Positions 1 to 64,000 of a DNA stretch of 64,000 bases are shown here, one piece after another. The notes under the pieces were generated by a model, which was not told the DNA's origin, ran no database searches, and worked only from the letters and a program-made list of their open reading frames with translations. The position numbers and the translations under genes are program-made. Where the stretch lies: the NCBI GenBank assembly GCA_019235715.1, contig JAFAKE010000051.1, positions 24,052-88,051 of the forward strand, written 5' to 3'. Position 1 is the first letter of the stretch; the number at the start of each line of letters is the position of its first letter. The stretch comes from Vulcanimicrobiota bacterium. Its GTDB lineage: Bacteria > Vulcanimicrobiota > Vulcanimicrobiia > Eremiobacterales > Eremiobacteraceae.

Positions 1-1106
1 GTCGCGTCAACGCCACCTTTCGAGCGCGACAACGCGACCGGCACCAGATGTTCGAGCTCCGGATCGAGAGCGAGGCGGCTTGCGAGCCGCGCGCGGACCG
101 GCAACGTGCGATCCTTCTTGTCGTAAAGACGCAACAAGATCGGTTTTCCGAGCGTCTCGAGCATGACGAGCGCCGACACGGGATTGCCCGGCAAGCCGAT
201 CACAGGCTTATCGCCGACGAGTGCGAGCATCGTCGGCCGTCCGGGCCGTGCGCGCACGCCGTGCACGATCACGCCGGGTGCACCCGCAGCCGCCACGATC
301 TGCGGCGTGTAATCGCGTTCGCCGACGCTCGATCCCCCCGAGATGACGACGGCGTCGCACTCGCCCAATGCGCGCGCGAACGCAGCTGCGAACACATCTT
401 TGCGATCGACGACGCGCTCGTACGCGACGGGCGCAAAGCCCATCGCGCGCAGCGTCGCAGATAATGAAAGACTATTGATGTCGCGCACGGCGCCCGCGTG
501 CAGCGGCGCGCCCGGCGATACGATTTCATCGCCGGTGACGAGCAGTCCGACACGGGGCTGCGCGAAGAGCGGCAGTTCGGCCACGCCTGCGCCGGAAAGC
601 ATGCCGACAGATGCAGGCGTCACGACGCTTCCGCGCGATGCGAGCACCTCACCGCGCCGGATGTCCGCTCCTTGGCGCGTGATGTGATCCTCGCTGCCCG
701 CGCCGTCGACGACCTCAACGACTGCGCCGAGGTCATTGCAATCTTCTTTCTTCACGACGCCGGTCGCACCGTCGGGCAGCCAGCCGCCGGTCGGAACGCG
801 CATTGCATGCAGCGCCGGCAACTCGGTGTCTGGCCGCGCTCCCATCGCGATGTCGCCCGCAATCGTGAGCCGTATGGCAGCGTTAGCGCGTGCGCTGCGC
901 ACTTCTTGCGCGCGGACCGCGAAGCCGTCGACGCTCGAGCGCGTGAATGGCGGCACGTCCTCGCGGGCCGTGACCTCGCCGGCGATGACCCGGCCCGCAC
1001 ACGACGGATCGATGGGCACCCGCTCAACGGCCATTGTGTGGATGGGATGGGCAAGGACCGCGCGCAGGGCATCTGCGAGACTGACACGGCGCAGGGTCGG
1101 GTCCAC
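1..1106 (-). CDS. moeA: Molybdopterin molybdenumtransferase MoeA (partial, C-terminus off window)
   Basis: Reverse-strand translation from GTG at 1106 gives VDPTLRRVSLADALRAVLAHP...VPPFTRSSVDGFAV...LLVTGDEIV...VVISGGSSVGERDY...GLPGNPVSALV, which are MoeA hallmarks; runs off the left edge. Confidence 0.87.
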   Translation of the reverse strand, partial: MDPTLRRVSLADALRAVLAHPIHTMAVERVPIDPSCAGRVIAGEVTAREDVPPFTRSSVDGFAVRAQEVRSARANAAIRLTIAGDIAMGARPDTELPALHAMRVPTGGWLPDGATGVVKKEDCNDLGAVVEVVDGAGSEDHITRQGADIRRGEVLASRGSVVTPASVGMLSGAGVAELPLFAQPRVGLLVTGDEIVSPGAPLHAGAVRDINSLSLSATLRAMGFAPVAYERVVDRKDVFAAAFARALGECDAVVISGGSSVGERDYTPQIVAAAGAPGVIVHGVRARPGRPTMLALVGDKPVIGLPGNPVSALVMLETLGKPILLRLYDKKDRTLPVRARLASRLALDPELEHLVPVALSRSKGGVDA

Positions 1107-1246
1107 GGTGGACGTCGGCGGAACCTCCGATACACTAGGTAACGACCGCGCACGTGCGCAAGTCTGACGTTACAGGATGTTCTAAACGTTTGCTGCGCGC
1201 CGGGGGCGTCCCCCTCGGACGGCGCGCCGCTCGTCATGGAGGCTGC

Positions 1247-2371
1247 ATGTATCCGCATACGCTTGACGACATGCTCACGCAGACCGTACTCGCCAGTGCA
1301 TCCGACCTGCATCTGGTCGCGGGCTGCGCTCCGACCATCCGCATCAACGGCGAGCTCGGCCGGCTCAACGACGACATCCTGAACAAGGACGACATGGAGC
1401 CGCTGCTGCGCGCGATGCTCAGCGATAAACAGTACGAGTCGCTCACCAGAGATCTCGAGCTGGACACGGCATATTCGCTCGCCGACGTGTCGCGCTTTCG
1501 CGTGAACCTTTGCTTCGAACGCGAGCACATGAGCGGCAGCTTCCGCGCGATCCCATCGACGCCGCCGAGACTCGAGGAGATGGACCTGCCCAAAGTCGTC
1601 TTGGAGTACACGCAGCGCCCGCGTGGTCTCGTGCTCGTCACCGGACCAACGGGTAGCGGCAAGACCACGACGCTCGCTGCGATGGTCGACTACATCAACC
1701 GGCACAGCAAATTGCGCATCGTGACGATCGAGGATCCGATCGAGTTCGAGCACCACAGCGACCTGTCGGTCATCACCCAGCGCGAGGTCGGACACGACAC
1801 CAAATCCGAGCAGGCTGCGCTGCGCTCCGCGCTGCGCCAGGACCCCGACGTCATCCTCGTCGGCGAAATGCGCGACTTGGAGACGATCAAACTCGCGATG
1901 ACTGCCGCCGAAACCGGGCACCTCGTGTTCGGGACGCTGCACGTCACGTCGGCGCCCGAATCGATCAATCGCATCATCGACGTCTTCCCGGTCGATCAAC
2001 AAGAGCAAATACGCGTGCAGCTCGCCGGCTCGTTCGAAGCAGTGTTCACGCAGTGCTTGATCCCGCGCGCCAGCGGCACGGGACGCATCTGCGCGATGGA
2101 GGTGCTGCTCGGCACGCCCGCCGTGCGCAACCTCATCCGCGAGAACAAGCCGTCGCAGATGTTGACGGCGATGCAGACCGGCAGCCAGCTCGGTATGCAG
2201 TCGCTGGAAAAGCACTTGTCCGAACTGGTCACCAGCGGCAAGATCACCCGCGACAACGCGGTCGAAGCATCGTCGCATCCCGAAGAGCTGCGGCGCGTGC
2301 TGGGCAGCGGCCCCGCTGCGCCTCGCTTCCCCACTCACGAAACGGCGATGCCGGCGGCGCACCGGCCCTAG
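1247..2371 (+). CDS. pilT: Type IV pilus twitching motility ATPase PilT
   Basis: Walker A GPTGSGKTTTLAAMVDYIN, Asp box TIEDPIEFEH, Walker B RQDPDVILVGEMRDLETI, TAAETGHLVFGTLHT-like motif. Start chosen at ATG 1247 (MYPHTLDDML), not the upstream ORF start. Confidence 0.93.
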   Translation: MYPHTLDDMLTQTVLASASDLHLVAGCAPTIRINGELGRLNDDILNKDDMEPLLRAMLSDKQYESLTRDLELDTAYSLADVSRFRVNLCFEREHMSGSFRAIPSTPPRLEEMDLPKVVLEYTQRPRGLVLVTGPTGSGKTTTLAAMVDYINRHSKLRIVTIEDPIEFEHHSDLSVITQREVGHDTKSEQAALRSALRQDPDVILVGEMRDLETIKLAMTAAETGHLVFGTLHVTSAPESINRIIDVFPVDQQEQIRVQLAGSFEAVFTQCLIPRASGTGRICAMEVLLGTPAVRNLIRENKPSQMLTAMQTGSQLGMQSLEKHLSELVTSGKITRDNAVEASSHPEELRRVLGSGPAAPRFPTHETAMPAAHRP

Positions 2372-3646
2372 ATGCTCGACCGGCGCCTCATCCGGGAACA
2401 GCCGGATCGCGTGCGCCGTTCACTTGCGCGCCGCCAGCTGCCGGTCTCGATCGTCGACGATATTCTCGCGCTCGACGCCGACTGGCGCACCGCCGTTACG
2501 GCGGCCGACGCGGCGAAGTCCGAACGCAATCAGATCTCTTCCGAATTCGCCAAAGCGAAGGGACAGCCGCCCGAAACACTGGCGCGATTGCGCGAGCGCT
2601 CGAACGAGTTGGGCGAGCGCATCGCCTCGTACGAAAGTTCTGCCGCGTCGCTCGAGCAGCGTTTGGACGAACTGCTCGCGCAGGTGCCGAACGTGCTCGC
2701 CGATGACGTGCCTGATGGCGCCGACTCCAACGCAAACGTGCTCGTGCGCTCGTCCGGCGACCCGCCCGCGTTCGCGTTCGAGGCAAAGCCGCATTGGGAG
2801 ATCGGCGAGCGCTTGGGCATCCTCGACTTCGAGCGCGGCGTGCGTCTCGCGCGCAGCCGCTTCACCGTCATCGAAGGCGCGGGGGCGCGCCTCAATCGCG
2901 CGCTCATCAACTTCTTCTTAGAGCGCAACACCGCCGCCGGTTTCACCGAGATCGCGCCGCCGCTGCTCGTCAACCGCGAGTCGGTCGAAGCGACGGGCCA
3001 CTTGAGCAAGTTCTCGGACGCGATGTTCGCAGTGGACGACGGTTCGCTGTTCTTGTCGCCGACCTCCGAGGTGCAGTTGGTCAACCTGCATCGCGACGAG
3101 ATCCTTGAAGCTGCGGATCTGCCGAAGCGGTACACTGCGTATACGGCGTGCTTTCGCCAAGAGGCGGGCGCCGCGGGCAAAGACACCCGCGGTTTGATCC
3201 GCCAGCATCAATTCGAAAAAGTCGAGCTGGTCGCGTTAACGCGTCCGGACGCAGCGGCGGCGATGCACGATCAACTCGTGCGCCATGCCGAAAGCCTGCT
3301 GCAAGCGCTCGAGCTGCCGTATCGCCTCATGCTGCTGTGCTCGGGCGACACGGGTTTCGCCTCACAGAAGACGTACGATCTCGAAGTGTGGCTGCCGGGG
3401 CAGAACACCTATCGCGAGATCTCATCGTTGAGCAACACCGGTGATTTTCAAGCGCGGCGCGCCGGCGTGCGCTTCCGGCCTGCGCCGAAAGCGAAACCCG
3501 AATTCGTGCACGCGCTCAACGGTTCGGCGCTGGCGATCGGCCGAACGTTGCTTGCGGTGCTCGAGAATTATCAGGAAGCGGATGGCTCGGTGCGCGTCCC
3601 ACGGATCTTGCAGCCCTACATGGGCGGCACCGAGCGGATCGCGTAG
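2372..3646 (+). CDS. serS: Seryl-tRNA synthetase
   Basis: MLDRRLIREQPDRVRRSLARR N-terminal coiled-coil arm; class II motifs TACFRQEAGAAGKDTRGLIRQHQFEKVELV and NGSALAIGRTLLAVLENYQ. Confidence 0.97.
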   Translation: MLDRRLIREQPDRVRRSLARRQLPVSIVDDILALDADWRTAVTAADAAKSERNQISSEFAKAKGQPPETLARLRERSNELGERIASYESSAASLEQRLDELLAQVPNVLADDVPDGADSNANVLVRSSGDPPAFAFEAKPHWEIGERLGILDFERGVRLARSRFTVIEGAGARLNRALINFFLERNTAAGFTEIAPPLLVNRESVEATGHLSKFSDAMFAVDDGSLFLSPTSEVQLVNLHRDEILEAADLPKRYTAYTACFRQEAGAAGKDTRGLIRQHQFEKVELVALTRPDAAAAMHDQLVRHAESLLQALELPYRLMLLCSGDTGFASQKTYDLEVWLPGQNTYREISSLSNTGDFQARRAGVRFRPAPKAKPEFVHALNGSALAIGRTLLAVLENYQEADGSVRVPRILQPYMGGTERIA

Positions 3647-3649
3647 CGC

Positions 3650-3847
3650 CTAGCCGGCTTCGGTTTGCAGCGCGGAGCGCAGTTCGCCGCGCAGCTCGGG
3701 CGAATCCGAATGCCCGTGCGCCGAAATCGCATGCTCGACCGCGGCGGCGAGCACTTCATCGGGTTTGCCGGAGATGTACAGCGTGCAGTTCTTCTCGCTG
3801 GGCATCGTGCTGCAATCGATGAACACGCGCGTTGATGTGGATGCCAT
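3650..3847 (-). CDS. Small DUF1059-like protein
   Basis: MASTSTRVFIDCSTMPSEKNCTLYISGKPDEVLAAAVEHAISAHGHSDSPELRGELRSALQTEAG; DUF1059-like cysteine/histidine layout. Confidence 0.6.
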   Translation of the reverse strand: MASTSTRVFIDCSTMPSEKNCTLYISGKPDEVLAAAVEHAISAHGHSDSPELRGELRSALQTEAG

Positions 3848-3965
3848 GACGCACCTCCTTCGTGGGCGCTGCACATTCGGCGAGATGCAGCGCCGGCCTC
3901 TTGGGGCGGCGCGCGAATGCGTGTTCGAGCCGGGACTCGGCCGCCGCTTGCGCTAAACCGGGCGC

Positions 3966-5567
3966 ATGAAAAACGCAGCGGACATCGAGGGCGTGATCGT
4001 CGAGGGCCCGACCGTCGAGCGCCAATCTGAGATCCTAACGCCACAGGCGGTGGCATTTCTCGCCGCGCTCGCGCGTGAATTCGAACCTCGCCGGCGCGAG
4101 CTGCTCGCCGCGCGAGAGCGGCGTCAGGCCGAATTCGATGCCGGCGCGCTGCCGGATTTCCTCACCGCGACGTACCCGGTGCGCGACGGCGAGTGGCGCG
4201 GCCCAGCCATTCCGCCCGATCTGCGCGACCGGCGCGTCGAGATAACCGGCCCGACCGACCGCAAGATGGTCATCAATGCGCTCAACTCGGGCGCCAGCGC
4301 GTTCATGGCCGACTTCGAAGACTCCAACACGCCGACGTGGGAGAACCTTATCGGCGGCCAGGCCAATCTGATCGAAGCGATCGAGCGCACGATCTCGCTC
4401 GACACGCCGGACAAGCAGTATCGCCTCGTCGAGCGGCCGGCGGTGCTGCTCGTGCGCCCGCGCGGCTGGCACTTGCCCGAGCGCCACGTGCGCATCGACG
4501 GCGCGCCGATGAGCGGCAGCCTTTTCGACTTCGGATTGTACTTCTTTCACAACGCGCGCCGCCTCATCGAGCGCGGCAGCGGTCCCTATTTCTATCTTCC
4601 GAAGCTGGAGAGCCACCTCGAGGCGCGCCTGTGGAACGACGCGTTCAACTACGCTCAAGATGCGCTGCACATCCCGCGCGGCACGATACGCGCCACCGTG
4701 CTGATCGAGACGATCCTCGCAGCGTTCGAGATGGATGAAATCCTCTACGAGCTGCGCGATCACTCGAGCGGCCTCAACGCCGGCCGCTGGGATTACATGT
4801 TCAGCATCATCAAGAAATTCCGTAACCGGCCTGAGTTCATGCTGCCGGATCGCGCCCAGGTGACGATGACCGTTCCTTTTATGCGCGCATACACCGAGCT
4901 GCTCGTGCAAACGTGCCATCGCCGCGGCGTGCATGCGATGGGCGGCATGGCGGCCTTCATCCCCAGCCGCAAGGATGCGAAAGTCAACGAAGTCGCGCTT
5001 GCGCGCGTGCGCGACGACAAGCAGCGCGAATCGCGCGACGGCTTTGACGGCACGTGGGTCGCGCACCCGGATCTGGTGCCGGTCGCGCGCGCCGAGTTCG
5101 ACGAAGTGCTTGGCGACCGGCCCAATCAGATCGACCGCCAACGCCCGGACGTTCACATCAGCGCCGCGCAACTGATAGACGTCCGCGTGCCCAACGGCAC
5201 GATCACCGAAGCCGGCCTGCGCAACAACGTCGATGTGGGGCTGCGTTATCTCGAATCGTGGCTGCGCGGAACCGGCGCAGCGGGCATCAACAACCTGATG
5301 GAGGACGTCGCGACCGCCGAGATCGCGCGCTCGCAGCTGTGGCAGTGGGTGCATCAAGGCGGGCGCTTGGACAGCGGTGAGACGATCGGCAAGAGCACCG
5401 TGCGCGCGCTCGAAGAGGACTCGCTCGCAGCGGCGCGCGGCACGATGGATGACAAGGACTTTTCGCACACGCGCTTTCACGACGCGCGCGAGCTGTTCGA
5501 TAAAGTCGCGCTCAGTCCGAATTTCATCGAGTTTCTCACACTGCCGGCGTACGAACTGCTCGACTAG
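3966..5567 (+). CDS. aceB: Malate synthase A
   Basis: [78 protein letters not shown]: typical malate synthase A motifs. Confidence 0.95.
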
Positions 5568-5587
5568 GCGCGAAGGAGAAATCGATC

Positions 5588-5950
5588 ATGGAGAAAGTGA
5601 CCGGCATCGGCGGCCTGTTCTTCCGCTCGTCCGATCCAGACGCGCTCAGCCACTGGTACGAGCAGCATCTGGGCGTGTCACCGGTGCCGCAAGACGGCGA
5701 AGGCGGCGCGTGGCAGCAGGAGGGTGGGCCGACCGCGTTTGCGCCGTTCGCGCGCGACACCGAATATTTCGGACGGCTGAGCCAGGAGTGGATGCTCAAC
5801 TTCCGCGTGCGCGATCTCGATGCGATGGTCGCTCAGCTGCGCGCGGCCGGCATCGTTGTCGATTTCGACGCCACGCCGACACCGATCGGGCGCTTTGCGC
5901 GCCTTGCCGATCCGGAAGGCAACCCGATCGAGCTGTGGGAGCCGAAGTAG
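5588..5950 (+). CDS. VOC family (glyoxalase/bleomycin resistance-like) protein
   Basis: MEKVTGIGGLFFRSSDPDALSHWYEQHLG...GRFARLADPEGNPIELWEPK: VOC fold signature. Confidence 0.88.
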   Translation: MEKVTGIGGLFFRSSDPDALSHWYEQHLGVSPVPQDGEGGAWQQEGGPTAFAPFARDTEYFGRLSQEWMLNFRVRDLDAMVAQLRAAGIVVDFDATPTPIGRFARLADPEGNPIELWEPK

Positions 5951-5958
5951 CCCGCGAG

Positions 5959-7401
5959 CTAGTACAAGACGCGCATGGTGTACTCGAGCGTCTCCTTGCC
6001 GTCGGCGGGCAAGGTGATCGTCCACGTCGCGGTCGCGCTTGATGACTTGACGTGCGGATAGTTCTCCGCAAGTATCGTCCAATCGCCCGGCATCGGCTCG
6101 ACCACCTTAAGCGTGACCGCCGCGTTCTTCGCGTTGCGCATCTCGATCGTATACGAGCTTTCGTACTGATAGCGGTCGTTGAACGGGCCGACGCGCTTGA
6201 AGTCCGTCTGCTTCTTGGTCGCAGTGACGTCGAACGACTCGCCGAGGCGCAGGCGTACGCGCTCTTTGCGCGCGGTGTGATCTATCTGATCCTCGCCGAC
6301 GAACTGCGCATTGCCCTGCGAATCCTTTTTGTAGATGCGCACGATGCCTTTGGGCAGCGGGATGCCAAGACCGCCGCCATCGTTTTGGAACTCGAGGAAG
6401 ACCTGCGGCTTAAGCATCTGTCCGAGGTCGCTCGACGCTTGCGTGTAGTAGTACTCTTCGCCGCGCAGCTCCAGCGACTTGGTCACGGGCACCGCAGATG
6501 CCGACAGCATCGCGACCTGTTTCGTCTGCTTGTCCGCGATCGTCGTCAGGCGTCCGAGAGTGTACAGGTGGTACTCGAAAAGGGTCTCCTGGCGCATCCC
6601 GGCATTGGCGGCGCGGTCTGTGACCGTTGCGAGCGTTCGTACCTCTTGCGGCGTCTGCACGCGATTGAGATTGCCCGCGACCAGCTGCATGCGCGCATTG
6701 TTATAGCTCGTGCCGCTCGTGTTGGTCAGCGTGACTAGCCCGTTGAGATCCAGCTTGCTGTCGTCCCCGTTGAGGACGCCGACGTAGTCGGCGTGCCACG
6801 AAAGGCCGCCGGTCAGATAATCGAGTTCGACGCTTTGCTCCCCGTCGTACGCGTTATCGATCTGCGTCACGAGCGTGGGCCGGTCGCGCAGATTGGCGGG
6901 GATCGATGCGAACACCAACCGTCCGTCGACGGCGGTTTCGATGCGATTCGCGTACTGCAGCACGACGCCGCCATTGACGGCGAGCACGCGTGCCTGCTCG
7001 CGCGTCTCCGCACCGGTCCGATAATTCGCGTGCACCACGGTCACTTCGCGGCCGACATACTTTTCGAGCAGCGTCTCGGGGCTGAGCAAGTCGAAGTTGA
7101 AGTTCTGCTCGATGACCGCGATCGCACCGGCCGATGTCAGGCTGTGAAGGATCGCCGTCGTCGGATCGATCTGCGCGCTGACGTCGCGCAGCGCCAGCTG
7201 TTGGACGCCTTTGGGAAGCGCGAGGCGCCGCTCGTCGCGCACGAGCGCGAGATTGTCGTTGTAGATGGTGATGGACACCGCTTGCTGCTCGGCAAGCGTG
7301 CTCACGCGCTCGCCGGGATCGGCGCTCACCGGCTGCGGTACCAGTAACGCAAATGCGATCAGCGCGCCCGCTGCGCGCACGAGAACGGAATGCATCGGCA
7401 T
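5959..7401 (-). CDS. DUF4139 domain-containing secreted protein
   Basis: Signal peptide MPMHSVLVRAAGALIAFALLVPQPVSA; VSITIYNDNLALVRDERRLALPKGVQQLALRDV and TGGLSWHADYVGVLN resemble DUF4139 proteins. Confidence 0.75.
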   Translation of the reverse strand: MPMHSVLVRAAGALIAFALLVPQPVSADPGERVSTLAEQQAVSITIYNDNLALVRDERRLALPKGVQQLALRDVSAQIDPTTAILHSLTSAGAIAVIEQNFNFDLLSPETLLEKYVGREVTVVHANYRTGAETREQARVLAVNGGVVLQYANRIETAVDGRLVFASIPANLRDRPTLVTQIDNAYDGEQSVELDYLTGGLSWHADYVGVLNGDDSKLDLNGLVTLTNTSGTSYNNARMQLVAGNLNRVQTPQEVRTLATVTDRAANAGMRQETLFEYHLYTLGRLTTIADKQTKQVAMLSASAVPVTKSLELRGEEYYYTQASSDLGQMLKPQVFLEFQNDGGGLGIPLPKGIVRIYKKDSQGNAQFVGEDQIDHTARKERVRLRLGESFDVTATKKQTDFKRVGPFNDRYQYESSYTIEMRNAKNAAVTLKVVEPMPGDWTILAENYPHVKSSSATATWTITLPADGKETLEYTMRVLY

Positions 7402-7533
7402 GACGACTCTCCTCAATGAAGCGCTCGCACCCCCGTTTGTCGAGTCAAATGCCCGAAAGGTTCGCACAAAAGACAGCGCCGGCCTCAAAAGACCGGCGCT
7501 ACACGTGTTCGACGCGCGGGCGCTCGTGCGCCC

Positions 7534-9370
<1,837 letters not shown>

Positions 9371-9448
9371 TCAGCGTGACTTCGGCGTCGCACGCGCCAT
9401 GCCTGGCGGAAGCGCCACAGCGCGTCGCGAATATCCTCCGGCATCGCT

Positions 9449-10450
9449 ATGAACGACACCCGCGGGCGCCCGCTGTGCGATTTGCGCATCTCGGTCACTG
9501 ACCGCTGCAACTTCCGCTGCACCTATTGCATGCCGAAAGAGGTCTTCGGGCGCGACTTCCACTTCTTGCCGCCGGGCGAGATCCTGCGCTTCGAAGAGAT
9601 CGCGCGGCTCGCGCGCATCTTCGCAGGCCTGGGCGTGCGCAAAGTGCGCCTCACTGGCGGCGAGCCGCTGCTGCGCCGCGACTTGACGTCGCTCATCGCG
9701 ATGCTCGCGGAAATCGAGGGCATCAAAGATCTCACGCTAACGACCAATGGGTCGTTGCTCGCGAATATGGCGCCGGCCCTCAAGAGCGCTGGGCTGCATC
9801 GCGTGAGCGTCAGCCTCGACTCGCTCGACGACGCGGTGTTCCGCGCGATGAACGACGTCGACTTCCCCGTGCAGCGGGTGCTCGACGGCATCGACGCTGC
9901 CGGAGCGGCGGGCCTTGGGCCGATCAAGATCAACGTCGTCGTCAAGCGCGGCGTCAACGAAGACAGCATCGTGCCGCTCGCCGCGCACTTCCGCGGGAGC
10001 GGCCACATCGTGCGCTTCATCGAGTTCATGGATGTGGGTTCGACCAACGGCTGGCGCCTTGACGACGTCGTAAGCGCGTCGGAGATCGCGCACGCCATCG
10101 ATGCGGTTCACCCGCTCGAGCCGCTTGAAAGCAACTATCGCGGTGAGGTCGCCAATCGCTATCGCTACAAAGATGGAAGCGGCGAGATCGGGATCATCGC
10201 ATCGGTGACGCAGCCGTTCTGCGGCGATTGCACGCGGGCGCGGATTTCGTCAGAGGGCTTGCTCTACACGTGCCTCTTCGCGTCGCAGGGTCGCGATCTG
10301 CGCGCGCTGTTGCGCGGCGGCGCAAACGACGCCGACATCGTGCGCTTTATAGCCGGTATCTGGGACGCGCGCGAGGACCGCTACTCAGAGCTGCGCACGG
10401 CCGAAACGGCGCGCGCGCCGAAGGTCGAGATGTCGCACATCGGCGGCTGA
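9449..10450 (+). CDS. moaA: GTP 3',8-cyclase MoaA
   Basis: Radical SAM motif [31 protein letters not shown]-terminal [21 protein letters not shown] cluster ligands. Confidence 0.97.
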
Positions 10451-10460
10451 CGCCCGCGGC

Positions 10461-10568
10461 CTACAGCGTGCCGACTCCTGCGGGTGCCATGAACTGTCCG
10501 GTGCCGCTGCCATGCGAGCCGAGCGAAGTCCAGCCGTTGCCGGTCATGTCGCCAGAGCTACGCTGGAC
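10461..10568 (-). pseudogene. Remnant of an NHL-repeat/beta-propeller protein (35-codon open stretch)
   Basis: Reverse translation after an in-frame TAA gives VQRSSGDMTGNGWTSLGSHGSGTGQFMAPAGVGTL*, resembling an NHL blade (G-GSGxGQFxxPxGV). Not in the ORF track. Confidence 0.45.
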
Positions 10569-10581
10569 TTAAGCGTATGTA

Positions 10582-12036
10582 TTACTTCGAGGCTTTGACT
10601 TGCTCGACTTTGACCGGACTTGCCTTATTGCCCCACGACGTTCTGATGTACGTGATGACTGCGGCGATTTCGTCCGGTTTCAAGGTCCCTTTCCACGCGG
10701 GCATCTGACCGTTATACGCCGCGCCGTTAACGGTGATCGCGCCGTGCATGCCGTTATCGACGGTTGCGATCACCTTGGCGGGATCGCCGACGACGAACGG
10801 ATTGCCGGCAAGCGGTGGGAACGAGCCGGGCAAGCCTTGTCCGCTTGCGCCATGGCAGCTGGCGCAATTCGATGCGAAGACTTTCGCGCCATCAGGACCC
10901 GAAGCGACGGTCGCTCCGGGCTGTGGCGTCGGCGTCGCGGGCGCGGCGCCCGTGCCTGCGACAGGCGTGAGGCCCGCGGGACTTGCTTGGCGTTCCTTAT
11001 CGATCTGCTTGCCGGCATAAATGGAGAGCGCGATGATGCTGATCAGCGTGATCGCGGTGACGCCCATCATGAACGGCCGCTTCGCGATCGCGCGGCTCGG
11101 GTTGCGATCGATCCATGGCAGCAAGAACAGCACGAGCGAGAACACACCCGGCAACACCACGGTGGCGACCAGCGTCAACACACCCGCGGGCGCCAATCGC
11201 AAGATGCCGTACAGCGAGTAGAAATACCAGGCCGGTGCCGGGATGAAGCCGCCGTAATTCGGATCCGCCTTCGGCAGCAGCGGCGTCGGCATGTACACGG
11301 CGAGTGCGACCACGACCAAGAACGCGATGAACGCGACGATCGTATCCATGAAGATCTGGTCGGGATAAAAGCGGCCGACCGTCTTCGGATGATCCTCAAC
11401 CGCCGGACCGGCCGGCCCGTTGTGCCGGAAGATGTACAAGTGCAAGCCGACGAGGCCGATGAGCAGCGCCGGCGTCAGCCATACGTGGATGCCGAAGAAG
11501 CGGCTGACGGTCAGCGTGCCAAGCGTCGAGCCGTCGTTGAGGAAGCTCGCGATGTACGGCCCGACGATCGGCACGGTCGCCGCGATGTTGATGCCGACTT
11601 GCGTCGCGTAGTACGCGTTCAAGTCCCACGGCAGCAGGTATCCGGTGAAACCGAGCACGAGCGTGAAGAAGAACAGACACACGCCGACGACCCACTGGAT
11701 CTCGCGCGGCCGTTTGTATGCGCCGAAGACCAGCACTTGCAGCAGGTGCACGGTGATCAAGATGATCATCGCGGACGCGCCCCAGTCGTGCATGCTGATC
11801 ATGAACTGGCCGAGCGTCACGTTCTCATAGATGAACTTGGTCGATTCCCACGCTGTGACCGCGGACGGCGAGTAATAGAACGTCAAGAAGATGCCGGTGA
11901 TGACTTGCATCGTCAGCAGGATGAGCGTCGTGGCGCCGAAGACGTAGAAGTAGCTCGCGCCGCCCGGGATCTCTTCGGTGAGGAAGTCCTTGAGCGCGCT
12001 GATAAGGCCGGTGCGTTGCTCAATCCATGTGATCAT
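10582..12036 (-). CDS. Cytochrome b with fused C-terminal cytochrome c domain (bc-complex)
   Basis: Cytochrome b N-terminus with HDWGASAMIILITVHLLQVL and GYLLPWDLNAYYATQVG, extra TM helices, then a cytochrome c domain with FASNCASCHGASGQG. Confidence 0.9.
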   Translation of the reverse strand: MITWIEQRTGLISALKDFLTEEIPGGASYFYVFGATTLILLTMQVITGIFLTFYYSPSAVTAWESTKFIYENVTLGQFMISMHDWGASAMIILITVHLLQVLVFGAYKRPREIQWVVGVCLFFFTLVLGFTGYLLPWDLNAYYATQVGINIAATVPIVGPYIASFLNDGSTLGTLTVSRFFGIHVWLTPALLIGLVGLHLYIFRHNGPAGPAVEDHPKTVGRFYPDQIFMDTIVAFIAFLVVVALAVYMPTPLLPKADPNYGGFIPAPAWYFYSLYGILRLAPAGVLTLVATVVLPGVFSLVLFLLPWIDRNPSRAIAKRPFMMGVTAITLISIIALSIYAGKQIDKERQASPAGLTPVAGTGAAPATPTPQPGATVASGPDGAKVFASNCASCHGASGQGLPGSFPPLAGNPFVVGDPAKVIATVDNGMHGAITVNGAAYNGQMPAWKGTLKPDEIAAVITYIRTSWGNKASPVKVEQVKASK

Positions 12037-12048
12037 GTCCGGCCCCTT

Positions 12049-12717
12049 CTATGAATACGAGACGATCAAGCGATAGGGAACGTTCGCGAAATACTTGACC
12101 CACTCGACCTGCGCGACACCGCTCTGCTCGCGGAATGGAATGGGATCGAGACCGCGCGGCGCGGGACCGATGTACGATCCATCCGGCTTCTTCATATGCG
12201 TGCCGATCTTGCTGAACTGCGAACCATGGCAGGGGCACAAGAAGGCTTTCAGCCCGTCGTCCCATGCGAACTTGCACTGCAAGTGCGGACATACGGAGCT
12301 GAACATCGTGAAGCCCATCGTGACGACCGGGAAGTCGACTTGTCCGCCGCCCGAGAACAGATCGGGCCGTTGCGCGCGGAACTGCTGCTCTTCATCCGGG
12401 TTCATGTGGATGCCCCAGACGTAGTAGTCCTGATCGCTGACCAAGTATCCGTCTTGCAGGTTCTTCTTCGTGAAGTGGATCTTGACGGGTTTGTCGATGC
12501 TCGCTTTGAGGGAGTTGAACTCGTCGGGCGTGATGTCGGACCAGCCCTTGTTCGCATTGAGCAGCTCGGATTTCGGCCACAAGGCGGTGGCGAACGGAAT
12601 CGCGAGGCCGAGCCCGACGATGCCGCCGAGTGCGACCGTCGCTTGCGCCATAAAGCGCAGCCTGCCCATTTCCTCCGGCGCGCCTTCTGGTTCGAAGCTC
12701 AGGTTGTCGTGGGCCAC
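12049..12717 (-). CDS. Rieske [2Fe-2S] iron-sulfur protein of the bc complex
   Basis: SSVCPHLQCKFAWDD and LCPCHGSQFS Rieske-type ligands, N-terminal TM. GTG start at 12717 with partner cytochrome b directly downstream. Confidence 0.9.
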   Translation of the reverse strand: MAHDNLSFEPEGAPEEMGRLRFMAQATVALGGIVGLGLAIPFATALWPKSELLNANKGWSDITPDEFNSLKASIDKPVKIHFTKKNLQDGYLVSDQDYYVWGIHMNPDEEQQFRAQRPDLFSGGGQVDFPVVTMGFTMFSSVCPHLQCKFAWDDGLKAFLCPCHGSQFSKIGTHMKKPDGSYIGPAPRGLDPIPFREQSGVAQVEWVKYFANVPYRLIVSYS

Positions 12718-12936
12718 GGGTTGATACCTCCGCTTGCGAGGCAGTCGAAAGCACCCGCGCGGCAAGCTCCGCTCGAGCCTCGCTCGAGCGCCACATGGTG
12801 CTCGCACCCTAGCTTTTGCCCACGCGCGCTCGCGGCCTTCGTCGTCGTCTGCGAAATCCGCGATTTTAGTCGCGGTGCGCGGGACTGCAAAGGTGGCTTC
12901 CCCGCGCTGCGGCAAACGAACGCGCGGACGACTCCT

Positions 12937-13731
12937 GTGGATAAAGAACAGATCCAGGAAAAAGCGCGCGCGCAGTTCGGAGCGACGGCGCAACGCTATG
13001 CGGACAGCGCGCGCCATGCGGCGGGCGATGACTTGACGCGCCTGCTCGAGCTGGCGCGCGTGCGCGGCGATGAAGACGTGCTTGACATCGCGACCGGCGC
13101 CGGGCACACGGCCCTGGCGTTCGCACCGCACGTCGCGCACGTCACCGCGAGCGATCTGACGCCGCGCATGCTCGAAGTCGCCGCTGAGCTTGCGGCGGCG
13201 CGCGGCGTATCCAACATCAGGTTCGTCCAGACGCAAGCCGAAGCGCTGCCGTTCTCGCCGGCGAGCTTCGATCTGGTCACCTGCCGCGTCGCGCCGCACC
13301 ACTTCGCCGATCCCGCCGCGTTCGTGCGCGAGAGCGCGCGCGTGCTGCGCCCCGGCGGCCATTTCTTGCTCGACGATCAGATGGCGCCCGACGATCCGGA
13401 GCTCGACGAGTTCGTCAACAGGTTCGAGCGCTGGCGCGACGGGAGCCACGTGCGCGCGTACACGGCACGCGAATGGCAAAGCTGGATAGAGGCGGCGGGG
13501 ATGCAAGTCGAACTGGTCGAGCCGTTCGTGCGCGACCCGTATGACTTCCCGGATTGGACCGCGCGCTCGGGCATGCCGGCCGATCAGCGCGACGAACTGG
13601 AACGCTGGCTGCTCGCGGCGCCCGCGCGCTGCGCCGAGTATTTCGCGATCCGGCGCGACGGCGACCACGTGCGCTCGCTGCGCGCCGACTTCGGCATCAT
13701 CGTCGCACGCAAACCGGAGGTATCCGGATGA
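12937..13731 (+). CDS. Class I SAM-dependent methyltransferase
   Basis: VLDIATGAGHTALAFAPHVAHVTASDLTPRMLEVA; FDLVTCRVAPHHFADPAAFVRESARVLRPGGHFLLDDQ (UbiE-like). GTG start. Confidence 0.9.
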   Translation: MDKEQIQEKARAQFGATAQRYADSARHAAGDDLTRLLELARVRGDEDVLDIATGAGHTALAFAPHVAHVTASDLTPRMLEVAAELAAARGVSNIRFVQTQAEALPFSPASFDLVTCRVAPHHFADPAAFVRESARVLRPGGHFLLDDQMAPDDPELDEFVNRFERWRDGSHVRAYTAREWQSWIEAAGMQVELVEPFVRDPYDFPDWTARSGMPADQRDELERWLLAAPARCAEYFAIRRDGDHVRSLRADFGIIVARKPEVSG

Positions 13732-14264
13732 TCTTACGGATGACCGCAATGCTGCTGGCCGTGACGGCGCTTGCCTCGACGGCGTTTGCCGCGTCGGCGC
13801 CGCCTACGCCCTCTGTCGCGCCTGCCTCGCCAAACGCCGCGCAGCTCGCACAAGCGCATAAGGCCGATGCGCAGCGCGCGATCGAAGCGGGCAACGCGGC
13901 CTATGTCGCCACATGGCGACGCGGCGACGCGCATGCATTCGCACAACTCTACACGCCGAACGCCGCCTCTATCGCCGATGACGGCACGATCACGCGCGGC
14001 CGCACGGCGATCGAAGCAGCGCGCGCGGCCTCGTTCGCACGCGCACGGTTTATCAGCGGCACGATCAGCACCGAAGACCTCGTGGTGGAAGACGACGTCG
14101 CGTACGAGATGGGCAGCTACTCATTCACGCTGCAGCCGGCCGGCAAGAGCGCGACGACCTACAGCGGCCGTTACTTGACGATCTGGCAGCAGCAGCCGGG
14201 CGGCTCGTGGCTCATCAAGACCGACTCCGGCTTGACCGATCGCACATGCAAGAAGAACGCTTGA
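13728..14264 (+). CDS. Secreted SnoaL/DUF4440-like (NTF2 fold) protein
   Basis: Signal peptide MILRMTAMLLAVTALASTAFA; AIEAGNAAYVATWRRGDAHAFAQLYTPNA...GRYLTIWQQQPGGSWLIKTDSG. Confidence 0.75.
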   Translation: MILRMTAMLLAVTALASTAFAASAPPTPSVAPASPNAAQLAQAHKADAQRAIEAGNAAYVATWRRGDAHAFAQLYTPNAASIADDGTITRGRTAIEAARAASFARARFISGTISTEDLVVEDDVAYEMGSYSFTLQPAGKSATTYSGRYLTIWQQQPGGSWLIKTDSGLTDRTCKKNA

Positions 14265-14839
14265 TGGATACGTGCGCGAACTGCGGCAGTCCGCTGCCCG
14301 AAGGCGCGAACTTCTGCCCGAAATGCGGTGCGATGGTCAGCGCGGCGGCGCCCGCGCAAAGCCGCAAAGGAATGCCGGGATGGCTTTTGGGCCTCATCAT
14401 CGCGGTCGCGCTCGTGATCGTCGGCATTCCGTTCCTCGCGATCATCGCGGCGATCCTTATACCGAACTTCTTACACGCGCGCTCTGAGGCCGAGCTCGCG
14501 GCCGACGAGCAGAACCTTAAGAGCATCGCCGTCGCGGTGGAGAGATATGCCGTCGACCACGACGGCAAGTATCCGGACGATCTGCCGCAGCTCGTCCCGG
14601 CGTATATCTCAAAGCTGCCAGCCGTGCCGGGCGGCGACGGCACCGGCGCATACGACTACCATCATCCGGCCTCCGTGCAGCCGGACGCGAAGTACGAGAT
14701 CTGGGATGACGGTTCGATGGATCCGACGACGATGAGCAGGCTGCCGCGCGGTCCCAACGGACCGCCGTGCGAGCAGCAGTGCAAGTACGTCGTTTATCTC
14801 GCCGATGTCGGCATCATCGGGATATCTGGTCAGCGCTAG
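14264..14839 (+). CDS. Zinc-ribbon / TM / pseudopilin-like hybrid protein
   Basis: MDTCANCGSPLPEGANFCPKCGAM zinc ribbon followed by GWLLGLIIAVALVIVGIPFLAIIAAILIPNFLHARSEAELAADEQNLKSIAVAVERYAVDHDGKYPDDL, a pilin-like helix and G-type pseudopilin core. Confidence 0.75.
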   Translation: MDTCANCGSPLPEGANFCPKCGAMVSAAAPAQSRKGMPGWLLGLIIAVALVIVGIPFLAIIAAILIPNFLHARSEAELAADEQNLKSIAVAVERYAVDHDGKYPDDLPQLVPAYISKLPAVPGGDGTGAYDYHHPASVQPDAKYEIWDDGSMDPTTMSRLPRGPNGPPCEQQCKYVVYLADVGIIGISGQR

Positions 14840-15430
14840 TCACGGCGACTCGGGGCGTGTGCGTGCGCTCGCGCGCGCGAGAATCGCCTCCACGATTTCG
14901 CTCTTCGCATCCGCATAGTTCTGCACGTACTTCCAGTGTCGCTGCGCCAGCGCGCGCTTTGCGCTCTCGTACCGTTCGCGCTCGTCTGGATTGCGGCGCA
15001 GCCAATCACGGAACAGCAGCATGCGTCGCACTTCCGTGCAGCCTCGCGAGAACACGTGCAGATTGATGTTGCGGCGCGGACCTTTGAGCAGCCGGTGCTC
15101 GTGCCAGTCCGGTTCGCGAATGCGTAGGACATAGCCATGGGCTTCGAGCGGCGCGACGTACGCCTGCTCGTCTGCGGAGTCGCCTACGACGAGAAGCATG
15201 TCGATAACGGGTTTCGCTGACAGCCCCGGCACCGACGTGGATCCGACGTGTTCGAGCATCACGACTTTGTCGCCCAGAATCGAGCGCAGTTCGCCAGACT
15301 CTTCGTGGAACCAGGATGGCCACGCTTCGTCGTACATGTCGAGCACGATGGGAGCGTCGTGCGGCGCGAGTCGCCCGACGGTCACCGCGCGCAATCGCTC
15401 TTCACTGTTGTCTTGCCGATCATCACTCAT
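14840..15430 (-). CDS. GrpB family nucleotidyltransferase-like protein
   Basis: VMLEHVGSTSVPGLSAKPVIDMLLVVGD, HLLKGPRRNINLHVFS: GrpB/DUF402-type UPF0157 pattern. Confidence 0.88.
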   Translation of the reverse strand: MSDDRQDNSEERLRAVTVGRLAPHDAPIVLDMYDEAWPSWFHEESGELRSILGDKVVMLEHVGSTSVPGLSAKPVIDMLLVVGDSADEQAYVAPLEAHGYVLRIREPDWHEHRLLKGPRRNINLHVFSRGCTEVRRMLLFRDWLRRNPDERERYESAKRALAQRHWKYVQNYADAKSEIVEAILARASARTRPESP

Positions 15431-15483
15431 CGGTGTCAGGCGCCTCGGGGAGGCTCTTGGAGAGCGGAGCGCGCTCTCCCCGT

Positions 15484-15948
15484 TTACTGACCGATCAGCG
15501 CTGCGTGGATGCCGGATGACTGGCAGTAGCGAATGCCGGTCGTCGCGCCGTTGAAGTCGGGCAGCAAGCTGAGCGTCGAGGTGTCGTGTTGGTCGCCGTC
15601 GATGATCTTGTACGCATCGACAGCTTGGCAGACGCCGTCGCCCGGTATGTGGTAGCGGTACGTGCCGCCTGCGGGATCGACCGGAGTGACGGTCATGTAC
15701 GGATTGCCCGCGCCACCGAAAAGCGCTGGATCGACCGCTCCGTTGGCGGCCGGGTACTGGCCGGCGTGATCGGTCGCATACTCCTCGAGCGCGGTGGCGA
15801 TGTGCCGCAGGTTGGTCTCGCACGCCGCCGTCTGCGACTGGGCCCGGGCGTGCAGGTAATTAGGGACGAGTATGGCGGCGAGGATGGCGATGATCGCGAC
15901 CACAACCATGAGCTCCAACAACGTGAAGCCGCGCGCAGGTGTACTCAT
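15484..15948 (-). CDS. Type IV pilin-like / GspG-type pseudopilin
   Basis: MSTPARGFTLLELMVVVAIIAILAAILVPNYLHARAQSQTAACETNLRHIATALEEYATDHAGQYP; classic prepilin peptidase site G|FTLLE. Confidence 0.92.
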   Translation of the reverse strand: MSTPARGFTLLELMVVVAIIAILAAILVPNYLHARAQSQTAACETNLRHIATALEEYATDHAGQYPAANGAVDPALFGGAGNPYMTVTPVDPAGGTYRYHIPGDGVCQAVDAYKIIDGDQHDTSTLSLLPDFNGATTGIRYCQSSGIHAALIGQ

Positions 15949-15985
15949 GGTTCTTCCTTTATATGATGGCGTCGGGGGCAGCGAA

Positions 15986-16408
15986 ATGAACGAGCGATTG
16001 GAGAACGCGATGGAAGACGTTAAGAAAAGCGACGAGGAGTGGCGCCGCGAGCTCACGCCCGAGCAGTTTGAAGTGCTGAGGCACGGCGCCACCGAGCGGC
16101 CCTTCTCGGGCGCTCTGCTTCACAACGAGGAGCGCGGAGCTTACGCCTGCGCCGCCTGCGGCAACGTGCTGTTCGACTCCCACGCTAAATTTGACTCGGG
16201 AAGCGGCTGGCCGAGCTTCAGCGAACCGCACAATGTTACGCAGGTCACACTGCTCGGCGACGACAGCCACGGCATGCATCGCATCGAGGTGCGCTGCCGG
16301 CGCTGCGGATCGCATCTCGGCCACGTCTTCGACGACGGTCCGACGCCGACCGGACAGCGCTACTGCATCAACTCGCTGGCGCTCGACTTCACCAAAGGCG
16401 CAGGGTGA
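15986..16408 (+). CDS. msrB: Peptide-methionine (R)-S-oxide reductase MsrB
   Basis: CAACGNVLFDSHAKFDSGSGWPSF, RCRRCGSHLGHVFDDGPTPTGQRYCINSLAL. Confidence 0.97.
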   Translation: MNERLENAMEDVKKSDEEWRRELTPEQFEVLRHGATERPFSGALLHNEERGAYACAACGNVLFDSHAKFDSGSGWPSFSEPHNVTQVTLLGDDSHGMHRIEVRCRRCGSHLGHVFDDGPTPTGQRYCINSLALDFTKGAG

Positions 16409-16449
16409 GCGCGCTCGGCGTGCTGAACGCCTGTGCCGGGATCCGTCAC

Positions 16450-16533
16450 GGAGGGATGGCAGAGCGGTTGAATGCGGCAGCCTTGAAAGCTGTTAGGCCG
16501 CGAGGTCTCGTGGGTTCGAATCCCACTCCCTCC
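16450..16533 (+). tRNA. tRNA-Ser (anticodon TGA)
   Basis: GGAGGGATGGCAGAGCGGTTGAATGCGGCAGCCTTGAAAGCTGTTAGGCC...GTGGGTTCGAATCCCACTCCCTCC; 7-bp acceptor GGAGGGA/TCCCTCC, long variable arm, anticodon TGA. Confidence 0.95.
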
Positions 16534-16535
16534 TA

Positions 16536-16814
16536 ATGGCGCGCCTTCACCTGCGCATCCGCGGACGCGTGCAAGGCGTCTTTTTCCGCGCAAGCGCGGT
16601 CGAGCAGGCGCGCGATCTCGGTCTCACGGGCTGGATCCGCAACCGTCACGACGGCAGCATCGAGCTCGTCGCCGAGGGCAGCTCCGACGCGATCGCCGTG
16701 CTGCGCTCGTGGTGCGCGCACGGGCCGCCCGGCGCGAACGTGCGCGGCGTCGACGAGCTCAAGGCCATCCCTACGGGTGAGTTCGTAGAATTCCGCGTGC
16801 GTTCAGACGCGTGA
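16536..16814 (+). CDS. Acylphosphatase
   Basis: MARLHLRIRGRVQGVFFRASAVEQARDLGLTGWIRNRHDGSIELVAEG. Confidence 0.95.
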   Translation: MARLHLRIRGRVQGVFFRASAVEQARDLGLTGWIRNRHDGSIELVAEGSSDAIAVLRSWCAHGPPGANVRGVDELKAIPTGEFVEFRVRSDA

Positions 16815-17403
16815 GATCTTCGCGCGTGTCGATGTCCTCAAACGCATCGTCGTGCGCGGCATCGACAAAACGCAGACGCTTCTCGTTCGCCGCGGCGATG
16901 CGTTTAGCGCCCTGATCGCCGCGCAGCCGGCGCAGCGCGGGAAAATCGCGCCGCGGGAACAGCACCGGCGCACCCCAGACCGCGCCAGCGCGCAGCGCGA
17001 CGATCGACGGCACTCGCGCCTTTCCCGCGGCCACGCTCGCATCGATCAGGCCGTTAAGATCGAGCGACGTCACATTCGGTTGATCGCCCAGCGCGATGAT
17101 GCAGGCGTCGTCGTCTGCGGCCGAGCGGATTCCAGACGCGAGCGACGTCGCGATCCCGCGCCGCCAATCGCGGTTGACGATAACGCGGCAGCGGCGCGTG
17201 TCGACCTGTGCGATGACGCGCGCCGCGCCGGCGCCGACGACGAGGGTGCAATGCAGCGCACGCGAGCCGCACGCAGCGTCGATCGCGCGCTGGAGAAGCG
17301 GCACGCCGCCTGCGCGCGCTGTGAGTTTGCCGCCGCCGAAGCGCCGCGCTTCCCCCGCGGCGAGGATGATGCACCCGACGCGCGGTATCAGCGCAACCGC
17401 CAC
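16771..17403 (-). CDS. MocA-like molybdenum cofactor cytidylyltransferase (NTP transferase)
   Basis: IILAAGEARRFGGGKLTARAGGVPLLQRAI; ACIIALGDQPNVT; APVLFPRRDFPALRRLRGDQGAKRI. Confidence 0.87.
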   Translation of the reverse strand: MAVALIPRVGCIILAAGEARRFGGGKLTARAGGVPLLQRAIDAACGSRALHCTLVVGAGAARVIAQVDTRRCRVIVNRDWRRGIATSLASGIRSAADDDACIIALGDQPNVTSLDLNGLIDASVAAGKARVPSIVALRAGAVWGAPVLFPRRDFPALRRLRGDQGAKRIAAANEKRLRFVDAAHDDAFEDIDTREDLTRLNARGILRTHP

Positions 17404-18152
17404 CGCTGCGTCTTTCCGATCTGCGTCGCCGCGACGAGCGCGCTCAAGTCCACCGCGGCAAGCGCATCGCGCAGCTCGGCGACCCTGCGATCGTGCGGTC
17501 CATCATCGGCCTTGTTCAGCAGCACCGCAAAGCGCGCCGACTCATCGACGTCCGCGCAGCGCGTCTCATACTCCCGCACGATTGCGGCGACGTGCGCAGC
17601 GGTCAGCTTTTCGCCTGGGCGCGCTCCCGTCAGCGCGACGATCTGCTCCGGGCGATGGAGATGCTCGTCGTCGATGGCAGCGTGCAGCGCGTCCAATCCG
17701 ATCACGACGAGCAGCATCGTCGATGTCGACGCGACGACCGGCTCGTGCTCCGCAGGCGCCTTGAACGGCTTCATGCGCGCGCCATCCGCTTCGTTCACGA
17801 CGTAACGCGCGCCGCAGCGGAAGAACAGCTCGTCGGCGATCTCGGGCGACACGGCACGCAGGCGGTTTTCACGCACGCCCGATCCGACGGCGATGAGCGC
17901 AGAGAGAGCGAGTGCATCGGCGACCACTTCGTGCAGCGAGTGGTCGGGCAACGGCCGCTCCCATTCGACGAAAGGTACGTCGGCAGGCGGCGCGCCCGCT
18001 TTCGTCGTCGTCGTCACGATCGTCGGACCGCTTTGCGAGAGTTCGCGCGCAAGCGACCACAACGTCGTCGTCTTGCCGCCCCCTCCCACCAACGCGATGT
18101 GTTCGCTCGCCGCAAGGTCCAGCGCGGCGCGCCAGCTGCCGCATTCGATCAT
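17388..18152 (-). CDS. YqeC-like (putative selenium-dependent hydroxylase accessory) protein
   Basis: IALVGGGGKTTTLWSLARELS P-loop, TIVTTTTKAGAP, VNEADGARMKPFKAPAEHEPVV; adjacent to MocA. Confidence 0.82.
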   Translation of the reverse strand: MIECGSWRAALDLAASEHIALVGGGGKTTTLWSLARELSQSGPTIVTTTTKAGAPPADVPFVEWERPLPDHSLHEVVADALALSALIAVGSGVRENRLRAVSPEIADELFFRCGARYVVNEADGARMKPFKAPAEHEPVVASTSTMLLVVIGLDALHAAIDDEHLHRPEQIVALTGARPGEKLTAAHVAAIVREYETRCADVDESARFAVLLNKADDGPHDRRVAELRDALAAVDLSALVAATQIGKTQRWRLR

Positions 18153-18928
18153 TGCGAGCCTTTGAGCACGTCGATCATCTCAGAATGGATCAGTCCGTTG
18201 CTCGCGACGATGCGCCGTCCCTCGAGCGCCAACGCGTCACCGCGATAATCGCTGACGGTCCCACCCGCTTGCTCGACGATGAGCGCGCCCGCTGCGACAT
18301 CCCACGCGTGCAGATCGGGCTCCCAGAAACCGTCGAACCTGCCGCCCGCGACATAGCATAAGTCGAGCGCAGCCGAGCCGTCGCGGCGCAGCGCTCGGGC
18401 GCGGCGCATGAAGGCGTCGAACTCGGCCAGATTCGGAACAGCGTTGTCGTCGTGCGGCGGAAATCCCGTGACCAGCAGCGCGTCGCGCAATTGCGCGGTT
18501 TTGGATACGCGCATCGCGCCGCCGTTGCAGCGCGCCGGCTCGCCGCGTTGCGCGACGAACAGCTCGTCGCGCATAGGATCGTAGACGACGCCGACGACCA
18601 CCTCGCCGTCCGACTCAAACGCGATCGAAACACAAAAGCACGGATAGCCGTGCGCGAAGTTTGTCGTGCCGTCGAGCGGATCGATGATCCAGCGCGCGCT
18701 GCCGGAACCGCGCTGCCCCTCTTCTTCTCCGAGCACCGCGTCGTGCGGAAAGCGCTGCGCGATCGTCGCGCGGATGAGGTCCTCGGATGCAGTGTCCGCA
18801 TCGGTGACGAGATTGGAGCGCAAACCTTTTGAGCGGATGTCAAGACGGTGTCCGAACCGCGTTCGGAGCAGGCCACCTGCTGCACGCGCGGCGTGCTCGG
18901 CGAGCGTAAGCCGTTCGGTCCACGCCAT
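18149..18928 (-). CDS. Inositol-1-monophosphatase family protein
   Basis: ILGEEEG-type motif VLGEEEGQRGSGSARWIIDPLDGTTNFAHGYPCFCVSIA; C-terminal DLHAWDVAAGALIVEQAGG. Confidence 0.95.
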   Translation of the reverse strand: MAWTERLTLAEHAARAAGGLLRTRFGHRLDIRSKGLRSNLVTDADTASEDLIRATIAQRFPHDAVLGEEEGQRGSGSARWIIDPLDGTTNFAHGYPCFCVSIAFESDGEVVVGVVYDPMRDELFVAQRGEPARCNGGAMRVSKTAQLRDALLVTGFPPHDDNAVPNLAEFDAFMRRARALRRDGSAALDLCYVAGGRFDGFWEPDLHAWDVAAGALIVEQAGGTVSDYRGDALALEGRRIVASNGLIHSEMIDVLKGSQ

Positions 18929-18960
18929 CTGACCCCGTTCGCGCGCAGACAAGATTCATC

Positions 18961-20319
18961 ATGCAGCGAGTTGAAGTGTTAGCGGCCTTGCTCCAAAAGA
19001 CGAAACGCACCATCCCCACGTACGATTTGCCCGGCCCGGCCGGCGAGCGCATCGTCGCAACCGAGCAGCGCCTCGACACGACCGGCACCAAGACGGCGCC
19101 GATCGTCGTCAAACACGCGCGCGGTTTGATCGTCGAAGACGTCGATGGGAATGTGTTTCTCGATTTCACCAGCGGCATGGTCACTGCGACAGGTCACTGC
19201 CATCCCGACGTCGTCAAAGCGATAAACGACCAATCAAACCGCTGGCTGTTCATCAACAGTCCCGACTTCTATTCGCCGCTGCAGGCGCGCGTGGTCGAGC
19301 GGCTCGCCAAACTTGTGCCCGGCATCGGCGACAAAAAAGTCTTCATGTGCAACAGCGGCACCGAGGCGAACGAGGCGGCGATCAAGGCGACGCGCTGGAA
19401 CAATCCGACGCGCAAGCGTTTGATCGGCTTCATCGGCGCGTTTCACGGGCGCACGATGGGTGCGAATTCGTTGACGGCCAGCAAACTCGCGCAGCGCGCG
19501 CGCTTCACGTCGAACATCCCTGACGTGCATCACCTGCCCTATGCGACGTGCTACCGCTGCCCGTACAAGATGAGCTATCCCAACTGCGACATCTGGTGCG
19601 CGCGCATTCTCGAAGAGCTGTACTTCAAGCAGTTGATCCCGCCCGACGAAGTGTCCGCGATCTTCGTCGAACCGATACAAGGCGAAGGCGGCTACATCGT
19701 GCCGCCGCCGGAGTTCATCCAGATCATTCGCGACATCGCGCAGCGCCATGGCATTCCGTACGTCGACGACGAGGTGCAGTCGGGCATCGGCAAGACCGGC
19801 AAAATGCTTGCGATCGAGCATCACGGCGTGACGGCCAATTGCACGTCGCTCGGCAAGGCGGTCGGCTCCGGCGTGGCGGTCGCCGCACAAGTGCTCGACG
19901 CACAACTGGATTTCGGCGTGCAGGGCGCGCACTCGAACACGTTCGGCGGGAACGGCATCGCGCTGGCCGCGGTCGATGCGACGCTCGACGTCATGGAAAA
20001 GGAAAATCTCGTCGAGCGCGCGGCCGAGCTCGGCGCGTATTTCATCGAGCAGCTGCGCGAGCTGCAACAAGAGCATCACAACATCGGCGACGTGCGCGGC
20101 AAGGGGCTGATGCTCGCGATCGATTTCGTCACCGATCGCATGACGCGCAATCCGGATGTGTCGTTCCGCGACCGCGTCGTCGCGAACTGTTTCCGCCACG
20201 GTCTCATGGTGCTGCCGTGCGGATTCTCGGCCGTCCGGCTCACGCCGGCGCTGGTCGTCGACCGCGATCAGATCGATCACGCGGTCGCGGTGCTCGATCG
20301 CGCGATCCGCGAAGCCTAA
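18961..20319 (+). CDS. Class III PLP aminotransferase (acetylornithine/GABA aminotransferase-like)
   Basis: NSGTEANEAAIKATRWNNPTRKRLIGFIGAFHGRTMG, FVEPIQGEGGYIVPPPEF, YVDDEVQSGIGKTGKMLAIEH, TSLGKAVGSGVAV. Confidence 0.92.
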   Translation: MQRVEVLAALLQKTKRTIPTYDLPGPAGERIVATEQRLDTTGTKTAPIVVKHARGLIVEDVDGNVFLDFTSGMVTATGHCHPDVVKAINDQSNRWLFINSPDFYSPLQARVVERLAKLVPGIGDKKVFMCNSGTEANEAAIKATRWNNPTRKRLIGFIGAFHGRTMGANSLTASKLAQRARFTSNIPDVHHLPYATCYRCPYKMSYPNCDIWCARILEELYFKQLIPPDEVSAIFVEPIQGEGGYIVPPPEFIQIIRDIAQRHGIPYVDDEVQSGIGKTGKMLAIEHHGVTANCTSLGKAVGSGVAVAAQVLDAQLDFGVQGAHSNTFGGNGIALAAVDATLDVMEKENLVERAAELGAYFIEQLRELQQEHHNIGDVRGKGLMLAIDFVTDRMTRNPDVSFRDRVVANCFRHGLMVLPCGFSAVRLTPALVVDRDQIDHAVAVLDRAIREA

Positions 20320-20435
20320 CCACGGCCTTGAGTTCCCCCGCGTCGTTGCCGGGCTAATCGTTGGAAGTGGTGGACCTCTGGCCGAACGTTCTCAAGCGGC
20401 AATAGCTCCAAGCATTACAATTGGCCCACGGCTGA

Positions 20436-20465
20436 TTGACGGGCGCTTGAAGGTCCCTTTACAAT
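20436..20465 (+). promoter_or_regulatory. Sigma70-like promoter TTGACG-N18-TACAAT
   Basis: TTGACG at 20436-20441, 18-bp spacer, TACAAT at 20460-20465. The -10 box overlaps the ORF-track ATG at 20464. Confidence 0.55.
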
Positions 20466-21813
20466 GGCTTTGGAGGGCGCCGTTTTGGAGCTTGCCGAGG
20501 CTTTCGTCAGCGAATTGATCGGGCGGTCCGTCCAGCTGTGGACGGAAGGCTCTTCCATGCCCATCGGCGCGGTGCAAGACCTCGTCGTCGACGGCCGCGA
20601 AGAATATCCGCCCGTCACCGGACTCTACATCAAGTGCCGCGACGGGGTGATCCGCTATGCCCCGTTCAGCGCAGTGCGCTCGCTTACCGACAAGGCCGTC
20701 ATCCTCAGCCAGCCGCCGCACGACGCGAAATATGAGCGTGCTGCCGACGACGAGCTCTTGCTCAATCGCGAGCTGCTGGACAAGCAGATCGTCGATGTCG
20801 ACGGCCGCAAAGTCGTGCGCGTCAACGATCTCAAAATGGCGCCCACCGGCGAGCATCTGCGCTTGATCGCCGTCGACGTCGGGTTGGCCGGCTTGCTGCG
20901 ACGGCTCGGGCTGCACGGTCTCGGACAGATGTGGGTCGAGCGTTCGGCGCGGCCCGGACTGCGCCAGTCCTTGATCTCTTGGGATGCGGTGGCGCCGCTC
21001 GCGCACGTCAGACCAGGCGACGCAGTGCACCTACGCCTCCCGCAAGACCGCATCGAGCGCATCCACCCCAAAGATCTCGCCGACATCATCGAGGATCTCA
21101 ACGCAAAGGATCAGGCCACGCTGTTGAGCTCGCTGTCGGAGGAAACTGCCGCCGAGGCGTTCGAGCAGCTCGACGTCGACCAGCAGCTCTCCATCCTCGA
21201 AGATCTCAAGCCGGACCGCGCTGCCGACATCCTCGAGAACATGTCGTCAGACGACGCGGCCGATCTGCTCGGCGAAGTCGAGCCCGACGTGCAGCAGCAG
21301 CTGCTCGGCCTCATGGAGCCCGAAGAGGCGCAAGACGTGCGCGAGCTTCTCGAACACCCCGAAGACACCGCCGGCGGCATCATGACGACGGAGTTCCTTT
21401 CGGTGCCGCTCGGCTCGACCATCGCGCAGACGCTCGAGCACATCCGCAACTCGGCCGAGGAAGCGGAGCTAGTCTATTACGTGTACGTGGTCAACGAACA
21501 CGAACATATCTTGGGCGTGCTCTCGCTGCGCGACATCCTGAAATCCACTCCGGAGATGTCGATCAGCGAGATCATGAACACCGACGTCGTCACCGTGCCG
21601 GTCACTGCCTCGCGCGAGGAGGTCGCGACGACCATTGCGCGCTACGACTTCGTCGCGGTGCCGGTCGTCGACGACAACGGCGTTCTGCGCGGCATCATCA
21701 CGGTCGACGATGTTATCGACACGCTCTTGCCGGAGCGCCTGCGCAAGATGATCCCGCGCGTGGGCAAGTCTCGCCAGAAACAGCCCAAGCAGCAAGAGCG
21801 CGGACGCGGATGA
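20464..21813 (+). CDS. PRC-barrel / MgtE N-terminal / CBS-pair protein lacking the transporter TM domain
   Basis: N-terminal PRC-barrel-like repeats, HPKDLADIIEDLNAKDQATLLSSLSEETAAEAFEQLD (MgtE_N), then CBS pair (SEIMNTDVVTVPVTASREEVATTIARYDFVAVPVVDDNGVLRGIITVDDVID). True start may be TTG 20485. Confidence 0.85.
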   Translation: MALEGAVLELAEAFVSELIGRSVQLWTEGSSMPIGAVQDLVVDGREEYPPVTGLYIKCRDGVIRYAPFSAVRSLTDKAVILSQPPHDAKYERAADDELLLNRELLDKQIVDVDGRKVVRVNDLKMAPTGEHLRLIAVDVGLAGLLRRLGLHGLGQMWVERSARPGLRQSLISWDAVAPLAHVRPGDAVHLRLPQDRIERIHPKDLADIIEDLNAKDQATLLSSLSEETAAEAFEQLDVDQQLSILEDLKPDRAADILENMSSDDAADLLGEVEPDVQQQLLGLMEPEEAQDVRELLEHPEDTAGGIMTTEFLSVPLGSTIAQTLEHIRNSAEEAELVYYVYVVNEHEHILGVLSLRDILKSTPEMSISEIMNTDVVTVPVTASREEVATTIARYDFVAVPVVDDNGVLRGIITVDDVIDTLLPERLRKMIPRVGKSRQKQPKQQERGRG

Positions 21814-23003
21814 CCGCTGACGATCTGGCGGCGCTCTCGGAGCGAGCGGCGGGCATCGTGTCGGGCGGCGGCGGCCTGAAGGCGCTGGCGCAAGCGTTGG
21901 CCGACGCGGCGCACGGCGCGGTGCTCATCGAAGACGATCAGTGGCGCCACTTGGCCGCGGCACAGGCGCGCGGCAGCGGGCGCGTCCCGGCTTCATTCGC
22001 GCCGTGGTATAAGCCCGCGGCGAGCGTCAACGGGCGCCTTGCGCGCGCCACCGTCGAAGGACTCCACGCGCTGTGCGCGCCGCTGCCGGTAAGCGGCGGC
22101 AACGGCGAAAGCGTGCCCGGATACGTGACGCTGTTCGAGCGCGCAAAGCCGTCGACGCTGGCGGCGGCTGCGGTCCGGATCATCGCGAGCGCGGCCGGGA
22201 TCGAGCTGGCGCGCCGCAGCGGCGGCCGTCCGCAGGCCAGGCGCGCCTTTTGGGAGCGCTACATCGCCGGCGAGTTGTCAGACCACTCTTCTCTAAAGGA
22301 AGAAGCAGGCGCTGCGGGTGTCTCGCTGCCCGCGGCGTTTCTGGCCGCCGTGTTCGACGTTGAAGGCGCGCTCCCAGGATCGGCGCGCGACGCGGTCGCG
22401 CAAGCGATCGCGCCGGCCGACGGCGTGTGCCCGCTTGCGCAAACATCGTCGCAAGTGGTAGCGCTCTTTCCCATGCGCCACGCGGCAGATGTTTCGCGCG
22501 CGCGCCAAGCGGCGACCAACGCGGTGCGCGACGTGCCGGCGCAGGCGGCCGCGCGCTCGGTGACGTGCGGCATCGGCGCGTATCACAGCGACATCTTGGA
22601 AGGCCCTCGCTCGCTCGACGAAGGCAAGCACGCGCTCGCGCTGGGCCGGCGCCTGTATGGACGCGGATCGGTCACCCTCTACTCCGATCTTGGCGTGTAC
22701 GCGCTGCTGCACGCAGGCGGCGAGCGCGATGCGTTTCTCGACTTTGCGGAGACGCAGCTCGCGCCGCTCGTGCAGTACGACCGCAAGCATAAGACGGATC
22801 TGGTCAAGACGCTGCGTCTGTATTTCGACATCGGTGAGAACGTCAAAGAAGCCGCGGAGCGGCTTTCCGTCCACCGCCATACCATCTTCTATCGCCTCAA
22901 TCAGATCGCGCAAATACTCAAAGTCGATCTGCGCGCGCCAAAGGACCAGTTGTCGCTGCGCGCCGCGCTCGCGATCTATCAGATGGAGCACGAGGACGCG
23001 TGA
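21810..23003 (+). CDS. PucR/CdaR-type helix-turn-helix transcriptional regulator
   Basis: C-terminal TLRLYFDIGENVKEAAERLSVHRHTIFYRLNQIAQILKVDLRAPKDQLSLRAAL is a typical PucR HTH; start overlaps upstream stop (ATGA). Confidence 0.88.
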   Translation: MTADDLAALSERAAGIVSGGGGLKALAQALADAAHGAVLIEDDQWRHLAAAQARGSGRVPASFAPWYKPAASVNGRLARATVEGLHALCAPLPVSGGNGESVPGYVTLFERAKPSTLAAAAVRIIASAAGIELARRSGGRPQARRAFWERYIAGELSDHSSLKEEAGAAGVSLPAAFLAAVFDVEGALPGSARDAVAQAIAPADGVCPLAQTSSQVVALFPMRHAADVSRARQAATNAVRDVPAQAAARSVTCGIGAYHSDILEGPRSLDEGKHALALGRRLYGRGSVTLYSDLGVYALLHAGGERDAFLDFAETQLAPLVQYDRKHKTDLVKTLRLYFDIGENVKEAAERLSVHRHTIFYRLNQIAQILKVDLRAPKDQLSLRAALAIYQMEHEDA

Positions 23004-24316
23004 CGAAAAAAGAGGTCGTCCGCCGCGCGAAAGAGCTCGGCATCGCGTTCATCCGCTTGCAGTTCGCCGACATCCATGGCGTGACCAAGAACGTCGCCAT
23101 ACCGGTGCGCGAGCTCGAGCAGGCGCTCGAGGGCCGCGTGGTGTTCGATGGCTCGTGCATAGAAGGTTTTGTGCGCCACGAGGAGTCGGACATGTGCCTC
23201 GCGCCCGACCCCGGCACCTTTGCGGTACTGCCGGGCGTCGCCGGCGCGCCGCTTGAGGCGCGCTTGCTGTGCGACGTGCGCAATCCCGACGGTTCGCCCT
23301 TCGAAGGCTGCACGCGCAGCGTGCTGCGCCGCGTCATCGACGACGCGCACGAGGCCGGTCTTGCCGCGCACGCCGGAGCCGAGCTCGAATTCTTCCTCTT
23401 CGAAGCCAACGCGAACGGGCAGCCGACAACGCAGACAAGCGACCGCGGTTCGTATTTCGATCTGGGTCCGATCGATCGCGGCGACATCGCGCGCCGCGAT
23501 GTCAGCCTCGTGCTCGAAGAGATGGGCATCCGCGTCGACGCGACACATCATGAGGTCTCGCCCGGCCAGCATGAGATCGACATCGCCTCGATGGATGCGC
23601 TCGGACTCGCCGACGCGCTGGCCACTGCCCGCGTGGTCGTCAAGACGGTCGCTGCGCGCCACGGATTGCTCGCTTCGTTCATGCCCAAACCGCTGCTCAA
23701 CCAGGACGGCAGCGGGCTGCACATCGCGCAGTACCTGACACGCGACGGAGCCAACGCGTTTTACGACGCCGCGGATCCGCTGCGTTTGAGCGAAACCGGA
23801 CTCGGATACGTCGGCGGCCTGCTCGCGCATGCGCGCGCGTTCACCGCGATCGCGAATCCGACGGTCAATTCGTACAAGCGGCTGGTACCCGGTTACGATG
23901 CGCCGTCGTACGTGCAATGGTCGCAGCGCGCGAAGAGTTCGCTCGTGCGCGTGCCATCCGATCGGCCCGACGCGCGCATCGAGTTGCGTTCGCCCGACCC
24001 ATCCTGCAATCCGTATCTCGCGATCGCGTGCATCCTGAAATCCGGACTCGACGGCGTGCGCCGTAAACTCGTTCCAGGCGATCCTGTGGAGATAAGCCTG
24101 TCCGCGCTCAGCGACGACGAGCGCGCGGGACTGGGCGTCGAGCAGCTGCCCGCCTCGCTGCAAGAGGCAGTGGCGGCGCTCGACGAAGACCTGCTCGTAC
24201 GCTCCACGCTCGGAGACCACATCTATCACAGCTTCCGCGAAGCAAAGCTCGCGGAATGGGAGGGCTACCGCACGCAGGTGCACCCATGGGAGTTGGACGC
24301 ATATCTCAGCCTGTGA
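23000..24316 (+). CDS. Glutamine synthetase, GSI-alpha-like
   Basis: FIRLQFADIHGVTKNVAIPVRELEQAL...VFDGSCIEGFVRHEESDMCLAPD; GASFMPKPLLNQDGSGLHI-type metal motif; NPYLAIACILKSGLDG; no NLYDLP-type motif. Confidence 0.92.
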   Translation: MTKKEVVRRAKELGIAFIRLQFADIHGVTKNVAIPVRELEQALEGRVVFDGSCIEGFVRHEESDMCLAPDPGTFAVLPGVAGAPLEARLLCDVRNPDGSPFEGCTRSVLRRVIDDAHEAGLAAHAGAELEFFLFEANANGQPTTQTSDRGSYFDLGPIDRGDIARRDVSLVLEEMGIRVDATHHEVSPGQHEIDIASMDALGLADALATARVVVKTVAARHGLLASFMPKPLLNQDGSGLHIAQYLTRDGANAFYDAADPLRLSETGLGYVGGLLAHARAFTAIANPTVNSYKRLVPGYDAPSYVQWSQRAKSSLVRVPSDRPDARIELRSPDPSCNPYLAIACILKSGLDGVRRKLVPGDPVEISLSALSDDERAGLGVEQLPASLQEAVAALDEDLLVRSTLGDHIYHSFREAKLAEWEGYRTQVHPWELDAYLSL

Positions 24317-25020
24317 ACAACGGCATATCTATTCTGCTCGTCGACGACGAGCCGCAGATCGTCGAAGTCCTCGAACGGTATCTCAGCGACGAAGGCTTCC
24401 AGATCCATAAGGCGTACGACGGGGCCAGCGCCGTCACGATCGCGGCGGCACAACGGCCGAGCCTCGTACTGCTCGATCTCAAACTGCCCGGCATGAGCGG
24501 TTTCGAAGCGTTCCGCGAGATACGCACCGCCTCGACCGTGCCGATCATCATGCTCACCTCGCGCGGCGAAGAAGTCGACCGCATCGTCGGGCTCGAGCTG
24601 GGCGCGGACGATTACATCACGAAACCGTTCAGCCCGCGCGAGGTCGTCGCGCGCATCAAGGCCGTGCTGCGCCGCGCGCACGCATCGCCGGCGACGGTCG
24701 CGGCAGCGCCGAGCTCTGTGATCCACAATGGCGACATCGAGATCGACCCGCAAGACCACGAAGTGCGCGTGCGCGGTGCCGTCGTCGCCTTGACGCCGAC
24801 CGAATTTCGCATTCTCGAATTGCTTGCGGCCAATCCCGGCCGGACGTTCACGCGCGCGCAGCTGCTCGACAAGATCAAGGGCGATGAGCTTGAGATCTAC
24901 GATCGCACGCTGGACCGGCACGTCGCCAACCTGCGCCACAAGATCGAGGCGGATGCATCGAGCCCGCGCTACGTCCTCACCGTCTTCGGCGTCGGCTATA
25001 AGATGGCCAAGCTTTCGTGA
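24313..25020 (+). CDS. OmpR-family response regulator
   Basis: ILLVDDEPQIVEVLERYLSDEGF, LVLLDLKLPGMSGFEAF, GADDYITKPFSPREVVARIKAVLRR, winged-helix ALTPTEFRILELLAANPGRTFTRAQLLDKI. GTG start. Confidence 0.95.
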   Translation: MNNGISILLVDDEPQIVEVLERYLSDEGFQIHKAYDGASAVTIAAAQRPSLVLLDLKLPGMSGFEAFREIRTASTVPIIMLTSRGEEVDRIVGLELGADDYITKPFSPREVVARIKAVLRRAHASPATVAAAPSSVIHNGDIEIDPQDHEVRVRGAVVALTPTEFRILELLAANPGRTFTRAQLLDKIKGDELEIYDRTLDRHVANLRHKIEADASSPRYVLTVFGVGYKMAKLS

Positions 25021-25721
25021 GCGATCAAGAGGACAAGCGCCTCTCCGAGCTCATCCACGAGATGCGCAATCAGCTGTCCATCGCCAAAGCGAATCTCGAG
25101 GCGTTCATCGACGGCAAGATGGCGCCGACCGCCAAGCGGCTCGAGAGTGTCGTGCAGACGCTGCACCATCTCGACGAGCTGATCAAGGATCTGCGCGTCT
25201 TGCATCCCAGCCTGGATGCAGGGCGATCAGCGTCGCCTGCGCGGCTGCAAGAGATCAACGTCTGCGATCTGCTGCAACGCGAGTTCTCCTCGCTCGAAGC
25301 GGTCGCCAACGACAAGCACATCGCGCTCACGGTCTTCCGCTGCCCGCATCCGGCTGCAGCCTGCCAGCGTTTCTATGGGGATCCGACGCGCGTCGGACAG
25401 ATCGTCAAGAACGTCTTGCTCAACGCGATACGGCATACGCCGCCGGGCGGCACCGTCACCGTGGACTGCGCACGGCGTGCCGACGAGCTCCAGGTGACGG
25501 TGTCCGATCAAGGCGCCGGCATCGCGCGCGAGGACGCCGACCGCGTTTTCGAGCGCGGATATCGCGCGTCTGGCGCGCCCGGCAGCGGCTCCGGCCTGGG
25601 CCTCGCGATTGTGAAAGAGCTGGTCGAGGCTCACGGCGGCAGCGTGCGGCTCGATTCGGAAGCGCCCGCAGGAGCGCGCTTCGTAATCCGCCTTCCCGGC
25701 AAGTTGCCTACCGCAACTTAG
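25017..25721 (+). CDS. Soluble sensor histidine kinase
   Basis: LSELIHEMRNQLSIAKANLEAFIDG (H box), VGQIVKNVLLNAIRHTPPGGTVTV (N box), VSDQGAGIARED, GSGLGLAIVKELVEAHGGSV; no TM segment apparent. Confidence 0.93.
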   Translation: MSDQEDKRLSELIHEMRNQLSIAKANLEAFIDGKMAPTAKRLESVVQTLHHLDELIKDLRVLHPSLDAGRSASPARLQEINVCDLLQREFSSLEAVANDKHIALTVFRCPHPAAACQRFYGDPTRVGQIVKNVLLNAIRHTPPGGTVTVDCARRADELQVTVSDQGAGIAREDADRVFERGYRASGAPGSGSGLGLAIVKELVEAHGGSVRLDSEAPAGARFVIRLPGKLPTAT

Positions 25722-25810
25722 CCGTTATCGGGCCGGCTTGGTTCGGCGAATGGCCCCGCCGTAGGCCGATCTCACGGGCTACGCCAGCCTGAGCCGTCCC
25801 GAATAACGTT

Positions 25811-25827
25811 GTGAAGCTGTGCTTCAC
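25811..25827. promoter_or_regulatory. Perfect inverted repeat GTGAAGC-TGT-GCTTCAC upstream of xfp (putative operator)
   Basis: 7-bp perfect arms, 3-nt centre, 27 bp upstream of the xfp ATG. Confidence 0.4.
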
Positions 25828-25853
25828 ACCCAATTCGTGGGGGCGGTACACGG

Positions 25854-28259
25854 ATGCGGTACGCTTGGCCGGCGATGGTTCTTCACGCCGAGCATCCGAG
25901 CACGTCGCGCCTTGAGCGCGTCAACCGTTATTGGCGCGCGGCCAACTATCTCGGTGCGATTCAACTGTACCTACAGCACAACGCGCTCTTGCGCGAGCCG
26001 CTCGCGGCCCAGCACATCAAACCGCGGCTGCTCGGCCATTGGGGAACGGTACCCGGACTCAATCTCATCTACGCGCATCTCAACCGCCTGATCCTGGATA
26101 CGGGCGCGCGCGTCGTGCTTGTCGTGGGACCCGGACACGGAGCACCGGCGATCTACGCCAACCTCTTTCTCGAAGGCTCGCTTGCACAATTCTATCCGCA
26201 GTTCGAGCGCAACGGAAACGGCATCGCGCGGCTTGCGCGCTCCTTCTCGTGGCCCGGCGGATTGCCGAGTCACATCTCTCCGCTCACCCCCGGCGCGCTG
26301 CATGAAGGCGGAGAACTCGGCTACAGCGTCGGCCACGCATTCGGCGTCGCCTTTGACAATCCGGACACGATCGTCGCGTGCGTGGTCGGCGACGGCGAAG
26401 CGGAGACCGGCGCCCTCGCGGCAGGTTGGCAATCGAACAAGTTCCTAGATCCGTCAACGTCGGGAGCAGTGCTGCCTATCTTGCACCTCAACGGCTACAA
26501 ATTGTCCGGACCGTCGATCTTCGCGCGCATGAGCGGGCTCGAGCTGCACCAGTACTTCGTCGGATGCGGCTACGATATGCGACTGGTCGCGACGACCGAT
26601 CCGGCTGAAGCGCACCGCCAGCTGTGGAGCGCGATGAATTGGGCGTACGAACGCATCGCGACGTTGCAGCGCGACCACCGCGAACGGCGTGCCAGCGCGC
26701 CGCCGACGTGGCCGCTTATCGTGCTGCGCACCCCGAAGGGATGGACCGGTCCGCGCCAAGTCGACGGACGTCCGGTCGAGGGCACGTTTCACGCGCATCA
26801 GCTGCCGATCTCCGATCCGCGCAACAACTCCGCGCATCTGCAAGCGCTCGACGACTGGCTGCGCAGCTATAGACCAGAAGAACTCTTCGACGAGCGCGGC
26901 GCGCCCGCCGCAGATCTCCTCGCTACACTTCCTCCGGACGCGGCACGCATGGGCATGTCCGAAACAGCCAACGGCGGTGCGCCTGATGCTCCGCCGCTGC
27001 GGCTGCCGCGTATCGCGGCGCACGCGATCCAGGGCGAACAGCGCGGCGCGATCGATGCCGCCGCAACCCAGGTGCTCGGTGGGTACTTGCGCGACACGTT
27101 TCGTCTCAACGGCGAGGCGCGCAATTTCAGACTGACCTGCCCCGATGAGACGATGTCGAACAAGCTCGAGGCGGTCTTCGAGGCGACCGATCGCGCGTTC
27201 ATGTGGCCGCTGGTCGAAACCGATGAGTTCTTGGCGCAGGACGGCCGCGTACTCGAGATCCTCAGCGAAACGACGTGCGAAGGCTGGCTCGAGGGATACA
27301 CGCTCTCCGGACGCCACGGCATGTTCGCGTGCTACGAGGCGTTTGCGACCATCGTCGATTCGATGGCGGCGCAGCACGCGAAATGGCTCAAGGCGTCGGC
27401 CGACGTCGCGTGGCGGCGCGCCGTCCCGTCTCTCAACATCTTGCTCACCTCGCACGCCTGGCGCCAAGATCATAACGGCTACTCGCATCAAGGGCCGGGG
27501 TTCATCGACACGATCGCGAGCAAGAAAGCGACCGTCGTGCGCGTGTATCTGCCGCCGGATGCGAACTGCGTGCTCGAGGTCGCCGACCGCTGCCTGCGCA
27601 GCAAGTGCCGCGTCAATCTGATCATCGCGGCGAAACATGAAGCGCCGCTGTGGCTGAGCCCACAAGAAGCAGCAGAGCACTGCGAGCGCGGTGCGTCGTA
27701 CTGGAAATGGGCGAGCAACGACGACGGCGCGACCGACGTCGTGCTGGCGGCGGCCGGGGATGTGCCGACGCTCGAGACGATGGCTGCCGCCGCACTGCTG
27801 CGCACGTATGCGCCGGACATGCGCGTGCGCGTCGTCAACGTCGTCGACCTTTTCTCGCTGCCGACGCAGCCCGAGCACCCGCATGGACTGTCCGCCGCCG
27901 CATTCGACACGCTGTTCGGCACATCGGAGCCGGTGATCTTTGCATTTCACGGCTACCCGCGCTTGATCCACGAATTGATCCATCGCCGCCAGCAGCCGCA
28001 GCGCTTCCACGTGCACGGATACATCGAAGAGGGCACGACGACCACACCGTTCGACATGGTCGTGCGCAACAAGATGAGCCGCTATCATCTGGCGCTCGAC
28101 GCGCTGGCGCGCGCTCCCGGTGCCCGAGGGCGTTACGCCGCCGCACAACAGTACTGCGAGGAGCGCTTGGCCGCGCATAGCGCGTACATCGTCGAACATG
28201 GCGTCGATCTGCCCGAGGTGGCTGATTGGCGATGGCCGGATGCGCACGCCACGCGTTGA
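25854..28259 (+). CDS. xfp: Xylulose-5-phosphate/fructose-6-phosphate phosphoketolase
   Basis: LLGHWGTVPGLNLIYAHLNRLI, VVGPGHGAPAIYANLFLEGS, PGGLPSHISPLTPGALHEGGELGYSVGHAFG, VVGDGEAETGALAAGWQSNKFLDP. Confidence 0.98.
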   Translation: MRYAWPAMVLHAEHPSTSRLERVNRYWRAANYLGAIQLYLQHNALLREPLAAQHIKPRLLGHWGTVPGLNLIYAHLNRLILDTGARVVLVVGPGHGAPAIYANLFLEGSLAQFYPQFERNGNGIARLARSFSWPGGLPSHISPLTPGALHEGGELGYSVGHAFGVAFDNPDTIVACVVGDGEAETGALAAGWQSNKFLDPSTSGAVLPILHLNGYKLSGPSIFARMSGLELHQYFVGCGYDMRLVATTDPAEAHRQLWSAMNWAYERIATLQRDHRERRASAPPTWPLIVLRTPKGWTGPRQVDGRPVEGTFHAHQLPISDPRNNSAHLQALDDWLRSYRPEELFDERGAPAADLLATLPPDAARMGMSETANGGAPDAPPLRLPRIAAHAIQGEQRGAIDAAATQVLGGYLRDTFRLNGEARNFRLTCPDETMSNKLEAVFEATDRAFMWPLVETDEFLAQDGRVLEILSETTCEGWLEGYTLSGRHGMFACYEAFATIVDSMAAQHAKWLKASADVAWRRAVPSLNILLTSHAWRQDHNGYSHQGPGFIDTIASKKATVVRVYLPPDANCVLEVADRCLRSKCRVNLIIAAKHEAPLWLSPQEAAEHCERGASYWKWASNDDGATDVVLAAAGDVPTLETMAAAALLRTYAPDMRVRVVNVVDLFSLPTQPEHPHGLSAAAFDTLFGTSEPVIFAFHGYPRLIHELIHRRQQPQRFHVHGYIEEGTTTTPFDMVVRNKMSRYHLALDALARAPGARGRYAAAQQYCEERLAAHSAYIVEHGVDLPEVADWRWPDAHATR

Positions 28260-29490
28260 GGATAGCGCCGCAACGGCGTATCTCGCGTGCGACGCGGGGT
28301 CGAGCAGCTTCAAGGCCGCGTTGTACGAGATCGAACAGCCCGTGCCGCACGAGCCGCTCGAACCACGCTGGCAGGGCGAAATCGCGTGGACGCGTTTGCC
28401 AGGCAGCGCTGCGATCCGCTCGCAATGGCGCGGCCAACGCATCGTCGAGAGCACGCTGAATCTGGAAGAGCGCTTGTCGGCTCCCGAACGTCTGCTTTCG
28501 GCGCTTGGAACATCGGCGGATCGCCAATTCCGCATCGCCGTCTGCGCGCACCGCCTTGTGCACGCTGGGCAGCTTGAAACGTCGCCGCTGCGCGTGACCG
28601 CCGCGATCAAGCGCACGATCGCCGCGGCTGAAGCGCTGGCGCCCGAGCACAATGCGCTGACGCTTGCCGGCATCGATGCAGCCGAGCGCGCCCGGCCGCA
28701 GGCAATCCAGTACGTCGTCAGCGACTCTGCATATCATGCGGACATGCCGCTTGCCGCGTCGACGTACGGCGTACCGGCAGCCTGGCAAAAGATCTGGGGC
28801 ATTCGGCGGCTTGGGTTTCACGGCATCAGCCACGGATACAGCGCTGCACGTTGCGCGCACTTAGCCCACGCGCCGCTGCGCGCGCTCAAGGTCGTGACGT
28901 GCCACCTCGGCAACGGATGTTCGCTCGCCGCCACGTCAGCGGGCGCGAGCATCGACACGACGATGGGCTGGACGCCGATGGAAGGCCTCGTGATGGGCCA
29001 GCGCTCCGGCACTGTGGATCCGGGCATCGTGCTCTACCTAATCGAACGCGGCCGCTACGACGCAGCAGAACTGCGGCGCGTGCTCAACGATGAATCGGGA
29101 CTCAAAGGCATCTCGGGACTCTCAGGCGACATGCGCGAACTGCTCGACGCAGTCGCTGAGGGACACCCCAATGCGACGCTGGCATTCGATGTCTTCGTGC
29201 ACCGCGTGCGTGCCGGCATTGGTGCGATGGCCGCGAGCCTCGGCGGGCTCGATATCTTGTGCTTCACGGGCGGCATCGGCGAGCACGCGCACGAGGTGCG
29301 TCAAGCCGTCTGTTCAGGCCTTGAGTTCCTCGGCATCGAACTAGACGACGACCGCGACGCCGCCGCCGTGCCCGATTGCGTCGTCTCAAGAGAATCCTCG
29401 CGTGCGACGGTCTTCGTCATCCGCGCGCGCGAGACGTGGGAGATCGCGCGCCAATGCGCGATCGCGTTTGCTGACAAGGTTCTGCGCTGA
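28240..29490 (+). CDS. ackA: Acetate kinase
   Basis: AYLACDAGSSSFKAALYEI, GFHGISHGYSAAR, TCHLGNGCSLAATSAGASIDTTMGWTPMEGLVMGQRSGTVDPGI; ATG at 28240 overlaps the xfp 3' end. Confidence 0.96.
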   Translation: MRTPRVEDSAATAYLACDAGSSSFKAALYEIEQPVPHEPLEPRWQGEIAWTRLPGSAAIRSQWRGQRIVESTLNLEERLSAPERLLSALGTSADRQFRIAVCAHRLVHAGQLETSPLRVTAAIKRTIAAAEALAPEHNALTLAGIDAAERARPQAIQYVVSDSAYHADMPLAASTYGVPAAWQKIWGIRRLGFHGISHGYSAARCAHLAHAPLRALKVVTCHLGNGCSLAATSAGASIDTTMGWTPMEGLVMGQRSGTVDPGIVLYLIERGRYDAAELRRVLNDESGLKGISGLSGDMRELLDAVAEGHPNATLAFDVFVHRVRAGIGAMAASLGGLDILCFTGGIGEHAHEVRQAVCSGLEFLGIELDDDRDAAAVPDCVVSRESSRATVFVIRARETWEIARQCAIAFADKVLR

Positions 29491-29514
29491 CGTGCGCAGG
29501 CGAGGAGACTGACT

Positions 29515-29970
29515 ATGCCTACGTTCCGCTCGCTGCTCGTGCCGGTCGACGGCTCGGAGCCATCTGATGCCGCAACCGACGTCGCCGTCACCCTTGCGGC
29601 CGACCAGAAAGCTTCCATCAGATTCGTCAACGTCGTCGAAACCGACAAGGTCCTGGCCTCGGTCATGCCCGGGCAAGGCTACGCCGATCCGGCGCCGGCG
29701 ATCGACGCGATGCGTACGGCCGGCGCCGACATGCTCAAGACAGCCGTGAGCAAAGCACAGGCCGCCGGCGTCAAGGCCGAGTCAAAGCTTCTTGAGGGAG
29801 ATTGCGTGTCGTGCATCGTGGCAGACGCGCAACCCGCGAACGTCGACCTCATCGTGATCGGCAGCCACGGACGCGGCGGTCTCACCCGCCTTGTGCTCGG
29901 TTCTGTCGCCGAGGGCGTGCTGCGCAACTGCTCCGTTCCAATGCTGATCGTCAAGGCGCCGAAGACGTAG
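29515..29970 (+). CDS. Universal stress protein (UspA family)
   Basis: MPTFRSLLVPVDGSEPSDAATDVAVTLA...DLIVIGSHGRGGLTRLVLGSVAEGVLRNCSVPMLIVK. Confidence 0.95.
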   Translation: MPTFRSLLVPVDGSEPSDAATDVAVTLAADQKASIRFVNVVETDKVLASVMPGQGYADPAPAIDAMRTAGADMLKTAVSKAQAAGVKAESKLLEGDCVSCIVADAQPANVDLIVIGSHGRGGLTRLVLGSVAEGVLRNCSVPMLIVKAPKT

Positions 29971-29988
29971 ATCGCCGGGTTGTAACGG

Positions 29989-30055
29989 CTCTCGGCTGCG
30001 CGCATCCCGCCAGGTTGCGCGCAGCCGAGAGTGGTGCGCCGCGCCGTCCGGCGCA
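29989..30055. terminator. Tandem hairpins between convergent genes (bidirectional terminator candidate)
   Basis: CTCTCGGCTGCGCGCA (29989-30004)/TGCGCGCAGCCGAGAG (30016-30031), perfect 16 bp; then TGCGCCG (30035-30041)/CGGCGCA (30049-30055). No U-tract. Confidence 0.65.
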
Positions 30056-30073
30056 GCGGAGGTACGCTGACCC

Positions 30074-31261
30074 TTACCGGGAGAGGCCCTTCATGTTGCC
30101 GACCGTTGTGTTCCAAAGCAGCTGCGCACGCCATCCCGGCGCGGTCGAGCCGCTGACCATGTTGACCTCAGCGTTGAGCATCAACGCGTTCGCGTTGTTC
30201 GTCGCGACGTGTCGCGATAGCATCGCGCCGATGTCGATGTAGCCGTAGTGGTTGAGATCGCCGAGCGCGTCATAGGTCCCCTCGTATCGGGCGCCAAGCA
30301 TGACCTTGGATTCCAAGAACGGCTCGAAGACGTCAACCGTGTAACCGCCCGAGCTCACAGGACCGACGCCGGGGGCGGCGTTGTTATCGTGATTGGTCGC
30401 CCACATCGCGAACAGCCCAGGCCAGCCATGCTGCGGATCCATCTCGACATATGGCGTGATCGAGCTGTACTGATCGTAGGTGCCATCCGACAACGGCCAC
30501 GATCCAGTCGCGCCATAGACGCCCGCTTCGAAAGGCTTATCCGGACGCGCGTATGCGACGCGATATTGGAACGTCTTGTCGGTCGGCGTCGTGAAGTCGA
30601 AGGCGGTGTTAAGATCGCCGCCTGGTCCGCCGTATCCGGCTTCGACGATATATCCGGGCCGCACATAATTGAGTTTGGCGCCCCAGCGATTTGATTGCAG
30701 CTCCCACACATGCTCGCCGACGGTTATGTTCGGCGGCGCAAATGCTGACAACTCAAACCACATCGAGAACGGCGACGGCGCAGGAACTTCATATTTGCCA
30801 ACCGTGAGATGCGAGTCGCGGTGGAACAGATTGTTATATGTGAGCCACAACGTATCGGTGAACCCGGGTTCATTGCCCGACACGATCCATTGCTGCGCGT
30901 GCACGGTGATGTCGCTGCCGATATAGCCGGCGGCCTGGACGTTGAGATTGCCAAAGATCAATTTGCCGGGGAAGTCGGGGTTTTGCGTGTCGGTCGTCGC
31001 CGCTTCTTGCACCCACAGGGGGTTGACGCTGTGAATAACGCCCGGATCGAGCGACGCATAGCCGGTGCGCTGCACGTACCGGCCGTACGCGTTGAGCGCC
31101 GGTATGTTCTCATGGCATACTTCGCAATTAATGCCGTACGCTTGCGCGAACGGCGGCATCGCCTGCGTCGGCTTCATGCTTTCGATCACAAATGCGAGCG
31201 CAACGATGCTACTTACGACGAGGACCGTCGCCTTGACGGTCCCTCGCATAGCGGCGTTCAC
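30074..31261 (-). CDS. CXXCH-containing outer-membrane beta-barrel-like protein
   Basis: Signal anchor, MPPFAQAYGINCEVCHENIPALNAYGRYVQRTGYASL (heme c motif), then aromatic-rich, alternating beta-strand-like sequence. GTG start overlaps the upstream cupredoxin stop. Confidence 0.75.
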   Translation of the reverse strand: MNAAMRGTVKATVLVVSSIVALAFVIESMKPTQAMPPFAQAYGINCEVCHENIPALNAYGRYVQRTGYASLDPGVIHSVNPLWVQEAATTDTQNPDFPGKLIFGNLNVQAAGYIGSDITVHAQQWIVSGNEPGFTDTLWLTYNNLFHRDSHLTVGKYEVPAPSPFSMWFELSAFAPPNITVGEHVWELQSNRWGAKLNYVRPGYIVEAGYGGPGGDLNTAFDFTTPTDKTFQYRVAYARPDKPFEAGVYGATGSWPLSDGTYDQYSSITPYVEMDPQHGWPGLFAMWATNHDNNAAPGVGPVSSGGYTVDVFEPFLESKVMLGARYEGTYDALGDLNHYGYIDIGAMLSRHVATNNANALMLNAEVNMVSGSTAPGWRAQLLWNTTVGNMKGLSR

Positions 31262-31614
31262 GCCTTGACCTCGACGGTCAGCGTCATGTCGCCGTGTCCT
31301 TGTCCGCACGGTATGCTGCAGTGGATGACGTACGTTCCCGCCTTCTTGGGCGTCACCGAAACGTCGACGAACTTGCCCGGCGCGATCGTCGTCTGTGGAA
31401 TCCCGAGGTCATCGGATTGGATGCCGTGGACGCCGCCACTGGAGGTGATATGCAGCACGGTCGTCTCCCCGACGTGCATCTCGATGGTGTTCGGAGTGAA
31501 CTTCCAGTTCGCGGCCACGACATCGACCGTCGGATGCGCCAGTGCCGGCGCCGCGAGCACAAGAACGGCCACGCCCGCAAGCGCGGCGGCGTACCGAGAA
31601 ATCGAAAGGGTCAT
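31258..31614 (-). CDS. Secreted cupredoxin with CuA-type ligand motif
   Basis: Signal MTLSISRYAAALAGVAVLVLAAPALA; WKFTPNTIEMHVGETTVLHITSSGGVHGI; C-terminal HCSIPCGQGHGDM (C-x3-C-x3-H-x2-M). Confidence 0.87.
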   Translation of the reverse strand: MTLSISRYAAALAGVAVLVLAAPALAHPTVDVVAANWKFTPNTIEMHVGETTVLHITSSGGVHGIQSDDLGIPQTTIAPGKFVDVSVTPKKAGTYVIHCSIPCGQGHGDMTLTVEVKA

Positions 31615-31801
31615 AATTGCGTACCTCCTAGGCGACATTCTGTCAGCCCGGGACGGCGTTCGCATGATGGGGGCGTGAAGCGCGTCGGAAGGATTGTGAA
31701 GGCTGCTACTTATCGTGCAGCCGGGACAAGCCGGCGTAGCCGCCGGCCACTAGCTCGTACAGCGCACTACCACGAATTGCAGCGCGCCCACCCCGTGCGC
31801 G

Positions 31802-33430
31802 TCACCACGTGCGTAGGCCGGGCGCTCCATACGGATGCATCGCGATCAGCTCGTGCACCGGGCCGATGTATGCGAGAACCGCTAGCACGAGCGCCGCGCC
31901 CGCCCAGGCGGACAGACGATCGAACGCGGGCGGCGTCGGCATCGCTTCGGGTTCCGGCTCGGCGAAAGCGACCGGCTGGTCGTTCGGCTGAGCCGAGAAA
32001 CGTGTGCCGATCGCGACGGTCGCGAACATCAGAATGCTCAGGAACAAGATCGTGCCGCCGACGGCTGCCATGATCATCTCGGGCATCCATGCGTGTGCGG
32101 CCGCGACGCCTGCGTATGAGACGTCATCCGTGCGCCGCGGCGATCCCAGGATACCAGCCCAGTGCATCGCGGTCGACATAACGAGCATGCCGATGAACCA
32201 CGCCCAGGTCTGTGCAAGCGCCAGTTTTGGCGCCCACAACTTGCGGCCGGTCAGCGCGGGAACCAGCCAGTACGCGGCGCCGACGAACGTCAGCGCGACC
32301 GGCCCGCCGACGGTGACGTGGAAATGCCCGACGATCCACATCGTGTTGTGCACGAGCGTGTCGATGCTGTACGACGCGTTGACGATGCCGCCGGCACCGC
32401 CGAAGATGAACAACACCATCGCAAGCGCTGGCCCGCAGAACGCGGGATTGCTCCAGGGCAGCGAGCGGATGACGCCGATAAAACCGGGCTGGCCTTTGGC
32501 GCGCGCGGACATCTCGAACGACGCGAAGATCGCGAACGCCGTCATGATCGAAGGGATGACGACGCCGTAGGTCGTCATCGTGTGCACCCATTTCCAGCCT
32601 GCCGCGATACCGGGCTCCATGAACTCGTGATGCAATCCGACGGGCGTCGAGAGGATGAGCAGCAGCAGAAACGCGAGGCGCGTCAGGCCATCGCTGAACA
32701 CCTTGCCGCCATAGAACACGGGCACGACGTTGTACCAGATCAGATACGCGCCCATGATCCAGAAGTACACGAGCGGGTGTCCGAAATACCAGAAGAGCAT
32801 GCGCGTCATCATGACGTCGACGGTCGGCACCCAGTTGAGCGACCACGGAATGAGGTAGAAGAGCATTTCTATCGCGACCCCGATCGTCGCAATCGTCCAC
32901 ATGATGAACGTGCACGCCGCCCCGTGCACCACGAGCGGCAGCTTCATGCCCGGTTGCGTGCGCCGGAAATAGACGACGTTCTCCAGGATCTCTGCGAGCA
33001 CGAACCACGTCGCGACGACGAGCAGCGTCGCGCCGATGTAGAACGCCGGGTGCGCTTTGAGCGGCGCATAAAACGTGTAGAGCACCGACGCGTTGCCCGA
33101 CAGGATCGCCCACGTCGCCATGAGCGTGCCGAACAGCATCACAAAAAATCCGGACCAGCCGAGGCGCAGCGAGCGCTCGCGCGGCACAGCCCTGTAGACC
33201 ATGAACAGCGACAAGCCGCAGATGAAGAACGTCGTGAACACGATCGCCATGAGCACGCCATGCGCCGTCAACATGCGATAGTAATCGAACCAACCTGGAG
33301 CGACGAACGCCTTGGCGCGAGAGTAGGATTGCAGCAGTCCGAAGATCGCGCCGACCACCAACGCGCCCGTCGCGGTATAGACGTAGGCGAGCGGCAGGCG
33401 GTTCTCGCGTTCGACTTGTGCCAGCGCCAC
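31802..33430 (-). CDS. ba3-type cytochrome c oxidase subunit I
   Basis: LTAHGVLMAIVFTTFFICGL, WYFGHPLVYFWIMGAYLIWYNVVP, VGLHHEFMEPGIAAGWKWVHTMTTYGVV, NTMWIVGHFHVTVGGPVALTFVGAAYWLVPALTGR. Confidence 0.95.
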   Translation of the reverse strand: MALAQVERENRLPLAYVYTATGALVVGAIFGLLQSYSRAKAFVAPGWFDYYRMLTAHGVLMAIVFTTFFICGLSLFMVYRAVPRERSLRLGWSGFFVMLFGTLMATWAILSGNASVLYTFYAPLKAHPAFYIGATLLVVATWFVLAEILENVVYFRRTQPGMKLPLVVHGAACTFIMWTIATIGVAIEMLFYLIPWSLNWVPTVDVMMTRMLFWYFGHPLVYFWIMGAYLIWYNVVPVFYGGKVFSDGLTRLAFLLLLILSTPVGLHHEFMEPGIAAGWKWVHTMTTYGVVIPSIMTAFAIFASFEMSARAKGQPGFIGVIRSLPWSNPAFCGPALAMVLFIFGGAGGIVNASYSIDTLVHNTMWIVGHFHVTVGGPVALTFVGAAYWLVPALTGRKLWAPKLALAQTWAWFIGMLVMSTAMHWAGILGSPRRTDDVSYAGVAAAHAWMPEMIMAAVGGTILFLSILMFATVAIGTRFSAQPNDQPVAFAEPEPEAMPTPPAFDRLSAWAGAALVLAVLAYIGPVHELIAMHPYGAPGLRTW

Positions 33431-33434
33431 CGTG

Positions 33435-33908
33435 TTATTGGACCTCGATCGTGCCGTACATATAATGATGCTCGCGCCCGCAATACTCGTTGCACAGCAG
33501 CAGATGCTCGCCCGGCGTGCGGAAGACGTGCGTCGCGGAGCTCACCCAGCCCGGCACGACCATCATATTGACGTCGGTGTTCGTGATGAAAAAGCCGTGC
33601 ACGACGTCGGGGCTGGTGACGAAGAACGTGACGTTGGCGCCGGCAGGGACGCTGATCAGCGGCGGCCTGAACGCGGGATAGCGCGCGACGACATAGACCT
33701 CATACTCTTTGTCGCCCACCTTGCGTACGCCGGGGTTGTCAAAGGGCGGGGTTTGCGCGACTTTGGCCGGATCGATCGTTTGGATGTGGCTGGGCGGAAT
33801 GATGCCCTCGCTGATGGCGGCGGTGGCCAGCACGCCGAGAAATAGCACGAGCGCCACGATGCCGAACGTCATCCAAATGCGCTCGACGCGATTGATGTGC
33901 ACGCTCAC
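33435..33908 (-). CDS. Cytochrome c oxidase subunit II (CuA)
   Basis: Single N-terminal TM; TSPDVVHGFFITNTDVNMMVVPGWVS...LLLCNEYCGREHHYMYGTIEV (CuA motif C-x3-C-x3-H-x2-M). Confidence 0.93.
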   Translation of the reverse strand: MSVHINRVERIWMTFGIVALVLFLGVLATAAISEGIIPPSHIQTIDPAKVAQTPPFDNPGVRKVGDKEYEVYVVARYPAFRPPLISVPAGANVTFFVTSPDVVHGFFITNTDVNMMVVPGWVSSATHVFRTPGEHLLLCNEYCGREHHYMYGTIEVQ

Positions 33909-34024
33909 CACCTGCTCGTCATGAGGGCGAACATCGCCACCCAGACGGCGACCAGAAACACACCGAGGATGGTCACGAACAGGGCAGTCGCGGGAAGCGG
34001 CTGGTCTTTGCGATCGTCGCTCAC
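33905..34024 (-). CDS. Predicted 39-aa single-TM subunit IIa of ba3 oxidase (CbaD-like)
   Basis: GTG at 34024: VSDDRKDQPLPATALFVTILGVFLVAVWVAMFALMTSRW*. TGA overlaps the subunit II GTG (GTGAGC). Below the ORF track length cutoff. Confidence 0.72.
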   Translation of the reverse strand: MSDDRKDQPLPATALFVTILGVFLVAVWVAMFALMTSRW

Positions 34025-34075
34025 AGGCCCATCGTAACAACGGGTCGGCGAGAAGCGTGTGAAGATTCTTTGAAC

Positions 34076-35902
34076 TTAGCGGGGGACCGCTGCGCGGGCC
34101 GCGGCCTCGCGCAGGCGTGCGCTTTGCACCGCGACGCTCGCCAGTTGGGCGAAGACTTCGATCGTGCGCACGGTTTCGTCATCGGGAACCATGTGATCGC
34201 GCGGCTCGTCGGGCGACAGCACGCCGATCAACGTCCCGTCCGAGTCGAAGAACGGGAAGATCAACAGGTCCTCTTCGTGCCATTCGCCGGGCGCGTTGCG
34301 CGGCAGCTTCGAGAGCTGCGGGTTGCGCGTCACGCCGCCCGGGGCGTGCAGCTCCATCGGCGTGTAATAGTACGTGTCGCGCACGCGCGCACGCGGTGAC
34401 ATCGAAGCCTGCAGCTCCGCGTCGCTGAGCTCTTGACCCACGACCGCGGACGAATATCCCAGGGCCGCGCGGCGCACGAAGACGTTGCGCACGGGATCGC
34501 GCACGACGATCGTGCCGGCAGTGAAATTGAACTGGCTGACGGCGACCTCGAGGATGGTGTTGAGAACGCGATCGAGGTCGCGCTCTTTGAAGATCGAGAC
34601 CGATAGGTCAAGGATACTCGACAGGCGCGCGGCCTGCTTGCGGCGCCCTTCCGCTGCGGTCTCCGCTTCGCGATAGAGGCGCTGGATCTGCCGGTTCGTC
34701 TCGGAAAGCTCTTCGGCTTTGCGCTGCTCGGTCGAGAACAGGTGGACGTTTTCGATGGCGGCGGCCGCCAGATGTGCGAAAAGCGCGACGTTATCTATGG
34801 TACCGCGCGACGGCACGCGGTTGTCCGCGGGCGCATCGGGCACCAACAGGCCGATGACGTCGCCTGAGGAGGAGTGCAGTTGAAAGATCAGGGTGTCCGC
34901 TTCGTTCCAGTCGTCTTGTTGCGCGCGCGGCTCGCCCAGACGCGTGCTGTCATAGACGACGGCAGGGTCCGTGTACCAGCTCTGCTGCTCGACCGGCGCA
35001 TAGTACACCCACGTCCGCACGGAGAAGCGCTTGTCCATCTTGAGGTCGGCCTGGGCGAACGCGACTTCGCGGTGGCGCAGCATCAGCTCGACGGCCGGCG
35101 GATAGCCGCGCACCGCGCTGTAGCGGTACGTGGCACGATCGCGATCGGCGACCAAGATCGAGCCGCAGCGGAAGCCGAATGCGTTGATCGTCGCTTCGAG
35201 AATGCGGTCGAGCAGCGAGCCGAGGTCGCGCTCGCGCATGAGCGTCACGCTCAGTTCGACGACTTTTCGCAGGGTCGCCGCCTGCGCTCGCGTCTCCGCA
35301 AGCATCGCCTCTTCCACTTCGGCCGCGCGGCTCAGCTCTTGGCTGCGCTTGGCGAGCGCTTGATTGCGTTCGTCGATCTCGCGGACGAGCAGTCCGACGT
35401 TCAGGACGTTGAGCCAAAGCACCGCGATCTGGAACAGCAGATTGACGATCATTTGGCCGGGCGGCGCCGGCGCGATATGCATGAGCTGCCCGATCGCGAT
35501 GATCAGCGTGCCGCCCGCGCCGGAGATCAACGCGCCTGCGTAGCGTTCGCGCGCCGCGGCGATCGCGGTGAAGATGACAAGGCCGACCCATGTGTTCGGG
35601 AACTGCGGCTCGTACGCCAGCACGACTGCGGACAGCGCGATGAAGTCGACGACGAGAAGCGCCCGTGCGTTCCAACGCACGAGCCCGACGCTGTTCGCGC
35701 GCGAATTGATGAGATACGAGACGAGCGTCGCGAGCAGCCACACGACGAGCGCGGTGGGCTGAACCCACGGGGGCGACGACTGCGGCAAGCCGATGGCGAC
35801 CGCCGCGCCGATGAAAACCGTGATCAGCCGGACCCGCAGGATGCTGGCCTCGGTCTTACGCGCTTCCTCTAGAGTCGGTGTGGACGTGTACTGCAACATC
35901 AA
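34076..35902 (-). CDS. Membrane-anchored multi-GAF sensor protein
   Basis: N-terminal multi-TM region (LITVFIGAAVAIGLPQ...ALVVWLLATLVSYLI...), coiled coil, then GAF-like repeats (FERDLDRVLNTILEVAVSQFNFTAGTIVV...; RERDLGSLLDRILEATINAFGFRCGSILVAD). No kinase, GGDEF or PP2C motifs seen. Confidence 0.75.
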   Translation of the reverse strand: MMLQYTSTPTLEEARKTEASILRVRLITVFIGAAVAIGLPQSSPPWVQPTALVVWLLATLVSYLINSRANSVGLVRWNARALLVVDFIALSAVVLAYEPQFPNTWVGLVIFTAIAAARERYAGALISGAGGTLIIAIGQLMHIAPAPPGQMIVNLLFQIAVLWLNVLNVGLLVREIDERNQALAKRSQELSRAAEVEEAMLAETRAQAATLRKVVELSVTLMRERDLGSLLDRILEATINAFGFRCGSILVADRDRATYRYSAVRGYPPAVELMLRHREVAFAQADLKMDKRFSVRTWVYYAPVEQQSWYTDPAVVYDSTRLGEPRAQQDDWNEADTLIFQLHSSSGDVIGLLVPDAPADNRVPSRGTIDNVALFAHLAAAAIENVHLFSTEQRKAEELSETNRQIQRLYREAETAAEGRRKQAARLSSILDLSVSIFKERDLDRVLNTILEVAVSQFNFTAGTIVVRDPVRNVFVRRAALGYSSAVVGQELSDAELQASMSPRARVRDTYYYTPMELHAPGGVTRNPQLSKLPRNAPGEWHEEDLLIFPFFDSDGTLIGVLSPDEPRDHMVPDDETVRTIEVFAQLASVAVQSARLREAAARAAVPR

Positions 35903-35974
35903 AAAACGGGCTCTTTAGAAGTATCGGCAGGTCCCTGGCAGGTCCACCTGGCGCCGCAAGGGCAAGCCCGCGTC

Positions 35975-36349
35975 ATGAAGCAGATATCGACGCCTGAGGC
36001 GCCTCGCCCCGTCGCCGCCTATTCCCAGGGGATCGAAGCGGCGGGCTTTATCTTCACGGCCGGACAGGTCGGACTCCATCCCGTGAGCGGCACGCTGGCA
36101 GTCGGCATCGATGCCCAAGCCGAGCTCGCGTTCGGCAACGTCGCCGCGGTCGTGCGCGCGGCCGGCTTGAAGACGGCGAACATCGCCAAGGTGACGATAT
36201 TTATGACTGATCTGACGCAATTCGGGCGCGTGAACGTCATTTACGAGCGCTTTGTCGGCGAGCACAAACCGGCGCGCACGACGGTCGGCGTCAGCGCGTT
36301 GCCGCTCGGCGCGCTCATCGAGGTCGAGGCGATCGCGATTCGACCTTAG
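35975..36349 (+). CDS. RidA/YjgF family protein
   Basis: MKQISTPEAPRPVAAYSQGIEAAGFIFTAGQVGLHP...NVAAVVRAAGLKTANIAKVTIFMTDLTQFGRVN...RTTVGVSALPLGALIEVEAIA. Confidence 0.96.
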   Translation: MKQISTPEAPRPVAAYSQGIEAAGFIFTAGQVGLHPVSGTLAVGIDAQAELAFGNVAAVVRAAGLKTANIAKVTIFMTDLTQFGRVNVIYERFVGEHKPARTTVGVSALPLGALIEVEAIAIRP

Positions 36350-37554
36350 CGCTTGACCTGCGATTCGATCGTGGCGAGCTCCGACGCAGCCTCGGGATCT
36401 TTCGGATCTTCCTGCAGCGCGATCTTGAATTGATCTTCGGCGAGCGGCAGCTTCTTTTGCGCCTCGTACGTCAGACCCAAGCCGAAGTGCAGGCGCGGGC
36501 TCTTGGGCTGCAACGCGAGTCCCTTGATGAACGCCGCCTCGGCGAGGTTGAGCTGATTGTGCGTGTAGTACAGCGAGCCGAGGTTGATGTACACGTTGCG
36601 CTCGTGCGGATCGAGATTGATCGCGCGCTGAAATTCTTCGACCGCTTTCGTGAACTGGTTGAGATGGTCGTAGGCGACGCCGAGATTCTCATAACCCAGC
36701 GCCAGCTGCGGCTCCAGCTCGACCGCGTGATTGAACTTCTCGATGCCGGCGTCGTACTGGCCCTCATTGACCAACTCGACGCCCCAATTGTTCCATGCAA
36801 ACGCATAGTGCGAATCGATGGCGAGCGCGGTCTTGTATTGATTGATCGCGTCGTCGTAACGGCCTTCTTCGCCGTACACGTTGCCGAGCAGATTGTACGC
36901 GTCGGTATAGCGCGCGTCGCGGTCGAGCGCGTATTGCAGCTGCGCGATCGCCGCGTCGTACTTCTTTTCGGCTTTATAGATCGACGCCAGATTATAGTGA
37001 TTCGACGGCTCGTACGGATTGCGCGTCTCTTCAAGTTTGTACTCGGCTTCGAGCTCGCCTAAGCGCCCTTCGTCTGAATAGAGCAGCACGAGGTTCGCAA
37101 AGCCCTCTCTGGAGGGCAAGCTCTTGCGAAAGGCGCTCACCGCGTCGTCAAACCTGTCTTCGGCGGAATACACGCCGCCGATGCGGTTCCATACATCGCG
37201 GTTGTTCGGATCCACTGCGAGCACGGCGTTGTAGGCGGCTTCGGCGGCCTGATAATGCTCCAACCGGTACTCGACGTCGCCAAGCAGACGCTGGATCTCG
37301 ATGTTGCGCGGCTCGAGCGTTGCGGCGCGATGCAGCTCCTGCGCGGCCGCTTCGTTGTCGCCCTTATCTGCATCGGCGCGCGCGGCCGCCAACAACTGCG
37401 CGCTTGCTGAGGGATGCGCGTTTGCCGGAGAGGCGACCGATGGATAGGTTTGGCCGGGCGGCGCGGAGCTATCGGCGCTCGCCGGAAGGTTGACGCAAAG
37501 GACGCCACATGCGCACAGCGCTGCGGCGGCCAGGCAGACGGAAAATCGAAACAT
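36346..37554 (-). CDS. Secreted TPR-repeat protein
   Basis: Signal peptide plus multiple TPR units (YDDAINQYKTALAIDSHYAFAWNNWGVELVNEGQYDAGIEKFNHAVELEPQLALGYENLG). Confidence 0.92.
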   Translation of the reverse strand: MFRFSVCLAAAALCACGVLCVNLPASADSSAPPGQTYPSVASPANAHPSASAQLLAAARADADKGDNEAAAQELHRAATLEPRNIEIQRLLGDVEYRLEHYQAAEAAYNAVLAVDPNNRDVWNRIGGVYSAEDRFDDAVSAFRKSLPSREGFANLVLLYSDEGRLGELEAEYKLEETRNPYEPSNHYNLASIYKAEKKYDAAIAQLQYALDRDARYTDAYNLLGNVYGEEGRYDDAINQYKTALAIDSHYAFAWNNWGVELVNEGQYDAGIEKFNHAVELEPQLALGYENLGVAYDHLNQFTKAVEEFQRAINLDPHERNVYINLGSLYYTHNQLNLAEAAFIKGLALQPKSPRLHFGLGLTYEAQKKLPLAEDQFKIALQEDPKDPEAASELATIESQVKR

Positions 37555-37721
37555 AGCGTGACTCGCTGACTACGCTCTTTTTGAACGCCCGTGTACGCTC
37601 AAGTATACCGCGCCGCCACGCGCCATGCAACGCAGGGAGGCTCACACCAGGGCTCGGGCTGGCCTGAGCGAAACCCGCGGGGCGGTCCACCCTCGGCGAC
37701 CTGAAAGCGGAGCGACCATCC

Positions 37722-38066
37722 ATGCGGTTTGCGCTTTTCGGAGCCGTCTGCGCAGCGGCGCTGGCGCTTGGCGGCTGCCCGAACCCGAACCAGATCGGCG
37801 TGCAGCAGTTTGGCACGATCACGGCCACCGTGCTGCTCGCGAGCAACAACCAGCCCGTGGCGAACGCATTGGTTGCGGTGAACACCGGGCCTGGTGGGCA
37901 GTGCAAGACCGGCGCTGACGGCACGTGCACGCTGAATCAGGTCCCCGTCGGCCCGCAATCGGTGACCGCCAATGCGACGGGACTGCAAGGTCCGCCGGTC
38001 GCGGTCAACGTCGCGCAGCAGAACCAGAACTACCCTGTCACGATCCTCATGTATCCCTCGAGCTGA
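37722..38066 (+). CDS. Putative lipoprotein with carboxypeptidase-regulatory-like fold
   Basis: Lipobox-like ALALGGCPNPNQ; TATVLLASNNQPVANALVAVNTGPGGQCKTGADGTCTLNQVPVGPQSVTANATG. Confidence 0.65.
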   Translation: MRFALFGAVCAAALALGGCPNPNQIGVQQFGTITATVLLASNNQPVANALVAVNTGPGGQCKTGADGTCTLNQVPVGPQSVTANATGLQGPPVAVNVAQQNQNYPVTILMYPSS

Positions 38067-38078
38067 TGCCCCGTCCGC

Positions 38079-38900
38079 ATGCCTGAGCTGCCCGAGCTCG
38101 AGCTGTTGCGCGAGCAGCTGGGCAAGCACGCCGGCGGCGCCAAGATCATCAACGTCGTCCTCGATCCGAAACGCGCATTCATCATCCGCTATCCGCCGAT
38201 GGATTTCGCGCGCGAGCTCACCGGCAAACGTATCGCCGGCGTGGGCAGGCGCGGCAAGTTCTTGATGGTATCGTTTGCGGACTTCGACAAGCAGCTGATC
38301 GTCAATCCGATGTTGGGCGGCCGATTTGCGATTGCCAGCCGCGCGGCGCCGGCGCTGGCGTCGACGTGTTTTACGCTGCAGCTCGAGAAAGCGCTCGACG
38401 TGCGCTTCTTGGACTCCACCCAGATGGCGCGCATCTATCTGACGGCGACGCCCGAAACGGATGTCCCCGCGTTCGCGCAGCTCGGCCCCGACGCGCTCGA
38501 TCCCGCTTTGACCTACGACGTCTTTGCGGCACGTCTGCGCAAGCACCGCGGCGAGCTTAAGAACGTGCTGCGCAATCAGGCATTCGTCTCCGGGATCGGC
38601 AACGCGTACGCGGACGAAATCCTCTTCGCCGCGCGGCTGCGGCCGCTGCGCCGAGCCGGCACGCTCGACGATCGAGAGCGCCATGCGTTATACGATGCGA
38701 TGCGCGCGACGCTGCGCGAAGCGATTGAGATCACCGGTGCGCAGTATGCGGCGGGCAAGCATCCGCTGCATAAACAAGAGCGCAGCTTCATGAAGATCCA
38801 TGGCCGCAAGAAAACGACGTGTCCCCGTTGTGGCCACCGCATTTCCGTGGTGCATCCTGGGGGCGAGGCGACGTACTACTGCCGCGGCTGCCAACTGTAG
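38079..38900 (+). CDS. mutM: Formamidopyrimidine-DNA glycosylase
   Basis: MPELPELELLREQL; ELKNVLRNQAFVSGIGNAYADEILFAARL; zinc finger CPRCGHRISVVHPGGEATYYCRGCQ. Confidence 0.96.
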   Translation: MPELPELELLREQLGKHAGGAKIINVVLDPKRAFIIRYPPMDFARELTGKRIAGVGRRGKFLMVSFADFDKQLIVNPMLGGRFAIASRAAPALASTCFTLQLEKALDVRFLDSTQMARIYLTATPETDVPAFAQLGPDALDPALTYDVFAARLRKHRGELKNVLRNQAFVSGIGNAYADEILFAARLRPLRRAGTLDDRERHALYDAMRATLREAIEITGAQYAAGKHPLHKQERSFMKIHGRKKTTCPRCGHRISVVHPGGEATYYCRGCQL

Positions 38901-38942
38901 AATCGCGCAGGCGCTGCGCCGCTCGAGGTGAAAGCGCGGCCC

Positions 38943-40106
38943 ATGAGACGCACGAATTTCTTCATTATCTATATGGCTTGGGTGCTCGCTGCTGCCACCA
39001 TCGCCGTGGGCGCGGGTTGTGCCGGCGGCGGCACGACCGGCGGCGGCGGCGGAAATCCCACGCCCGCTCCGATTCCCGCCGCCGACTATTACGTCAATGG
39101 CGGGATGAACGTCAACGAGATCTTCGGCTTTTCGACCGCGCCGGTCGGCGTGACCGGCACGCCCGCGCCGCTGAACAATTCGCCGTACAGTACGGTGGGC
39201 GCCAATGGTTCGGCCGGCGCGCCCTTCGGCATCACGCTGGCCAAAGGCGGCTCGGTCCTGTTCGCGGTCAACAATCCGCAGGGCAGCGTCAGCGCGTTCA
39301 CGGTCAACGGTGACGCGTCGTTGACACTCGTGTCATCCACGAACACGCAAGGCGCAGCTCCGTCTGGGGTTTGCGCGGCGCCAAACGGCACCGTCGCGGC
39401 CGTCGCGGACACCGGCTCCAACCAATTGGAGACGTTCACGATCGCCGCCAACGGTACGCTCGCGCAAGCCCATGTCACCGCCCCGTCGCAGAACGGTCTT
39501 GATGCGCCGCTCGATTGCGCGTTTTCGCCCGACAGCGCGCACGTCTACGTCACGGACAGCGCAGGCGCCAGCGGTATCTCTGCGTTCAGCGTCGATGGCG
39601 CCGGCAACATCACAACCATCGCTACGTACTCGGTTGACAGCGGCATGCCGGCGCAGGGCATCGCGATCTCATCGGCTGCGACGCCGCTGGTCTTCGCGAC
39701 GACGCAAGCCGGCAACGGAATGGGCGTCTACGCGATATCCAGCGGCGGCGTGCTCTCACCGCAGGCATTTCAGCCCACTGCGATCGCGCCGATCGGCGTC
39801 GCCGTCGCGCCGAACGCGCAGTCGGTCTACGTCGCGGCCGCGGGTGCAAAAGCGGTTGACGGCTTCCACATCAACGGGTTCTCCTTGTCGGAGCTTTCGG
39901 GCGCGCCCTATACGACGCAAGCGACGCAAAGCGCGTATCCAAGCATCTCCTCGGCCGGCAGCTTGCTTGTGGTGATGAGTCCGCCCGACAAGGCGGTGAC
40001 GTTCTTCGCCGTCAACGCTGACGGCACGCTAGGCTATGCGTCGACGAACCTGTACGGGATACCGGGACTTTCGGGCACAACGGCCGACGCGGTCGTCGTG
40101 CGCTGA
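38943..40106 (+). CDS. Lipoprotein of the 6-phosphogluconolactonase-like beta-propeller type
   Basis: Lipobox AVGAGCAGGG; blades such as FAVNNPQGSVSAFTVNGDASLTLV, PSGVCAAPNGTVAAVADTGSNQLETFTIAANGTL, DCAFSPDSAHVYVTDSA. Confidence 0.82.
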   Translation: MRRTNFFIIYMAWVLAAATIAVGAGCAGGGTTGGGGGNPTPAPIPAADYYVNGGMNVNEIFGFSTAPVGVTGTPAPLNNSPYSTVGANGSAGAPFGITLAKGGSVLFAVNNPQGSVSAFTVNGDASLTLVSSTNTQGAAPSGVCAAPNGTVAAVADTGSNQLETFTIAANGTLAQAHVTAPSQNGLDAPLDCAFSPDSAHVYVTDSAGASGISAFSVDGAGNITTIATYSVDSGMPAQGIAISSAATPLVFATTQAGNGMGVYAISSGGVLSPQAFQPTAIAPIGVAVAPNAQSVYVAAAGAKAVDGFHINGFSLSELSGAPYTTQATQSAYPSISSAGSLLVVMSPPDKAVTFFAVNADGTLGYASTNLYGIPGLSGTTADAVVVR

Positions 40107-40143
40107 GCGCCGCAACGCGCGCGAACGCACGCATCGTACCTAG

Positions 40144-40171
40144 TTATCCACAGCGCGCGCGTTTATGCACA
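40144..40171 (+). promoter_or_regulatory. Tandem perfect DnaA boxes (TTATCCACA, TTATGCACA)
   Basis: TTATCCACA 40144-40152 and TTATGCACA 40163-40171, same orientation, 10 bp between; both match TTATNCACA. Confidence 0.6.
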
Positions 40172-40254
40172 TCCCGACGCTAGGCCAACGGCCCGCGCGA
40201 GCGCCTACACCAAAGGCTAAATGCGCGGGCATGTCACGCGCCGCACGCTTCATT

Positions 40255-40282
40255 CCGGGACTTTAGAGTCCCGGATTTTTTT
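40255..40282 (+). terminator. Intrinsic terminator in the glnA leader
   Basis: CCGGGACT-TTAG-AGTCCCGG perfect 8-bp stem, then A + 7 T (40276-40282). Confidence 0.85.
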
Positions 40283-40304
40283 CGAATGGGATGGGAGGGC
40301 TACA

Positions 40305-41753
40305 GTGCCGCCACGCAATCCGAGCAAGAGCGCGCTCGACCTCATCAAGAAGCACGGCGCGAAGATCGTCGACTTCAAATTCATCGATGTACCCGGCATG
40401 TGGCAACACACATCTGTGCCAGCCGATGAAGTCGACGAAGGCACGTTCCAATACGGCATCGGCTTCGACGGCTCGAGCATTCGCGGGTTCCAAGAGATCC
40501 AGGAAAGCGACATGGTGCTCTTGCCCGATCCCGACAGCGTGCGGCTCGACTCGTTTTGTTCGATCCCGACCGTTTCGTTCATCTGCGATGTCTTCGACCC
40601 GCGCAAGCAGGCGCTGTACGACCGCGATCCGCGCAACATCGCAAAACGCGCGCAAGACTACATGCGCAGGAGCGGCATCGGCGACACCGCCTATTTCGGA
40701 CCGGAGCTCGAATTCTACATCTTCGATCACATCAGTTACGAGAATCTGCCGTTCACGAGCGGTTTCTCGATCGATTCTGAAGAGGCGCACTGGAATTCGG
40801 GGTCCGATGATGGCCCGAATCTCGGCTACACCTTGCGGCCGAAGGAAGGCTACTTCCCCGTTCAGCCCTCCGATAAGCACATGGACATCCGCTCGGAGAT
40901 GGTGCTTGCGCTCAAGGCGTGGGGCGTGCCCGTCGAGATGCATCACCACGAAGTTGCGACCGGCGGCCAGACCGAGATCGACATGCGCTACGCCACGCTG
41001 CTGCAGATGTGCGACAACGTCATGATCTACAAATACGTGACGCGCAACGTCGCGCGCCGTCACGGCAAAACGGTCACGTTCATGCCTAAGCCGCTGTTCG
41101 GCGACAACGGTTCGGGCATGCACGTGCACCAAAGCATATGGAAGGCGGGCAAGAACCTCTTCTACGATGAGAAGGGTTACGCGGAACTTTCGAAGCTCGG
41201 CCATTACTACATCGGCGGCCTCTTGACGCACATCGACGCACTGCTCGCCTTCTGCGCGCCGACGACCAATTCGTACAAGCGCCTCGTGCCGCACTACGAA
41301 GCGCCGGTCAACGTCGCGTTCTCGATGGGCAATCGCTCGGCCGCGGTGCGCATCCCGATCTTCTTCAAAGGCCCGCGCTTTTCGAAAGCCAAGCGCATCG
41401 AGTTCCGCCCGCCCGACCCGGCAGCGAATCCGTATCTCGCGTTTTCTGCGATGCTCATGGCGGGGCTGGACGGCATCAAGCGCAAGCTTGACCCGACGAA
41501 AGCCGGCTTTGGACCGCTCGACAAGAACATCTACGAACTTCCCAAGGCTGAAGCGCGGCGCATCAAATCGGTTCCCGGCAGTTTGGATGCGACGCTGGCG
41601 GCACTGGAGCGCGACCACGCGTTTCTCACCGAAGGCGACGTGTTCTCCGAGGACCTGATCGAGACGTGGATCGACTACAAGCGTACGAAAGAGCTGCAAG
41701 AGGTGCGCATCCGGCCGACGCCATACGAGTTCTATCTCTATTACGATCTGTGA
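40305..41753 (+). CDS. glnA: Glutamine synthetase type I (GSI-beta-like)
   Basis: GTG at 40305 with upstream GGGAGGG. GIGFDGSSIRGFQEIQESDMVLLPD; KTVTFMPKPLFGDNGSGMHVHQSIWK; KNIYELP (adenylylation-type motif); LTEGDVFSEDLIETWIDYKR...RPTPYEFYLYYDL. Confidence 0.97.
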   Translation: MPPRNPSKSALDLIKKHGAKIVDFKFIDVPGMWQHTSVPADEVDEGTFQYGIGFDGSSIRGFQEIQESDMVLLPDPDSVRLDSFCSIPTVSFICDVFDPRKQALYDRDPRNIAKRAQDYMRRSGIGDTAYFGPELEFYIFDHISYENLPFTSGFSIDSEEAHWNSGSDDGPNLGYTLRPKEGYFPVQPSDKHMDIRSEMVLALKAWGVPVEMHHHEVATGGQTEIDMRYATLLQMCDNVMIYKYVTRNVARRHGKTVTFMPKPLFGDNGSGMHVHQSIWKAGKNLFYDEKGYAELSKLGHYYIGGLLTHIDALLAFCAPTTNSYKRLVPHYEAPVNVAFSMGNRSAAVRIPIFFKGPRFSKAKRIEFRPPDPAANPYLAFSAMLMAGLDGIKRKLDPTKAGFGPLDKNIYELPKAEARRIKSVPGSLDATLAALERDHAFLTEGDVFSEDLIETWIDYKRTKELQEVRIRPTPYEFYLYYDL

Positions 41754-41771
41754 GGCAGCGAGCGTAACGAC

Positions 41772-42236
41772 ATGAAACCGCCGGCGGCGGCAGTCACGTT
41801 ACGGCGCGCGACGGCAGCCGATCGCGACGCGGTCGTCGCGATCATCTTCGGCACGCTGCGCTCGTTCGGCATCGAGCCCGAGCCATTGCGGTTGGACGCC
41901 GAAGCGATGCATTTCGGCGAGGCCGACGCCAGGGTCGCCGACTTCGTCGCCGAAATCGAGGGCGCGATCGTTGGATCCGTCGCGCTGCGCGATCGCGGCG
42001 ACGGCAGCGGGCGCATTTCCAAGTTTTTCGTGGACGAACGCGTGCGCGGCCAAGGCGTCGGCAAGGCGCTGTTGACGCTGGCAGTCGATGAAGCGCGCGC
42101 CCGCAATCTACGCGAGGTCGACCTCGAGACGCGAACGGTGTTCGAGGCCGCCGTGCACATCTACGAGTCCAGCGGGTGGAAACGCGGGCCCGAGCCCGAG
42201 AACGCCTGCGACCGGACATACATCCTCACGCTCTAG
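41772..42236 (+). CDS. GNAT family N-acetyltransferase
   Basis: ISKFFVDERVRGQGVGKALLTLAVDEARARNLREVDLETRTVFEAAVHIYESSGWKR. Confidence 0.92.
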   Translation: MKPPAAAVTLRRATAADRDAVVAIIFGTLRSFGIEPEPLRLDAEAMHFGEADARVADFVAEIEGAIVGSVALRDRGDGSGRISKFFVDERVRGQGVGKALLTLAVDEARARNLREVDLETRTVFEAAVHIYESSGWKRGPEPENACDRTYILTL

Positions 42237-42285
42237 GACAGCACGCATAAGGAAGTCGAACGTGGTGGCACGAGGTCATCGTGCG

Positions 42286-44034
42286 ATGAAGCTACGGCGA
42301 TTTGCGTTTCTCGCATTTGTCATTGCCGCGTTACCGCTTGCGGCCCGCGCCGATCTTGACAGGCGGATGGGACCGCCGGATGGCATCGCGGCGACTGCTA
42401 CGACGCTTGCCGCGGTCATGGCGCTCAACGCGCGCGCTGAGGGCAAACAGCTCGACACGTTCTCCAGCCGCATTGAAACGTGGTCGCACAACTCATATGG
42501 GCGTGATTCGACTTCGACGACGATGTGGTCGGGCAGCGACTACAAGACGATCGACCATTTCGGACCGTTTCAAGAACTCGAAGGCCGCGTCGCCGGCGTG
42601 CGCTGGCGGCAAAATATCAACGGCATCGTCGTCATTATGGGTGGCGTGCATCAAGAGGACGACATTGCGGAGCAAGCGATGAAGTTGGCGCGCTCGGGTT
42701 CGCCGCCCGCGTCCGTCACGTTGCTCGGTGAGGTCGCGAGTCCGGTCGCCGCCTACGTGATACAAATAACCACAGGTCCGGACACCGCGACATGGATGTT
42801 CATCGACAAGTCGAGTGGGCGGGATGTACGCGAGGAATCCGTGTGGGATGCCGTTCGCACGACGACCACCTATAGCGACTTCGAGAATTTCAACGGGGCC
42901 ATCGTCGCGCAGACCGTCCGCTCGACGAACGGACAGCCGGGTGAGAGCGTCGATCGGCTGACGTCGCTGCGGCTCAATGTTCCGATCAGCGCGCGCGACC
43001 TCAACCTGCCGGCGTCGCGTCGCGATCTCGTCCAGTTTCCTGCGGATGCGACGAGCGTCAAGCTGCCTGTCTCAATGCCGCTGAGCTCAGACACCCGCAT
43101 CTTGAGCGATCGCTACGGCGAAACCATCGCCGGAACGGGCAAGAGCCACATCATCGTACGCGTCACGATCAATGGTCGAGGATTGGACCTCGCATTGGAC
43201 TCAGGCGCGAGCGGCATCATCATCGATCGCGAAGTCGTGGCACAGCTCGGTTTGACCGGCTGGGGCGCGACCGAAGAAGATACCAACGGCATCAGCCACG
43301 CCGCGGTCGTCGACGTCCCTGAATTGCATGTCGGTGACCTCGTCATGAAGCACGTCGCAGTCTATCCGACGTCGTTCAAGATGCGCACCAAGGAAACCGA
43401 AGAAGTCGTCGGCCTGCTGGGCTTCGACTTCATCGCCAGCGTCGGGCTCAAGGTCGACTACGACAAAGGCGAGGTGACCGCGTATCCGAGCGGCACCATG
43501 CCGATGCCGTCGACCGCGATCACCATCCCGCTGATGCTCGACGACCTCGTGCCGGACGTAAGCGTCTCCGTCGGTGACGCAGCGAGCGACCACTTCATCG
43601 TCGACACCGGTTCCGGCGCCGACGTCCTTCCGGTCCGCCGCGGCGGGCAGTACGTGCCCATCGTAACAGGCGGCGTCACGGTATTCCCTCGATTCGCCGC
43701 TGCGCATCCCGCAGAGATGCGCGATGAGGGCCTCGGACACGAAGTGCAGATCATCATCCCACAATTGTATTTCGGCGTGGTTGGCGGCGTCGCCGAAGGG
43801 TATCCTGTGCAGCTCAAGCAGGTCGTCTTCGGCGTGGCGTTCGACAATTTCATCGCGACCGTCATCGATCCGACCTCGCATTCGGGTGGCGAGGATCTCG
43901 ACGGGCTTATCGGCTACGGACTGCTCCACTACTTCAACCTCTATTTCGACTATCCCAATTCGCGCATCGTCCTGCAGCCGAATGAAGAGTTCCGAAACGC
44001 GAAGCATACCACGGAGACGCAGGCGACGCATTGA
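42286..44034 (+). CDS. Secreted aspartyl-protease-like protein with two D-S/T-G motifs
   Basis: Signal peptide MKLRRFAFLAFVIAALPLAARA; first motif LDLALDSGASGIIIDREVVAQLG, second DHFIVDTGSGADVLPV. Confidence 0.78.
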   Translation: MKLRRFAFLAFVIAALPLAARADLDRRMGPPDGIAATATTLAAVMALNARAEGKQLDTFSSRIETWSHNSYGRDSTSTTMWSGSDYKTIDHFGPFQELEGRVAGVRWRQNINGIVVIMGGVHQEDDIAEQAMKLARSGSPPASVTLLGEVASPVAAYVIQITTGPDTATWMFIDKSSGRDVREESVWDAVRTTTTYSDFENFNGAIVAQTVRSTNGQPGESVDRLTSLRLNVPISARDLNLPASRRDLVQFPADATSVKLPVSMPLSSDTRILSDRYGETIAGTGKSHIIVRVTINGRGLDLALDSGASGIIIDREVVAQLGLTGWGATEEDTNGISHAAVVDVPELHVGDLVMKHVAVYPTSFKMRTKETEEVVGLLGFDFIASVGLKVDYDKGEVTAYPSGTMPMPSTAITIPLMLDDLVPDVSVSVGDAASDHFIVDTGSGADVLPVRRGGQYVPIVTGGVTVFPRFAAAHPAEMRDEGLGHEVQIIIPQLYFGVVGGVAEGYPVQLKQVVFGVAFDNFIATVIDPTSHSGGEDLDGLIGYGLLHYFNLYFDYPNSRIVLQPNEEFRNAKHTTETQATH

Positions 44035-44072
44035 ACAGGGCCTCGCGCGGGCCGCGTTCAAGCTGAGGTTCT

Positions 44073-44177
44073 ATGGAAAAGCCGCCGAAATTATGGCGAC
44101 TGCTCGTGCTGCTCGCCCTCGCGATCTTCGCGATCTGGTGGCTGCACCGCTATGCCGTTCTCAACGGTGCCCATTGA
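44073..44177 (+). CDS. 34-aa single-TM miniprotein
   Basis: MEKPPKLWRLLVLLALAIFAIWWLHRYAVLNGAH*; GCTGAGG SD-like sequence; TGA overlaps the next gene's TTG start (TTGA). Confidence 0.55.
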   Translation: MEKPPKLWRLLVLLALAIFAIWWLHRYAVLNGAH

Positions 44178-45508
44178 ACCTCGACATCTTCAAGAGCTAC
44201 GACATCCGGGGCATCTATCCGAGCGAACTGAACGAAGATGTGGCGCGGCGCATCGGTCGCGCGTTCGCGGACTATCTCCGTGTGCCCGCCGTCGCTATCG
44301 GGCGAGACATGCGCCTCTCATCCGAGCCGCTGTTCCGCGCGCTCGCGGACGGCATCACGATGCAAGGCACCGATGTCGTCGACCTTGGACTGACGACGAC
44401 GGACGAACTGTATTTCGCAGTCGGCCATTTCAAGTATCAAGGCGGCATCATGATCACCGCCTCGCATAATCCCAAGCAGTACAACGGTTTCAAGCTGTGC
44501 CGCGCCGACGCCGTGCCGCTGGCGAGCGACACGGGTGTCTTCGCCATCCGCGATCTCGTCCAAGCCGACCGCTTCGTGCCGTCAGCAACGCGCGGTCAGA
44601 TCACCGCCAAAGATCCGTTGCCTGCTTTTGCCGAGCACTGTCTGTCGTTCGTCGACGTCAATTCGATCAAACCGCTAAAGATCGCGATCGATGCGGGCAA
44701 CGGCATGGCGGGCCTGGTCGTGCCTGCCATCTTCAAACATCTGCCCGTGACGCTGATCCCGCTGTACTTCGAGCTGGACGGAACGTTTCCCAATCATCCC
44801 GCAAGCCCGATCGAGCCCGAGAACATGGCCGACTTGCAGGCCGCGGTAGTAAAGCACGGCGCCGATCTCGGCGCCGCCTTTGACGGCGATGCCGATCGCG
44901 TGTTCATCACCGACGAGCACGGGGCGCTTGTGGGCGGCGACATGGTGACGGCGCTGGTCGCGCGCAATCTGTTGCGCGGCAAACCCGGCGCCACCATCCT
45001 CTACAACCTCATCTGCTCGCGGTCCGTCCCCGAGATCATCGAACGAAGCGGCGGCGTGCCGGTGCGCACGCGCGTAGGCCATTCATACATCAAGGCGATC
45101 ATGCGCGAGCGCAACGCGATCTTCGGCGGCGAGCACTCGGGGCATTTCTATTTTCGCGACAACTACTACGCCGACTCAGGGCTCATCGCACTGCTCGTCG
45201 TGCTCGAGGTGATCTCGCGCGAGAATAAACCGGTGAGCCAGCTGCTGCGCCCGCTGGACACGCGCGTGCGCAGCGGTGAGATCAACAGCCACGTCGCCGA
45301 TGCGCCCGCCAAACTTGCCGCGCTCGAGCAACGGTACGGCGACGCACAGCTCGACCATCTCGATGGGCTGACGATCCAATATCCGACGTGGTGGGCCAAT
45401 GTGCGGCCCTCGAACACCGAACCGCTGCTGCGCCTGAACGTCGAGGCCGACGATCCCGCGACCCTTGCCGCAAAGCGCGACGCGCTGCTCGCCATCATCC
45501 GCACGTAA
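44174..45508 (+). CDS. Phosphomannomutase/phosphoglucomutase
   Basis: LDIFKSYDIRGIYPSELNEDVARRIGRAF; GIMITASHNPKQYNGFKL; GAAFDGDADRVFITDEHG; GGEHSGHFYFRDNYYADSG. TTG start at 44174, not the long upstream ORF start. Confidence 0.93.
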   Translation: MNLDIFKSYDIRGIYPSELNEDVARRIGRAFADYLRVPAVAIGRDMRLSSEPLFRALADGITMQGTDVVDLGLTTTDELYFAVGHFKYQGGIMITASHNPKQYNGFKLCRADAVPLASDTGVFAIRDLVQADRFVPSATRGQITAKDPLPAFAEHCLSFVDVNSIKPLKIAIDAGNGMAGLVVPAIFKHLPVTLIPLYFELDGTFPNHPASPIEPENMADLQAAVVKHGADLGAAFDGDADRVFITDEHGALVGGDMVTALVARNLLRGKPGATILYNLICSRSVPEIIERSGGVPVRTRVGHSYIKAIMRERNAIFGGEHSGHFYFRDNYYADSGLIALLVVLEVISRENKPVSQLLRPLDTRVRSGEINSHVADAPAKLAALEQRYGDAQLDHLDGLTIQYPTWWANVRPSNTEPLLRLNVEADDPATLAAKRDALLAIIRT

Positions 45509-45514
45509 CCCGGG

Positions 45515-46735
45515 ATGAGCCTAGGACGCTATCGCGCGCTGTTCGCGAATCGCGCCGTCGCGCTCTTGGTCGTCGCGCAGTGGTTCGCTCGTCTCGGCGA
45601 CCAATTCGTGGCGATCGGCCTGCTCTGGGCAGCGCTCGATCTCACGCACAGCGCGGCGGCGACCGGCCTTGTGCTCATGGCGTACACCGGCGGCGTGATC
45701 GCCGCTGGGTTCTTCGCCGCGTCGCTGCTCGACCGCTATCCACGCAAACCGCTCATGCTCGCAGACAACGCCGTGCGCGCGCTGTGCATCGGCGCGATCG
45801 CCGTGCTCGGCTACGCGCACGCGCTCAACGTCTGGGCGCTCGCCGGACTCGCTGCGCTTGCCGCGATCTCGAGCACGATCACGATCGTGGGCATGCGCGT
45901 CTACATGCCGACGATGGTGCCGGAAGAGCTGATCGTCACCGCCTTCGCAGTCGATTCATCCTTATACCAGCTCGCGGGCATCCTTGGTCCCGCCGTTGCG
46001 GGTATCGTCACCGCGACACTCGGTTGGCATGCGGCCATGGCGATCGCGGCCGTCTGTTTTGCTATGTTCGTCGCGATCGCGTCGTTCATCCAAGCCGGCG
46101 CGATCGACAGCGGCATCCCGCCGGAAGCGCGCGAGCTGTCGATCTCGCAAGAACTGGCGGGCGCGCGTTACATCTACAACAACCCGCTGCTGCGCGGATT
46201 GACGCTGATGATCTCGATGGGCAACTTCTTCTTCGGCATCGCGGTCGTCGCTCTCGCGTTCTTGAGCAAGGATGCGTTCGCGGCCGGTGCGCGCGGCCAG
46301 GGCTACATGCTCGCCGCGATCTCACTCGGATCGCTGTTGTCGAGTATCGCGCTTGGCGCAGGGCGTTGGCCGTATCCGCGCGGCATCTCGCTCATCCTCG
46401 ATTGCGTGATCCTCGGCGTGCTCGTCGCGGCGGTCGGGTTTGCGCCGACGATCACCGCCGCCTACCTCGTGCTGTTCGTCGTAGGCGCTGTGGATGCGGC
46501 GTTCTTCATCTGGATGTCGGAGCTGCGCCAGCGCACGCCGCCGCCGGAGCTGCTCGCACGCACGATCAGCGCCTCGATGATCCTCAACACGGTCGCATTG
46601 CCGTTTTCCAGTGCGATCGCGGGGCTCGCCGTCGGCCTGCTCCATGTCCGGCCGACGTTTGTGCTCGCGGGCGTGCTGACCGCGCTCTATTCGGCGCTGT
46701 TCTTTGGCAACAAGCCGCTGCGCGAGGCGCCGTGA
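45515..46735 (+). CDS. MFS transporter
   Basis: MSLGRYRALFANRAVALLVVAQWFARLGDQFVAIGLLWAALDLTHSAAATGLVLMAYTGGVIAAG...DRYPRKPLMLADN; multi-TM. Confidence 0.9.
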   Translation: MSLGRYRALFANRAVALLVVAQWFARLGDQFVAIGLLWAALDLTHSAAATGLVLMAYTGGVIAAGFFAASLLDRYPRKPLMLADNAVRALCIGAIAVLGYAHALNVWALAGLAALAAISSTITIVGMRVYMPTMVPEELIVTAFAVDSSLYQLAGILGPAVAGIVTATLGWHAAMAIAAVCFAMFVAIASFIQAGAIDSGIPPEARELSISQELAGARYIYNNPLLRGLTLMISMGNFFFGIAVVALAFLSKDAFAAGARGQGYMLAAISLGSLLSSIALGAGRWPYPRGISLILDCVILGVLVAAVGFAPTITAAYLVLFVVGAVDAAFFIWMSELRQRTPPPELLARTISASMILNTVALPFSSAIAGLAVGLLHVRPTFVLAGVLTALYSALFFGNKPLREAP

Positions 46736-46772
46736 GCGCGGAATCGCGCGCGTCAATCGCAAAGCTTGACGC

Positions 46773-47888
46773 ATGAGCGGTCGGACGATCGGTCACGCGT
46801 TGCTCGCGCTCGGCGACGGCACGTCGCATCAGGGCTGCATCCGCATCGAGGACGGCCGCATCGCGGCGCTCGATGACGGTCCGCATCATCTCGACTACGA
46901 GTTGCCGTTCGGCAGCACGGTCACTCCGGGCCTGATCGATCTGCACATCAATGGAGCCGCCGGCCACTGGTTCAATCGCGAGCCGCTCGAGGCGATGCGC
47001 GCCATTGAAACGACGGGAACGCGTTCGGGTCTCACCGCGTATCTGCCGTCGATCATCACCGGTCCCTGGAATGATATGCTGCGCTCGGCGCGCGAGATCT
47101 ATCGTCAGATGGAGATGCCGTCAGGCGGGACGCGAGCGCTGGGCGTGCACTTCGAAGGCCCCTTCCTCAATCCGGAGTACCGCCGCTTTCATCCGGCCGA
47201 GCACCTGCTCGCGCCGACGCCCGCGCGCATCGAAGCGCTTCTCGGAACCTGGACGAGCGGCCGTTGCCGCGTGACGATGGCCCCCGAGATCGACGAAGCG
47301 AAGCCGGCAGCCGCGGAGTTGCGCCGGCGCGGCGTCGTGCTTTCCGCCGGACATACGGCGGCCAATTTTTCGACCGGCCTTGAAGCGATCGAGGACGGCT
47401 ACCGCATCCTCACGCACACGTTCAACGCAATGCCTGGCATGCATCACCGTTCGTCGTCGATCCTCGTCGCGTATCTGCTCGACCCGGCCGCATTCACCGA
47501 AGTGATCGCAGACGGTGTGCACGTCTCGCCGGAGCACGTCGCGCTGCTCTACCGCCTCAAAGGTCTCAACCTCGTGCTTGCGACCGATGCGATGCCGGTG
47601 ACGATTGGTCTGACGGAACAAGGCGGCGTCGTGCGCGATCTAGACGGCGTGATCGCGGGCAGCAAACTGCTCCCCGATGAAGCGGTGCGCAATCTCATGA
47701 ACGCGACCGGGCTGACGCTAGCGGAAGCGGTCGCGTGCGCGACGTGGGCGCCTGCGCGCGCGATCGGTTTGGATGGCGAGCTGGGGATGTTGGGCGAAGG
47801 GTTGCGCGCGGATCTTGCCGTCTGGGACCGGCGCAACCGCATCTCGCACGTCTTCATCGGCGGACAACTCGTATACGCGAACGACTAA
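46773..47888 (+). CDS. nagA: N-acetylglucosamine-6-phosphate deacetylase
   Basis: TPGLIDLHINGAAG, GVHFEGPFLNPEYRRFHPAEHL, SAGHTAANF, THTFNAMPGMHHR, IADGVHVSPEH, LATDAMPVT. Confidence 0.94.
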   Translation: MSGRTIGHALLALGDGTSHQGCIRIEDGRIAALDDGPHHLDYELPFGSTVTPGLIDLHINGAAGHWFNREPLEAMRAIETTGTRSGLTAYLPSIITGPWNDMLRSAREIYRQMEMPSGGTRALGVHFEGPFLNPEYRRFHPAEHLLAPTPARIEALLGTWTSGRCRVTMAPEIDEAKPAAAELRRRGVVLSAGHTAANFSTGLEAIEDGYRILTHTFNAMPGMHHRSSSILVAYLLDPAAFTEVIADGVHVSPEHVALLYRLKGLNLVLATDAMPVTIGLTEQGGVVRDLDGVIAGSKLLPDEAVRNLMNATGLTLAEAVACATWAPARAIGLDGELGMLGEGLRADLAVWDRRNRISHVFIGGQLVYAND

Positions 47889-48913
47889 AGCGCGCTGATC
47901 TCCCCGACGACGACCCCGGCGTGGTTCTTGATCGCTGGATGCGCGTGGCGCGAAAGCGCTTGCGTCTGCGCGCGATCGAGCGCACCCGCGCGCCCGAGCG
48001 CCGTCACGACGTACGGACCGACCGCGCGATAATTGCCGTCGGCGACTTTTGCGGCCAATCCCATCGCGGATGACAGCATACTCGTCGCGTGATAGCCTTC
48101 GGCGCCGCCCTTGCACGCGATCGCGCCACCGCCGGCTTCCATGAGATCGGTGTCAAAGCGGCCGGTGCCGGCGACGTAGCGCGGAAAAGCGGTCATCGCG
48201 CCGACGACGCGCCGCAAGGGCTCGCGCCATGCGGCCGGCAGCGCGTCTAGATCGCCGAATCGCGCGAAGCAGACCGCCGCCGCGCGCATCGGCACGCCGA
48301 TGACGGGGATGCCGCAGCCGTCGACGCCGATCGCCATCGAGCGTGTGTCGATCCCGAGCAGTGCCGCGCAGCCTTCGATGACCTCGCGCTGCGCCGGGTG
48401 ATCGGCCGCGAGATATCCTTTCGTCGGTGCGCCGCGATGCACCGCAAGCGCAAGAATGGCCGCATGCTTGCCCGAGCAGTTGTTGTGGATGCGCCCGAAC
48501 TCGATGCCCGCCGCAACGAGCGCTTTTGCCGACGGCTCGTGCAGCGGCGGATGAGGACCGCAGGCGAGCGCGTCTTCGCCTAGCCCGATCTTCTGAAGCA
48601 TGCTTGCGACGGCGGCGACGTGATACGATTCGCCGCCGTGCGAGCCAGCGGCGACCGCGAGCTCCTGATCGGTGAACCCGAAACGATCGGCCGCACCCGA
48701 CGCGACGACGACTGCGCAGATGAGCGGTTTCGCAGAAGAGCGCATGAACGTCGGCCCATCGATGTCGCCGCTCGACGAAACGATCGTGCCGTCCGCGCGC
48801 GCGAGTGCGTGGCGGATGAAATGTTCGCTCTCGGTGATGCCGGCGCGCGTGACGATGACTGACGGGGTGCTGCCCGTGTCGAACGGCGCGGGCGAGTGAC
48901 GTGTATCGCTCAA
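47885..48913 (-). CDS. Asparaginase II (thermolabile-type) family protein
   Basis: ESEHFIRHALARADGTIVSSSGDIDGPTFMRSSAKPL; NNCSGKHAAILALAVHRG; GVDGCGIPVIGVPM. Start uncertain (TTG 48913 suggested). Confidence 0.85.
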   Translation of the reverse strand: MSDTRHSPAPFDTGSTPSVIVTRAGITESEHFIRHALARADGTIVSSSGDIDGPTFMRSSAKPLICAVVVASGAADRFGFTDQELAVAAGSHGGESYHVAAVASMLQKIGLGEDALACGPHPPLHEPSAKALVAAGIEFGRIHNNCSGKHAAILALAVHRGAPTKGYLAADHPAQREVIEGCAALLGIDTRSMAIGVDGCGIPVIGVPMRAAAVCFARFGDLDALPAAWREPLRRVVGAMTAFPRYVAGTGRFDTDLMEAGGGAIACKGGAEGYHATSMLSSAMGLAAKVADGNYRAVGPYVVTALGRAGALDRAQTQALSRHAHPAIKNHAGVVVGEISAL

Positions 48914-48996
48914 GGCTCGCGTCGTTCGCAGCGGACGCGCGCAATGCCTCGATGCGCGAAGGTCGCTTTCACGGGGCCAAAGAAGGCAAACTCGCC

Positions 48997-50025
48997 ATGT
49001 CGTCGTGGGATCCTGTAACGAACCCCGCGCCCGCGTCTGCGCCGGCGGCGCCCGCATTGCGGCCGTTGAGCATCGGCGAGCTGTTCGACCGCGCGTTCAG
49101 CCTCTATTTCAAGCACATCTTGACGTTCGCCGCCGTGCTGTTCGTCGCGACGATCCCGTATGCGGTGTTCCTCTTGCTGCAGTTGTACTTGGTCCACGAC
49201 GTGCTCGGGGCCGAGGTGAACCTCATCGATGCGATGATCAAGAATCCGTCTGCGCCGCCCGATCTCACGTCGCTGCAAGCCGCGATGTCGAAGGAAAGCG
49301 TTTCGGCGATGCTCGGCTCGTACGTGCTGACCATTTTGTCGTACTTGGTCGCGCTGTTCACGCTGCCGCTCGCCGGCGCCGCCGTTGTTTCGGGCGTATC
49401 GCGGGCCTATCTCGGATTACCAGTGCGCTTCGCCGATTGTTTTCGCGACGCGTTCAAACGCTGGGGTTACGTGCTGCTGCTCACGCTGCTGTGGGTGGGC
49501 GTGATGATCCCGATCAGCCTCGTCGTGTTCGCCGTCTTCATGTTCGCCGTCATCGCGATCGCGCTCTTGGGAGCCGCGCTGCACACGTTCGGACTGATCG
49601 TCGGCGGCCTTTTCGGACTCGCGCTCTTCGTCGCGCTCATCGGGCTTAGCGTGATGGGATACATGTCGTTCGCCGCGTCCTTCGTGGCCTGCGTGCTTGA
49701 AAGGGCAGATCCGGTCAAGTCGTTGACGCTCGGCCTATCGCGTGTTTTCGGGCGCGACCTGTTCACGCGCGCGATGTGGGTGGCGCTCGCGCTGGTGGCC
49801 CTCTACATCGGGTTTGTCATCGTCGCGACGATCATCGCGGGCTTGTCGGTGTGGCTGACCAAATCGTTCTTCCTCTACTTCGCGGTCGCGCACATCATCA
49901 ACATCTTCTTCATCGCATTCGCATTCGTCGTGATCTCCGTCTACTATTATGACGTCCGTATCCGGCGCGAGGGATTCGACATCCAAGTGCTCGCCGACCA
50001 ACTGACGTCGTCCACAGCACGATGA
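48997..50025 (+). CDS. Multi-TM membrane protein (DUF975/glycerophosphoryl-diesterase-membrane-domain-like)
   Basis: LRPLSIGELFDRAFSLYFKHILTFAAVLFVATIPYAVF and further TM helices; first gene of the MoxR cluster. Confidence 0.75.
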   Translation: MSSWDPVTNPAPASAPAAPALRPLSIGELFDRAFSLYFKHILTFAAVLFVATIPYAVFLLLQLYLVHDVLGAEVNLIDAMIKNPSAPPDLTSLQAAMSKESVSAMLGSYVLTILSYLVALFTLPLAGAAVVSGVSRAYLGLPVRFADCFRDAFKRWGYVLLLTLLWVGVMIPISLVVFAVFMFAVIAIALLGAALHTFGLIVGGLFGLALFVALIGLSVMGYMSFAASFVACVLERADPVKSLTLGLSRVFGRDLFTRAMWVALALVALYIGFVIVATIIAGLSVWLTKSFFLYFAVAHIINIFFIAFAFVVISVYYYDVRIRREGFDIQVLADQLTSSTAR

Positions 50026-51077
50026 CCCGCGCTCGGGGAAGATGTGCGGCGGCCGCTGTCGCATGCGCATTGGCGGTCGTGCTCGGTGCGAGCGTTGCGC
50101 GCGCCGGCCAGACGCCGGCGAGTGTGGCTTCATCGCCGGCGACGTACGCCGCAGCACTCAATGCCGCGGCGGCACGATTGGAAACCGCGGCGCGAGGGGG
50201 CGATGCGACGCATACGGTCAGCGTCCCCGACGTGCACGTGCCGCCGGCGCCGCTTCCTGGACCGCCGCGCTTCTCTCCGTCGCTCGACGACTGGCTGCAA
50301 ACCGGCCTCACGGCTGCGCGCGAGACGAAAAGCCGAAAAGTACGCGCCCAGATGCTGCGCGACATGGCGTCGTCCTTACGTGATGCGGCCATTGCGTCCG
50401 ACACGTCTGCGCGCGCTGCCGATAAGGCCATCGGCCCGACGCTCGCCGCGATTCTCGCGCAGCGCGCGTATCACGAAGCCGAATCCTCGACCGAGGCGCA
50501 GGTCAAGAAGACATGGTGGCAGCTTTTCCTTGAGTGGCTCGCCGGCTTATTCGACCGTCTTTTCGGCGGTCTGTTCTCGGTAGCGTCCAATGTGCCGTGG
50601 GTGGGCCAGATCATCGTGTGGGGTACGCTCGTCGTGCTCGCGGTCGTGCTTGTCTTCGTCGCGACGCGACTCGCGCGCTACCTGATGGCGCGACGACGGA
50701 TAGCGCGCGACGAGGACGCGGGCGAATTGCTCGCCCAGACAACGCCCGCCGACGAACTGGTACGCGCCGCGCGTGCCGCTGCGACGCGCGCTGACTACGC
50801 ACTGGCGATATCGTTGTTGTTCCGCGCCGCCTTGCGGCGCTTGGATGCAGGCGGCATCGTCGATTACGACGCGGCGCGGACCGCCGGCGAATACCGGCGC
50901 GCCGTGCGCCGAGCCTGCGCGCCGGCCGCGTCGCCGTTCGATGTGCTCGCACTGGCCTTCACGCTTGCGACCTACGCGCAGCGGCCGGTCGCCGAAGGGG
51001 ACTGGACGGCAGCGGGCGATGCGTACGAGCGCTTCGGGCCGGCCTTAGGCGCGCCGCGGCGCGAGCGAGCGGCATGA
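50022..51077 (+). CDS. DUF4129 domain-containing protein
   Basis: Signal peptide, TM, then C-terminal RAARAAATRADYALAISLLFRAALRRLDAGGIVDYDAARTAGEYRRAV (DUF4129-like). Confidence 0.8.
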   Translation: MTRARGRCAAAAVACALAVVLGASVARAGQTPASVASSPATYAAALNAAAARLETAARGGDATHTVSVPDVHVPPAPLPGPPRFSPSLDDWLQTGLTAARETKSRKVRAQMLRDMASSLRDAAIASDTSARAADKAIGPTLAAILAQRAYHEAESSTEAQVKKTWWQLFLEWLAGLFDRLFGGLFSVASNVPWVGQIIVWGTLVVLAVVLVFVATRLARYLMARRRIARDEDAGELLAQTTPADELVRAARAAATRADYALAISLLFRAALRRLDAGGIVDYDAARTAGEYRRAVRRACAPAASPFDVLALAFTLATYAQRPVAEGDWTAAGDAYERFGPALGAPRRERAA

Positions 51078-52303
51078 GACGTTCGTTTCCGTGGACGGAG
51101 ATCATCGTACTCGCGTTGGCGGCGGGGGTCGTTTTGGCGATCACGTACGCCGCGTATCGGCACCAGCAGGCGACGGCGCCGCACTTCGCCACCTTTTCTT
51201 CTTACGACGCGCATAGCGGCGGATATCGCGCCTGGTACGAACTGCTGCAGCGCGAGGGTTTTCACGTCGTGCGCTTCGGGCAGCGGCCCGCGTTCCTCGA
51301 TGCCTCTATCGGAACGCTGATCGCATCGCCGAACGAAAAAGAAGTGGCGCTGCGCGCGCAGCAGACGCAGGACGTGACCGGCGTGCCGCAAGACATCGAT
51401 TTCGAAAACCTGCGCGCGTGGGTGCATGATGGCGGACGGCTCGTATGGGTGACCGACGGTTCGTGGGACGATCCGCTCGACCTCGACACCGATAGCGCGG
51501 GGCCAAAAGATGACAACGCGATTCCCGTCGCGCTCAGCCCGCAAACCGACGGCGTCAGCTCGGTCGTTGGAGTGGACTCGCTGCGCGTGCGCCCCGGAAC
51601 ATCGCCTTTATACGTTCCGCTGCTCGCAGACAGCGCAGGCGCGGTGGTGGCAGAACGTCGGTATGGCAAAGGCACGATCCTCGTCGTCACAGATCAAAGC
51701 TTGTTCGATAACAAGCATATCGCACTCGGCGATAACGCGAAGCTCGCCTACGGCCTGGCCGCCGGTACGAGCGGCACCGTCGCATTCGACGAATACCTGC
51801 ATGGCTACGTCTCCGGGTCGTCGTGGTGGACGATTTTGCCCGCGCCCGTGCGCGCCGCGCTTATCATCGCCGTGGCCGGCTTCACGCTGCTGCTCGTGGG
51901 CACGGCGCTGCGTTTCGGTCCGACCGCGCGCTTACCGGAGAACACCGAGCGCACCTCAGCGGAATACCTTTCATCCATGGCGCAGTTGCTCGCGCGCGGG
52001 CGCGCGGCGCGCAAGGCGTTGCGCGATCTGGCCGGCGTGACGCTGCGCGACGTCGCGTCGTCGCTCGGGCTTTCCGACCGTGCGACGGCCGCGCAGATCG
52101 CTGCGAGCGCGCGCAACGGAGAGAACGGCGAGACGCGCGCGGCGCAGATCGAAGAACTGGGCCGGCTGCAGATGCGCAACGAACCGGCCAACGTCGATTT
52201 GCTGCGCGCGGCGCAGCTTTCCGCATCCTTACGAAAGGAGTACTCGCGATATGGCCGCATCGGCTTCGGTCGTCGCGCAGCGCCTATCGGGCGGACTGCG
52301 TAA
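51074..52303 (+). CDS. DUF4350 domain-containing protein
   Basis: SSYDAHSGGYRAWYELLQREGFHVVRFGQRPAFL...RLVWVTDGS...GKGTILVVTDQSLFDNKHI; TM flanked. Confidence 0.8.
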   Translation: MRRSFPWTEIIVLALAAGVVLAITYAAYRHQQATAPHFATFSSYDAHSGGYRAWYELLQREGFHVVRFGQRPAFLDASIGTLIASPNEKEVALRAQQTQDVTGVPQDIDFENLRAWVHDGGRLVWVTDGSWDDPLDLDTDSAGPKDDNAIPVALSPQTDGVSSVVGVDSLRVRPGTSPLYVPLLADSAGAVVAERRYGKGTILVVTDQSLFDNKHIALGDNAKLAYGLAAGTSGTVAFDEYLHGYVSGSSWWTILPAPVRAALIIAVAGFTLLLVGTALRFGPTARLPENTERTSAEYLSSMAQLLARGRAARKALRDLAGVTLRDVASSLGLSDRATAAQIAASARNGENGETRAAQIEELGRLQMRNEPANVDLLRAAQLSASLRKEYSRYGRIGFGRRAAPIGRTA

Positions 52304-53228
52304 GGTCATCGTCGGCCAAGACGAGGCGCTGTTCGCGCTGCAGGTCGCCCTGCTCGCATCGGGTCACGCGCTCATCGAGGGCGTGCCGGGCACGGCGAAG
52401 ACGCTTATCGTGCGCGTGCTGGCTCTGCTGCTCGGCGCGCAGTTCCGCCGCATCCAGTTCACGCCCGACCTCATGCCGTCCGATGTCGTCGGCACGACCG
52501 TGTTCAATCCCAAGTCCGGCGAGTTCTTCACGCGGCAAGGACCGATCTTCACCAACTTGCTGCTCGCCGACGAGATCAATCGCACGCCGCCCAAGACGCA
52601 AAGCGCATTGCTGGAAGCGATGGAAGAGCGCCACGTGACGATCGACGGCGTGACGTTCCCATTGCCGCCGCTGTTCATGGTGTGCGCCACGCAAAATCCG
52701 GTCGAATACGAAGGCACATACCCGCTGCCGGAAGCGCAGCTCGACCGTTTCATGGTCAAGTGCCGCACCGAATACCCGAGCGCAGATGAAGAGACGAGCC
52801 TTCTCAAGCGCGTCGCAGGCGGTTTCGACTCGCGCTATCTCGAGCGCGAAGGCTTAAGCGCAGTCGTCACCGAGGCGGAGATCGCCGCTGCGCGTCAGGA
52901 CGTGCGCGCGGTGCACGTCGCGCCGTCGCTGCAGCAGTACGTGTACGAGATCGTCAAGCGCACGCGCGATGCGGGCGACGTCAGCTTGGGAGCCAGCCCG
53001 CGCGCGGGCATTCAGTTGCTCATCGCGGCGCAGGCCGCAGCAGCCATAGACGGGCGCGACTACGCGACGCCCGACGATGTCAAGGCGACCGCGCCGCTCG
53101 TCCTCAACCACCGCCTGCTCGTCCGTCCGGAGGCCGAGGTCGAAGGCTTGTCCGCAAGCGATGTCATCAAGCGCGTGCTCGACGCCGTGCCCGTGCCGAA
53201 AGAAGCGACCGCGACGACGGCGACATGA
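52251..53228 (+). CDS. MoxR-family AAA+ ATPase
   Basis: GHALIEGVPGTAKTLIVRVLALLLGAQFRRIQFTPDLMPSDVVGT...LLADEINRTPPKTQSALLEAMEERHVTIDG. Confidence 0.97.
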   Translation: MAASASVVAQRLSGGLRKVIVGQDEALFALQVALLASGHALIEGVPGTAKTLIVRVLALLLGAQFRRIQFTPDLMPSDVVGTTVFNPKSGEFFTRQGPIFTNLLLADEINRTPPKTQSALLEAMEERHVTIDGVTFPLPPLFMVCATQNPVEYEGTYPLPEAQLDRFMVKCRTEYPSADEETSLLKRVAGGFDSRYLEREGLSAVVTEAEIAAARQDVRAVHVAPSLQQYVYEIVKRTRDAGDVSLGASPRAGIQLLIAAQAAAAIDGRDYATPDDVKATAPLVLNHRLLVRPEAEVEGLSASDVIKRVLDAVPVPKEATATTAT

Positions 53229-54574
53229 AGCCGCGCCCGAAGCGTCGTTTCGAGCCCGCGTTTCCGTGGATCACGCCGCGCTTCGTCGCGTGGCTGGTCG
53301 CGGTCGCATTCGTCATCGCGCTTGGCGCTTTCTGGCAGCCGCTCGTCTACGCCGGCGCTGCCTGCGCAGCCATTCTCATCGGTTTCTTGATCGCAGATCT
53401 TGCATCAGGTCCCAACCGCGGCGAGGTCATCCTGGCGCGCGAGCCGGTCGAGCACCTCGCGCTGCGTGCGCCGGGAACACTGCGCTACTCGATCATCAAT
53501 CGCAGTGCCGTGCCCGTGTGTTATGCGGTCGTGGACACGCCGGTCGACGTTTTGCAAATGCCCGAAGAACCGGTCACGGGCGTCGTCGGACCGGCCCGCC
53601 GCAAGGTCCTCGAGCTGCCGGTGACACCACTGGAACGCGGCGACGTGACACTCAAAGATCTGTATCTCAGCGCGGATAACGCGTTCGGCCTCATACGCCG
53701 CCACTGGCGCGTCAACGCCGACACCGCCGTGCGCATCTATCCGGACCTGTCGGCGGTCGAGCGCTATGGCATGTTGGCGCGCCGTGGTCGCCTGATCGAA
53801 GCGGGCTTCCGCAAACTGCGCTTGCGCGGCGGCGGCGGCGAATTCGACAGCTTGCGCGAATGGCAGCCCGGCGACGAGTTTCGTGCCATCGACTGGAAAG
53901 CGACGGCGCGGCGCAGCAAGATGATGGTGTCGCAGTACGACGTCGAACGCAGCCAAACGGTGATGCTCGTGCTCGACGCCGGCCGTCTCATGATGCCGCG
54001 CATCGGCGGACAGCGCAAGTTCGATTACGCCGTCACCGCGGCGCTCTCGGTCGCATCGATCGCTTCGATCGTCGACGACAAAGTGGGCGTGCTCGCGTTT
54101 GCCGGCGACATCATCGAGCATATCGCGCCGCGCGCGGGAGCGCGCCACGTCAGCGGTCTCGTGCAGCGGCTGTACGACCTGCAGCCGCGTTTCGAAGAAT
54201 CCGACTACGCCGGCGCGTTCACGTATTTGCGCCGCCGCCAGCCGAAGCGCAGCCTCGTCATCTTCTTCACCGACATGTTCGACCCGGTCGCCTCGGCCGG
54301 CGTTCTCGCAAACGTCGCCATGCTCGTGCCGCGCCATCTCGTCGTTTGCGTGCTCATGAACGATGAAGCGATCGCGGACGCGCTGCAGACGGTGCCGGCC
54401 ACCGCCGAACAAGCATATCGCGCCAGCGTCGCGGCCACGCTGGGCGCCGAGCGGCGCAAGGCGGCGGCCATGCTGCAGCAGCGCGGCATCGCCGTCATCG
54501 ATGTGCCGGCGGCGCAGCTGACCGTCTCGCTGATCAACGCGTACATCGACATCAAGGCGCGCGACCTGATCTAG
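53225..54574 (+). CDS. DUF58 domain-containing protein
   Basis: GGGGEFDSLREWQPGDEFRAIDWKATARRSKMMVSQYDVERSQTVMLVLDAGRLM. Confidence 0.95.
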   Translation: MKPRPKRRFEPAFPWITPRFVAWLVAVAFVIALGAFWQPLVYAGAACAAILIGFLIADLASGPNRGEVILAREPVEHLALRAPGTLRYSIINRSAVPVCYAVVDTPVDVLQMPEEPVTGVVGPARRKVLELPVTPLERGDVTLKDLYLSADNAFGLIRRHWRVNADTAVRIYPDLSAVERYGMLARRGRLIEAGFRKLRLRGGGGEFDSLREWQPGDEFRAIDWKATARRSKMMVSQYDVERSQTVMLVLDAGRLMMPRIGGQRKFDYAVTAALSVASIASIVDDKVGVLAFAGDIIEHIAPRAGARHVSGLVQRLYDLQPRFEESDYAGAFTYLRRRQPKRSLVIFFTDMFDPVASAGVLANVAMLVPRHLVVCVLMNDEAIADALQTVPATAEQAYRASVAATLGAERRKAAAMLQQRGIAVIDVPAAQLTVSLINAYIDIKARDLI

Positions 54575-54600
54575 CCCTCCGGGAACTGGCGAGCCGGGGC

Positions 54601-54649
54601 TTGCTTTGCGTACGATATCGCACTATAATTAGGTGGAACTACGATATCG
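54601..54649 (+). promoter_or_regulatory. Toxin-antitoxin promoter TTGCTT-N17-TATAAT with twin CGATATCG palindromic operators
   Basis: TTGCTT 54601-54606, 17-bp spacer, TATAAT 54624-54629; TACGATATCG at 54611-54620 and 54640-54649. Confidence 0.75.
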
Positions 54650-54664
54650 GAGTTAACGCAAGTA

Positions 54665-55069
54665 ATGGCCCTGCTCGCTCCCAGCCCTACGCCTCCAGCC
54701 GAGGCGCTCTCGCCGGCCCACCTGCTGCCGACGGTTTTGCGCATCCTCAACGCATGGAAGCTTAAGGACGCCGAACAGCAGCGCGTCCTCGGCTTGGATT
54801 CTGCCAGCACGCTGTACGAGTGGCGCCGGCGAGCGCCGTCGCGGCTCCAAGCGCAGACGCTCGAGCGCATCTCCTACATCTTGTGGGTCTACGAATATCT
54901 GCACGCGCTCTTTGGCGAAGGCGCAGCCTCCGACGAGTGGCTCGCCCGGCCCAACAGCGCTCCGCTCTTCGCCGGCAGACCGCCCGCGACGATCTTCTGT
55001 TCCGGTTTGTTCGGCGACGTCTTTCGCGTCTACGATTACTTGTATGGGCAGACACAGGGCTGGCAATGA
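54665..55069 (+). CDS. Xre/ParS/MbcA-like antitoxin (DUF2384 type)
   Basis: Xre-like helical N-terminus LLPTVLRILNAWKLKDAEQQRVLGL...RISYILWVYEYLHALFGEGAASDEWLARPNSAPLFAGRPP (parS toxin-binding region); upstream of RES gene. Confidence 0.85.
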   Translation: MALLAPSPTPPAEALSPAHLLPTVLRILNAWKLKDAEQQRVLGLDSASTLYEWRRRAPSRLQAQTLERISYILWVYEYLHALFGEGAASDEWLARPNSAPLFAGRPPATIFCSGLFGDVFRVYDYLYGQTQGWQ

Positions 55070-55761
55070 AGATCCCGACGACGCCGATCGCGGGGCGCAC
55101 GTGGCGCCTCGTGTCACCTCCGCTTGGAGCGGTCGCCCGCATCGCGATCGACGAAGACGCCAAACGCGCTGCAGCCGCGACGATGGAGCTTGCGCAAGCC
55201 GACGTCATCAAACGCGCGCATGCTGATCCGGAATACCGGCCGTTGCTGCGTCGGCCGGGCTGGGAAGTCATCCTGTATCCGTTCGTGCGCCTTGGCAAAT
55301 ACGGCAGCCGTTTTTCCGACGGTTCCTACGGCGTGTTTTACGCGGCCTTCGAACGGCGCACGGCGATCGCGGAGACCGTGTACCACCGCACGCGCCTGCT
55401 CGCGCAGTCGTCAGCGCCGCCGGCGCTGATCCCGGTGTCCGCGTACGCTGCGCGCATCGCCGGCGAGTATGACGACATCCGCGACGCGCGCGCTGCGTAC
55501 CCCGGCGTTTACGCCAAAGACCAGTATCACGACTCGCAGCGTTTCGGACGCGAACGCAAGGGAGCGGGCAGCAACGGCATCGCCTACACGAGCGTGCGCA
55601 TCGCCCGCGGGTCGTGCATCGGCATCTTCGCAGCGCGCACGATCAGCTCGTGCAGCCTCGTCGAACGCTTGCGCTATGAATGGGATGGCGCGCGCATCGC
55701 GCGCGTTTACGTGCGCTCCGCCGCCGCGGGCGCTTCGGCGCGTCCGGCAAAGCCGAAATAG
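55066..55761 (+). CDS. RES domain toxin (predicted NAD+-degrading)
   Basis: KYGSRFSDGSYGVFYAAFERRTAIAETVYHR: RES-domain R...E core; ATGA overlap with antitoxin. Confidence 0.88.
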   Translation: MKIPTTPIAGRTWRLVSPPLGAVARIAIDEDAKRAAAATMELAQADVIKRAHADPEYRPLLRRPGWEVILYPFVRLGKYGSRFSDGSYGVFYAAFERRTAIAETVYHRTRLLAQSSAPPALIPVSAYAARIAGEYDDIRDARAAYPGVYAKDQYHDSQRFGRERKGAGSNGIAYTSVRIARGSCIGIFAARTISSCSLVERLRYEWDGARIARVYVRSAAAGASARPAKPK

Positions 55762-56702
55762 AATATCATCAGCAGCGCCGTCATGGCGCCCACCGCGAGA
55801 CGCAACTCGGGTGAGACGCGCTGCGGCGACACGAATCCTTCGATCAGCGCGGCGCACGTCAGCATGGCGACGACCCCGATGATCAACGTGAGCGCGCGCC
55901 GCGCGTTGCGCTTGAGCGCGTCGACGATGCGCAGGCGCCCGGGGTTGAGCACACTGGCCGCGAGCAACAATCCCGCTGCTGCCGAGATCTGGATCGCGGT
56001 CAGCTCGATGACGCCGTGCGGCGCAATCGTCGCCCAGAAGTCGTAACCGAATCCGGCGTTGGTGTACAGCGCGCCGAGTCCGCCTACCATCAAGCCGTTG
56101 AAGAACACCAAGTAGACCGTCAGCGCACCGGGCAGCGGAAACGGAATGATGCCCGCGCCGAAGGCGTAGAACGCGATGCGGATATTGTTGGACATGATGG
56201 CGGCCGACATCACCGACGAGAGATCGCGGTTGAAGCCGAAGTTCGTGTCGTGGATCTTTTCATGGATTGGCCGGATGTATTGGTCCGGCAGAATCACGTA
56301 CGCATCCGTCGGCACCGCTCTGATGAGCGCATACGCCGCGATCGCCGATATCACGAAGAGTGCGGCGCACGCCAAGATATACCAGCGCGAGCGGCGCACC
56401 TCTGCGGGGAAGTCGTGTCCGAAGAAACGCGTGACGCGCGTCCAGCCGCCTTCGACATTGCCCGCGTACACGTACGAATGCGCGCGCGCGGTGAGCCGGT
56501 GCAGATACGCCTGCAGATTCTCGTCATACTTGCGGCCGGTGGCGAACGCAAGGTCGGAGGTCACCCAACGATACAGCCGCCCGAGCTCTTCGATCTGCTC
56601 GGGCGCCAACGAACGCAAGCCGCGGCGCTCCGCGCTATCGAGTAAGGCTTCGAGCCGCTGCCATCCCTCACGACGCCGCTCGACGAAGACGGATTGGCGC
56701 AT
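55707..56702 (-). CDS. SpoIIM-family (stage II sporulation M-like) membrane protein
   Basis: RREGWQRLEALLDSAERRGLRSLAPEQIEELGRLYRWVTSDLAFATGRKYDENLQAYLHRLTARAHSYVY; NNIRIAFYAFGAGI; PHGVIELTAIQISAAAGL. Confidence 0.92.
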   Translation of the reverse strand: MRQSVFVERRREGWQRLEALLDSAERRGLRSLAPEQIEELGRLYRWVTSDLAFATGRKYDENLQAYLHRLTARAHSYVYAGNVEGGWTRVTRFFGHDFPAEVRRSRWYILACAALFVISAIAAYALIRAVPTDAYVILPDQYIRPIHEKIHDTNFGFNRDLSSVMSAAIMSNNIRIAFYAFGAGIIPFPLPGALTVYLVFFNGLMVGGLGALYTNAGFGYDFWATIAPHGVIELTAIQISAAAGLLLAASVLNPGRLRIVDALKRNARRALTLIIGVVAMLTCAALIEGFVSPQRVSPELRLAVGAMTALLMIFYFGFAGRAEAPAAAERT

Positions 56703-56740
56703 CTGCGGGCGATTTCTCGCGTTTGCGCGAAGGTGCCTTT

Positions 56741-57505
56741 GTGGAGCGGACCGTCACCGTACGAACGCCTGAGAGCGTCGCCTTTCAATACGAGCTCGCC
56801 GGTCTGGGCAGCCGCTTCCTCGCGGTCGTCATCGACATCTTGCTGCAGACGCTCGTCGATGTCGTCCTCATCCTCATCGTCACGGTGCTCATCCCCGGCA
56901 TCATCGACGTGCCCAAAGCGCTGCACATCAATCCCGCGAAGTTCGCGGCGTTTTTCGGTGCGATCGCGCTCGTCGTGTTCCTGCTCGTCATCCCATTCGG
57001 GTATTTCATCGTGTTCGAAGCAGCTTGGAATGGCCAGACGCCCGGCAAACGGCTGCTCGGCATCCGCGTCGTGCGCGACGGCGGTTATCCGATCGATCTC
57101 GGCAGCGATGTGCTGCGCAATCTGATCCGCATCGTCGAAGCCGCCTTCGGATACATCCCGTCCGCGATCAGCGTGCTGCTGTCGTCGCAGAACAAGCGCT
57201 TGGGCGACTACGCCGCGGGCACGATCGTCGTGCGCGACCGCGCCTTTGAAGTCTTGAGTCCGCAGACATGGCTGCAGGGTGACGGCATCCCGGACGCGCC
57301 GCCGCTGACGCCCACGACAGCGCTGACGCCCCAAGAGTGGGAACTTCTCGATCGCTACGTCGAACGCCGTTCGACGCTGCCGCCGTCGATCGCGGCGGCG
57401 ACCGCCGCGCGTGTCGCGGCGATGCTGCGTCCGAAACTTGATGCGCAGAGCGCATCGCTGTCCGACGACGCCGTCCTCATGCGCTTGTTCGCTTCCCGGC
57501 GTTGA
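56741..57505 (+). CDS. RDD family protein
   Basis: VERTVTVRTPESVAFQYELAGLGSRFLAVVIDILLQ...FEAAWNGQTPGKRLLGIRVVRDGGYPIDLGSDVLRNLIRIVE. GTG 56741 (or TTG 56723). Confidence 0.92.
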   Translation: MERTVTVRTPESVAFQYELAGLGSRFLAVVIDILLQTLVDVVLILIVTVLIPGIIDVPKALHINPAKFAAFFGAIALVVFLLVIPFGYFIVFEAAWNGQTPGKRLLGIRVVRDGGYPIDLGSDVLRNLIRIVEAAFGYIPSAISVLLSSQNKRLGDYAAGTIVVRDRAFEVLSPQTWLQGDGIPDAPPLTPTTALTPQEWELLDRYVERRSTLPPSIAAATAARVAAMLRPKLDAQSASLSDDAVLMRLFASRR

Positions 57506-57562
57506 CGCTTTTCGCATAAGAGCACAGGTCGCCGCGGCGCGCGCGCCTAACCCGCCACGCCT

Positions 57563-58732
57563 ATGAGCCTGTGCGTCGTTTTCATTTGGGCGATGTTGCT
57601 GGCAGATGCCGCACCGGCGACGCCGGCGCCGGCACCCGCCGCGATGGCGCCCGCGCCCGCGCCGACGATCAAGCCGGATCAGTGGCAAGGCGTCACGCTC
57701 GGCGAGAGCATCGATACCGTGCGCACTCGGCTCGGCCCGCCGGATTTCAACCGCAAGGTCATCTTAGGATCGATGCTCGTCGAATATCCGATCCACGGCG
57801 GCGAGGGCTCGCTCGTGCTGGAGACGAGCGGCAAGGCGGTGACGTCGATCCGCGTCGAGGCGCCTGCGCCCAAACAGCTGAGCTTGCCGATCGGCGATCC
57901 CTTCGGCGTCAACTTAGGCGATAGCGTGACGCGGTTGCTCACGCTGCGCGGTCAGCCGAGCCGCATGTATGACGACGGGCCGGACGACTCTTCGACGATC
58001 TACGGCGCGTCGAACGAGAACCGCTGGATCTATTCCATCCACTCATCGACGGTTGTGGCGATCACGCTCATCGCGCCGAAACCACCGCAGCCGCCTGCAA
58101 CGCCCGGACCGCCCGGTCTGGTGTTGCAAGGGACGCCAAAACCGCATCACGGCACCGTGATCAAAGGCACGCCTGCGCCGGCGCGTCCTGCGGTCGCATC
58201 GCCAGCATCGCCAGCCGTCGCGGCTGGCGCCACACCGAACGCCGCGATGTCGCCGACCCCGATCCCCGGCATCGCGTTGCCCGCGCCGAACCCGACGTCC
58301 GGACCGGCTCGTCCGACGCCGCGGCCGACACCCACTCCAGTCGCTGCGGCAACACCCACCCCGCGCCCCGCCGCAGCCGGCAGCTCGACGCCGAACGCGA
58401 TCGCGCTCGCGAGTCCCGCGGCGATCGAGATGACGCCGCGCCCGGTGACGGCGCCCGTCGCCAGCGCGCAGCCGGCCGACGGCAGCTCGGTCGAGACCGC
58501 GATCGTCGTGCGCGCGCCCGACATGGCCACCGGTTTCGACTACATCTATAAGTTCGTCGAGAACATCTCGTGCGGCGACGGCTCAAGCCAATATCGCATC
58601 ACCGGCCAAGACATCACGTCGGAGCACCGTCACAACTACGCGAAGATCACCGCGGAATGTCCGACGACGCACGACCGGCGGCTATTCTATTTCGACGTGA
58701 CTGCGATCTTCACCAAGAGCACCGAGCGCTGA
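57563..58732 (+). CDS. Secreted protein with duplicated N-terminal module and Pro/Ala/Thr-rich linker
   Basis: Module 1 WQGVTLGESIDTVRTRLGPPDF..., module 2 FGVNLGDSVTRLLTLRGQPSRM..., P/A/T-rich stretch, C-terminal ISCGDGSSQYRITGQDITSEHRHNYAKITAECPTTHD. Confidence 0.7.
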   Translation: MSLCVVFIWAMLLADAAPATPAPAPAAMAPAPAPTIKPDQWQGVTLGESIDTVRTRLGPPDFNRKVILGSMLVEYPIHGGEGSLVLETSGKAVTSIRVEAPAPKQLSLPIGDPFGVNLGDSVTRLLTLRGQPSRMYDDGPDDSSTIYGASNENRWIYSIHSSTVVAITLIAPKPPQPPATPGPPGLVLQGTPKPHHGTVIKGTPAPARPAVASPASPAVAAGATPNAAMSPTPIPGIALPAPNPTSGPARPTPRPTPTPVAAATPTPRPAAAGSSTPNAIALASPAAIEMTPRPVTAPVASAQPADGSSVETAIVVRAPDMATGFDYIYKFVENISCGDGSSQYRITGQDITSEHRHNYAKITAECPTTHDRRLFYFDVTAIFTKSTER

Positions 58733-58751
58733 GCGCGCCTTTGCGCAGTCG

Positions 58752-59738
58752 CTACGCAGCCACGTCGCCAAGCGCGCGGCGCGCGAAGACGCGCACCATG
58801 CGCTTGCGATAGGGAATCGTCGCGCTCGTGTTGTCGAGCGGCTTGCCGGCAGCGAACGCCGCATCCGCTGCCGCTTCAAGCGCTTCGTGTTCGAGCTTGG
58901 TGCCGATGAGCGCCTGCGCTGCGGCGGGCACGTCGACGGGTTTCGGCGCGACCGCGTTCAACACAAGGCGCGCGTGCACGCACACGCCGTCGTCATCGCA
59001 GCGCACGAGCGCGGCGACACTGAGAATCGGAAAATCGAACGAGTTGCGCAAGCGTAGCTTGCGATATGCGCTGCGCGTGTTGTCTCCCGGCGGCGGCACT
59101 GAGATGTGCGTGACGATCTCACCCGGCTGCTTGGCCCACGCGCGCATGCCGTCGTCCACGTAGAACTGCTCGATCGGGATCTCGCGCGCGCCCGATGGGC
59201 CGATGACGTGCAGCCGCGCACCGAACGCTTGGAGCACCGGCGCCGTATCGGATGAGTTCACCGCCAGGCATTTCGGGCTTGACGTCGCGACACGGCAGAT
59301 ATCGCCGTCCTTTTTCATGCAATAGCCGAGCGCTTTGCGCCAGTCGAGGTTCTGATTGTAGTAATTGCAGCGCGTGTCGACGCAGACGTTGCCGCCGATG
59401 GTGCCCATGTTGCGCAATTGCGGTGTCGAGACGGCAGCTGCAGCCGCAGCCAGCGCCGGATAATGACGCCGCACGGCGTCGCTGGTGGCGAGCGCGGTTA
59501 AGGACGTGAGCGCGCCAAGCGTCAGGCCGCTCACATCGTTATAGCGGATATAGTTCAGGTTCGTGATCGGTCGCAGCCCTATGAGCACTTTGGGCGTGAA
59601 GAGACGCTGCTTCATGTTCGCATAGAGATCGGTGCCGCCCGATACGGGCAGCGCATCGGCTCCGTGCATCGCCAAGAGCTCGACGGCTTCGTCGGCGGTG
59701 CGGGCCGGGATGTAGGTGAACGGCGGCAAGCGCAGCAC
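58752..59738 (-). CDS. FAD-binding subunit of xanthine oxidase family, HcrB-like (4-hydroxybenzoyl-CoA reductase beta-like)
   Basis: LPVSGGTDLYANMKQRL; STPQLRNMGTIGGNVCVDTRCNYYNQNLDWRKALGYCMKKDGDICRVATSSPKCLAVNSSDTAPVLQAFGA, with an extra-Cys insertion. Confidence 0.87.
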   Translation of the reverse strand: MLRLPPFTYIPARTADEAVELLAMHGADALPVSGGTDLYANMKQRLFTPKVLIGLRPITNLNYIRYNDVSGLTLGALTSLTALATSDAVRRHYPALAAAAAAVSTPQLRNMGTIGGNVCVDTRCNYYNQNLDWRKALGYCMKKDGDICRVATSSPKCLAVNSSDTAPVLQAFGARLHVIGPSGAREIPIEQFYVDDGMRAWAKQPGEIVTHISVPPPGDNTRSAYRKLRLRNSFDFPILSVAALVRCDDDGVCVHARLVLNAVAPKPVDVPAAAQALIGTKLEHEALEAAADAAFAAGKPLDNTSATIPYRKRMVRVFARRALGDVAA

Positions 59739-59822
59739 GGTGAAACTACTTCAACCCAAGCGTAGCTTTTCCGTTAGCCGTCTTGACCGCGTTTCACTTG
59801 CGCGTGATTGTGTCCGCCGGTT

Positions 59823-59890
59823 GGGGGTGGGTTGGCGCCGGAGCTGGTCCGTAAAACCGCGCTCCGCGGGTTCGATTCCCGCCGCCTCCA
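59823..59890 (+). ncRNA. tRNA-like / tmRNA-TLD-like element
   Basis: GGGGGTG (59823-59829) pairs with CGCCTCC (59883-59889) via 2 wobbles; perfect T-arm GCGGG-TTCGATT-CCCGC; central hairpin CTGGTCCGTAAAACCGC; D-arm absent or truncated. Confidence 0.45.
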
Positions 59891-59991
59891 GCCCCGGGAT
59901 GACCGGAGGGTCAAGGCGTCGGACCTCTTGACTCAAGCCTTGCTGTCCGGCGTCGCGCATGTTAAGATAGCGGCACGGACCAGCTTCGGCG

Positions 59992-60017
59992 CCACCCGAC
60001 TTGGGTGGTTTTTTTTT
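59992..60017 (+). terminator. Intrinsic terminator
   Basis: CCACCC-GACTT-GGGTGG then nine T residues (60009-60017). Confidence 0.85.
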
Positions 60018-60038
60018 CGACCGCTCTTGCAGAAACCC

Positions 60039-61619
60039 TTAGAAATACAGATCCTGATAGTAGATGGAGCTGTCGGGTGAGGGGACGTACCCGTGCACGT
60101 CTCTGCGAAACACGATGGGCGGCGTCGTGTGCGCGATCGCGACCAATGGCGTTTGTTCCGTCACGATTGCCAGCGCGTCGCGGTAGAGGATGCTGCGCTG
60201 AGATCGGTCATCGACCCGGCGCGCCCGCAATACGAGCGTGTGGAAGCGATCGTCCGACCAAAACGTGACGTTCGAAGCACCGGGCGGTTGAGCATTGTCT
60301 TTGTCGAGCGGCATGTAGATGAAGTTATCCGGATCGCCGTTATCGCCAGTCCAGCCGATGACGCACATGTCGTGTTCGCCGTTCTGCACTTTTTGGATGA
60401 AGGTTCCCCACTCGAACCCCTGCAACCGGGCGCGGACGCCGATCGCGGCGAGATCGGCCTGGATCGCCTCAGAGACGCGCTCGGGCTCGGGCAAATATGG
60501 CCGCGGCGCGGTCGGGAACCACAAGGTCGTTGAAAAGCCGTGTGGATAACCGGCGAGTGAAAGCAGACGCTGCGCGTGAGCGGGATCGTAGGTGCTGTCA
60601 AGCTCGACGCCCTGCGGCCATACCGCCTGCGGCAAGAACTGGCGCGCGATCGTCGCGGTTGGATCGTAGAAATGACGGACGAGCGCCGCTCTGTCCACCG
60701 CAAGATTCAGCGCGCGGCGCACGCGCACATCGTCGAACGGATGCTTGCGCGTGTTGAGCGCCAGAAACACGACGCTGTTGGCTGGTTGGTGGTACACGCG
60801 CACCGACGAGTCGTGCGCGAGTTGGGCGAGTCCGCCGGGTGTCGGGAATTCCCAGCCGTCGATGTCACCGCGCAGCAGGAGTAGGGCCGTGGTGGCAGCG
60901 TCCGGGATGTCGCGTAAGATCACGGTGCCGATGCGCGGCTTGTCCCCCCAATATCCGTCGAACCGCTTCAGTGTGATATGGTCGTCATGCACCCACTCCG
61001 TCAAGCGGTAGGGACCTGTGCCGACGGGCGCTTGCGAGAATCCGTTGCGCTCACGGGCGAGCGCCACCGGCGATGCGATGCCGAATGCGGGCATCGCAAG
61101 ATCCGCGAGCAGCGGTGCGAGCGGTTCGCGCAGATCGATTTCGACGACATCGGGGTCACGTGCGATCACGCTTGCGATCCGTCCGGGAAAGCCGCCGAAC
61201 TGCGCTCCGTAGTACGTAAAAATGCCCCACGCGTGATACGGATTGTGCGGATCGCGCCAACGATCGAGGTTGAACTTCACAGCTTGCGCGTCCAACGGCG
61301 TTCCATCTTGGAAGCGAACGCCGTGCCGTAGATGAAATGTCCATCGTCGGCCGTCGGCACTGACGGCCCACGATGTCGCAAGAGACGGCTCGATATCGAA
61401 GGTGCCCGGTTTATATCGCGTGAGACCCTCGTAGATGGCGCGTGTCGTCATGAGTGAGATTCCGTCAAATGCGATGGCGGGGTCCAACGTGACCGCGTCG
61501 TTGTTGCGCCCGAAGACGAGCGTATCGGCTGGACCGTGCGGCGGATGCGCGCCGCACGCGACGCACACTGACGCCAGGACCGTGCAGGTGAAGAGCCGTA
61601 GTGGCCCGCTAGGAGACAT
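60039..61619 (-). CDS. ABC transporter substrate-binding lipoprotein, family 5 (oligo/dipeptide type)
   Basis: Lipobox VCVACGAH; DTLVFGRNNDAVTLDPAIAFDGISLMTTRAIYEGLTRYKPGTFDIEPSLATSWAVSADGRRWTFHLRHGVRFQDGTPLDAQAVKFNLDR. Confidence 0.95.
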   Translation of the reverse strand: MSPSGPLRLFTCTVLASVCVACGAHPPHGPADTLVFGRNNDAVTLDPAIAFDGISLMTTRAIYEGLTRYKPGTFDIEPSLATSWAVSADGRRWTFHLRHGVRFQDGTPLDAQAVKFNLDRWRDPHNPYHAWGIFTYYGAQFGGFPGRIASVIARDPDVVEIDLREPLAPLLADLAMPAFGIASPVALARERNGFSQAPVGTGPYRLTEWVHDDHITLKRFDGYWGDKPRIGTVILRDIPDAATTALLLLRGDIDGWEFPTPGGLAQLAHDSSVRVYHQPANSVVFLALNTRKHPFDDVRVRRALNLAVDRAALVRHFYDPTATIARQFLPQAVWPQGVELDSTYDPAHAQRLLSLAGYPHGFSTTLWFPTAPRPYLPEPERVSEAIQADLAAIGVRARLQGFEWGTFIQKVQNGEHDMCVIGWTGDNGDPDNFIYMPLDKDNAQPPGASNVTFWSDDRFHTLVLRARRVDDRSQRSILYRDALAIVTEQTPLVAIAHTTPPIVFRRDVHGYVPSPDSSIYYQDLYF

Positions 61620-61622
61620 CGC

Positions 61623-62849
61623 GTGACACTTCTCTTGTCAGGCGGCCGGCTCATTGACGGCACGGGCGCGGACCCGCGCACGAACGCGACGATCGCCATT
61701 GAGGGCGAGCGTATTTCTGCGGTATCCACCAATGGTCAGCGGCGTGCCGGCGACGCCATCGACTGCAGCGGTCTCACCCTTCTGCCCGGGCTGATCGATG
61801 CGCACGCGCATCTCGGCCTGGTGTTTGATTTCACCGCCGACCCCGGTGCGATGTCGTCAGCGGAGATCGCGGCGCGCACGTTTCGCAACTGCGACCTGTG
61901 CCTCGATGCCGGCTTCACCACCGTGCGCGACATGTGCGGAGTGGACGGAGGCTTGGCGCGCGCGATCGAGAGCGGACTCGTACGCGGGCCGCGCGTCTTT
62001 CCGTCGGGGCCGGCGATCGTGCAGACCGGCGGCCACGGCCACACGACCGGACCGTTCTGTTTCCAAGATCACTCCATCGAATTTCCGGGTCTCGTCCAGC
62101 TCATCGCGATCTGCGACGGCGCCGATGAGGTGCGTCATCAAGCACGAGTGAATTTTCGGCGCGGCGCGACCCAGCTGAAGGCATTTATCAGCGGCGGCGT
62201 CGTGTCGACCACCGACCGCCTTGAAGATACGCAGCTCACCGTCGAAGAGCTGCGCGCTGCGGTCGTCGAGGCCAAGGCGCGCGAAACGTACGTCGCCGGC
62301 CACGCGCATAACACGCGCGCGATCCGCAACGGGCTTGAAGCCGGGCTCGAGTGTTTCGAGCATGGCACCATGTTGGATGAAGCGACCGCCGCTGCGATGG
62401 CCAAGGCCGGTGCGGCGCTGGATCCGACGCTTGCCGTGACGCATTTGATGGTCGACTCGTGGCAAGAATGGAAGCTGCCGCAAAGCGTGGTCCCGCGCGT
62501 GCAGGGCTGCGAGCGTATGATGGGCGAGGCGACGCGCATGGCGCGCGCAGCCGGCGTGCTCATCGGGTCGGGCTCTGACCTCCTGGGTTCCGAGCAAAAC
62601 CGGCGCGGTCTGGAGCTGACGCTCAAAGCCGCCGTGCTTAGTCCGATGGAAGCGATCGTGTGCGCGACGCTTTCCAACGCGCGCATCATGCACCAGGAAC
62701 AGGATCTCGGCTCCGTCGCCGAGGGCAAGCTGGCTGATCTCATCGCCATCAACGGCGACCCGCTTGACAACCCGGCGCTCTTCGACGACCCCTCGAGCGT
62801 CGTGCTGGTCATCAAAGGCGGGAAGGTCGTGAAGAACGCGATCGGCTGA
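61623..62849 (+). CDS. Metal-dependent amidohydrolase (imidazolonepropionase-like)
   Basis: LLSGGRLIDGTGADPRTNATIAIEGERISAV; TLLPGLIDAHAHLGL; AGFTTVRDMCG; HAHNTRAIRNGLEAGLECFEHGTMLDE; GTG start. Confidence 0.94.
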   Translation: MTLLLSGGRLIDGTGADPRTNATIAIEGERISAVSTNGQRRAGDAIDCSGLTLLPGLIDAHAHLGLVFDFTADPGAMSSAEIAARTFRNCDLCLDAGFTTVRDMCGVDGGLARAIESGLVRGPRVFPSGPAIVQTGGHGHTTGPFCFQDHSIEFPGLVQLIAICDGADEVRHQARVNFRRGATQLKAFISGGVVSTTDRLEDTQLTVEELRAAVVEAKARETYVAGHAHNTRAIRNGLEAGLECFEHGTMLDEATAAAMAKAGAALDPTLAVTHLMVDSWQEWKLPQSVVPRVQGCERMMGEATRMARAAGVLIGSGSDLLGSEQNRRGLELTLKAAVLSPMEAIVCATLSNARIMHQEQDLGSVAEGKLADLIAINGDPLDNPALFDDPSSVVLVIKGGKVVKNAIG

Positions 62850-63021
62850 CGTCGCGCTGCTAACGTCGAGCGTCCCGATCTAGGAAGCGAATTTTCGGTA
62901 CCGCCACGCGCCTACCATCAGTACTCTCCACGAGGCCCGAGTGCCGGCCCCTAGGTTAGGCTGTTATCAGAGGACGCGCATAGCGCGCGATACCTCACGC
63001 CAGACCATGGAGGGTCATCTC

Positions 63022-63465
63022 ATGCATAACCGCTCGATCCACAGCGCCGTCGCCGCGGTTGCCGTCGCGCTTGCGGCAGCGATCAGCCTCGCGGCCCCAG
63101 CCCATGCGGCCGGAACCGTCGCGCTCAGTGCGCTGACTCCGGCATCCCCGCTCTACGAGCTCGGACCGGTCATCGCGACCGGAAAGTGCGATCTCGCCGA
63201 CGCTCCCGCTCGCGTGTCACGCGCATATCCGGCCGAGTGGCCGGAAGTCGCGGCGGGCCAGGGCATCGACGCCGCGCAGACGACCGTGCTGATCAATCTC
63301 GATTCTCGGGGCACGCTTGTCAACTCGGCCATCGCGCAGTCATCCGGCAACATGCTCCTCGACGACGAAGCACTCGTCGTCGTGCGCAACTCCAGCTACA
63401 CGCCTGAGATCCACGAATGCAACCGCTACGCGCGCGCCTACTTCATCGACGTGATGTTCGAGTGA
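63022..63465 (+). CDS. Secreted TonB C-terminal-domain-like protein
   Basis: Signal peptide; YPAEWPEVAAGQGIDAAQTTVLINLDSRGTLVNSAIAQSSGNMLLDDEALVVVRNSSYTPEI resembles a TonB_C fold. Confidence 0.65.
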   Translation: MHNRSIHSAVAAVAVALAAAISLAAPAHAAGTVALSALTPASPLYELGPVIATGKCDLADAPARVSRAYPAEWPEVAAGQGIDAAQTTVLINLDSRGTLVNSAIAQSSGNMLLDDEALVVVRNSSYTPEIHECNRYARAYFIDVMFE

Positions 63466-63499
63466 CGCTCGCTGCAGCGATGCATCGTTTTCCAGGTGT

Positions 63500-64000
63500 T
63501 CATCGCCGCCGGTCAGCGCCGGCGGCGATGGACTTCACACGATCCTTGAGCCGGTAGACGAACTTCAATCCCGACCACATCTCATCGATCGCGCAGATCT
63601 TGACGTCGACCAGACCATGTGCAAGGACGTAATCGCGAATCGAACTTTCACCGACGTCGGTGATCACACCCGAAGCACGCTTGCGCCAGCATATCCACAG
63701 CGCGCCATCGTTGGCGAGCGCACGCTTCCACGCAGAAAACCCGTTCTCAAGTTCGGAGGTGTCGCGGACAAATGCGATGACGAGTGATGCCTGCCGCGTG
63801 AGGCGGCGTGCGATGCGCGCATCCGCGGGCAAGGGACGTAACATCGAAGGGAACTTCGCCGGCGCGTGTATCAGCGAGATTCGGGAGCCGGCTTTGATGC
63901 CAAGTTTTGCGCCAAGCGGCGTGCCTGAGTAGCCTGCGGGTCTTATCGGCGCTCCGCCGCGCCGAAGCGCTCCAGTTCGGCATCGAGGTCTAAGTGACCG
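63500..64000 (-). CDS. DUF3052-like protein (N-terminus off window)
   Basis: Frame open to the window edge: GYSGTPLGAKLGIKAGSRISLIHAPAKF...ASLVIAFVRDTSELENGFSAWKRALANDGALWICWRKRASGVITDVGESSIRDYVLAHGLVDVKICAIDEMWSGLKFVYR. Confidence 0.82.
   Translation of the reverse strand, partial: RSLRPRCRTGALRRGGAPIRPAGYSGTPLGAKLGIKAGSRISLIHAPAKFPSMLRPLPADARIARRLTRQASLVIAFVRDTSELENGFSAWKRALANDGALWICWRKRASGVITDVGESSIRDYVLAHGLVDVKICAIDEMWSGLKFVYRLKDRVKSIAAGADRRR
63501..63530. terminator. Strong hairpin between convergent genes
   Basis: CATCGCCGCCGG-TCAGCG-CCGGCGGCGATG, perfect 12-bp stem overlapping the end of the DUF3052-like gene; no U-tract. Confidence 0.55.

Follow-up and report, generated by a model that had tools for sequence, protein, structure and literature searches.

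Background

The closest described relatives of the locus reported here are transfer-messenger RNA and the antisense-controlled toxin modules of bacteria. In tmRNA (ssrA; RF00023), the tRNA-like domain has a T arm, a helix in place of the anticodon stem, and an acceptor with the G3.U70 pair and A73, which are the established identity elements for alanyl-tRNA synthetase; in the two-piece (permuted) form (RF04321), the molecule consists of two RNAs. CreTA and SdsR/RyeA are all-RNA (type VIII) toxin-antitoxin pairs. In Escherichia coli, tisB/istR-1 and symE/symR are SOS-induced type I modules with an antisense RNA (PMC8145889, PMC1891008).

In the present study, we analyzed a 64,000-nt stretch (contig C61:24052-88051) of a Vulcanimicrobiota genome (2.5 Mb), hereafter the window, and found between two protein-coding genes a putative module of two RNAs, RNA1, which resembles tRNA and tmRNA, and RNA2, which would be antisense to it. 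Text searches limited to open papers found no description of such a module. To our knowledge, no tRNA-like RNA has been described that has an antisense gene of its own; each ingredient has a known relative.

Results

Fold and tRNA-like parts of RNA1

The features of the locus are as follows (window coordinates, strand, feature).

58752-59738, minus: FAD-binding oxidoreductase-like protein gene, named from reading of the translation
59782-59811, plus: P1, promoter-like motif of RNA1, CTTGAC (59782-59787), 15 nt, CGTGATTGT (59803-59811); consensus over 81 upstream regions
59823-59890, plus: RNA1, tRNA/tmRNA-like RNA, from the acceptor 5' end to A73; RF00023, 31.9 bits; covariance model R1, 62.5 bits
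59823-59829, plus: acceptor 5' strand GGGGGTG; G3 paired with U70
59830-59839, plus: minimal D arm GGU-UGGC-GCC, 3 bp; cloverleaf isoenergetic with the minimum free energy (MFE) fold; helix co-varies in homologues
59834-59852, plus: RNA1 stretch complementary to RNA2, GGCGCCGGAGCTGGTCCGT; predicted duplex -53.4 kcal/mol
59840-59865, plus: central arm GGAGC-TGGT-[CCGTAAA]-ACCG-C-GCTCC; 9/9 pairs co-vary
59866-59882, plus: T arm GCGGG-TTCGATT-CCCGC, 5 bp; 99.8% paired in homologues
59883-59890, plus: acceptor 3' strand CGCCTCC and discriminator A73, seen in the sequence
59940-59968, plus: P2, putative promoter of RNA2, TTGCTG (59940-59945), 17 nt, extended -10 TGTTAAGAT (59960-59968); motif match
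about 59975-60017, plus: RNA2, antisense RNA of about 43 nt; start inferred from P2
59975-59993, plus: antisense block of RNA2, ACGGACCAGCTTCGGCGCC; pairs with 59834-59852
59991-60017, plus: strong intrinsic terminator GCCACCC-GAC-TTGGGTGGT and T run; ends RNA2
60039-61619, minus: peptide-transporter-type substrate-binding protein gene, named from reading of the translation

RNA1 is 68 nt long, and CCA is not encoded. An earlier note on this DNA had already described the 7-bp acceptor with two wobbles, the perfect T arm, and the loop and bulge of the central arm, all of which are present; one of the wobbles is G3.U70. It had also seen no room for a normal D arm; however, a minimal D arm is present, and in the energy computation the full cloverleaf (-34.7 kcal/mol) equals the MFE fold (-34.8 kcal/mol) almost exactly. 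In homologues, the D stem has 4-5 bp. Only 26 nt lie between the D arm and the T arm, and they form the central arm, which consists of 5 bp, a 3' bulge (C at 59860), 4 bp, and the 7-nt loop CCGUAAA (59849-59855). The GGAGC/GCTCC pairing that the note had taken for an alternative fold does exist, but as the conserved outer stem of this arm. The family-wide loop consensus, YYG(A/T)(T/C)A(C/A), is anticodon-loop-like, whereas the length of the arm exceeds that of a normal anticodon arm.

Searches against the tRNA, tmRNA, and other Rfam models, which the note had proposed, gave an end-to-end match to RF00023 with the mRNA-like domain missing and a score below the gathering score of 47 (23.6-36.3 bits for the homologues). 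RF04321 matched at 17.7 bits, mainly through the T arm. No Rfam 15 family reached threshold over the locus, RF00005 (tRNA) had no match over threshold there, and ARAGORN made no call at RNA1. Because the host genome encodes a canonical tmRNA (contig C4, 156.9 bits, tag ANSEYALAA) and SmpB elsewhere, RNA1 is not the tmRNA of the cell. RNA1 shares with tmRNA the acceptor with G3.U70 and A73, the T arm, the helix that replaces the anticodon stem, and the type of 5' end (GGGGCGYTTCGATGGTGTCGAC in family f2, GGGGGCGTCACGGTCTCGAC in the host tmRNA). In contrast to tmRNA, it has a D stem and lacks the mRNA-like domain, tag ORF, and pseudoknots. Like the two-piece tmRNA, the module consists of two RNAs with one tRNA-like part; unlike it, both acceptor strands are within RNA1, and the order, pairing topology, and promoters differ.

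Distribution and co-variation of the family

A first similarity search yielded a handful of diverged relatives. Covariance model R1 was built on six relatives with N-padded rows, that is, the structure was imposed on six sequences and tested on about 80. With this model, an upper group of class-level relatives scored about 47-75 bits, and ordinary tRNAs scored about 42 bits or less. In total, about 80 homologues were found. Within the host class (Eremiobacterota/WPS-2), a second model (E <= 2e-5) detected the element in 48 of the 117 genomes; it had no matches in other classes of the host phylum. All of the evidence comes from genome sequences, for the most part metagenome assemblies. Sequences that matched the 5' pattern and bore the element were from Candidatus Eremiobacterota, candidate division WPS-2, or unnamed 'bacterium' assemblies, which places the host class in that group; other matches of the pattern (Pseudomonas, Nocardioides, and others) were without the fold. 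The weak matches (about 40-43 bits) examined in distant genomes were ordinary tRNA-Ala or were without RNA2. Most of the further weak matches within the class, which lay outside model building, also have RNA2, and no RNA2 partner was found for the true-tRNA matches examined.

The module was also present in two of the three genomes analyzed of one unrelated phylum. There it has a consensus sigma70 promoter (TTGACA-17-TATAAT/TATAGT), and RNA2 contains a small hairpin flanked by two complementary blocks, whose order is that of RNA1. This arrangement is less readily reconciled with a simple antisense duplex.

Among 81 distinct sequences, standard pairs occupied 96.2% of the pair cells, compared with 74.5% in shuffled and 36-57% in slid controls. 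Compensatory changes on both sides were found at 21 of 25 pairs, a level reached by none of 500 shuffles, although this count was made on an alignment fitted to the imposed structure and therefore leans towards that structure; the slid controls and the test of the loop against RNA2 (see below) do not rest on that alignment alone. Since the elements counted include close relatives, the changes are not independent events. The co-variation excludes chance, and the element withstood the search for homologues and co-variation on which the earlier note had made it depend. Acceptor pairing was 98.4% across homologues. The G3.U70 pair was retained in 76 of 79 distinct elements, while acceptor pairs 5-7 are free to vary; A occupies position 73 in nearly all elements.

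RNA1 contains no conserved open reading frame. Many elements have an ATG in the D arm, which is absent from the window copy; the reading frames that start from it range from nine codons to open-ended and have no common end.

Tandem copies of the element are frequent, with spacings of a few hundred nt. Three copies are present in the genome of the window, namely the window copy, C5:78742-78812, and C99:32613-32679, the last being one of the weak class matches with RNA2. The loops of the C5 and C99 copies differ, and each of these copies has an RNA2 to match. When the flanks of the homologues were compared, no neighbour gene was common to all elements and no recurrent mobile gene was found. Many f2 copies are located just downstream of, and convergent with, an apparent rlmN (C-terminus GRDIAAACGQLRAETQPK), and others adjoin a downstream acyl-CoA dehydrogenase-like gene; synteny is conserved, with no evident functional link. 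Carriage by a phage, plasmid, or virus was considered and rejected, since the only matches were due to chance and none from the viral collection was a true one.

RNA2 and its pairing with RNA1

The strong terminator that the earlier note had placed at the end of a single transcription unit is present; we found that it more likely ends a second RNA, which would start from a promoter near 59975. Nearly every RNA1 has a downstream segment complementary to the 5' strand and loop of its central arm, and a promoter motif about 85 nt downstream. In the window, the complementary block comprises 19 contiguous pairs with one G-U. P2 has the family form TTGnnn-17-TGnTAnnnT, a sigma70-type promoter with an extended -10, in which -10 positions 1, 2, and 6 are T, A, and T in 74, 75, and 76 of 77 elements, and the antisense block usually begins 4-7 nt past it. 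Because this extended -10 promoter recurs just ahead of the block, RNA2 probably starts at or next to the block and should run from there to the terminator (about 43-50 nt).

The 3' strand of the central arm of RNA1 also matches its 5' strand, so the loop provides the clean test of pairing with RNA2. Pairing with RNA2 at loop positions 1-5 reached 96-97% among 70 distinct elements, compared with 49-75% for shuffled sequences, and each position shows several pair types (e.g., CG 28, TA 26, AT 8, and GC 5). Complementarity of RNA1 was 41.6 with its own partner and 25.4 with foreign partners, and the mean predicted duplex energies were -52.0 and -36.7 kcal/mol, respectively. For the window RNA1, the predicted energy falls from -53.4 kcal/mol with its own RNA2 to -35.7 kcal/mol with that of copy 2; the paralogue on contig C5 is also predicted to prefer its own RNA2. 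Partner specificity is not absolute, since the partners of neighbouring copies are almost equally good in some tandem arrays. Beyond the first block, RNA2 tends towards complementarity with the D arm and, in many elements, with the 5' strand of the acceptor (CATCGAAACGC versus GCGTTTCGATG; 18 of 79 exceeded the 99% shuffled level). Such pairing cannot coexist with the cloverleaf of RNA1. On these sequence comparisons, RNA2 is well supported as a specific, co-varying antisense partner of RNA1 with its own promoter.

Promoter motifs and genes sharing P1

Both promoters are motif matches. The TTGACC box at 59783, which the earlier note had combined with a weak -10 (GATTGT), is present; it is not a weak sigma70 promoter but belongs to a conserved motif of another kind, CTTGAC-N15-CGTGATTGT. 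A sigma70 promoter for RNA1 was looked for and none was found; the P1 motif takes its place. Over 81 upstream regions, the family consensus is CTTGNC-N15-CGTGAWNGA, with up to 1.74 bits per position and a near-fixed distance to RNA1. The pattern occurred 34 times in 13 genomes, against 5 for a reversed control, and more than 150 times among the matches listed for 117 genomes, against 16 for the reversed motif; some of these matches fall inside genes and may be due to chance.

Recurrent matches lie shortly before the start codons of recA, dprA, and comF-like genes (8 cases), and P1 also precedes many Uma2-type nuclease genes and several unknown small proteins. With a weight matrix, P1 was located at a near-constant place ahead of dprA in each of the two main families (15 of 27 exceeded the 99% level of shuffled sequences) and was found before recA in several f2 genomes (8 of 18 overall exceeded it); in the genus of the window, recA has a sigma70-type promoter in place of P1. 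Since dprA and comF are hallmark transformation genes, RNA1 is plausibly a member of a competence or recombination regulon. The motif, which is not of the sigma70 type, seems to define such a regulon, which would include many putative endonucleases of the Uma2 family.

Two further observations concern these genes. A family of proteins of roughly 250-340 aa (starting MYVQPLEGSL or similar) is repeatedly found downstream of the P1 motif, with no Pfam match in the one tested. In the recA of the window's genome (C7:6727-7515), an in-frame TAG stands at the site of a glutamate codon in relatives (FIDVEHALD), which probably reflects an error of assembly or variation between strains.

Discussion

The explanation that we favour, with somewhat better than even confidence, is that RNA1 is an alanylated effector that mimics tRNA and tmRNA and, once induced, slows or diverts translation, and that RNA2 is its constitutive antidote. 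RNA1 would be transcribed from P1, the promoter type also found before dprA and comF and, for some members of the class, before recA, and thus would probably be made during competence or DNA recombination. It may then be matured by RNase P and CCA addition, charged with alanine through G3.U70 and A73, and presented to the ribosome with or without SmpB, where it would interfere with translation and be toxic. RNA2 would be made constitutively from its housekeeping sigma70-type promoter, find RNA1 at the exposed loop, and extend the pairing through the 5' arm to the D arm, often as far as the acceptor strand, destroying the tRNA-like fold. The interference would be set free only when RNA1 outruns RNA2. 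Among the three readings offered by the earlier note, a minimal RNA with only the tRNA-like domain of tmRNA fits best, given the tmRNA-like 5' end, the alanine identity, and the missing mRNA-like domain; the RNA2 half of the module had not been seen.

The layout would parallel that of tisB/istR-1 and symE/symR, with a tRNA-like effector replacing the peptide-coding mRNA. As in those modules, the effector has a stress- or recombination-type promoter and the antisense brake is transcribed separately, here as judged from motifs; a dedicated antisense RNA, as in type I toxin-antitoxin systems, is indicated by sequence, co-variation, and promoter. Unlike in those modules, the effector is a structured RNA in which no toxin-peptide ORF was found, and the gene for the antisense RNA follows that of the effector on the same strand. 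As in CreTA and SdsR/RyeA, both partners are RNA; we know of no sequence or gene relation between the module and either pair.

The main alternative is a two-piece functional RNA, in which RNA2 would serve as a subunit and complete RNA1 through a long helix replacing the anticodon arm or tmRNA helix H2, so that the duplex is the active form. The very long and strong pairing, the permanent linkage of the two genes, and the precedent of two-piece tmRNAs are in keeping with it. However, the duplex would destroy the co-varying central hairpin of RNA1 itself, RNA2 pairs also with the D arm and often with the acceptor strand, and the promoter types of the two RNAs differ. We consider this alternative unlikely because the duplex destroys the conserved fold.

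It is also quite improbable that RNA1 is a small RNA whose loop targets mRNAs, with the tRNA-like body serving stability only and RNA2 titrating it as a sponge. The exposed 7-nt loop has a U-turn-like sequence and the loop/RNA2 pairs differ, as such a system might have, but a body of this kind has no need to keep the alanine pair in nearly all elements. Furthermore, the loop differs among copies of one genome and RNA2 follows it, which is unexpected for a fixed target in trans.

The earlier note's third reading was one noncoding RNA of about 200 nt. In such a transcript, the 3' part would fold back on the tRNA-like domain, and RNA2 would be no separate molecule. Both parts are on the same strand and the whole locus has one strong terminator; nevertheless, the extended -10 promoter directly ahead of the complementary block in nearly every element argues for two RNAs from two promoters, the second antisense to the first, and the single transcript is probably wrong, with only a slight chance of being correct. 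Slighter still is the chance that RNA1 is an mRNA encoding a small toxin, which RNA2 would counter as a type I antitoxin RNA of the classical kind: the D-arm ATG of many elements and the tisB/istR-like layout would suit it, but the scattered ORF lengths, the lack of a shared end, and the missing ATG in the window copy do not. Finally, a decayed tRNA or tmRNA fragment, as the earlier note had also suggested, or an integration-site remnant would account for scores under the Rfam and ARAGORN thresholds but can practically be dismissed: about 80 elements show selection at 21 of 25 base pairs, the element has its own promoters and a partner RNA, the flanks have no recurrent mobile gene, and nothing in the viral collection was a true match.

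Under the favoured explanation of an alanylated effector held by its antisense RNA, a more specific proposal, to which we would give slightly less than an even chance, is a switch consisting entirely of RNA. A tmRNA mimic charged with alanine would be produced alongside the DNA-uptake machinery, act on the ribosome of competent cells, and be neutralized by its cognate antisense RNA, and the copies within a genome would be different, mutually specific loop/antisense pairs. The competence link in this proposal rests on the promoter motif.

If our explanation is correct, this would be the first family known to us that couples a tRNA-like RNA, probably aminoacylated, to an antisense RNA dedicated to it. 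The module offers a ready system for studying what a tRNA-like domain does on the ribosome when it has no tag template, and the family supplies dozens of naturally diversified RNA pairs. The family would also connect the evolution of tmRNA, antagonist pairs made only of RNA, and natural transformation in a phylum that is almost uncultured.
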